Shown piece after piece: positions 1-29,929 of a stretch of DNA of 29,929 nt. How positions within the stretch are numbered: the first letter of the stretch is position 1; every line of letters starts with the position of its first letter. The stretch is from a virus, in IMG/VR virus record IMGVR_UViG_3300021962_000447, positions 1 through 29,929 of that record; one strand, written 5' to 3'. The notes below the pieces were generated by a model, which did not search any database, had not been told where the DNA came from, and saw only the letters and a list, made by a program, of their open reading frames with translations. The translations under genes and the position numbers were made by a program.

Positions 1-56
1 AAAAGATCAGTTATCTCAACCCAAGTATTCGAGTTCTTAATATAGGCGGTTTGCAT
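1..56 (-). CDS. Fibre-like structural protein, 5' part only
   Basis: An open frame begins with ATG at 56-54 and runs off the left edge of the window after 18 codons, reading MQTAYIKNSNTWVEITDL. It starts two bases after the stop codon of the preceding gene, as tightly packed phage genes do. The short peptide, with its Y-x-K...W-x-E pattern, resembles the start of small repetitive fibre or decoration proteins that I recall from cyanomyoviruses. Too little is present to assign a function, so the call rests on position and on the similar neighbour. Confidence 0.5.
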   Translation of the reverse strand, partial: MQTAYIKNSNTWVEITDL

Positions 57-57
57 A

Positions 58-402
58 TCAAACGACGTACCAAATGTCTCCGTCAAATCCAGCCGTTACG
101 CTGGGAGTAGAACCTACAGAAATATAACGAGTTCCATAGGCATTGCTAGTTGATCCTACAGAGATTACCGTTCCAGTTGTTAAGATTGGATTGCTACCAG
201 CATAACCAACCTGATTTACAGTAATAGATGTATCGGGAATGTTTTCCTCATAATACTTCTTAGTTACATAGTGCTCAGAATTCTGAGGATCTACACCAGC
301 AACAGGCTGAATGAATGTAGTTTTTCTAACCTCAACATTCTCCTGCGCCAAAAGACCATCAGGATTGTCAATATTTGGGTAGATAGTTTCAAACTGTGAC
401 AT
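58..402 (-). CDS. Conserved cyanophage structural protein (fibre or baseplate accessory)
   Basis: This 114-aa protein starts with MSQFETIYPNIDNPDG and ends with DGDIWYVV. Its second half is rich in G, S, T and V and has a repeated ISVGST element (about residues 80-85 and 93-98), typical of beta-structured fibre proteins. The middle contains HYVTKKYYEENIP, a pattern I associate with cyanophage virion proteins. It lies 2 bp downstream of the spike-tip gene in the hub operon, which suggests it is part of the virion. No enzyme motif is visible. The exact role is unknown; virion attachment is inferred from context. Confidence 0.6.
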   Translation of the reverse strand: MSQFETIYPNIDNPDGLLAQENVEVRKTTFIQPVAGVDPQNSEHYVTKKYYEENIPDTSITVNQVGYAGSNPILTTGTVISVGSTSNAYGTRYISVGSTPSVTAGFDGDIWYVV

Positions 403-404
403 GA

Positions 405-935
405 TTATCTATTGATAATTGATTTGCCGATCTCAAGCAGAATGCCAGGACCAAGTTTAGTCGTAGCAGCAATCTTCTGAACAAAAGTCATCTTCATTGC
501 TTGCATTATGTTTCCTGCTTTACCAGTTGCCTGAACTTTGTTGCCATCAATATCTACTTTTGCCTTTCCCTTGAGGTTTAAGTTTCTTCCTGCCTTGAGA
601 GTTAGATCTCTCTTGGCATCTAGAACAATATCTCTACCTTTAATTCTTACTTGACCAGATATAGCATTGATACAAATATCACCGTTCATGCAGTTGATAA
701 TCATATCAATCTGACCTAGGTCATTATCTTCACCGGTAGTAACTTCCATCGTTTTATCAACGACAATTCGTACAGTACCGTCTTGAGACAATGAATGAAT
801 GAAGACTTCACCTTCATCGGTGATAGCCATAACCTTAGCAACCTCAGGTCCATATCCACCTGCCTGAGGATTATTGATGTCCTGCTTATAGTTCGGGCCT
901 TTATTGGCAATGATTCTTCTTTCTTTGTTTGACAT
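405..935 (-). CDS. Beta-helical spike-tip protein (gp5 C-terminal/VgrG-like)
   Basis: This 176-aa protein has a central stretch (about residues 78-140) of short alternating beta repeats rich in I, D, G, K and N, such as GDICINAISGQVRIKGRDIV and LTLKAGRNLNLKG. This is the pattern of the triple beta-helix in T4 gp5 C-terminal domains and VgrG tips. Its ATG overlaps the stop codon of the OB-fold gp5 gene (TAATG), so the two are translationally coupled and probably assemble together as the membrane-piercing needle below the hub. In T4 the OB, lysozyme and beta-helix modules are one polypeptide; here the beta-helix is separate. The last 35 residues are not repetitive. Confidence 0.65.
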   Translation of the reverse strand: MSNKERRIIANKGPNYKQDINNPQAGGYGPEVAKVMAITDEGEVFIHSLSQDGTVRIVVDKTMEVTTGEDNDLGQIDMIINCMNGDICINAISGQVRIKGRDIVLDAKRDLTLKAGRNLNLKGKAKVDIDGNKVQATGKAGNIMQAMKMTFVQKIAATTKLGPGILLEIGKSIINR

Positions 936-3079
936 TATTGAATCCTCAGTACCTCAAAAGGTGATCCCACACAATCCTTGACGTACAGAACTTCTCCTGT
1001 ACCATCTATAATTATATCACTAACAACTGGTGCCAAATTAGCACCACTACCATTACCATCAACAATCAAAGTTGGTGTTGCCGTTACAGAATTGAGAGAA
1101 GTAGGTGTTACTTTGGTAATTACACCATTATCAATGACAACGTTGTAGTTGTTACCGAGATCATCAGTAACTACTGTGTCGTCGTCATATCCAATACCAC
1201 CATTGACAACTTTAATATCGACAACACCAAGAGTTCCCTGTGTTGGATCAATCGTATATCCCTCTCCAGGATCTACAACATAGATTGATTCAATACCTCC
1301 ACTAGAGTTTAATGTTGCTCTAGCAACACATCCATATCCCTGCTTACACTGATCTTTAATCTTTACGATTGGAGGATAAGCATATCCCTGACCAGGATCT
1401 TCAATCTGGAATCCAATAATGCCGCCTAGTTGATTAGCAGCATTGACTGTATCGGTTACGGCTGCTCCTAGTTCTGGTGTCTGTTGAATAAAGTTTCCTA
1501 CAAATGCCTTGGCAAGAGCACCAAATCCACCGCCACCGATAAACTCTACCTGAGGTCTTCCACAAGGTAAAGCCCCAGGATCTCCAGCATAACATCCTTG
1601 CGATTGTCTAACTTGGAGATTTGGATTCTTAGTAATACCTTTCAGAAGTCCTTCGGATGACACATTATCTGTACCAAGATCAAAAGATCCTAGTTTATCC
1701 ATCACCTTATCAAACATGCTAGGTTCTTCTTTTTCGCCAGATGCAGGTTCTCCGTTATCTTCTCGCTCACCCTCTTTCTTAGTATTCTTCTCATCATCAT
1801 CTTTTGCCTTCTCGGGGCCAGATCCGATACACCACTTTTTAATCTCTGCACATGCAGCACCCTGACCACAATCAAGGAAGGCAAGAATAGATTTGAATGC
1901 TCCACCAGCACCCTGCAAAAATCCAATGACAGTGAACACTGGTCCGAGAATCTTGTTCAGTGATTCTAAGGGACCAGCCAAAGCATCAGAGATTTGCTTT
2001 ACAATATTAGCGAGGAAACTACCAGCGTATGCCTCAACAGCACACTGAGTTACATCGAGAATGTTACCAATAAAAGACTCTAAGAGACCTCTCGCTGCCT
2101 CTTTAAGACCCTCTACAATCTTATTCCCAACACACTGAAGTGTATCCTGAAACTTCTCGATGATGGGGATTTGTGCTGCTTGTGCTGCTACTCCAGCCGC
2201 ATATGATACAGGAAAGTTTCCTGCGGTTGCTGCCATTGTAGAGGCAAACACTGAATCAAACAGTTTTTCCAGACCCTTTGATAATACCTTCTCCAGTTCA
2301 CCAAATAGAGCACCAATAGCAGTCTGCACAAAATTACCACCAATATCTTGAATCAGACTCAAGACCTTGTTAATTTCCTTTTGAATGTTAGCCGCTGCCT
2401 TACCAACCTTATTGAGTTTAGTGATAAGATTGTCTAGAACTTCTGTCAGTTCTGCGATTGGATTATCCTTACATGCATCAGCAAGTCTTACACAAGTTCC
2501 ATTCGCTCTGTTGTCAGCCTCTACGCCATTTGTTCCCTTTGTTGTGTTAGATGGTGTCTTAGGTGAAGATGTTCCTTGCTCACCAGTTTCTGATGGATCA
2601 GATGCAGTTTTAGGATCAGCACCATTCTTAACTTCACTTGCCTTATCAGGAATCCTGTTGTGAGCAGGCTTCATCTTGTCAGTCTTTCCGCTGTAAGGAA
2701 CGAAAGGTGACTTATATTTTGGAGATGCTAGTTTAGTTACTTCGTCAGTTTTACCAAAAACTCCACTAATGCAAGGGAGTTGAGAATTATCGCCATCAAG
2801 GAAGAATCCAAATACAACATCTCCAGGTCTAATTTTATGACTGGAGTAGTTTCCTGCACCACCACTACCACCAGTGGTGCTTAGAAGAATGTTTGCATAA
2901 GGAAGTTTATCATTTGGCAGTTCTTCTTCACTGAAAGGGTGGTATCCCATGATACGCACACGAACCCTATTACCCCAGGTGTCTCTAATCTCACCAGGGG
3001 CAACTTGACCGATCCACCAACGGAATCCGTCTCTTCCTACGAAGTTATTTTGTAAACTACCAAATTCCTCTAATGACAT
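935..3079 (-). CDS. gp5: gp5-like baseplate hub protein, OB-fold without lysozyme domain
   Basis: This 714-aa protein starts with an OB-fold-like domain (about residues 18-112), with GFRWWIGQVAPGEIRDTWGN and a later KIRPGDVVFGFFLDGDNSQ segment. This is the T4 gp5 N-terminal pattern that binds gp27. A low-complexity linker rich in P, S, T and G follows (about 115-190). Next comes a long, mostly helical, cysteine-containing region (about 195-430) and an acidic/basic linker. The C-terminal 200 residues contain repeats with GxGY cores (for example PGQGYAYPP, PGEGYTIDP, GGIGYDDD). No lysozyme catalytic motif is visible between OB and C-terminus; a hydrolase-like region lies in the 594-aa gene two genes upstream. 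The hub role is firm from the N-terminus and the gene 27 neighbourhood; the middle region is of unknown function. Confidence 0.75.
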   Translation of the reverse strand: MSLEEFGSLQNNFVGRDGFRWWIGQVAPGEIRDTWGNRVRVRIMGYHPFSEEELPNDKLPYANILLSTTGGSGGAGNYSSHKIRPGDVVFGFFLDGDNSQLPCISGVFGKTDEVTKLASPKYKSPFVPYSGKTDKMKPAHNRIPDKASEVKNGADPKTASDPSETGEQGTSSPKTPSNTTKGTNGVEADNRANGTCVRLADACKDNPIAELTEVLDNLITKLNKVGKAAANIQKEINKVLSLIQDIGGNFVQTAIGALFGELEKVLSKGLEKLFDSVFASTMAATAGNFPVSYAAGVAAQAAQIPIIEKFQDTLQCVGNKIVEGLKEAARGLLESFIGNILDVTQCAVEAYAGSFLANIVKQISDALAGPLESLNKILGPVFTVIGFLQGAGGAFKSILAFLDCGQGAACAEIKKWCIGSGPEKAKDDDEKNTKKEGEREDNGEPASGEKEEPSMFDKVMDKLGSFDLGTDNVSSEGLLKGITKNPNLQVRQSQGCYAGDPGALPCGRPQVEFIGGGGFGALAKAFVGNFIQQTPELGAAVTDTVNAANQLGGIIGFQIEDPGQGYAYPPIVKIKDQCKQGYGCVARATLNSSGGIESIYVVDPGEGYTIDPTQGTLGVVDIKVVNGGIGYDDDTVVTDDLGNNYNVVIDNGVITKVTPTSLNSVTATPTLIVDGNGSGANLAPVVSDIIIDGTGEVLYVKDCVGSPFEVLRIQ

Positions 3080-3084
3080 TTATA

Positions 3085-3297
3085 TCAGTCGTCGTAAACT
3101 AGACACTCTGGGGCTTCAGGGTTGGCATCACAATACAATTCCAGGGGAGTGGGATCATGATGATCTTCTGGATGATTGGCATGATATGCTTCTAATTCTT
3201 GCAGTTCTCCTTCAGTATGACGGCGCATTTGGGGAGAAATAGTAGGATCATCGAGAATCTTTTTGTCCTGCTCGATGTGTGCTTCGATGTTTTCCAT
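3085..3297 (-). CDS. cp12: CP12-like Calvin-cycle regulator (auxiliary metabolic gene)
   Basis: This 70-aa acidic protein ends in LELYCDANPEAPECLVYDD, the conserved C-terminal CP12 segment with the redox-active cysteine pair (C56 and C65) and the GAPDH-binding tail. CP12 is a small disordered protein that, when oxidised, ties GAPDH and phosphoribulokinase into an inactive complex. Cyanophage copies are thought to slow the Calvin cycle and favour the pentose phosphate pathway. The N-terminal cysteine pair of plant and many cyanobacterial CP12s is absent. A histidine-rich HPEDHHDPT stretch precedes the tail. It sits between hub genes 27 and 5, with a 5-bp gap after its stop, so it is probably co-transcribed with virion genes. 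Confidence 0.85.
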   Translation of the reverse strand: MENIEAHIEQDKKILDDPTISPQMRRHTEGELQELEAYHANHPEDHHDPTPLELYCDANPEAPECLVYDD

Positions 3298-4620
3298 TTA
3301 TGCTTCTTTATTGTTTGGAGTATACAGTCCTATTGTATCACGGACTAATGTCAAATAGGTAAACGATTGCTGGCCTTGGAAATAATGACACAAATCCTTA
3401 ATCATATATAGTCCACTTTGAACAGGGTCATGTTCATTCTGTTTTTGTTCTTGAGTTACTACAGAAGGGAACATGCATTTTATAACTTGTCCTGCTTCCA
3501 AATCTGTATTACATGGAACAGCCATTTTCACTTGCTGAGTGAACAATGAGTTGTATCGCATCAAAGATTGCGAATGATATTTTCCAGGATCAGCATTAGC
3601 ACTCTTATCTTTATTATCACCTAAAGTTCCAATGTCTTGAACACCAGTGATAATTCTGGATGGAATTTCTCCAAGACTTATCTTTTGACCATATGCGTTT
3701 TCTACTTCTGGTAAAACAAATTGTTGTCCAAGATTTCTAACACCCTGAAGATAATCTTCTCTAGTAAATAATCCGATGTCAGGACTAGTGAATTGGAATG
3801 TCAATGGGTTCCAATATATTCTATAAGATGCAAACTGTCCCGTTCTCAGCTTTGCAATCAAATTAGTATTAGTAGAAGTTTTATACTTCAAAATTGCATT
3901 ACTCGTATCCTTATTAATATTACTCTCATTAACATCGGAGTAAGTATAAGTCGCTACTGGATCTTGAGAAATGAGTCCATCAATTGATTTAAACTTAAAT
4001 CCACTCTTTGTTTGATAAAACAGGAATCCAGCCGATGCATCTTTCTCAGTCTTTCCAGACACTGACTTCGCTGCAAGCATCTGTAAAACCGTAAATGGTT
4101 TTCTAGTGTTACCTAGAAATGCATACTTGTTTTGTGTATCATCAACGTCAAAAGGAAGGTTCGTTTGTATAACCTCAGACATAATTTTTTTAACGTTTTC
4201 TGAGATTCTGGCTGATCCCTCATATTTTTTATATACCCTACTTGTCTCGTTTTTGATTGCTTCTTTGGAAACTAGATGTAATGTAAATCTTTCTTTCTGA
4301 TTGGTTGCAATTACATCACTAACTTTTCCAACGTGAAGATACTCCGTGGTATCATCCCATCTTAATCCAGATCCTTTTCTAGTGTCAATAGAAAGTTGCA
4401 CTCTCTCACCACCTCTAACAGGCAATCCATTATATAATCCAGTCCCATTCACGACACCACCAGACGTTGTAATAATCAATTTTGCAGTCACTGTAGGTGA
4501 AAAAATATCCTCATAGTAAGTCACGGCAACAACACCATTGCGAATGTCAATGACATTTTGCTTGTCGTTAGACTCAATATTCAATACCTTATAGGTTGCT
4601 GACTGTTGAGCTGCCGTCAT
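3298..4620 (-). CDS. gp27: Baseplate hub subunit gp27-like
   Basis: This 440-aa protein is assigned to the T4 gp27 role (the trimeric hub ring that holds the gp5 spike) mainly from position, length (T4 gp27 is about 390 aa) and general character. It has beta-rich segments near the start (NGVVAVTYYEDIFSPTVTAK), a hub-like KERFTLHLVSKEAIKNE stretch near residue 110, and a C-terminal region (TDLEAGQVIKCMFPS ... SGLYMIKDLCHYF) like the Tal/gp27 fold, in which barrel domains end in LYMIK-type strands. It overlaps the upstream 594-aa gene by 4 bp and is followed directly by cp12. Residue-level homology to T4 gp27 was not verified. Confidence 0.7.
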   Translation of the reverse strand: MTAAQQSATYKVLNIESNDKQNVIDIRNGVVAVTYYEDIFSPTVTAKLIITTSGGVVNGTGLYNGLPVRGGERVQLSIDTRKGSGLRWDDTTEYLHVGKVSDVIATNQKERFTLHLVSKEAIKNETSRVYKKYEGSARISENVKKIMSEVIQTNLPFDVDDTQNKYAFLGNTRKPFTVLQMLAAKSVSGKTEKDASAGFLFYQTKSGFKFKSIDGLISQDPVATYTYSDVNESNINKDTSNAILKYKTSTNTNLIAKLRTGQFASYRIYWNPLTFQFTSPDIGLFTREDYLQGVRNLGQQFVLPEVENAYGQKISLGEIPSRIITGVQDIGTLGDNKDKSANADPGKYHSQSLMRYNSLFTQQVKMAVPCNTDLEAGQVIKCMFPSVVTQEQKQNEHDPVQSGLYMIKDLCHYFQGQQSFTYLTLVRDTIGLYTPNNKEA

Positions 4621-6401
4621 TGGAATGCAAGTGAAGTGAATAACATACTATTTAAGTTACTAAGCGATGACACTGGAACATCTGTTGATGGAACATTATC
4701 GGCATTATATTTTGGAGGTGCGGTAGCTGCACGTTTTTCCATTGCCATCTTGATTAAGCGGTCAAGTTTTTCCATATCGAGAGGAGGTTCTCCACCACTA
4801 TCTAGAGGAGCAAGAGATCCTTGAGAGGGGTCCAACCCAGTATCCATTAATGGTCCACCTCTAGATCCTCCCTTAAAAGATACATGCAGGTGATCGTAGT
4901 GATTTGCAGTTTGCCAAAGAACTTCAGCAACTCCTAAAGATGATCGATTGTCTCTAAAATATTTTGCCAGAGAGTCTAACTGTGCTTTAGTGTTGTGTGA
5001 TAATGGATAATCTAATGCTTCACCATAATTATGGTAGGAGTTATAACTCCTCCTCATCACACGTTCTCTACCGGAACCAGTATAACCACTAAACAAATTA
5101 AAGTCTGGATGTTGCCAGGGTGTATATCCTTTTGTAAGTAAAGAACGACCAACTTTTACCGCTTGCCCATATGCTGAAGATGGGTTAGCAGGCCTGCGAA
5201 CAGATCCATCACCAGCTCCAGGAGTTCCTCTTTTTGCTCTTGCCCTATCTAATGCTGCCTCAACAGTTTCTGGAGAAATAGATGCTCTATTTCCTGCGCT
5301 ACCGGCATATCTTGATTGCCCTCTTTTCTTTCCAGCTTCTGCATAAGATAATCCAACAGATGCAAACTCTCTAGCAAGTTCTTGTGCTGCTTCTGCTCTA
5401 TTATTAGATTCTCCACGAATATATCTACCAACCTCAGGTCTTTTAAACCTCACCACATAATCAGTAAACTTTTCCTGAGTTGCAGCATCAAATTTATCAG
5501 ATCCCTTTATCCCCATGTTCCTGACAAAACCTACCATGGTGTCAGGAATTATCTGATACTTTCCAACAGCAAACACTTGTCCAGCTGACTGAAGTCTCAT
5601 AACTTCAGCAACTGTCATTTCCTGTAGATTTCTACCAAAATATCTTCTAGCTCCACCAGGACTATCGCCTGCATTTCCCCTGTTTATTGACTCGTATCCA
5701 CCTTCTCCACCAGCAATTATCTCGAATAAATCTCCAGATTGAACCTTTCCTCCAGGTCCAGGTTCACCACCATCTTCAACAGGAAATGATCCAAGAGGAG
5801 CAGTCAATATTCTTTCGCCATCTTTAAAGTCTTTTTCCAAAGATGCAATAGCATTATCAAGTTTTTTTTGCGCTTTCTTTACATCACCACTTCTATCTTT
5901 AAAATCAAGGGTTAGAATTTGCTTTGTCTTTGCAGCAATGAGTTCAGTTGTTGAAGTCATAATCTGCAAATTCTTTTGAACCATGCTTCTAAAGATTTCT
6001 CCCATCCTTCTGATTCTTTGGTTCAAATCTTTGATTGCATTAATGATTTTTGGTAATTTATCAGTAATCCATCCAATCAGATATATTCCCAAGAAGTTCA
6101 TGATTCTTGCGAATGCATCTACCGCAAAATTAGGAACCTTCTTTACCAAATTCAAATTAAATTTAGATCCCTGTTTTTCTAAAGCATTTTCTTTTGCCGT
6201 TCTAGTTTTTGCTTCCCCAAGTAAATAAACGCTTCGTTCTTCTTTTTGATTTAATTTCTTAGTTGTTTTAATTTTCTTTTGAAGTACTTTCCCAATATTG
6301 ATTACAGTCTTTTTCACCATGCCAGCATTATTCTGCTGCTTGGTTAAAGCACCACCTGCGGCAGTCTTAGTTATAGCACGGTATTGTACAATAGCTGCCA
6401 T
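4617..6401 (-). CDS. Tail/hub protein with lysozyme-like and M15-peptidase-like domains
   Basis: This 594-aa protein has three parts. Residues 1-200 are basic and helical, with a hydrophobic motif FLGIYLIGWITDKL (103-116) shared with the neighbouring 579-aa protein. Residues about 222-350 look like a lysozyme or transglycosylase domain: a candidate catalytic Glu in GGEGGYES (E233) and AVGKYQIIPDT (278-288), the typical glycan-cleft pattern. Residues about 410-512 look like a zinc D,D-peptidase of the M15 type: SYHNYGEALD (H457, D464) and HYDHLHVSF (501-509, H506 as third ligand). A proline- and serine-rich tail follows. It probably digests glycan and peptide bonds of peptidoglycan during infection. 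It overlaps both neighbours by 1-4 bp within the hub operon, so it is likely a virion protein rather than a lysis endolysin. Confidence 0.7.
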   Translation of the reverse strand: MAAIVQYRAITKTAAGGALTKQQNNAGMVKKTVINIGKVLQKKIKTTKKLNQKEERSVYLLGEAKTRTAKENALEKQGSKFNLNLVKKVPNFAVDAFARIMNFLGIYLIGWITDKLPKIINAIKDLNQRIRRMGEIFRSMVQKNLQIMTSTTELIAAKTKQILTLDFKDRSGDVKKAQKKLDNAIASLEKDFKDGERILTAPLGSFPVEDGGEPGPGGKVQSGDLFEIIAGGEGGYESINRGNAGDSPGGARRYFGRNLQEMTVAEVMRLQSAGQVFAVGKYQIIPDTMVGFVRNMGIKGSDKFDAATQEKFTDYVVRFKRPEVGRYIRGESNNRAEAAQELAREFASVGLSYAEAGKKRGQSRYAGSAGNRASISPETVEAALDRARAKRGTPGAGDGSVRRPANPSSAYGQAVKVGRSLLTKGYTPWQHPDFNLFSGYTGSGRERVMRRSYNSYHNYGEALDYPLSHNTKAQLDSLAKYFRDNRSSLGVAEVLWQTANHYDHLHVSFKGGSRGGPLMDTGLDPSQGSLAPLDSGGEPPLDMEKLDRLIKMAMEKRAATAPPKYNADNVPSTDVPVSSLSNLNSMLFTSLAFQ

Positions 6402-8140
6402 TAGACTAATACATTATAGATGGAATAAGAAAAAACTAAGTATGGATTATCATAATTAGTTGATTCGATGGAGGGAAGATCAGTCACCAATTGTTTATTT
6501 GGTACTTGTTGTGGTGGCCTGGGAGATCCCATTGGGATTGGAATAACAACAGGAGAAGTTCTTCCTCCACCGTTTCTTATTGGTGTAAGTACAGAATTAT
6601 TATTTACTGCACCTCCAGGAGAAACTCTCGTAACCTTACCTGTTCCTGCACCGTCATTTTGAGCTTCTGGAGATTTTATATTTGTTGCTGGGCCAGACTG
6701 AGGAGTTCTTGCATCCCAAGATGCCAATGCTTTAACAGTGCTTGACTGTTTGTCCATCCATGCAGAGAACCATTTATCAAATTCATTCTCTGGTTGTTTT
6801 TTAGAGTTAAACCAATCATCAAACGGTTTTACAACCGCTTTACCAACCATAGGACCAAGAAATCCACTAGCTGCTAGTCCTATCCAAAATCCAGCACCGG
6901 GAATGAGTGCCGATAAAGCAGCCGTTAAAGATCCAGAAAAGACACCCTCACCAAGACCCTCAAGTAAACCACCAAGAATAGCCTGAGTTGGAGATTGCCC
7001 AGACCCAAATCTATTTCTAACAGTAAAAAATGATGCTAAAACAGTTCCGAGTAAACTTTCACCAATAATATTTTTAAGTAATTTTCCTATAGAATTAGAA
7101 CCTTTTTTAAGCAACTTGTCGCTGACAAATCCAGTCAATTTGCTAATTAAACCTTTCTTACCTCCTTTCTTAGCCGATTCTTTAACTGCGATGTCATAAT
7201 ATCCTTTAGGACCAGATGGTCCAAAATCAGTTTGTATCGGTTTTGGTGGTTTTTTTCCCTTCGGAAGCAGTCCTCTTACGGCTTGTGCTAATGGTTTTAC
7301 AGTTTTTTCTGCAATTGGTTTTACAACACTTTCAGTTAATTGTTGTATAGGTTTTTGAACAATTCCTTTGAATTTATTCAGCATTCCAATGGCAAGATCT
7401 CTTATTTTTTTAAAAAATGGAGTAAAAATTTTCCTTCCAATTCTTAAAGAAAATCTAGTGATCGTCTTGATTGCATTTGCTACCCAAAAAGCAAATCCAT
7501 TTGCAATATTAGCAACTGGTGCAAAAAATCTACCAAGAGAATTAATAAGTGTGTCTCTATACTTAGTAAATTCTTCAACATTCCCCGCTGCTTGAGCAGA
7601 GAACATATTGATGAGTTTATCGCTGGTCCAACCAGCCAAATAAATCATCAAGAATTTAGCAAGTCTTTCTAAGAAAGGAATTTGCACTTGCATTCCTTTC
7701 TTAGCTTTTTCTACTTTTTGTGCCTTTGGTTTGTCTGCTCCTTCTAACTTTTGCTCCGCAGATCCTCTGACTAGTTTTTCTCTTACCCTTCTTTGTTTCT
7801 CAAATTGTTCTTCTCTATACTTAGTTTCAGTCTCAGCATCAGTTTTTAATAGTGTTAGAATGTCACCCAACTTTTGATTAACATCATTCGTAGCGATTGC
7901 ACCAGGATCTCTAACTACTAGAGCTCCGCCTGCAAGTCCACCAGAGCGGCCTCCTCCTCCGCCTCCGCCACCTCTAAAACTTCCACCTCCGCCACTTCCT
8001 CCGAATACTTTAGATCCAGAGACTTTAGCCTTTTTGAACAGTTCCTTTCTTTGCTTCGCAGTAAGATATTCTCCTGTTACAGGATCTTTACCGTGTGCCA
8101 GAATGGCAGTCATTAAATTGTCAGTCTTACCTGATGCCAT
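6401..8140 (-). CDS. Tape-measure-like tail protein
   Basis: This 579-aa protein has a glycine-rich linker near residues 45-72, a charged coiled-coil-like stretch (about 100-150), a hydrophobic motif FLMIYLAGWTSDKL shared with the downstream 594-aa protein, several amphipathic helices, and a long hydrophobic stretch near residues 370-445 (LLGTVLASFF ... ALIPGAGFWIGLAASGFLG). Helical proteins with membrane-inserting segments, encoded just after the tail assembly chaperones, are usually tape measures. The length is close to that of T4 gp29 (590 aa). No sequence match to gp29 is evident to me, so this rests on gene order and composition. Its ATG lies inside the end of the gene-51-like frame (stop 8129-8127). 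A non-enzymatic hub protein is the alternative. Confidence 0.5.
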   Translation of the reverse strand: MASGKTDNLMTAILAHGKDPVTGEYLTAKQRKELFKKAKVSGSKVFGGSGGGGSFRGGGGGGGGRSGGLAGGALVVRDPGAIATNDVNQKLGDILTLLKTDAETETKYREEQFEKQRRVREKLVRGSAEQKLEGADKPKAQKVEKAKKGMQVQIPFLERLAKFLMIYLAGWTSDKLINMFSAQAAGNVEEFTKYRDTLINSLGRFFAPVANIANGFAFWVANAIKTITRFSLRIGRKIFTPFFKKIRDLAIGMLNKFKGIVQKPIQQLTESVVKPIAEKTVKPLAQAVRGLLPKGKKPPKPIQTDFGPSGPKGYYDIAVKESAKKGGKKGLISKLTGFVSDKLLKKGSNSIGKLLKNIIGESLLGTVLASFFTVRNRFGSGQSPTQAILGGLLEGLGEGVFSGSLTAALSALIPGAGFWIGLAASGFLGPMVGKAVVKPFDDWFNSKKQPENEFDKWFSAWMDKQSSTVKALASWDARTPQSGPATNIKSPEAQNDGAGTGKVTRVSPGGAVNNNSVLTPIRNGGGRTSPVVIPIPMGSPRPPQQVPNKQLVTDLPSIESTNYDNPYLVFSYSIYNVLV

Positions 8141-8318
8141 TCTGTTGTTGATCCTTTAGTCTCTCTTCTTCCAGATATTGTGACAGGAGAGTAACGTATA
8201 TTTCACGTTCCCAAGGGATCATGTTTTCCAACTCTGTCAGGCTATATTTATGGTGCTGAACTAGGGCAAAATTTGTCTTATAGTAACTCTCAACATTTTC
8301 ATGAGAGAGTGCTAGCTG
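8127..8318 (-). CDS. gp51: gene-51-like tail/hub assembly extension, read by -1 frameshift from gene 26
   Basis: This open frame lies between gene 26 and the tape-measure-like gene and encodes 63 residues, including HHKYSLTELENMIPWEREIY and VTLLSQYLEEERLK. That pattern is typical of the C-terminal part of tail assembly chaperones (gene-51-like in cyanomyoviruses). The frame is open only back to a TAA at 8351-8349, and no ATG, GTG or TTG lies before the conserved part; the first ATG (at ENM) would discard over half of it. It is exactly in the -1 frame of gene 26 at a T TTT TTC heptamer, so it is probably made as a gene 26-51 fusion of 297 residues. Its stop overlaps the start of the next gene by 14 bp. 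Confidence 0.75.
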   Translation of the reverse strand, partial: QLALSHENVESYYKTNFALVQHHKYSLTELENMIPWEREIYVTLLSQYLEEERLKDQQQNGIR

Positions 8319-8324
8319 AAAAAA
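8286..8324 (-). promoter_or_regulatory. Programmed -1 ribosomal frameshift site: slippery heptamer plus hairpin
   Basis: On the minus strand the gene 26 codons are GCA AGT TTT TTC AGC TAG. The heptamer T_TTT_TTC (8324-8318) fits X_XXY_YYZ in the correct phase. After a 7-nt spacer there is a hairpin (8310-8286): stem ACTCTC / GAGAGT, a small internal loop, a CAT / ATG inner stem and a GAAA tetraloop. The gene 26 stop lies in the spacer. Slippage by -1 puts ribosomes into the gene-51-like frame. All parts are seen directly; function is inferred from known -1 frameshift signals. Confidence 0.75.
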
Positions 8325-9019
8325 CTTGCCAGTCCCTCCAGAACAACTTTATTTTTCTTTTTAGTTTTTGGATTAGTTACCGTAATCTCATGGGAGAGTT
8401 TAGGCATAGTCTCGAAGAATTGTTCAATCTTCTTAAAGTTAGAAGTTGGAAACTGTTCGAGAAACTCGATCATTTCTTTCTCAGTAAAATCAGCAGAATC
8501 CCAAGACTCTTCATCATTGTAAATTGCATCAACACATCTTGCAATCAGTTTAAAAGATTCATCTCCACCACCAACAAAGTTATTCTCGATAAACTCATCA
8601 AACTTTGGATACTTCATTTTAATCATGTATCCACCACCAATATCAATAGTGTTTACATGATCTTTATCATTAATAACTTTAATATCATCTACATCAACTT
8701 CAACTTCAACTTCCGTTTCTCCATCGTCTTCACAAGTTACAACAATGGGAATCTTTTCTCCAACGGATTTTCCACGAATGTTGAGAAATAATAACTCAAT
8801 ATCAAATGTGGCAAGTTGAGAGACATCAATACCTTTAGTAACGATGCAATTTGTTAAAACTTGTTTTACAGCTCTAGCAATTTGCTTGCTGTCTTCACTC
8901 TCCATGGCGAGGAGTAAGATCTTTTCTTCCTTAACTAGAAAAGGTCTAAACTCTATGGTCTTTTTAATAGAAGGAATAGTGAGTTCGTAAGTGGGAGTCG
9001 AAATTACTGGTAATGGCAT
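8312..9019 (-). CDS. gp26: Baseplate hub / tail assembly protein gp26
   Basis: This 235-aa acidic protein resembles the T4 gp26 family (T4 baseplate protein family). It starts MPLPVISTPTYELTIPS, then FRPFLVKEEKILLLAMES, then a helical part, an acidic repeat EVEVEVDVDD and YMIKMKYPKFDEFIENN. T4 gp26 (208 aa) takes part in hub assembly. Here it lies between gene 54 and a tape-measure-like gene and ends in LEGLASFFS, where the FF codons form a slippery site. A two-product arrangement (short gp26 and a longer 26-51 fusion) would match the G / GT tail chaperones of lambda-like phages. A late promoter motif lies 26 nt upstream. Confidence 0.8.
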   Translation of the reverse strand: MPLPVISTPTYELTIPSIKKTIEFRPFLVKEEKILLLAMESEDSKQIARAVKQVLTNCIVTKGIDVSQLATFDIELLFLNIRGKSVGEKIPIVVTCEDDGETEVEVEVDVDDIKVINDKDHVNTIDIGGGYMIKMKYPKFDEFIENNFVGGGDESFKLIARCVDAIYNDEESWDSADFTEKEMIEFLEQFPTSNFKKIEQFFETMPKLSHEITVTNPKTKKKNKVVLEGLASFFS

Positions 9020-9045
9020 AATATCCCTAAAAATTCAATATAAAT

Positions 9046-9053
9046 TATTTATT
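9046..9053 (-). promoter_or_regulatory. T4-type late promoter (AATAAATA) for gene 26
   Basis: The minus strand reads AATAAATA, matching the NATAAATA late consensus recognised by the gp55-type sigma factor. It lies 26 nt before the gene 26 ATG and overlaps the stop codon of gene 54. Transcription from here could cover the chaperone, tape-measure-like, hub and spike genes. Confidence 0.6.
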
Positions 9054-9852
9054 ACCCAATATCGGGTGGAGCAAATCCCTCAAATCCAGCTCCAGCAAAT
9101 CCACTAATGTTTCCTTTAATTGGAGAAAGTCCAGCTCCAGAAAGAGGTGCTGCTAAAGTAGGTGTGCCAGGAGGATTTAAAGGTGGTACTTGTTGTTCTG
9201 TGTTAGTGTTTATTGGAGACTTATTGGCATCTTCTCCTCTGGCAATAGCAATACTCGATGCTTTACCACACTGATAGGTATCGTAATCAAAAGTGACGTT
9301 AACTCTGAGGATTTGAGATCCATCATAAGAAACAGGAGTCGAACTCAAAGATACTGGAAAGATGTTAAAGAAGTTGTATTCAAGTGGTTTAATTCTCTTA
9401 TCTTTTTCGAATTTTGTGATGGAAAATCCAGACTTAGATTTATAAGTATCAGGATATCTCATCCTAACAAAATAACCAGGGTTTGACTTTTGTTGTCCAG
9501 AACCAGATGCAATGTATTCAATCCAGTGTTCAAATAATTTTAACATATTATAGTTTAGATCACAATAGAAACCAAGAGTAAGTTGGTCATACATTCTACT
9601 GTGAGCGTACTTTTGAGTAACTCCCATAAAATCCCCATACACATCAACTGTGGCCAAGGATGATCCAGGAAGAGTTGCCTCATAACATAATAGTCCAGCA
9701 TCATTACTAATAAAAGCTGGAGATACGCCTCTAGATGATAAAAATGAACTTAAAGGACCAGGAAGACCACTCATTCTCACAAAGTAGTGAGAACTGAGAG
9801 CAAGTCTCGTTAGGAGTGGTGCTACTTCTGTAATTTTTGAGGCTATCGACAT
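9052..9852 (-). CDS. gp54: Baseplate tail-tube initiator gp54-like
   Basis: This 266-aa protein has the tail-tube-type fold pattern. It opens with HYFVRMSGLPGPLSSFLSS, then CYEATLPGSSLATVDVYGDF and QKYAHSRMYDQLTLGFYCD. Later come FFNIFPVSLSS and LRVNVTFDYDTYQ. These blocks match the gp19/gp54 tube family, whose members stack on the hub to start tube polymerisation. T4 gp54 is 320 aa; this one is shorter and ends in a proline- and glycine-rich tail. Gene 48 (tube cap) is nearby on the other strand, so 54 is the better assignment than tube protein 19. It is divergent from gene 4, with a 29-bp gap. Confidence 0.7.
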   Translation of the reverse strand: MSIASKITEVAPLLTRLALSSHYFVRMSGLPGPLSSFLSSRGVSPAFISNDAGLLCYEATLPGSSLATVDVYGDFMGVTQKYAHSRMYDQLTLGFYCDLNYNMLKLFEHWIEYIASGSGQQKSNPGYFVRMRYPDTYKSKSGFSITKFEKDKRIKPLEYNFFNIFPVSLSSTPVSYDGSQILRVNVTFDYDTYQCGKASSIAIARGEDANKSPINTNTEQQVPPLNPPGTPTLAAPLSGAGLSPIKGNISGFAGAGFEGFAPPDIG

Positions 9853-9859
9853 CTAAATA
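9853..9859 (+). promoter_or_regulatory. Late promoter motif CTAAATA upstream of gene 4
   Basis: The plus strand has CTAAATA immediately before the divergent gene 54 start codon and 22 nt before the gene 4 ATG. The same heptamer sits 15-28 nt upstream of several other starts in the window, which supports a promoter role. Confidence 0.55.
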
Positions 9860-9881
9860 TCTCTAATGCTGTGATTATTCT

Positions 9882-10319
9882 ATGTCATATCAAGGAAAGT
9901 TTCGTCCCAGTAACACCAAAAAGTATAGAGGGAATCCCACAAACATTATTTATCGCAGTTTGTGGGAAAGAAAGTTCATGGTTTACTGTGATAAAAACGA
10001 AAACATCCTCGAATGGGGTAGTGAAGAGATTTCAATTCCATACAAATCTCCACTAGATAAGAAGTGGCATCGCTATTTTCCAGACTTTTACATCAAGTAC
10101 ATAGACTCAAAAGGTAAAATTAAAAGGTCTATTATCGAGATCAAACCATTCAAGCAAACTCAACAACCACCACTACAAGAAAAGAAAACTAAGAGTTACG
10201 TTTATGAAGTAACTCAATACGTTACAAATCAAGCAAAATGGGCTGCTGCAGAAGAATTCTGCAAAGACCGTCTGTGGGAATTCAAAGTCTTTACGGAAAA
10301 GGAGTTGGGCATAAAATGA
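9882..10319 (+). CDS. gp4: Head completion protein gp4 (nuclease-like fold)
   Basis: This 145-aa protein matches the T4 gp4 head-completion family (T4 gp4 is 150 aa), related to TnsA/PD-(D/E)XK endonucleases. Visible features are YRSLWERKFMVYC near the start, then ILEWGSEEISIPY, the acidic FPDFYI strand and SIIEIKP, whose D and E-x-K form the metal site. gp4 acts after DNA packaging, trimming or sealing the filled head so a tail can join. It opens a plus-strand island whose neighbours are tail and baseplate genes. Its stop overlaps the next ATG (ATGA). Confidence 0.85.
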   Translation: MSYQGKFRPSNTKKYRGNPTNIIYRSLWERKFMVYCDKNENILEWGSEEISIPYKSPLDKKWHRYFPDFYIKYIDSKGKIKRSIIEIKPFKQTQQPPLQEKKTKSYVYEVTQYVTNQAKWAAAEEFCKDRLWEFKVFTEKELGIK

Positions 10320-10483
10320 AAGAATCTGACTTTAGGATCAAGCAAATTATCGATGAACTGGAAGATCTTGTAAAGAGATTAAAGGCTGAACATCTACGTT
10401 CTGAGTTTGGTCTCGATGAGAAAGATCACACAAAGGGTTTAACTTATGATGATCTACAAGACGACGATGGTTACATGGACTAA
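10316..10483 (+). CDS. Small acidic conserved protein
   Basis: This 55-aa protein starts at the ATG that overlaps the gene 4 stop (ATGA); a longer frame exists only inside gene 4 and is rejected. The sequence is MKESDFRIKQIIDELEDLVK and then an acidic tail TYDDLQDDDGYMD. It is probably helical in the first half. No family is recognised. The strict coupling to gene 4, and the next gene beginning at its last stop base, indicate a real gene that is likely co-expressed with head and tail completion proteins. Confidence 0.6.
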   Translation: MKESDFRIKQIIDELEDLVKRLKAEHLRSEFGLDEKDHTKGLTYDDLQDDDGYMD

Positions 10484-10833
10484 TGAATAGAATTCAGAAC
10501 ATTCTCGATGATCTGATTGGAGTAGAAGATCCAGACGATCTAATGCTTTCAATCATGCAAGCACTAACAGATACAGTTGATCAGGTTGCTGTTCCAGGAA
10601 ATTATTATACATTCATATATCTTCCAAAAACTCCAAATATCCAATACGATGAACACCCACTCATAGCTTGCACTACCGCATATAACTGGGGATTTGATGC
10701 TATCAATTATCACTGGAGAAAACCCAGAAGATATACATTCGATGAAGTTGCGGGAAACCTATACGAAATCTCAGAGGAAGAAAAGAATACCTTGAGAACT
10801 ATACCATACCAAAAATTTAAACTAAATATCTAA
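10483..10833 (+). CDS. Conserved phage protein of unknown function
   Basis: This 116-aa protein has recognisable blocks: NYYTFIYLPKTPNIQYDEHP, a GFDAINYHWRKPR segment and a C-terminal LRTIPYQKFKLNI. The order (Y-x-F-x-Y-x-P-K-T-P ... YDEHPL ... G-F-x-x-INYH) recalls a small phage family found beside structural genes in many myoviruses, but I cannot name it. It is linked to the upstream 55-aa gene (TAATG) and is followed by gene 48. A CTAAATA motif near its 3' end may drive gene 48. Confidence 0.65.
   Translation: MNRIQNILDDLIGVEDPDDLMLSIMQALTDTVDQVAVPGNYYTFIYLPKTPNIQYDEHPLIACTTAYNWGFDAINYHWRKPRRYTFDEVAGNLYEISEEEKNTLRTIPYQKFKLNI
10822..10828 (+). promoter_or_regulatory. Late promoter motif CTAAATA upstream of gene 48
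   Basis: CTAAATA lies inside the last codons of the preceding gene, 15 nt before the gene 48 ATG. This would give a very short leader containing the AAAGGGT ribosome-binding sequence. Confidence 0.45.
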
Positions 10834-10843
10834 AAAGGGTAAA

Positions 10844-11896
10844 ATGGTACAAGACCCAAGAGAAGTAACAAGATTAAAGGCACGTCCTAGTGCAACTGCT
10901 GCTAATGCAGCAGCAACTGCTGCTGCCTCAGATAAATCATCATTTGCTTCTATAAACGCTCCTCTCAGGTATCCTATTGGTAGCATCGATACATATACCG
11001 ATTTTATGCTTTTTGAAGAGTTGAATTATAGATCAACTTACGGAACTGATGGAAAAGGAAATCTTGATAGTCTCATTGGCGGTGGAGAGAAAATCCTTGA
11101 TGATTCTAAAGAAGATAAAATTGCAAGAGGACTTCTCCTGCGAGTAAATGAAGCATCAAGCGCATATGCAAATTCAGTCGCAATAAACACAATCATTCTT
11201 CCAATTCCAGGTAATATATCGGATACAAATGCCGTAACATATGGAGAAGATAATTTAAATTCTTTCGCAGCGGCCGCTGTTAGTGCTACTGCTAGTGGAA
11301 TCAAAGATGATACTGTTACTGGTGGTATTGGCAAAATTATGAATCGTGTTTTGGGAACAGTAGGGGCTCTTGCGTCTGATGCTGGAATGAAGGATCCATC
11401 TGCACTGTTCTTTGGATCAATGGCAGCAAATGTTTTTGGAGCCAATACATCCTTTGAAGGGTTACTTTCTAGAGCAACTGGTCAAATCATTAACCCAAAT
11501 TTAGAACTCTTGTTCACTGGTGTTGCCCTTCGTTCATTCACCTTTGATTTTAACTTTGTACCTAGAAGCAAAGAAGAAGGTGAAAGAGTAAAGCAGATCA
11601 TCAAAACTTTTAAGATGGCAATGTCGCCAAGAAGATCAACTACTGGTCAAGGATTGTTCCTTTCCACTCCAAATGTATTCAGATTAACATATAGAAGTGG
11701 TAATAAAAACCATCCATTCTTAAATAGATTTAAGATTATGGCTCTGGAAAATATGTCCGTGAACTACACCGCATCTGGTCAATATGTTACATATGACGAT
11801 GGAACTCCCGTCCATATGCAGATGCAGTTAGCGTTTAAGGAACTCAATCCAGTTTATGCTGATGATTACAACGATGTTGCTGGAGTAGGTTACTAA
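10844..11896 (+). CDS. gp48: Baseplate tail-tube cap gp48
   Basis: This 350-aa protein resembles T4 gp48 (364 aa), which caps the hub and with gp54 starts tube assembly. Visible features are an alanine-rich N-terminal segment, the early block RYPIGSIDTYTDFMLFEELN, the central NLELLFTGVALRSFTFDFNF, then VPRSKEEGERVKQIIKTFK and a C-terminal tube-like part with VNYTASGQYVTYDDGTPVHM. The last block (YT..G.Y..Y.DG.P..) is characteristic of the family. The gene lies upstream of gene 53, overlapping it by one base. Confidence 0.8.
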   Translation: MVQDPREVTRLKARPSATAANAAATAAASDKSSFASINAPLRYPIGSIDTYTDFMLFEELNYRSTYGTDGKGNLDSLIGGGEKILDDSKEDKIARGLLLRVNEASSAYANSVAINTIILPIPGNISDTNAVTYGEDNLNSFAAAAVSATASGIKDDTVTGGIGKIMNRVLGTVGALASDAGMKDPSALFFGSMAANVFGANTSFEGLLSRATGQIINPNLELLFTGVALRSFTFDFNFVPRSKEEGERVKQIIKTFKMAMSPRRSTTGQGLFLSTPNVFRLTYRSGNKNHPFLNRFKIMALENMSVNYTASGQYVTYDDGTPVHMQMQLAFKELNPVYADDYNDVAGVGY

Positions 11897-12546
11897 TGGG
11901 ATTTTATTTTAGAGAAGTTCCTAATCTCGATTATATTTCTCCATTTAGAGATAGACCTTCTTCGGAGACATACATCACAGGAAAAAATCTTTTCCGTAGA
12001 GTAAAGATCAGAGATGATCTCAAGGGAATCTTTACTTTATATAATGAGTATAGTATTGAAGGAGATGATCGTCCTGACGTTGTTGCTGAGAAAGTCTACA
12101 ATGACAGTTCTTTGGACTGGGTAATTCTAGTCACAAATAACATTATCAACATCAGAAATGAATGGCCTCTGTCTGACAGAGACCTGAGAAATTTCTGTCA
12201 GGATAAGTATGGTAATCAACTTCTAGATACTCGCTACTACGTCACTACAGAAGTTACAGATTCTAAAGGAAGATTAATTCTTCCCGCAGGGTTGACTGTT
12301 GACTCAGATTTCACAATTCCTGATCCAGATGAAGCAACCCAAAATATCAATCCTGTAACAGGCGTTAGCAATCTAGAGTATGAAACAAACAAGAACGATG
12401 AGAAGAGACAAATCTTTATCTTAAGACGTGAGTATCTCGCTCAGTTCTTGGAAGATACAAAACAGGAAATGTTCTATAAAAAGTCTAGTCAGTACGTTAG
12501 CAATACTGTTAAGAGAGGCGATAACATTCGTACATCATCACCCTAA
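11896..12546 (+). CDS. gp53: Baseplate wedge subunit gp53
   Basis: This 216-aa protein matches the T4 gp53 wedge family (196 aa), which joins neighbouring wedges around the hub. Its N-terminus MGFYFREVPNLDY, the block RRVKIRDDLKGIFTLYNEYS, and then RPDVVAEKVYNDSSLDWVIL, with N-I-I-N-I-R-N-E-W-P-L-S after it, are typical of the family. The C-terminus is basic and polar. It is translated directly after gene 48 (TAATG overlap), consistent with coordinated supply of hub-cap and wedge proteins. Confidence 0.85.
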   Translation: MGFYFREVPNLDYISPFRDRPSSETYITGKNLFRRVKIRDDLKGIFTLYNEYSIEGDDRPDVVAEKVYNDSSLDWVILVTNNIINIRNEWPLSDRDLRNFCQDKYGNQLLDTRYYVTTEVTDSKGRLILPAGLTVDSDFTIPDPDEATQNINPVTGVSNLEYETNKNDEKRQIFILRREYLAQFLEDTKQEMFYKKSSQYVSNTVKRGDNIRTSSP

Positions 12547-12547
12547 T

Positions 12548-12554
12548 CTAAATA
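12548..12554 (+). promoter_or_regulatory. Late promoter motif CTAAATA upstream of the small cysteine protein gene
   Basis: CTAAATA starts two bases after the gene 53 stop and lies 25 nt before the ATG of the 58-aa gene. It therefore gives that gene its own likely late promoter in addition to read-through. Confidence 0.5.
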
Positions 12555-12579
12555 AGAACAGATAGCGGTATTTTCAATC

Positions 12580-12756
12580 ATGGCCAGAACAAGAAAAAAT
12601 TACGCAGATTCTGAGGTAGAAGTTGCTCCCCTTGAGTTTAGTAAGGGTGGATGTTCGAACTGCAACTGTGCAGAATTAGAAAAAAGAATCGAGGCCCTTG
12701 AGAGTGCGTTAGCACATATCAAGCAAACCTCGATCTGGAATAATAAGTGGGATTAA
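12580..12756 (+). CDS. Small CxxCxC protein with coiled-coil tail
   Basis: This 58-aa protein was found by direct reading. It starts MARTRKNYADSEVEVAPLEF and contains CSNCNC at residues 25-30, followed by a heptad-like helix (AELEKRIEALESALAHIKQ) and ends SIWNNKWD. The CxxCxC cluster could bind zinc or another metal, and the helix could dimerise. It has its own late promoter motif and is followed by a strong terminator, which argues it is a real gene. No family is recognised. Confidence 0.65.
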   Translation: MARTRKNYADSEVEVAPLEFSKGGCSNCNCAELEKRIEALESALAHIKQTSIWNNKWD

Positions 12757-12778
12757 GTTATCATTTTCCGAGTACATA

Positions 12779-12813
12779 ATAGGGTGGTAGTGAGACTATC
12801 ACCCTATTTTTTT
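12779..12813 (+). terminator. Rho-independent terminator ending the plus-strand island
   Basis: A 12-bp stem (ATAGGGTGGTAG paired with CTATCACCCTAT, one G-T pair), a TGAGA loop and seven T residues follow the 58-aa gene. The minus strand has no T run after the hairpin, so it mainly stops plus-strand transcription, just before the convergent gene 32 end. Confidence 0.85.
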
Positions 12814-12826
12814 ACCACTCGGCGGT

Positions 12827-13741
12827 CTATTCTTCGGCCAAACGCTGGAAGTATGACAGCGTGTCGTCTTCATCATCTTCTTCCCTAGAAGAGGAAGACA
12901 GGGAGTTCAGTTCAGAACGAAGATCATCATCGAGATCACGCACTGGACCACGGAAGTCATCTTCATCTTCAACTTCCTCATCCACAGGAGCGGGACGGGA
13001 GTTACCTTTACCTAGGACTGCTTCAAGACGGGTCTTGAGTTCATCATAGGTCTTAAACTGAGAAGGTGCAAGGAACTCTGCAAGAGAGTATTGCTTCTTC
13101 CAAATTGCTTCCATCTCATCATCTTCATCGAGAAGAGGTCCCTGAATGGCAAACTCACTAGAGTCATAATTCCAATAACCAGCAACTCGCTTAATCTTCA
13201 GTTTGAAGTTAGCGCCTTGCCAGAAATCAAAGGGGTTGATGGGAGTCTCGTCTTCAAATTCAGGTTGCATTGCAGCCATGATCTTGTCAAAGATCTTCTT
13301 ACCATACTTGTAAAGGAAGACCTTACCCTCGTTCTGCGGATTGGCAGGATCTTTCACAACATAAATGTTGGAAACGTAAGACAGTTTACGCTTCTGCTTA
13401 CGGGCCTGTTCCTTACCAGCATCGGTGCCGTTGTTCCACAGCATAGAGTTATGCTCAGATACAGGATCCTTCTGACCGAGAGTAGTCAGAGAGTTCTCGA
13501 TGTACCAACCACCAGGACCTTGAAAGGCATGGGAGTAGACTTTGGCGAAAGGCATATCTTCGCCATCAGGAGGAGGAAGGAATCGAATAACAGCATAACC
13601 GTTGCCGGCTTTGTCTACTTCAGGTTTCCAGAGGCGTTCGTCGCCAGAACCAGCAGACTTGTTCATCTTCTCGACTTGCGTGACCAGTTTCTGAGTCAGC
13701 GAACCGAGTTTGGATTGTTTCTTGAGATTAGCAAAAGACAT
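12827..13741 (-). CDS. gp32: Single-stranded DNA-binding protein gp32
   Basis: This 304-aa protein has the three-part layout of T4 gp32. A basic N-terminus (SFANLKKQSKLGSLTQKLV) is used for cooperative binding. The core OB-fold contains YAVIRFLPPPDGEDMPFAKV, GGWYIENSLTTLG and, later, FDFWQGANFKLKIKR. The C-terminus is strongly acidic (VDEEVEDEDDF ... REEDDEDD) for partner recruitment. It coats replication and repair intermediates. The zinc-binding cysteines of T4 gp32 (after WYIEN) are missing here. A strong sigma-70-like promoter precedes it, and the leader has no Shine-Dalgarno sequence and no G in the last 31 nt. Confidence 0.92.
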   Translation of the reverse strand: MSFANLKKQSKLGSLTQKLVTQVEKMNKSAGSGDERLWKPEVDKAGNGYAVIRFLPPPDGEDMPFAKVYSHAFQGPGGWYIENSLTTLGQKDPVSEHNSMLWNNGTDAGKEQARKQKRKLSYVSNIYVVKDPANPQNEGKVFLYKYGKKIFDKIMAAMQPEFEDETPINPFDFWQGANFKLKIKRVAGYWNYDSSEFAIQGPLLDEDDEMEAIWKKQYSLAEFLAPSQFKTYDELKTRLEAVLGKGNSRPAPVDEEVEDEDDFRGPVRDLDDDLRSELNSLSSSSREEDDEDDTLSYFQRLAEE

Positions 13742-13780
13742 TGGATAGTTGGATGAATTGGGTTGGTTGAAGACTTCTTT

Positions 13781-13809
13781 ATCATACCAGAGGCATGAAA
13801 GGATGTCAA
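13781..13809 (-). promoter_or_regulatory. Sigma-70-type promoter of gene 32
   Basis: On the minus strand, TTGACA (13809-13804) and TATGAT (13786-13781) are separated by 17 bp. The -35 box overlaps the stop codon of the upstream oxygenase gene. The start of transcription should fall near 13774, giving a leader of about 33 nt that is free of G in its last 31 nt. Confidence 0.8.
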
Positions 13810-14429
13810 GCCTGTGACTGTTGCATCATTTGCTCTTGAATGTACATCGGCACCATACTGTACCAGCCTGTAGCAATGATCTTAGAATTCTCTTGGGAAA
13901 TCTGTCCCTTGTGAGCATAAGTGAAACTAGTTGGGAATAATACCAGTGTTCCTTTTTCTGCTTTGGTAACTACATCAAAGTAAGGAAACTCTGTGCCACC
14001 ATCAGGACAATCGTTCAGATAAATCATCCAAACAATCATTCTAGTTGCCAGTGCTTCATTAATGGTTTCGTAATGAAGTTGGAAAAATCCTTCTTTAGGT
14101 TTATATGACTGAAGAATGGCCAATGGTTCCATTCTCCACATTTGTCCTGTTTCTAGGATAGGATACTCCTTGACATACTCTTCCATTCCATCGGTAAGAC
14201 ACTTATCAAGTTGATCAATTACAAATTTTTGATCTTTCTGTTTACTATTGACGTTGATAATAATGTCAGTTGACTTTTTGATCTTGGTATCGATTGTTGT
14301 CATGCCGCACATGCCAGGCATTTGCAACTTTTTATTCTGCTTGAAAAATGTAACTAGATTGTCAACGTTTTGCTCGCTGATTGCATTTTTTTTAACAAAG
14401 ATCCCAGGAGCGGGAATTTCATAAGTCAT
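13806..14429 (-). CDS. 2OG-Fe(II) oxygenase, prolyl-4-hydroxylase-like
   Basis: This 207-aa protein has the double-stranded beta-helix pattern of prolyl-4-hydroxylase-type dioxygenases. FFQLHYETINEA carries the first His and an acidic ligand (H-Y-E instead of the usual H-x-D). RMIVWMIYLNDCPDGGTEFP is the strand-turn block. VVTKAEKGTLVLFPTSFTYAHKG holds the distal His. SKIIATGWY offers a basic 2-oxoglutarate contact. Such enzymes are common in cyanophages and may hydroxylate proteins or other targets; the substrate is unknown. Its ATG overlaps the stop of the DUF1825 gene (ATGA). Confidence 0.8.
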   Translation of the reverse strand: MTYEIPAPGIFVKKNAISEQNVDNLVTFFKQNKKLQMPGMCGMTTIDTKIKKSTDIIINVNSKQKDQKFVIDQLDKCLTDGMEEYVKEYPILETGQMWRMEPLAILQSYKPKEGFFQLHYETINEALATRMIVWMIYLNDCPDGGTEFPYFDVVTKAEKGTLVLFPTSFTYAHKGQISQENSKIIATGWYSMVPMYIQEQMMQQSQA

Positions 14430-14764
14430 TTTTTATATGGAGGGCTTTCCAGAATGTTTCTAATCGATCTAATCATACCATCAAACATTTCCATTACCGA
14501 GACTTGATCAGAAAATCCCATCAATAATGCAGACTGTTCAATGTCCTTTTTCATTTTCTGTGCATCCTCGTCATCACTAAGACAGATGCGAGTGTAAAGA
14601 ATTCTTTGTTTCTCTACCAATTTGACTAGATCTTCAAGGTGAGAGCGTTGCTCTTTAATTGGTAGAGTTGGAAAAGTAAAAAGGTCGCCATGAATTGTTT
14701 GCTGAAGTCTATCAATCTCCTTCAGTTCTTCTTGTACGATTTCGGAATCAAAAAAGTCTGACAT
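14426..14764 (-). CDS. DUF1825 protein, cyanobacterial type
   Basis: This 112-aa protein reads MSDFFDSEIVQEELKEIDRL, then FTFPTLPIKEQRSHLEDLV, then QRILYTRICLSDDEDAQKMK and QSALLMGFSDQ. It closely follows the DUF1825 family pattern I recall in cyanobacteria and their phages. It is wholly helical and has no catalytic motif. A TTG five codons upstream extends the frame, but the ATG at 14764-14762 agrees with the family start and has a GGA ribosome-binding sequence. A CTAAATA motif lies 15 nt upstream. It sits between late co-activator gene 33 and the oxygenase, where T4 has unrelated genes. Function unknown. Confidence 0.75.
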   Translation of the reverse strand: MSDFFDSEIVQEELKEIDRLQQTIHGDLFTFPTLPIKEQRSHLEDLVKLVEKQRILYTRICLSDDEDAQKMKKDIEQSALLMGFSDQVSVMEMFDGMIRSIRNILESPPYKK

Positions 14765-14779
14765 TTCACTTTTTTCCAA

Positions 14780-14786
14780 TATTTAG
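14780..14786 (-). promoter_or_regulatory. Late promoter motif CTAAATA upstream of the DUF1825 gene
   Basis: The minus strand reads CTAAATA (plus strand TATTTAG), directly after the gene 33 stop codon and 15 nt before the DUF1825 ATG. Confidence 0.5.
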
Positions 14787-15041
14787 TTATAGTGGTAGTC
14801 GGGCTCTAGTTGTCTTCTTCATAAAGTTTAGTTCAATTGCATCTCGTTTTAACTTCTCTTTTAGAGGTTTCGAAATCAGTTTGGGAATGGTATCGATCTC
14901 GATACTATTCATCTCACAGTATAGCACGATGGCATCAATGTAGTTGACACTGTTATCTTTCACAATCTTCTCGATTGCAACAGCAAACTTCTCTGGAGTT
15001 AGAAATTTTTTGGCGATCTCCGCCTGTAATTCATTATCCAT
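14787..15041 (-). CDS. gp33: Late transcription co-activator gp33-like
   Basis: Using the ATG at 15041-15039 this is an 84-aa protein starting MDNELQAEIAKKFLTPEKFA, followed by AIEKIVKDNSVNYIDAIVLY, CEMNSIEIDTIPKLIS and KPLKEKLKRDAIEL. This aligns well, from memory, with T4 gp33 (EKMVEEFGMSYLEATTAFLEE and following). gp33 bridges RNA polymerase, the late sigma factor and the sliding clamp. The frame is open further upstream (113 aa) but would then overlap the nuclease gene by 95 bp, so the start that overlaps its stop by 8 bp is chosen. Confidence 0.7.
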   Translation of the reverse strand: MDNELQAEIAKKFLTPEKFAVAIEKIVKDNSVNYIDAIVLYCEMNSIEIDTIPKLISKPLKEKLKRDAIELNFMKKTTRARLPL

Positions 15042-15705
15042 AGTTGGAAAGATTATGTTCAACAAAGTTTCTGATGTATCGAGATAGCATTCCAATGTAT
15101 TTTTTCTTGTCATATTCCTCATAAACAACGCATTCTCCGTCTTCGCACGCCATAAGAATGACGAACTTCTTAACGGGTATATTAGTTAATTCGTAGAACA
15201 TGCAGGCATAAGCCGCACACTGTACGAAGTAGTGATCAATCCACTCTCTCTTTTTGGGTTTGGATGATGTTTTGAAGTCGATTACAGCAAGTTCACCATC
15301 AAACTCAGCAATACAGTCAACAGTTCCTGCAACACCAAGAACATCGCTGTAAAGAGCGGACTCTAGACAGTAGATATTATCAATACGATCTAGAGTGCTC
15401 TTTGAAATATTAAACAGCAACTGTGATAATGGTTGCACAGAAGGCTGATCTTCCTCATTGTTCAGATATGACTCCACTAGGGAGTGCATATCCGTTCCTC
15501 GACTAGTAGCTCTTGCGGTAATCTTATTTGCTTCTTCCTCACCCACTTTAGTTCTCCAAGAGGCAAACTTAGGTGCTGTGATGAAAGATGTAATCGTTGT
15601 GATAGAGATGAATAGTTTCTCTACGTCGTCGATTTTATAGAATCGTTTACCCTCAATAGTTGTTCGGGAAATATTCGGAAGATCAATACTGTTGTGTTTA
15701 AACAT
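15034..15705 (-). CDS. PD-(D/E)XK (RecB-like) nuclease
   Basis: This 223-aa protein carries the RecB-type nuclease signature: GVAGTVDCIAEFDGELAVID followed by FKTSSKPKK (G-x-V-D ... D-F-K-T), then a helix with YFVQCAAYACMFYE that corresponds to the Q-x-x-x-Y motif. The N-terminal half contains SRGTDMHSLVESYL, the conserved helix of this superfamily (R-G-T-x-x-H). It probably acts as an exo- or endonuclease in recombination or host-DNA degradation. The ATG overlaps the phoH stop (TGATG); a TTG one codon upstream is not needed. Confidence 0.8.
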   Translation of the reverse strand: MFKHNSIDLPNISRTTIEGKRFYKIDDVEKLFISITTITSFITAPKFASWRTKVGEEEANKITARATSRGTDMHSLVESYLNNEEDQPSVQPLSQLLFNISKSTLDRIDNIYCLESALYSDVLGVAGTVDCIAEFDGELAVIDFKTSSKPKKREWIDHYFVQCAAYACMFYELTNIPVKKFVILMACEDGECVVYEEYDKKKYIGMLSRYIRNFVEHNLSNYG

Positions 15706-16457
15706 CAAAAACCAAGGGCAATTTTATGTACTAGGTACTCTTTTACGAGGCCAGATCTTACGATGTCATCAACACCAAACTCAATCAGATCAAATGATTC
15801 CATTTGCTGAATGATACGAACGAAATCTAGGATTCCATTCTTCTCATGAGTTTTAATAAGATCAGACTGACGAGCGTCACCACAGAACATAATCTTGGCG
15901 TTCTCACCTACACGAGTAATTATACTATCTAATTCGTGAAAATTCAAGTTTTGGCATTCATCAACGATAATGATTGCATCGTCAATGGTAGTTCCACGAA
16001 TAAAAGAAGTAGACCAGAAAGAGATGGTTTCTTGTTGTTTAAGATTACCATACAACATTTCAAAATCAGAATCAGAAGGCATCTCGAACATGTATTTCAC
16101 CATGTTCTTGTATGGTATCTGATACAGAGAAGATTTGTCTTCGTGGTCTCCAGGGAGGAATCCGATTTCTCTAGTCGAAACAAGAGAACGAACAATATAG
16201 ATTTTATTGTACGGAGTATCCTCGCTCAGTACTTCTTTAAGTGCATTATACAGGACAACAAATGTTTTTCCTGTTCCTGCAGCTCCATACGCAAAAAGGT
16301 TTTTACCCTTTTTATAAGAATCAAACAGTTTAATTTGATTCTCTGTCAACGGATTGATATCCGTGAGCAAATCCGCACTAAGAGGTTTCCTTCTTTTTTG
16401 CGACTTGATAGTAAGACCTACGCCAACATTGTTGACCGATGACTTTCTTCTAGGCAT
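15705..16457 (-). CDS. phoH: PhoH-like P-loop ATPase
   Basis: This 250-aa protein matches PhoH. A basic N-terminus is followed by LTENQIKLFDSYKKGKNLFA, the Walker A YGAAGTGKT (residues about 58-66), the phosphate-binding surroundings IYIVRSLVSTREIGFLPGDH, Walker B DAIIIVDECQNLN and sensor-type KIMFCGDARQSDL. phoH is widespread in marine phages. It is often linked with phosphate stress, but its role in infection is unsettled. It follows a small conserved gene by 7 bp and is coupled to the nuclease gene downstream. Confidence 0.92.
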   Translation of the reverse strand: MPRRKSSVNNVGVGLTIKSQKRRKPLSADLLTDINPLTENQIKLFDSYKKGKNLFAYGAAGTGKTFVVLYNALKEVLSEDTPYNKIYIVRSLVSTREIGFLPGDHEDKSSLYQIPYKNMVKYMFEMPSDSDFEMLYGNLKQQETISFWSTSFIRGTTIDDAIIIVDECQNLNFHELDSIITRVGENAKIMFCGDARQSDLIKTHEKNGILDFVRIIQQMESFDLIEFGVDDIVRSGLVKEYLVHKIALGF

Positions 16458-16464
16458 AAAAAAA

Positions 16465-16713
16465 TTAGATTTTTTTGACTCGGGATCCAGGCGATGCAGC
16501 AGCTCGACCTAACACATCATTCCAACCGGGGTTTTTAGCGACGAGTTTATCTCGCCACTCACCAACCTCTCCAGGAGAGGGGCAAGTTGATGGGTCAGAC
16601 CAATCTCTCTGCCAGTCTGGATTATCGTTTTTCCACTGTTCCCAGTCGTGGACGCTCAGAACCACGTCTTTCTGTTCACCAGTGATTTTATTAATAACAG
16701 GATATGTTGCCAT
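16465..16713 (-). CDS. Conserved small cyanophage protein
   Basis: This 82-aa protein starts at ATG 16713-16711, which overlaps the thyX stop (TGATG); a longer frame reaching into thyX is rejected. The sequence [20 protein letters not shown], then VHDWEQWKNDNPDWQRDWS, then a GW-containing tail, recalls an FmdB-like cyanophage family with repeated tryptophans but without the zinc-ribbon cysteine pairs (only one cysteine is present). No function can be assigned. It lies between thyX and phoH in one operon. Confidence 0.7.
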   Translation of the reverse strand: MATYPVINKITGEQKDVVLSVHDWEQWKNDNPDWQRDWSDPSTCPSPGEVGEWRDKLVAKNPGWNDVLGRAAASPGSRVKKI

Positions 16714-17354
16714 CAATTCCACTCCAAAGCTTTGGCACAAGTCGGAAACTGCTCAACAAAGATTTCTTTACACTTGTTGGCAATGTCCATATGTTCTTTC
16801 TGCGTTCCGTTTGCAGATCTTAATTGTATATAGTGAATCCAAGAGCGTGCAGATCCGGTCATATAAATTCTGGTTGGCGTTGCCAGAGGAAGCACCATTC
16901 TAGCACATTCTTTGGCGACTCCCTGAGATAGCATAAAGTTATACACGTCTTGGGCATCTCTGAAGAGATCCTGAACCATTTTATTCAGGAGGAAGATTTT
17001 CTCCTCATCCAGATCATCAATAGAGTTTTGACGATTCTTTGTATCTTGACGACGAAGTTCAGGAAGGGGAATCTCTTCAGAAAGAAGATTAGTATCAGCG
17101 TAACGCTGTGAAAATTCTTGATATGTGAACGAACGGTGCCGGAGAATTTGAGCCGCAATTGCCCTAGAGGTTTCAATCTCCAGAGTCATATGCGCTTGCT
17201 CAAATACACTCCAATGGTTGTGTTTAATGCAATATGCAAGGAGTTTTGAATACTCAGGATTCTCCTGATTGTTTGGATTCGACACTCTCGCAACATACCC
17301 CATCATCTTTTCCGCATCCGGGGTTACACTCACCAGTTTCACATTCTCTAGCAC
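16713..17354 (-). CDS. thyX: Flavin-dependent thymidylate synthase ThyX
   Basis: This protein (213 aa from GTG 17354) matches ThyX. It contains [20 protein letters not shown] and [16 protein letters not shown], then the signature [14 protein letters not shown] (RHR-x7-S). After it come [19 protein letters not shown] and [11 protein letters not shown]. ThyX methylates dUMP to dTMP with FAD and folate for phage DNA synthesis. An upstream ATG at 17369 would add five residues but has no ribosome-binding site; the GTG has AAGGAG six nt before it. Either start lies inside the 3' end of the upstream small gene, so the frames overlap by about 100 bp. Confidence 0.9.
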
Positions 17355-17493
17355 ACTTCTCTCCTTCATTACGTTTGATTGATCTCTTCACCATTTTAGC
17401 ATATAACATCTCTTCTTGGGTATACCAGTCAGGATGTTCTTTATACCTTTTGATGAGTTTTTTTGCTGCCTTTTTGTTGGAAAGTTCCTTCAC
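17254..17493 (-). CDS. Small conserved protein with cysteine-rich overprinted tail
   Basis: This 79-aa protein starts with GTG after a GGGGGTAAGG ribosome-binding region. Its first half ([20 protein letters not shown], then [19 protein letters not shown]) is basic and helical and resembles small cyanophage proteins I recall with a similar W/LYT..E..YAK pattern. The second half (from about residue 47) has seven cysteines and is encoded over the thyX 5' end in another frame. The first half may be the conserved part; the tail may be a by-product of overlap or a real metal-binding extension. A late promoter motif lies 27 nt upstream. Confidence 0.6.
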
Positions 17494-17520
17494 AACCTTA
17501 CCCCCAATAGACTATAAAAA

Positions 17521-17527
17521 TATTTAG
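17521..17527 (-). promoter_or_regulatory. Late promoter motif CTAAATA upstream of the small gene and thyX
   Basis: Minus-strand CTAAATA, 27 nt upstream of the GTG start at 17493. It sits directly after the terminator of the upstream small-gene cassette, so it begins a new transcription unit that includes thyX, phoH and gene 33. Confidence 0.5.
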
Positions 17528-17531
17528 GATG

Positions 17532-17556
17532 AAAAAAGAGGGGTGGTTAACCCCTC
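17532..17556 (-). terminator. Rho-independent terminator of the small-gene cassette
   Basis: The minus strand has a 7-bp stem (GAGGGGT paired with ACCCCTC), a TAACC loop and six T residues, 9 bp after the stop of the 32-aa gene. It closes the unit that begins at the promoter near 18271-18299. Confidence 0.85.
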
Positions 17557-17565
17557 AACTTATCG

Positions 17566-17664
17566 TTATTTTGCAACTACTAGTTGTGCTAGTTGAGCTT
17601 TGTGACGACGATCTTCTTTTTGCTTCTGCTCTTTGATGAGTTGAAGGAAGTTAAGTTTTTTCAT
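17566..17664 (-). CDS. Very small basic protein
   Basis: This 32-aa open frame (MKKLNFLQLIKEQKQKEDRR, then HKAQLAQLVVAK) begins at the ATG that overlaps the stop of the preceding 45-aa gene (TGATG), a coupling seen throughout this genome. It forms an amphipathic, lysine-rich helix. The strict overlap and the terminator right after it support translation. No family is recognised. Confidence 0.55.
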   Translation of the reverse strand: MKKLNFLQLIKEQKQKEDRRHKAQLAQLVVAK

Positions 17665-17801
17665 CACTTATGACCCTCCTTTACAAACTTAATACCACGA
17701 TAGGTCTCGTTGTATTGTTGGGGTTGTTGCATCATCTGCTGTTGATATTCGATACGCTTTTGAGTATCGTACTCAACGCCACGATAAACTACTTTCGACA
17801 T
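17664..17801 (-). CDS. YRGV-type (DUF4278-like) mini-protein
   Basis: This 45-aa protein starts MSKVVYRGVEYDTQKRIEYQ, has a glutamine-rich middle and a second block ETYRGIKFVKEGHK. The repeated YRG(V/I)x(Y/F) resembles DUF4278, a short domain common in cyanobacteria and cyanophages. The ATG is preceded by TTTAGGAG at a suitable distance. Function unknown; it is one of four small genes in an early-type unit. Confidence 0.65.
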   Translation of the reverse strand: MSKVVYRGVEYDTQKRIEYQQQMMQQPQQYNETYRGIKFVKEGHK

Positions 17802-17832
17802 TGGTTTTTCTCCTAAAGAAATGAGATGGTTA

Positions 17833-17861
17833 GTCCCGTTCCTTCAGTCGGCTTTTGCGTC
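17833..17861 (-). repeat. 29-bp repeat, copy A
   Basis: On the minus strand this copy has GACGC, then AAGCCGACT, then GGAACGGGAC. It matches copy B (18005-18033) over 24 of its bases; the differences lie in two short variable spacers, and both copies are 29 bp. It covers the end of the 50-aa gene and lies upstream of the 45-aa gene. Confidence 0.75.
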
Positions 17862-17996
17862 TATGGGGCAAGACTTTGGAGAAATCTGTTTGATCTCCCA
17901 AATAATATCATTCTTCGCTTGTTTGGGAATGTCGTGTTTAATGACTCTCCCAACCATTAATTGTGCCTGTAAGCAAGTTAGAATGATTGCTTCCAT
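17844..17996 (-). CDS. Small conserved protein with hydrophobic N-terminus
   Basis: This 50-aa protein starts MEAIILTCLQAQLMVGRVIK and ends ISPKSCPIDAKAD. An upstream GTG would add 18 residues, but those are encoded by the 29-bp repeat, so the ATG at 17996 is chosen. The first 16 residues are hydrophobic with a cysteine at position 8, which might be a membrane anchor; a second cysteine is at position 43. Similar short proteins occur in cyanophages as far as I recall. Function unknown. Confidence 0.55.
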   Translation of the reverse strand: MEAIILTCLQAQLMVGRVIKHDIPKQAKNDIIWEIKQISPKSCPIDAKAD

Positions 17997-18004
17997 AGAT
18001 GAAC

Positions 18005-18033
18005 GTCCCGTTCCGAGTCGGCTTACTTGCGTC
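18005..18033 (-). repeat. 29-bp repeat, copy B
   Basis: Second copy of the repeat at 17833-17861, 172 bp away in the same orientation. It lies between the 68-aa and 50-aa genes and ends 8 nt before the 50-aa ATG. It carries the same three blocks (GACGC, AAGCCGACT, GGAACGGGAC). Confidence 0.75.
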
Positions 18034-18043
18034 CTATTTAATT

Positions 18044-18250
18044 TTAGCACCTCATAACTACGTCTTTTCGTAGTTCTAGTAGCAATCGGTCTTCTGTTCT
18101 TTGGTTAACTACATCGTCGTTTTTAACGATGTCCATTAGTTCCCACGCTGCGTCACAACTTATACTCACAGGATATGAATTTTGAATAAGTCGTGGCGTT
18201 GAAACAGAAAGAAGTGGAACCCATGCTAAAAGCAAAAGTGCTTTCGTCAT
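18044..18250 (-). CDS. Small secreted or membrane-anchored protein
   Basis: This 68-aa protein begins MTKALLLLAWVPLLSVSTPR, a signal-peptide-like or membrane-anchor sequence, followed by a polar part CDAAWELMDIVKNDDVVNQR and TEDRLLLELRKDVVMRC. Cysteines at 32 and 68 could pair outside the cytoplasm. It is the first gene after a strong sigma-70-like promoter, so it is probably expressed early. The family is unnamed. Confidence 0.65.
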   Translation of the reverse strand: MTKALLLLAWVPLLSVSTPRLIQNSYPVSISCDAAWELMDIVKNDDVVNQRTEDRLLLELRKDVVMRC

Positions 18251-18270
18251 AGGATGAACGTTAGAGGAAT

Positions 18271-18299
18271 ATTATACTCTAATTACAGTATATAGTCAA
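18271..18299 (-). promoter_or_regulatory. Sigma-70-type promoter of the small-gene cassette
   Basis: On the minus strand TTGACT (18299-18294), a 17-bp spacer and TATAAT (18276-18271) precede the 68-aa gene, whose ATG is 20 nt after the -10 box. Together with the terminator at 17532-17556 it defines a unit of four genes. Confidence 0.85.
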
Positions 18300-18306
18300 G
18301 TAGTTC

Positions 18307-18322
18307 TGTAACTTGTGTTACA
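18307..18322 (-). promoter_or_regulatory. Dyad TGTAAC-N4-GTTACA, NtcA-like site
   Basis: A perfect 6-bp inverted repeat with a 4-base centre lies 7 bp upstream of the -35 box and overlaps the stop codon of the 103-aa gene. It contains GTA-N8-TAC, the core consensus of the cyanobacterial nitrogen regulator NtcA. The spacing to the -10 box (31 bp) is longer than the 22-24 bp of classical NtcA-activated promoters. Confidence 0.4.
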
Positions 18323-18629
18323 AATTTAAGGGTTGTAACTGACTTTCGGGAAGAACCAATGGTTCAACAATATCATCTGGAATCTCAGGGTACATTGAGT
18401 CAAAATATTCCTTAGGAACAGAAGGTACAATATTGGTGGTAGGAAGTGCCTTAGGAATCTCAACATCAATAACCTGACCAGCTAAGAATTGGTTTCTAGT
18501 GATCGTTCTATTTTCTGGATCAAAAGCGACCATGGCAAGAGCATCTTGCTCAATACCACAGTCGCAAATCTTTCTACCAGTCTTTGTCTCAATTACAGAG
18601 AAGTAATCTTCAGTCTTATACTTTTTCAT
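18318..18629 (-). CDS. Conserved hypothetical protein
   Basis: This 103-aa protein starts MKKYKTEDYFSVIETKTGRK, followed by ICDCGIEQDALAMVAFDPEN and a proline-rich C-terminal half (IPKALPTTNIVPSVPKE ... LVLPESQLQPLNL). The first half looks like a small folded domain and the second half like a flexible tail. It lies 15 bp downstream of the MKSF-type genes and may share their late transcript. No function is recognised. Confidence 0.65.
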   Translation of the reverse strand: MKKYKTEDYFSVIETKTGRKICDCGIEQDALAMVAFDPENRTITRNQFLAGQVIDVEIPKALPTTNIVPSVPKEYFDSMYPEIPDDIVEPLVLPESQLQPLNL

Positions 18630-18644
18630 AACAAAATTCAGAGT

Positions 18645-19634
18645 TTACTTTTTCTTTTTGTTGCCCCAGTTAGCAGCACCCTTTTTACGGCACTGAACCA
18701 ATGCACCCGATGCATAAGCAGAAGGCCACACCTTGAAGCGGCGCTTTACTTTATTATAGCACGCATCCTTCTCACCTGCTTCTTCGTTAGTCACATAATC
18801 AGCAGCGGTATCAATATAATCTTGTGCCTTAGTAATCTTGGATTGAACCCAGGCTTCCATTCCACCTTTCTTATTCTTTCCAATCTTTTTATCTAATCTA
18901 GATGCAGCATTGCGAATAGACTTTAGTTCAGATCTGATCATCGAATACTCATCATCTTTCTCAGATACTTCTTCGCCCATGGGTTTTACATAATTTTTAT
19001 TGGGTCCTGGTTTAGCAGCGTCACCTCCCATGGGTTTTTTTCCTTTCTCTTTCATAGAGATGGCAATAGCAGCTTGTTGTGCTGCATTTGCTGCTTCTCC
19101 AAGTTCTCCAAGTGCTTTTGCTTTACGAACTTTCTTTGGATTTAACTTACCACCAGGATAGTTTCTTTCATCATTACCCTCAAAGTCAGGATCTACATTT
19201 GCACGATGACGTGCTGCTCTTTCGGGAGAAAGTCTATCGGTATGAATATCCTTTCTGCGATTAGGAGCAATCTTATCTGCTGCCCTCTTTTCTTTTTGCT
19301 TCTGACGACTTCTTTGTTGTTTGAAGTCTTTCATTGTCATGCCTTCGTCAATGTCATACTGATATTCCTCGGGGAAAGGATTTCCTACAGTATGACCTCT
19401 TTTCTTAGAAGATTTGTCATGAAGAGCAATGCTACCCATCTGACTATTAGCATAGTCTTTACCAGCAGTTTCTGATCTCTTAGTTGTGCTCAGTTTGGGC
19501 CCTGTTTTCTTTGCACCGATTCCAGCTTTTACATGCTGTTGCTGCGTCTCTCTTTCTGTGCGACGCTCTCTAGCAAGTTCTGCACGGTATTCACGATCCG
19601 TCGCTTCTGCCAAGAATGACTTAAATGATTTCAT
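18645..19634 (-). CDS. Large basic MKSF-type protein, candidate internal head protein
   Basis: This 329-aa very basic protein begins MKSFKSFLAEATDREYRAEL. The N-terminus resembles the T4 internal-protein targeting peptide (MKTYQEFIAEA), and LAE|A fits the L/I-x-E|A cleavage rule of the T4 prohead protease. The middle is disordered, rich in K, R, E and Q. The C-terminus contains CYNKVKRRFKVWPSAYASGA and LVQCRKKGAANWGNKKKK, a cysteine- and tryptophan-bearing module I recall from many phages. It is the last of three MKSF genes that overlap by 4 bp. Virion location is inferred; a DNA-binding role is possible. Confidence 0.65.
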   Translation of the reverse strand: MKSFKSFLAEATDREYRAELARERRTERETQQQHVKAGIGAKKTGPKLSTTKRSETAGKDYANSQMGSIALHDKSSKKRGHTVGNPFPEEYQYDIDEGMTMKDFKQQRSRQKQKEKRAADKIAPNRRKDIHTDRLSPERAARHRANVDPDFEGNDERNYPGGKLNPKKVRKAKALGELGEAANAAQQAAIAISMKEKGKKPMGGDAAKPGPNKNYVKPMGEEVSEKDDEYSMIRSELKSIRNAASRLDKKIGKNKKGGMEAWVQSKITKAQDYIDTAADYVTNEEAGEKDACYNKVKRRFKVWPSAYASGALVQCRKKGAANWGNKKKK

Positions 19635-19951
19635 TTCTTTTTCTCCTTCTTTTTCTCGGTGGCGACGTTGATCGGTTTACCTTTACGATTTGGATTTTTA
19701 TCCTGTTTATTCTTTCTTCTAAATGCGCTTTCCTCTTCTTTATCGGAGAGGTCTGCCTTCATTTTTGAAGAACCACACTTCGGTTTTGTGGTTTGTCCTG
19801 GTTGTTTTGCACAGGGTTTTCCTGCGTATTTACCACCCAGTTGAACCCAACCAGGGGTGCCATCAGAAGAGCGACTCTTAGCAAACCAGTCATGCAAAGA
19901 AGAATCACCACTCTTGTTCGCTTCAATTACAAACTCCCTGAATGACTTCAT
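19631..19951 (-). CDS. Basic MKSF-type protein with PCAKQPG/KCGSSKM module
   Basis: This 106-aa protein begins MKSFREFVIEANKSGDSSLH, again like a capsid-targeting peptide with a possible cut after VIE. It continues WVQLGGKYAGKPCAKQPGQT and PKCGSSKMKADLSDKEEESA and ends in a lysine-rich tail. The cysteine pair in PCAKQ ... PKCGS is a module I recall from other cyanophage proteins (DUF5872-like). It overlaps both neighbours by 4 bp (ATGA), so all three MKSF genes are coupled. Confidence 0.65.
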   Translation of the reverse strand: MKSFREFVIEANKSGDSSLHDWFAKSRSSDGTPGWVQLGGKYAGKPCAKQPGQTTKPKCGSSKMKADLSDKEEESAFRRKNKQDKNPNRKGKPINVATEKKKEKKK

Positions 19952-20316
19952 TTTAATCCCGCAACACGGTCAATAGCATCACCCAATCTACGCTTGATTC
20001 TATCACCTACTCCCTCTTTAGGTTTGGAAGCGGGTTTTGGATTTTGGCGGTTATGGTAATCCATATAGGATTCTCCTGATCTTAGTTTCCTAGGATCTTC
20101 CTTTGGTTTAGATGCTGCTTCACGATCTTCACGAGCACGCTGATTGGCACCAGGGCCACCCAGTTTGCGATCTTGTTCAGGATCAGGGTGCCAGGTATCA
20201 GCACGTTCTTTAACGCAATCATTAACAAGGCGGCCGCCTTTCATTTTCTTGCCGACCTTTTTCCAGCCTTTCCAGCAAGATTTTGCTTCCTCGTCAAATT
20301 GTTTAAAAGATTTCAT
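19948..20316 (-). CDS. Basic MKSF-type protein with CWKGW/NDCVK module
   Basis: This 122-aa protein begins MKSFKQFDEEAKSCWKGWKK and has a paired-cysteine module (CWKGW ... LVNDCVKE), followed by a charged, disordered stretch (HPDPEQDRKLGGPGANQRAR) and a basic C-terminal helix (DRIKRRLGDAIDRVAGLK). It is the first of the three MKSF genes and is preceded by a late promoter motif, so late expression is likely. The DEE|A site fits the T4 protease rule less well than the sites in its two neighbours. Confidence 0.65.
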   Translation of the reverse strand: MKSFKQFDEEAKSCWKGWKKVGKKMKGGRLVNDCVKERADTWHPDPEQDRKLGGPGANQRAREDREAASKPKEDPRKLRSGESYMDYHNRQNPKPASKPKEGVGDRIKRRLGDAIDRVAGLK

Positions 20317-20337
20317 GCTGGTGAACCATTACCGATT

Positions 20338-20345
20338 TATTTATT
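20338..20345 (-). promoter_or_regulatory. T4-type late promoter (AATAAATA) of the MKSF operon
   Basis: Minus-strand AATAAATA overlaps the stop codon of the DUF4385 gene and lies 21 nt before the ATG of the first MKSF gene. The site starts a new, late-type unit after an early-type operon. Confidence 0.6.
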
Positions 20346-20811
20346 CGTTTGACCTCCACACCTTTCTCATTTCCTGATATACAGGATCATATGCGGCTTT
20401 ATCTCGAACTACTTTAAAGACTTGTGCTGCTTTTGCCTTTTCATTCACTGCCCAATCTTTTTCTTGTGGTCGAACCACGGGTCTCGAACCCTTTTTATCG
20501 TATTTGCGTCCGTCTGAATGATTAGCATATCTGCGGGCTCTTGTGAAACCCATTTCAAGGAATTTTCTCGCCATGTCCATTCCAATGAAATCACCTTTCG
20601 ACTTATAATTCTCGAACATCGAGTATATTTTAGTAGAAGATTGATGAGCAGTATCTTCATCTACAAACCTCCAGTGTTTGCATATATCGTTAGTATAAGG
20701 CCGTACCAGTAGAACTCCTTGCTCTCCCCTTCCAATACGATAAAGTTTGCGAGTCTCTGAATCTGTGAAGTCAAGAGACTTGTAATCGAGATCATAATCA
20801 AACTCTTTCAT
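20341..20811 (-). CDS. DUF4385 protein
   Basis: This 156-aa protein follows the DUF4385 pattern: YRIGRGEQGVLLVRPYTNDI, CKHWRFVDEDTAHQSS, GDFIGMDMARKFLEMGFTRA and RRYANHSDGRKYD. It has a basic, charge-rich C-terminus. The invariant G-R-G-E-Q-G-V-L and the DMARKF.MGFTR.RRYANH block are unmistakable, but the biochemical role of this bacterial and phage family is unknown. It is the last gene of the operon headed by the Mom-like gene and overlaps its neighbour by 4 bp. Confidence 0.85.
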   Translation of the reverse strand: MKEFDYDLDYKSLDFTDSETRKLYRIGRGEQGVLLVRPYTNDICKHWRFVDEDTAHQSSTKIYSMFENYKSKGDFIGMDMARKFLEMGFTRARRYANHSDGRKYDKKGSRPVVRPQEKDWAVNEKAKAAQVFKVVRDKAAYDPVYQEMRKVWRSNE

Positions 20812-21200
20812 CGTCCAGTGACATCTTCGTATTCAACCACTTTACCATACTTGAAATGTAATCGCAAGCGGGGCCAGTCCTCCCATTTACCCTTCCATTG
20901 TTCTGGATAGATTTCAATGTATTTGGTGATGGCATGAACTTGATACTTACCGTGCTTTCCTGTAGGTATCCACTCATAATTTAGAAAATATCTTTCTGGA
21001 TTATAACGTGGATCATCTTTTTTAATAGTCTCAAACGTAGAAGTTCCCCTATAATCACCACACCACAAATAACCAGCAGGATCTATCCAGAAGTGAGACA
21101 TAGTTCCACTATATCCTTCTTCAATATCTTTGGTTTGGTTTATACCCATGAAAGGTTCTGGTAAAGGATAACTACTCTTCACCCAGTCGAACATTCCCAT
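20808..21200 (-). CDS. Conserved hypothetical protein (MGMFDW-type)
   Basis: This 130-aa protein starts MGMFDWVKSSYPLPEPFMGI. The order M-F-D-x-V ... YPLP is shared by a family of small phage and bacterial proteins of unknown function. It is rich in aromatic residues (W, Y, F) and appears compact and beta-rich, with LRLHFKYGKVVEYEDVTGR at the end. It lies 3 bp after the secreted-protein gene and overlaps the DUF4385 gene. Confidence 0.7.
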   Translation of the reverse strand: MGMFDWVKSSYPLPEPFMGINQTKDIEEGYSGTMSHFWIDPAGYLWCGDYRGTSTFETIKKDDPRYNPERYFLNYEWIPTGKHGKYQVHAITKYIEIYPEQWKGKWEDWPRLRLHFKYGKVVEYEDVTGR

Positions 21201-21203
21201 GGT

Positions 21204-21581
21204 TCAATCCCAACTAACGTTTTGCACGAGAAACCCAGGCATCACATAAGTCCAAGCACCTAAGTCATTATGTCCACCAGTTTTATATTCCCACTTGTAC
21301 TCAAACTTGTTATGACTATCCCAAGTCATGTATCCTTGTTCTTTATCAAAACGACCTTTGATAGTCAATCCATGTTTGTTAGAGAAAATGTTGCGAGTGC
21401 GAAGTGCTCCACCCTTTTCACGGGTTTCAATCACCACACAGGTATCAGGATAGGTTTGAATACCCTGCTCCAACATACAGGGAGTTTCATAACGAAATGG
21501 ACGGTAAAAGGCATTTTGTTCTGGCGTCGCAAGTGCAGGAGCACCAGAAAGAACAAGCAGAAGTGCAATCAGTTTTTTCAT
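21204..21581 (-). CDS. Secreted protein with signal peptide
   Basis: This 125-aa protein begins MKKLIALLLVLSGAPALATP, a clear signal peptide with likely cleavage after ALA. The mature part is aromatic-rich, with two cysteines (CMLEQ ... DTCVVIE) that could form a disulfide bond in the periplasm, then RFDKEQGYMTWDSHNKFEYK. Similar small secreted proteins occur in cyanophages as far as I recall; their role is unknown. It is coupled to the upstream gene (ATGA). Confidence 0.75.
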   Translation of the reverse strand: MKKLIALLLVLSGAPALATPEQNAFYRPFRYETPCMLEQGIQTYPDTCVVIETREKGGALRTRNIFSNKHGLTIKGRFDKEQGYMTWDSHNKFEYKWEYKTGGHNDLGAWTYVMPGFLVQNVSWD

Positions 21582-21808
21582 TGGGCTTTCAGAAGATTGT
21601 GGTAATGAAGGACTTCGGGATTTTCTGTGTCTTTACAACGTGTATAAAAGATTCCATCTTTATAACATGACTTTTCAGAACTTTGCGTGTCATATTTTAT
21701 GACAGGTACTTGCGAATCTCTAAAATTACACAATTCTCCTTGCTTGCTTACAAAATTATCAAAGCATAATCCAGCGATGAATGGAGCAAGAAGTTGAAGC
21801 GTATACAC
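21578..21808 (-). CDS. Small protein with hydrophobic N-terminus and cysteines
   Basis: This 76-aa protein starts at GTG 21808, directly after the stop of the upstream gene. The N-terminus MYTLQLLAPFIAGLCFDNFV is hydrophobic, and five cysteines follow or lie within it (C15, C27, C48, C58 by rough position). It may be exported or anchored, like the next gene. No family is recognised. Confidence 0.6.
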   Translation of the reverse strand: MYTLQLLAPFIAGLCFDNFVSKQGELCNFRDSQVPVIKYDTQSSEKSCYKDGIFYTRCKDTENPEVLHYHNLLKAQ

Positions 21809-22135
21809 TCAAAGAGCCTCCCAAAATTCATCCCACTGCTGTTTGCACTTTTTAGATGTATCATCCCTATCACAGGAATCAAACGGTTCATCATTCCCCA
21901 CACCAATCTCAATGTCACGATGACCTTTTAGAAGATACAGGAGATCAACGCTTTTATCCAACTCTTTCCTGTGATGCTTAACATTATCACTTACAGCCGT
22001 TACGATTGTCTCATAGACTTCTTTATGAGTAATATCATCACAACTGAGGGCATCTAAAACCCAATTTTCAAGATGTTCCAGAGTATATTTCTTGTAACAA
22101 AAATCACTCAACACTGGGCGGCCTTCAATGGTCAT
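21809..22135 (-). CDS. Conserved hypothetical protein
   Basis: This 108-aa acidic helical protein reads MTIEGRPVLSDFCYKKYTLE, HLENWVLDALSCDDITHKEV and YETIVTAVSDNVKHHRKELD, with LLYLLKGHRD near the centre. I recall proteins with this ENWV-DAL ... IYETI ... LLKGHR order in many cyanomyoviruses. No function is known to me. The C-terminus is acidic and ends in WDEFWEAL. Confidence 0.7.
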   Translation of the reverse strand: MTIEGRPVLSDFCYKKYTLEHLENWVLDALSCDDITHKEVYETIVTAVSDNVKHHRKELDKSVDLLYLLKGHRDIEIGVGNDEPFDSCDRDDTSKKCKQQWDEFWEAL

Positions 22136-22283
22136 CGAGGTAATCCTTGATTGCTTCCTGCATTATAAGACTAACCTGCTCTGATGTCAAGCCGTTCATC
22201 CAAGACCATTTTGGGTCTTGTGGATCCCAGTCCATCTCAAAAGATCCATCTTCTTTTTGTATGATTTTTAAACTGTCTTCCAT
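22125..22283 (-). CDS. Small acidic tryptophan-containing protein
   Basis: This 52-aa open frame was found by direct reading. It starts MEDSLKIIQKEDGSFEMDWD, continues PQDPKWSWMNGLTSEQVSL and ends with a helix (IMQEAIKDYLDDH). Its ATG overlaps the end of the Mom-like gene by 16 bp and its stop overlaps the next ATG by 11 bp, filling what would otherwise be a 130-bp gap. The sensible composition and coupling support it. Function unknown. Confidence 0.7.
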   Translation of the reverse strand: MEDSLKIIQKEDGSFEMDWDPQDPKWSWMNGLTSEQVSLIMQEAIKDYLDDH

Positions 22284-22867
22284 TTTAATTCAAGTTTTTT
22301 GTCGAAGATCATAACGTATCTATGTTTTCTAGAACGATCACGCCACTCTCCTTCTATTCCTTTGATTTTTCCACGAGAGTGTTTAGTTCCGTCTGCATAG
22401 TAGAAATCTTTTTTTCGATCCGTAAGACCGCAGTACTTAAAGTTGCAAGCTCTATAAATTGTACCAGAATGGTAATCTGAATCAGCATAAGAAATGATTG
22501 CTTTAACTTCAGTATCTTTCCGAAGTTGTCTAATCGCTTTTGACACAAACCAAGAAGTGATGTTATATTCTCGTGACTGCGTAATAGGTTCGATGCAAAG
22601 TCTTGAAAGTTCGAATAATCCTTGTTGTTCATGTCGTTCAAGTCCAAACGCTCCTTTTGCTATTTCTGGTACAGGGAGACCTGTAAATATGCAAGTGCCA
22701 AGACACCCACCTATTCTGAGAGGACAATCCCAATCAGTATCCTTAAAAAGTCCATAATTGAACCCAGATTTGAAGTCCTTGGATAAATCCTTCAAATAGT
22801 GATACTGAAGAAGCAGACCCTTTGCTTCCTCTTTGGAGATTCGGTCAATGGAGTAATCTGTCTTCAT
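22268..22867 (-). CDS. Mom-like DNA-modification acyltransferase
   Basis: Starting at ATG 22867 this 199-aa protein shows the Mom family pattern (GNAT fold): KEEAKGLLLQYHYLKDLSK near the start, then FELSRLCIEPITQSREYNIT, SWFVSKAIRQLRKDTEVKA and IISYADSDYHSGTIYRACNF with KYCGLT after it. Mu Mom transfers an unusual acyl-type group to adenines and blocks host restriction enzymes. A longer frame would start 62 codons upstream but would include the terminator and promoter, so it is rejected. The ATG is only 7 nt from the -10 box. It is first in an operon of seven genes. Confidence 0.8.
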   Translation of the reverse strand: MKTDYSIDRISKEEAKGLLLQYHYLKDLSKDFKSGFNYGLFKDTDWDCPLRIGGCLGTCIFTGLPVPEIAKGAFGLERHEQQGLFELSRLCIEPITQSREYNITSWFVSKAIRQLRKDTEVKAIISYADSDYHSGTIYRACNFKYCGLTDRKKDFYYADGTKHSRGKIKGIEGEWRDRSRKHRYVMIFDKKLELKWKTV

Positions 22868-22874
22868 AGAACCC

Positions 22875-22903
22875 ATTATATCACATATCGACCCTATAGG
22901 CAA
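22875..22903 (-). promoter_or_regulatory. Sigma-70-type promoter of the Mom-like gene
   Basis: Minus strand TTGCCT (22903-22898), 17-bp spacer, TATAAT (22880-22875). The -35 box begins inside the T run of the upstream terminator, and the ATG follows the -10 box by 7 nt, so the transcript would start at or next to the start codon. Confidence 0.75.
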
Positions 22904-22936
22904 AAAAATAGCCCGAATTTTTTTTCGGGCTTTTTT
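22902..22936 (-). terminator. Bidirectional terminator downstream of the 100-aa gene
   Basis: The stem AGCCCGAA / TTCGGGCT encloses a T6 (plus) or A6 (minus) loop. T runs follow on both strands (six on plus, seven on minus). It ends the unit containing the DUF6433-like gene, 4 bp after the stop at 22941. Confidence 0.85.
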
Positions 22937-22940
22937 GTAA

Positions 22941-23243
22941 TTATTTTTTCTTTTTGGTTTTGGGTTGATACCCCCATGACTTTGGATTGACATTTCCATT
23001 TCCAAAGTCCCACCCAACAAACTCTTCTCTGAATTTGTCCCAATACATATCAAAAAGTTTTGTGTTCTTGGATGGTTTAGTCAGATCATAATGCATTTCA
23101 CCATCAATTTTATACTTAATGATTTTTGCATCTCTGGGAGCATCTTTGGTATTAACCTGCTCCCAGGTTCCATCTGCTACGATAATTTCACATCCGTATA
23201 AAGAAAGAGCATCTTCTCGTTCTGCTTTAGTCCATCCAACCAC
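22941..23243 (-). CDS. Conserved hypothetical protein
   Basis: The frame is open from 23378, but its upstream part lies inside the next gene. A GTG at 23243, just beyond that gene's stop and 11 nt after a GGGGAGG sequence, gives a 100-aa protein. It begins VVGWTKAEREDALSLYGCEI and continues IVADGTWEQVNTKDAPRDAK, then YKIDGEMHYDLTKPSKNTKL and FREEFVGWDFGNGNVNPKSW, ending in a lysine tail. No family is recognised. Start is uncertain. Confidence 0.6.
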   Translation of the reverse strand: MVGWTKAEREDALSLYGCEIIVADGTWEQVNTKDAPRDAKIIKYKIDGEMHYDLTKPSKNTKLFDMYWDKFREEFVGWDFGNGNVNPKSWGYQPKTKKKK

Positions 23244-23244
23244 T

Positions 23245-23733
23245 TTAGACTCGGCCTCCCCATTTAATATCCGGGTAGGCTTCGGAAACAACTTCTCTGT
23301 CAATTTTATACTCGCTCTGTAGATTTTTGTCTTTAACAAGATTGAGAACTTTAGCCTCATCACGATGAATTGACTCAAGCAATTCGATATAAAGTGCCTC
23401 TCTACGAGTTCTGTTCAGATCATAATTTCCACCAACAACAAAGTTGTAAAATCTCTTTGTATGCTGATTCAGTCTACTCACACCATCAACGGGATGAGAC
23501 TCTTCATTTGGTTTGTAGGGAACATCACCTTCAGGAATAGCAGACTGAATGGAGTCGTCAAAATTCCAGATGAGAAGAGAAACCAAACAAGGATTTCTAT
23601 ACTCTTTCAAAACTTCGACTTTTTTTGCCTTGGTTCTTTGCTTAGAAACAAGATCAAGAATTTCACTCTGTAATGGGTTTGGCGGTAACTTTGTGGGAGC
23701 CGCTTTCTTTACAGAAACTGTTTTAGTAGTCAT
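23245..23733 (-). CDS. DUF6433-like conserved cyanophage protein
   Basis: This 162-aa protein has the order LVSKQRTKAKKVEVLKEYRN, LIWNFDDSIQSAIPEGDVPY, RFYNFVVGGNYDLNRTRRE, YIELLESIHRDEAKVLNLVK and YKIDREVVSEAYPDIKWGGR. I associate this with a widespread T4-like phage family (DUF6433) without a known biochemical role. It is mostly helical. It follows the TM-protein gene by 9 bp and may be late. Confidence 0.7.
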   Translation of the reverse strand: MTTKTVSVKKAAPTKLPPNPLQSEILDLVSKQRTKAKKVEVLKEYRNPCLVSLLIWNFDDSIQSAIPEGDVPYKPNEESHPVDGVSRLNQHTKRFYNFVVGGNYDLNRTRREALYIELLESIHRDEAKVLNLVKDKNLQSEYKIDREVVSEAYPDIKWGGRV

Positions 23734-23742
23734 GATTAAAAA

Positions 23743-23973
23743 TTAATCCTCCTCTTCTTCATCATAATCATCTTCGGTTTCAAACCTAACAGCAATCAAC
23801 TCATCAGGGATAAGTCTTCCATACTGATCAAACATCTCGGGGTGCATTTCTGCTTGTGCTTCGTATGCTGTGGCATCTACTTGAGACTTCCATACCCAGC
23901 CAATTAAAACCCCCATCATCAATGCTCCGACTATCATGAACGCAGTCATTATTGCAACTACTGCTGTTAACAT
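23743..23973 (-). CDS. Small single-pass membrane protein
   Basis: This 76-aa protein has one clear transmembrane segment (residues about 3-28, VAIMTAFMIVGALMMGVLIG), a short linker, a block MHPEMFDQYGRLIPDELIAV with RFE after it, and an acidic tail (EDDYDEEEED). A very strong ribosome-binding site (AGGAGG) precedes the ATG. The M-H-P-E-M-F-D-x-x-G block is shared with other cyanophage proteins. Its role in the host membrane is unknown. Confidence 0.75.
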   Translation of the reverse strand: MLTAVVAIMTAFMIVGALMMGVLIGWVWKSQVDATAYEAQAEMHPEMFDQYGRLIPDELIAVRFETEDDYDEEEED

Positions 23974-23984
23974 CGGACAACCTC

Positions 23985-24122
23985 CTATCTTTTTTTGAAT
24001 TTCCTTCTAGAGGAAATGTAAATGCGGATTTCTCTTCCGAAGAAGACAAATGTCTGATCAATTATAGTGCGAGGTTTTCTTCTCCCTGATAATATTACAT
24101 CAACACCTTTATTTATTGACAT
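23985..24122 (-). CDS. Small basic protein
   Basis: This 45-aa open frame (MSINKGVDVILSGRRKPRTI, then IDQTFVFFGREIRIYISSRR and KFKKR) lies between glutaredoxin and the membrane-protein gene and fills a 150-bp gap. It is very basic and beta-rich. It lacks an obvious ribosome-binding site and its first codons contain a late-promoter-like sequence, so it could be non-coding leader DNA instead. Confidence 0.45.
   Translation of the reverse strand: MSINKGVDVILSGRRKPRTIIDQTFVFFGREIRIYISSRRKFKKR
24110..24117 (-). promoter_or_regulatory. Late-promoter-like sequence AATAAATA
   Basis: Minus-strand AATAAATA about 137 nt upstream of the membrane-protein gene and inside the first codons of the 45-aa frame. 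A candidate late start for the genes between 23.97 and 22.94 kb. Confidence 0.35.
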
Positions 24123-24126
24123 GAAA

Positions 24127-24360
24127 TCAATTTGATTGCCTGGTTTTGATAAACTCAATTGCTTCTTTTGCTCCTCCGATTAACTCTCCATCAATAATAA
24201 CTCTTGGAAAAGTTGCATCACCAAACTCACTTTTGAATTGTTCTCTGTCAAAGTGCTCATCAAGAGTATACACCACATGTTCGATATTTGTCAAGTCCAT
24301 GACTTCTTTAATGAGTTTGCAGTGCTTACACCCCTCTTTTGAATAAATGATTGCGTTCAT
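24127..24360 (-). CDS. grx: Glutaredoxin
   Basis: This 77-aa protein has the glutaredoxin pattern: IIYSKEGCKHCKLIKEVMDL with the CxxC active site (C11, C14), then the cis-proline block FPRVIIDGELIGGAKEAIEF. It reduces disulfides with glutathione and may supply ribonucleotide reductase, as T4 NrdC does. It follows the oxygenase gene by 27 bp, probably in the same transcript as the sugar genes. Confidence 0.88.
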   Translation of the reverse strand: MNAIIYSKEGCKHCKLIKEVMDLTNIEHVVYTLDEHFDREQFKSEFGDATFPRVIIDGELIGGAKEAIEFIKTRQSN

Positions 24361-24387
24361 GATTTTATAGGTTAATTGTTTTATATA

Positions 24388-25107
24388 TCAGTACAATCCT
24401 GGCATGGTAGCAGGATCATCTAAAAGAATATGTGGTCTCCAAGGATTAGCAATCATTGTTTCTTCGGTTACAATGTCACTAGCAACACTTACTCTTAGAT
24501 CATGATTTGTAGTATTTGTTCTGTGATATACCCAACTAGGCCACATAACAATTCCACCAGATATTGTTGGAAATGCAACTGCCTCACCTTCATCGAATGG
24601 ATTCAAGAGATAAAGACTGGTATTAGATGCCTGTGGATAATATGTACATGCTAAGTATGAATTTGGTCCAGACACATGACAGTGCCTGTTTACAAATTGC
24701 CCAGACCTTAAACAATTAGCCCAAGTATGAATGTAAACTTTGCGACGTTGATATCCAAGATCAGATAAAAATCTCAGATAGTGTTCACGAATCATCTCAA
24801 AAAATTCCGTCTGAACTTTATCTTCTGGGAATCTCTTGAGATGATTGCCGTCTAGTCTATCTCCACTATCGTCCAACAAATTATGTTGTTTCCAATGTTG
24901 AGTGAATGCATATGGATCTTCAGTATTTTTAATTACTTCAGAAACCAACTCTTCATCCTCAAGCATTTTCTCACACTTCAAGCAATACTCAATGAGTCTT
25001 TTTTTGAAGTCTTCACTTCCATGTTTTGCGGTATAGTGTTGAATTAAAAATGATGGTGCAAAGGGAGTCTTTGGTTCTGCTCCTCTCCAGTATTCAGTTT
25101 TACTCAT
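24388..25107 (-). CDS. 2OG-Fe(II) oxygenase (2OG-FeII_Oxy_5-like)
   Basis: This 239-aa protein has a C-terminal dioxygenase domain. IHTWANCLRSGQFVNRHCHV contains the first ligands (an H-x-H pattern in place of H-x-D). SGPNSYLACTYYPQA, then FPTISGGIVMWPSWVYHRTN carry the strand and the distal His, and LRVSVASDIV carries the 2-oxoglutarate-binding Arg. Its N-terminal half is helical. Being last in the carbohydrate operon (overlap of 4 bp with the carbamoyltransferase) it might oxidise a sugar or nucleotide-linked substrate, but this is inference only. Confidence 0.75.
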   Translation of the reverse strand: MSKTEYWRGAEPKTPFAPSFLIQHYTAKHGSEDFKKRLIEYCLKCEKMLEDEELVSEVIKNTEDPYAFTQHWKQHNLLDDSGDRLDGNHLKRFPEDKVQTEFFEMIREHYLRFLSDLGYQRRKVYIHTWANCLRSGQFVNRHCHVSGPNSYLACTYYPQASNTSLYLLNPFDEGEAVAFPTISGGIVMWPSWVYHRTNTTNHDLRVSVASDIVTEETMIANPWRPHILLDDPATMPGLY

Positions 25108-26171
25108 AATTCATGCCCCATATATGCGGCACCGATAGGAATGCCAGAATCATCACTGACTGGTTCAACATATAGTTTTACATCGTCTGGAAGGTGTTTA
25201 AGGTATTCATAGTTGGCTACACAGTTCAATGCACAACCACCAGACAATACAATGTTTTTACATCCAGTTTGAATTGATGCGGTTTTCAGAAGATGGGTCA
25301 TGTAAATCTCAAAATCTAATTGCAATCTCCAGGCAAGATTGGCGAGAGGTTGAAACTTTGGATGATCTGGTGTCATATCATCTACTTCACCCTCAAATTT
25401 TACATACTCATAGGGTATAAACTTTGCACCGTACTGAACTCTATGAAAAAGGTCTTGATCAATTACTGAGGGATGAAGTAAGAACGGTTTTATGTTTGGA
25501 TCTGGTTTACCATAGGCAGCCAACCCCATAAGAATTCCAGATCCAAGTTCACCAAATCCAAGATAAACTGACATAGCAGAGTAAACCATTCCAATGCCAA
25601 TCTCTGCATTTTGATTAATCCAATCACACTTTGGATATGGACGATCACAATCAATAAAAGTTGGTGTAACATTTTTCCAAACGCATTCAAAATTTCCGTT
25701 CTTTACATGATATACACTTTCAACTTCATGACAAGTTGGTTCGTCGTCGTCATACTTTAATGGATTTCCCATTCCATCAGCAACCACAACAACTGCTTCA
25801 TCAAAACCAGAATTATAATACCCACAAGCAGCATGAAAAATATGGTGCTCTGTAGATATAATTCTATTAATGTGATCGTTTTTTATTCCATAAAGTTTCT
25901 TATACCACTTTGCTACTTTATAATCAAACTCAAGAGCCCATTCATGAATGTATTCGGGTTCCCAAGTTTTATGCAACAATCCAGTAATGACCCATTTATC
26001 AACTCTGGTGTGCTCTTCCAAGTAATCTAGAACAAAAGTAGGATCAATATCATGCTTGTACCTACTTGCTCTTTCTTCCGAGAGAAACCAGTCAATCTTA
26101 CCATCAGTCACTTGGCAAACGCCAGCATCATGAGTAAGATTGACTCCCCATACTGTCTTATGCTCTGTCAT
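25104..26171 (-). CDS. Carbamoyltransferase, Kae1-like transfer domain only
   Basis: This 355-aa protein is like the N-terminal domain of NodU/CmcH/TobZ carbamoyltransferases: VWGVNLTHDAGVCQVTDGKI, STEHHIFHAACGYYNSGFDE (H109 and H113 as metal ligands), VVVVADGMG (D132) and LMGLAAYGKPDP, then NIVLSGGCALNCVANYEYLK. The C-terminal YrdC-like domain, which makes carbamoyl-adenylate from carbamoyl phosphate and ATP, is absent; the protein ends at IPIGAAYMGHEL and the next gene starts at once. It overlaps the full-length paralogue upstream by 14 bp. It may use carbamoyl-adenylate made by that paralogue. Confidence 0.8.
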   Translation of the reverse strand: MTEHKTVWGVNLTHDAGVCQVTDGKIDWFLSEERASRYKHDIDPTFVLDYLEEHTRVDKWVITGLLHKTWEPEYIHEWALEFDYKVAKWYKKLYGIKNDHINRIISTEHHIFHAACGYYNSGFDEAVVVVADGMGNPLKYDDDEPTCHEVESVYHVKNGNFECVWKNVTPTFIDCDRPYPKCDWINQNAEIGIGMVYSAMSVYLGFGELGSGILMGLAAYGKPDPNIKPFLLHPSVIDQDLFHRVQYGAKFIPYEYVKFEGEVDDMTPDHPKFQPLANLAWRLQLDFEIYMTHLLKTASIQTGCKNIVLSGGCALNCVANYEYLKHLPDDVKLYVEPVSDDSGIPIGAAYMGHEL

Positions 26172-27912
26172 TTGACATAATGGTTACCAGTTTTCCAAGA
26201 TCTGCAAGATACAGATAATTGATACCAGAGTTTCTAAGCGTCCACAGAGCATCCTCTACGGTCTCAACAAGAGGTTCACCACCAAGGTTGAAAGAAGTAT
26301 TGAACAGAATAGGTACACCAGTTCTCTCATAGAATACCTTGATCAGATTGTAGTAATTTGCATTCTGCTCTTCAGTAACAGTTTGAATTCTACAAGTCTT
26401 ATCAACGTGCATGATGCTAGGAATCTGTTCCGCTTTCTCCTCAGAAGCAGCATTAACGGCATACATCATGAAAGGAGTATCATCCATTCCACGAAGATCA
26501 AACCAATCATGAACGTGCTCGGCCATAATTGTACCAGCAAAAGGACGGAACCATTCACGCTTCTTGATAGTATTCACCTGATCTTTTCCATCCTTAACAG
26601 TAGGATCAAAGAGAAGACTTCTATTACCAAGAGCACGAGGACCAGCCTCAGATCGACCTTGATAAAGAGCAACGATGTTTTGCTCCTGAATGATATCAAT
26701 GACCTCTTCAGGAGTTACATCTCTAACTTCCTCACCTTCTTTAAGTTTAATATTATCGTAGGAAGGTTGAGGACCAAGATAAAGTGATTCGTTCTTTCTA
26801 ATCGTCATGTCTTTTTCTGATTCATGCCAAACGTATTTTGCTGCACCAATACAAGTTCCACCATCGTGAGCGATGGCCTCACAGTATAGATTTACACCTT
26901 CGGGGAGATGTTCACGATACTTATAGTTTGCAACACAGTTCAAACCATATCCACCAGCGATAACAATGTTCTTTTCACCAGTCAATTCAATCGCTTTATG
27001 AATCAGACGAATCATCTCATCTGAAGTTGCCTCTTGAACAGCATAAGCAAAATCTTTTTGAACTTCAAGACTATCTGTATCCAGGTATGGGAAGATGGTT
27101 TTGTCAACGTATGCGCCATTAGGATAGTTAGGGACGAAAAGATTCCTATTACTGAACCTACGTCCCTCAGGTCCCATAAAGATGGGAGGAATCTCAGGAT
27201 TAGGTTTACCATAAGGAGCAAGACCCATCGCCTTACCAGCCTCAATGAAGGAGAATCCGAGATAATCGGTCATCGCTTCATAGGTTTTTGTAATACCTGG
27301 GTGATCAGTGAAGATCACATCATGCAGTCCTTCATCTTCACCACGACCACGATGAGCGTGAGGAACCTGAAGTTTCTCAAAGGTTGTTACAGGTCCACGA
27401 ACACCAATGTGCTTGTATTTTGTAATAAACTTTCCAGGATAGGATGCTTGGAAAATAGTTTCTAGTTCCCAACCAATACTATCTTCACCAAGAGGAACAA
27501 AAGTTCCTGCGCCATCAACAATCAAACATGCAGCAGATTCAAAACCAGAGTTATAGAAAGCACAAGAAGCGTGCATCTCATGGTGAATCATACCAAGATC
27601 AACAACTTGAGGATGAGGTCTACTGGGAGCATAACGGTCAATTAAACCAATCTTTCTGGCCAGAGCAGTGACATAATCATCACCAGAGAAATCAATTTTA
27701 CCTGCTTTATCTAAAGAATCAGTATGTGCTACAACAAGACAATCGAGTTTATCAGTAAACTCTTTCATCTTCAGCAGTCCAGCCATGGGACCACCATCAT
27801 ACTTCTTCCTACTCAGTCTCTCTTCTTCAAGATAAAAAACTAGTTCTCCATCCTTAAGTAAACAAGCGGCTCCATTATGACCACGAGTTACAGCACCAAT
27901 CCAAACGCTCAT
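26158..27912 (-). CDS. Carbamoyltransferase, full length (NodU/CmcH/TobZ family)
   Basis: This 584-aa protein has both domains. The N-terminal Kae1-like part contains GAVTRGHNGAACLLKDGELV, LGMIHHEMHASCAFYNSGFE (H110, H114), LIVDGAGTF (D133), GKAMGLAPYGKPNPEI and IVIAGGYGLNCVANYKYREH. The C-terminal YrdC-like part contains YQGRSEAGPRALGNRSLLFD, REWFRPFAGTIMAEHVHDWF and TGVPILFNTSFNLGGEPLVE. The enzyme forms carbamoyl-adenylate and transfers the carbamoyl group to a sugar hydroxyl, as in nodulation factors and antibiotics. It follows the glycosyltransferase gene (4-bp overlap), so the acceptor is probably a glycan sugar. Confidence 0.9.
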   Translation of the reverse strand: MSVWIGAVTRGHNGAACLLKDGELVFYLEEERLSRKKYDGGPMAGLLKMKEFTDKLDCLVVAHTDSLDKAGKIDFSGDDYVTALARKIGLIDRYAPSRPHPQVVDLGMIHHEMHASCAFYNSGFESAACLIVDGAGTFVPLGEDSIGWELETIFQASYPGKFITKYKHIGVRGPVTTFEKLQVPHAHRGRGEDEGLHDVIFTDHPGITKTYEAMTDYLGFSFIEAGKAMGLAPYGKPNPEIPPIFMGPEGRRFSNRNLFVPNYPNGAYVDKTIFPYLDTDSLEVQKDFAYAVQEATSDEMIRLIHKAIELTGEKNIVIAGGYGLNCVANYKYREHLPEGVNLYCEAIAHDGGTCIGAAKYVWHESEKDMTIRKNESLYLGPQPSYDNIKLKEGEEVRDVTPEEVIDIIQEQNIVALYQGRSEAGPRALGNRSLLFDPTVKDGKDQVNTIKKREWFRPFAGTIMAEHVHDWFDLRGMDDTPFMMYAVNAASEEKAEQIPSIMHVDKTCRIQTVTEEQNANYYNLIKVFYERTGVPILFNTSFNLGGEPLVETVEDALWTLRNSGINYLYLADLGKLVTIMSNDRA

Positions 27913-28865
27913 TTAGTCTTTTCCTCAATGTCTTTGATAATGTTTTCAATAATTTCCTCAGTTTCCTGTTCATCAAACATCATACAACCAGAATTGTAGT
28001 ATGAGGCCTCATGAGATCCGAATCCACTCAAACGGAAAGTATCAAACTGAGGTACAAAGTCTTTCTTTGTAATCGTATTAAAGTAATGTGGATATGAAAT
28101 ATTCACGGGGAACGTGCTTCCAATAATCACACTACCAGGAGTGTTGAATGCGTATGCCGCATGTTGTCCTAGACTGTCACAACCAATAAAGTAATCGCAC
28201 TGAGAAATTGCACCAAACCAATGGCGGATCTCAACATCCTTTGGACAAATAGTGAGTAAATCATTCGGAGCCTTAAACTCCGACATGCACACCACATTAT
28301 ACTCCGATCTGAGTTGTTTGACAAGTTCTAGATAAAATTCAAAACTAAAACTTCTAGAAGTTTTATCAATTACAGTTTCAAGTTCTTCCTCTTTACTAGC
28401 CCCTCTACCAAACGGTTGAATGATGATGGTCTTTTCATTACCATGCTCCTTCTCAGCCGCATTGATAATTGCTCTACCATATGCCAGTTCTTCTTCGGTC
28501 AAATAAATGTTTGGACGATAGTCTTCTGGATTATCCGAGTACTTTCCATTCCAATGTTTATCAAACGCTTGACCAATACTAATCTTCTGATTGTAATATT
28601 CCCAATCGGTATATGGTTCTGCCTCAATCCATTCTCTATCTTTAATTATATCATTGAAGATGTTCTTCATCTCAGAATGATATGACTTTGGTTGAAGAAT
28701 TTTATTTCCCCAAACAAAATCGAGACTAGAGTTTGTCATAACCCTATTCTCTGGATTTGCTTGAACAAATCTTTCCAGTGGGCGAATTGCACTCAGCATT
28801 CGGCCAAGTCCGCCATTGGTAAAGGCAATCTTTCCCTTGGGGGAAGATTTTTTAGATGCTGTCAT
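27909..28865 (-). CDS. GT9-like glycosyltransferase (heptosyltransferase-like)
   Basis: This 318-aa protein looks like a GT9/GT-B enzyme of the ADP-heptose:LPS heptosyltransferase type. The start has IAFTNGGLGRMLSAIRPLER, the middle ETVIDKTSRSFSFEFYLELV. The donor-binding region is AISQCDYFIGCDSLGQHAAY and AFNTPGSVIIGSTFPVNISY, matching the family's D-x-x-I-G-x-D-S-x-x-x-H-x-A-x-A pattern. With an HldD-like epimerase directly upstream, ADP-heptose is an attractive donor, but this is inferred. The protein is soluble, with no signal peptide. Confidence 0.7.
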   Translation of the reverse strand: MTASKKSSPKGKIAFTNGGLGRMLSAIRPLERFVQANPENRVMTNSSLDFVWGNKILQPKSYHSEMKNIFNDIIKDREWIEAEPYTDWEYYNQKISIGQAFDKHWNGKYSDNPEDYRPNIYLTEEELAYGRAIINAAEKEHGNEKTIIIQPFGRGASKEEELETVIDKTSRSFSFEFYLELVKQLRSEYNVVCMSEFKAPNDLLTICPKDVEIRHWFGAISQCDYFIGCDSLGQHAAYAFNTPGSVIIGSTFPVNISYPHYFNTITKKDFVPQFDTFRLSGFGSHEASYYNSGCMMFDEQETEEIIENIIKDIEEKTK

Positions 28866-28913
28866 TATCGATAAAGATGATAAAGAATAATATCTGTACT
28901 ATGTAGTCCTATT

Positions 28914-29747
28914 CTAACACCCTTCCGAGGTATGCACAAGTCCATCCTCAGGGTTCAGATATTCTGCCACGGAAATGTAATTATAACCAGGGAAATCCTC
29001 TTTTGCACAAGTAAAGTTCTGATACTTTCCAATCAAATGCTCAGGAAAAGGAATGTATTTAATCTCTCCACCGTATACTTCAACTACTTTTTCAGCAACA
29101 TACTGGAATGATACTGGTTTGGATGTGCCAACATCATAGATTCCAGAGGGAACATCCTCATAAAGAACAATGTCAACACAATCACCAACCCAAACAAAGT
29201 CTCTCAGAAACTCATCTGATCCTTCAAACAGTTCAATGTATCCTTGTTCTTCAATCTGTTTGATAAACTTACTGATAGGGCTGGACTGATTGGCAAGAAT
29301 TTTCTTGTCCTCACCAGTTCCATACACATTAAAGAATCTGTATCCCTGAATTTCTTTGAACTTATCTAGGTTGTCCATGACATAGTAGTCAATAGTCAAC
29401 TTACTCAAGGCGTAATAGTTCAAAGGATTGTATGAATCATGCCCATTCATACCATACACAGAGGCCGAGGATGCATACTTGACTGGGATTTGATATTCGA
29501 TTGCCTTCTCAAACAAACGAAGAGTGAAGTCAATATTGTAAACGTAGTAATCTCTCAGATCTTTACCCACGGTGCTAGAGTTTGCACCCATGTGGATGAT
29601 CTTAGTTACTCTATCCCAAATTTTAAATTGGTCAAAGAAAGTTAATACCTCTTCTTTCTCAACGCACACAACTTCTTTATGCTGTGCTTTCAAAGAATCT
29701 AATAAATGGGATCCAATAAAACCTTTATGTCCAGTCAGAATAATCAT
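28914..29747 (-). CDS. hldD: NAD(P)-dependent sugar epimerase, HldD (ADP-heptose epimerase)-like
   Basis: This 277-aa extended SDR has MIILTGHKGFIGSHLLDSLK with the GxxGxxG dinucleotide motif (G6, G9, G12), the S-S-A-S-V-Y-G strand and YYALSK (Y112, K116) as catalytic pair. From RFFNVYGTGEDKK to LFEGSDEFLRDFVWVGDCVD, GIYDVGTSKPVSFQYVAEKV and IKYIPFPEHLIGKYQNFTCA it follows, block by block, ADP-L-glycero-D-manno-heptose 6-epimerase (RfaD/HldD) as I recall it, so this subfamily is more likely than GalE. It would convert ADP-D-glycero- to ADP-L-glycero-heptose for the neighbouring GT9 enzyme. Confidence 0.75.
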   Translation of the reverse strand: MIILTGHKGFIGSHLLDSLKAQHKEVVCVEKEEVLTFFDQFKIWDRVTKIIHMGANSSTVGKDLRDYYVYNIDFTLRLFEKAIEYQIPVKYASSASVYGMNGHDSYNPLNYYALSKLTIDYYVMDNLDKFKEIQGYRFFNVYGTGEDKKILANQSSPISKFIKQIEEQGYIELFEGSDEFLRDFVWVGDCVDIVLYEDVPSGIYDVGTSKPVSFQYVAEKVVEVYGGEIKYIPFPEHLIGKYQNFTCAKEDFPGYNYISVAEYLNPEDGLVHTSEGC

Positions 29748-29772
29748 AACATTCTTGCAGCACCCTGTATAT

Positions 29773-29781
29773 ATTCTACCA
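29773..29781 (-). promoter_or_regulatory. Extended -10 promoter of the sugar operon
   Basis: The minus strand reads TGGTAGAAT: TGn followed by TAGAAT (5 of 6 to TATAAT), 25 nt before the epimerase ATG. No good -35 box is seen, as expected for extended -10 promoters. Confidence 0.45.
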
Positions 29782-29789
29782 CATAAATA
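29782..29789 (+). promoter_or_regulatory. T4-type late promoter (CATAAATA) for the right-edge gene
   Basis: Plus-strand CATAAATA fits NATAAATA and lies 33 nt before the GTG start of the partial structural gene. It abuts the divergent promoter of the sugar operon. Confidence 0.6.
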
Positions 29790-29822
29790 GCTAAAATTGT
29801 GGGCTCTGTCAGAGGAATCAGC

Positions 29823-29929
29823 GTGGCATCGAGAATTGGAAAGTTAAATTCGCTCAAGACCACACGAAATCTGGGTGTTAACACCAACGCCATTCTCTAC
29901 ACATCAGATGGCAATCTTACAGGTGTAAA
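29823..29929 (+). CDS. Fibre-like structural protein, 5' part only
   Basis: A GTG at 29823, with AGAGGA six nt upstream, starts an open frame reaching the window edge (35 complete codons). It reads MASRIGKLNSLKTTRNLGVN, followed by TNAILYTSDGNLTGV. The S-L-K-T-T-x-N-L-G-V pattern and the late promoter upstream point to a virion or fibre protein. The identity cannot be settled from the fragment. Confidence 0.6.
   Translation, partial: MASRIGKLNSLKTTRNLGVNTNAILYTSDGNLTGV

Follow-up and report, generated by a model that had tools for sequence, protein, structure and literature searches.

The 3' end of gene 26 in the marine, cyanophage-like virus record IMGVR_UViG_3300021962_000447, whose 29,929 bases constitute the window analysed here, raises the question of how a reading frame resembling part of T4 gp51, and lying in the −1 frame relative to gene 26, comes to be translated. 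The initial annotation had proposed a programmed −1 frameshift yielding gp26 together with an extended gp26. Comparative evidence strongly supports that proposal, and it is very probable that the locus encodes a two-form tail assembly chaperone (TAC) by means of programmed −1 ribosomal frameshifting.

Organisation of the gene 26 locus

The genes concerned lie on the minus strand in the order tail-tube-like gene, gene 26, −1 frame extension and a gene in the tape measure position. The tail-tube-like gene (9052..9852, 266 amino acids) matched PF23849 (Phage_TTP_2, E = 1.7e-19) and the tail tube family phrog_45 (E = 3.6e-39). Gene 26 (8312..9019, 235 amino acids), the putative short tail assembly chaperone or TAC-N, matched PF12322 (T4_baseplate, the gp26/gp51 family) with an E-value of 1.3e-74 and a score of 251 bits against a cut-off of 24.5, as well as phrog_150, 'baseplate hub' (E = 2.6e-79). 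The extension (8127..8318, 63 residues and a stop), the putative TAC-C domain, matched phrog_634, 'baseplate hub assembly catalyst' (E = 1.9e-30). It overlaps by 14 nt the next open reading frame (6401..8140, start at 8140, 579 amino acids), which gave weak matches to tape measure PHROGs, the best at E = 0.0039. Gene 26 is placed between a tail-tube-like gene and a tape-measure-like gene, the latter weak by profile; in phiM12 the annotation of a similarly placed gene notes a similarity to tape measure proteins. Adjoining the tape-measure-like gene on the same strand is a gene of 594 amino acids (4617..6401), a stretch of which matches phrog_37890 and which has weak endolysin and spike matches; it possibly encodes a tail-associated cell-wall-degrading protein.

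Gene 26 ends in gca AGT TTT TTC AGC TAG, and the initial annotation was correct to the base both in this reading and in the phased T_TTT_TTC found within it (8318..8324). This is the sole X_XXY_YYZ heptamer in the zero frame of the gene, and the TAG stop (8312..8314) follows 3 nt past it. From 8348 the −1 frame runs without interruption to a stop at 8129..8127, and a slip after TTC would give a product of 234 + 63 = 297 amino acids. The earliest ATG, GTG or TTG of that frame past the heptamer is a TTG within the conserved TELENM block, and the extension in the window therefore has no usable start. The 63 additional residues, the 297-residue product and the missing start had all been described beforehand and are borne out by the window, as are the 7-nt spacer (8311..8317), 6-bp stem, inner CAT/ATG pairing and GAAA tetraloop downstream of the heptamer. 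When the codons of gene 26 are drawn at random, an X_XXY_YYZ heptamer is expected within the last six in approximately 3% of draws; this expectation is secondary, conservation being the real test.

Conservation of the slippery site and its flanking signals

The junction was compared among 250 related loci from IMG/VR and INPHARED, with 118 representatives less than 85% identical to one another. Alignment of the junction among relatives had been put forward as a check of the frameshift, and in 247 of the 250 loci T_TTT_TTC or T_TTT_TTT was found in phase close to the end of gene 26, with the −1 frame open beyond it; in 218 of these the stop lies at the same 3-nt distance as in the window. Among the representatives the heptamer was TTTTTTC in 111 and TTTTTTT in seven. 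The codon preceding it ended in T in every representative (118/118), though it encodes Ser, Asn, Asp, Ala, Gly, His or Thr; given the residue and codon use, log10 P is approximately −27 with representatives treated as independent. The first Phe codon was likewise TTT in 118 of 118, while elsewhere TTC accounts for 31% of Phe codons, and of 119 Phe-Phe pairs at other positions in these genes just 3 used the heptamer. This pattern of codon use points to selection acting on the nucleotides and not on the protein.

The three exceptions among the 250 loci are a 236-kb IMG/VR contig (L066), IME-SM1 and Vibrio phage D532. In L066 (2001-2888) gene 26 and the extension are fused in one frame through a 2-nt difference, with TCTTTTTGG where others have TCTTTTTTCGG, and this fusion is either natural or an assembly error. 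IME-SM1 has one T fewer in the run than the near-identical BUCT608; its shorter run was attributed to a sequencing difference.

T_TTT_TTN was found at the same place in phages of a variety of hosts, including the Vibrio phages KVP40 and D481, AsFcp_2 (Aeromonas), Ci1 (Citrobacter), BUCT608 (Stenotrophomonas), ACP17 (Acidovorax), phiM12 (Sinorhizobium), RHph_I46 and P10VF (Rhizobium), ORM_20 (Ochrobactrum), XG4 (Pseudoalteromonas) and Melnitz-3 (Methylophilales). The gp51 domain also follows T_TTT_TTC in the −1 frame of a 233,234-base contig that is probably Aeh1 (L249:2265-2444). In S-SSM4 and ACG-2014e (L267 and L268) the extension is intact in the −1 frame and unannotated in both records. 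Scans of viral contigs for distant relatives yielded none to a few.

Upstream of the heptamer, a Shine-Dalgarno (SD)-like motif (GGAG, GAGG and similar) was present at a distance of approximately 9-10 nt in 108 of the 118 representatives, compared with 6% of phase-matched control sites. In the window the putative stimulator is GGAGGG (8334..8339), 9 nt before the heptamer and conserved in position. A Leu-Glu-Gly-Leu peptide contributes to the motif; Glu codons at the site are GAG in 77 of 96 cases against a background of 32% in the rest of the gene.

The hairpin downstream of the heptamer in the window (8286..8310) pairs ACUCUC (8310..8305) with GAGAGU (8291..8286), with an inner CAU/AUG pairing and a GAAA loop. 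Within a slightly larger fold it has a free energy of −9.6 kcal/mol and a z-score of −1.37, which is weak and not significant alone. Folding of the 45 nt past the heptamer gave a mean z of −2.2 among 107 relatives, with values near 0 at most other offsets. RNAalifold found no consensus structure for all 107 sequences together because the stem register differs between clades, and the main clade (48 representatives), whose register differs from that of the window, was analysed separately for covariation in the stem. There an 11-bp stem was 92% paired, compared with 24-47% when slid by 1-3 nt. Permuting the partners among sequences left 87% paired, and none of 2,000 permutations reached the observed 92%. 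A silent Ala wobble base covaries with the middle position of a codon further downstream, as GCU with GAG (Glu), GCG with GCG (Ala) and GCA with GUG (Val), giving standard pairs in 44 of the 48. Conservation of the hairpin, for which the initial annotation had proposed to look, is supported by the folding peak and the covariation of the main clade; it does not extend to a shared register. A second, weaker folding signal (mean z −0.94, n = 107) lies approximately 97-142 nt past the heptamer, within the extension and upstream of the next gene.

Independent initiation and other explanations

Most database annotations imply a small gene 51 for the extension, separate from gene 26, with its own start and translated by coupling to the gene 26 stop, and S-PM2, KVP40, phiM12 and others are annotated in this way. 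Some −1 frame ATG does occur within approximately 48 nt in 78 of the 118 representatives, in 69 of them at +15, that is, 15 nt after the start of the heptamer. An SD-like motif serving the +15 ATG was found in none of the 69, compared with 46% of gene 26 starts, whereas 108 of the 118 slippery sites have such a motif placed to stimulate slippage. Furthermore, the extension lacks any ATG, GTG or TTG in 22 of the 118 representatives, one of which is the window, and these retain both the heptamer and the domain. As a general mechanism, independent initiation can therefore be dismissed, and for the window the missing start nearly excludes it; a separate gene would also leave the conservation of the heptamer at nucleotide level unexplained. 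The lack of a start, expected by the initial annotation throughout the relatives, thus holds for these 22 and is not universal, and none of the 69 ATGs at +15 has the ribosome-binding site that it had named as part of the contrary evidence. A separate gene with its own start is accordingly a very unlikely account of the extension, although independent initiation may add to frameshifting in some phages.

In favour of such a start are also the Vibrio phages D532 (L087) and K476 (L279), in which the heptamer is absent and the extension starts at an ATG overlapping the stop (TAATG). Stop-start coupling has apparently taken the place of frameshifting in these two phages. The gene annotated downstream there is that of a tail lysozyme and not of a tape measure protein. 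A broader scenario may be drawn from these variants, in which relatives with the +15 ATG might make TAC-N, the extended TAC-NC and a free C-terminal domain, heptamer-less TAATG Vibrio phages such as D532 would represent a lineage in transition from the frameshift to split genes, and the phage of the window would be the pure-frameshift form; it is speculative and, on balance, unlikely.

Slippage of RNA polymerase on the T run could likewise join the frames through a mixed pool of mRNA, and a run of at least six T is present in nearly all cases, with seven or eight in a few relatives. The window has just six, however, and most relatives have six followed by C, a run of six being short for transcriptional slippage. 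The exact codon phase, the upstream SD-like motif and the covarying hairpin at a spacing compatible with the ribosome fit translation instead, which renders polymerase slippage extremely improbable. The frame break might also be put down to sequencing error or gene decay, for which the in-frame L066 with its 2-nt difference and the single T separating IME-SM1 from a near-identical genome might be cited. This is no more credible: the break recurs at one and the same codon in almost all of the 250 loci and in the named isolates, with both domains conserved, and the comparative data refute it.

Programmed −1 frameshifting is by far the best explanation of the comparative data. Most ribosomes would stop at the TAG and release the short form of 235 amino acids, TAC-N. 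A fraction would pause on T_TTT_TTC, aided by the upstream GGAGGG and the downstream hairpin; the two Phe-tRNAs would slip back by one base, and the slipped ribosome would continue in the −1 frame to produce TAC-NC, a protein of 297 amino acids with an extra C-terminal domain. The occurrence of slippage, its rate and the function of the products as chaperones are what we infer from these signals and comparisons.

Relationship to T4 genes 26 and 51 and to tail assembly chaperones

T4 gp26 (208 amino acids) corresponds to the short domain and T4 gp51 (249 amino acids) to the same domain plus the extension domain, and both match PF12322. A hidden Markov model built from −1 frame extensions only matched the C-terminus of seven of seven T4-type gp51 proteins and none of seven gp26 proteins. 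The extension, initially termed gene-51-like, is therefore homologous to T4 gp51 and yet covers just its C-terminal quarter. As T4 gp51 consists of a full-length gp26 paralogue and the same C-terminal domain, the counterpart of the long form is gp51 in its entirety, and that of the short form is gp26. The 'gp26-51 fusion' of the initial annotation is strongly supported by comparison as a C-terminally extended gp26; it does not represent two T4 genes joined together.

In T4, genes 26 and 51 are two genes in opposite orientation with no frameshift, while in RB43 they are in tandem. Vladimirov, Gautam and Davidson reportedly describe frameshifting as conserved across several groups of T4-like phages, with T4 using genes 26 and 51. 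Phylogenetic analysis placed frameshift genes, T4-type gp51 and T4-type gp26 in separate groups, the exception being RB43 gp26 on a long branch. This topology fits a single switch between the frameshift and the two-gene arrangement; the tree is unrooted and the direction of the switch cannot be read from it. T4 gp26 and gp51 are paralogues, encoded by separate genes, and stand for the short and the long form.

An AlphaFold model with a pLDDT of 88.8 was obtained from L066, in which both domains lie in one frame and which served as a modelling template only. Confidence was low at approximately residues 242-258, in the C-terminal part, because MAFFT had aligned the short peptides of the −1 frame to a part of the fused protein to which they do not belong. 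A Foldseek search of the model against the PDB gave no significant match, with TACs on top after re-alignment. The best three structural alignments were modest, with HK97 gp13 (Z = 8.0), RBSTP2171 (Z = 7.8) and YqbN (Z = 7.3), the next being at 4.9 and 4.0. These matches span residues 1-96 of the model, approximately the first 90 residues, at 6-12% sequence identity. RBSTP2171 and YqbN are taken here to be TAC-like proteins; HK97 gp13 and Bacillus YqbN (2ob9, 3klu) are solved TAC-N structures, compared with which gp26 has approximately 140 further residues, partly Zn-finger-like in T4, outside the match. The model thus argues with moderate strength for a TAC-N fold in the N-terminal part of the gene 26 product. 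No PDB chain resembling T4 gp51 or the gene 26 family by sequence was found, which is consistent with the absence of these proteins from solved baseplates.

The same succession of tail tube, chaperone and tape measure genes is seen in lambda V-G/GT-H, where, as here, short and −1 frameshift-extended chaperone forms are encoded directly upstream of the tape measure gene. The slippery site of lambda G/GT, G_GGA_AAG, is different, and no recognisable sequence similarity to gene 26 is claimed. It is from the TAC-like fold and this gene order that gene 26 is read as the maker of TAC-N and TAC-NC, short and C-terminally extended forms being seen as a genetic arrangement. If the proteins act as lambda G/GT do, they would bind both tape measure and tail tube: each of the two forms would coat the tape measure protein, with tail tube subunits brought in by the C-terminal domain. 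The link from gp26 and gp51 to general tail assembly chaperones, as drawn in the initial annotation, is strongly supported by the comparative evidence.

The idea of frameshifting in these genes is right but has already been published in kind. In the passage of PRFect (PMC10885494) that cites Vladimirov, Gautam & Davidson (Virology 2022, 566:9-15), some T4-like phages are described as carrying a short and a separate long (fusion) TAC gene instead of frameshifting, and the same work is cited in PMC12846349 for poly-T −1 frameshift signals in T4-like TAC-N genes. As represented in these citations, the gene family and the TAC-N/TAC-NC proposal are the same as here. As far as the searchable literature shows, the internal SD-like motif, the covarying hairpin, the start codon statistics and the taxonomic breadth are additions.

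A comparison of cyanophages from 2010 (PMC3037559) reported a cyanophage gp51 of approximately 20% of the length of T4 gp51, without its first approximately 200 residues, and gp51 as missing in Aeh1; frameshifting was not mentioned. The truncated gp51 would be explained by gene 26 supplying the remainder of the protein, joined by frameshifting, and the probable Aeh1 contig has the same frameshift site. In many database records the domain either appears as a hub assembly catalyst of its own or, as with S-SSM4 and ACG-2014e, is missed. A two-form tail assembly chaperone is a device common to many tailed phages and has been reported in outline for T4-like phages. The present reading would place the poorly understood T4 hub assembly genes 26 and 51 within the tail assembly chaperone framework, with a defined RNA signal, and that frameshift signal occurs in some of the most abundant phages of the ocean.
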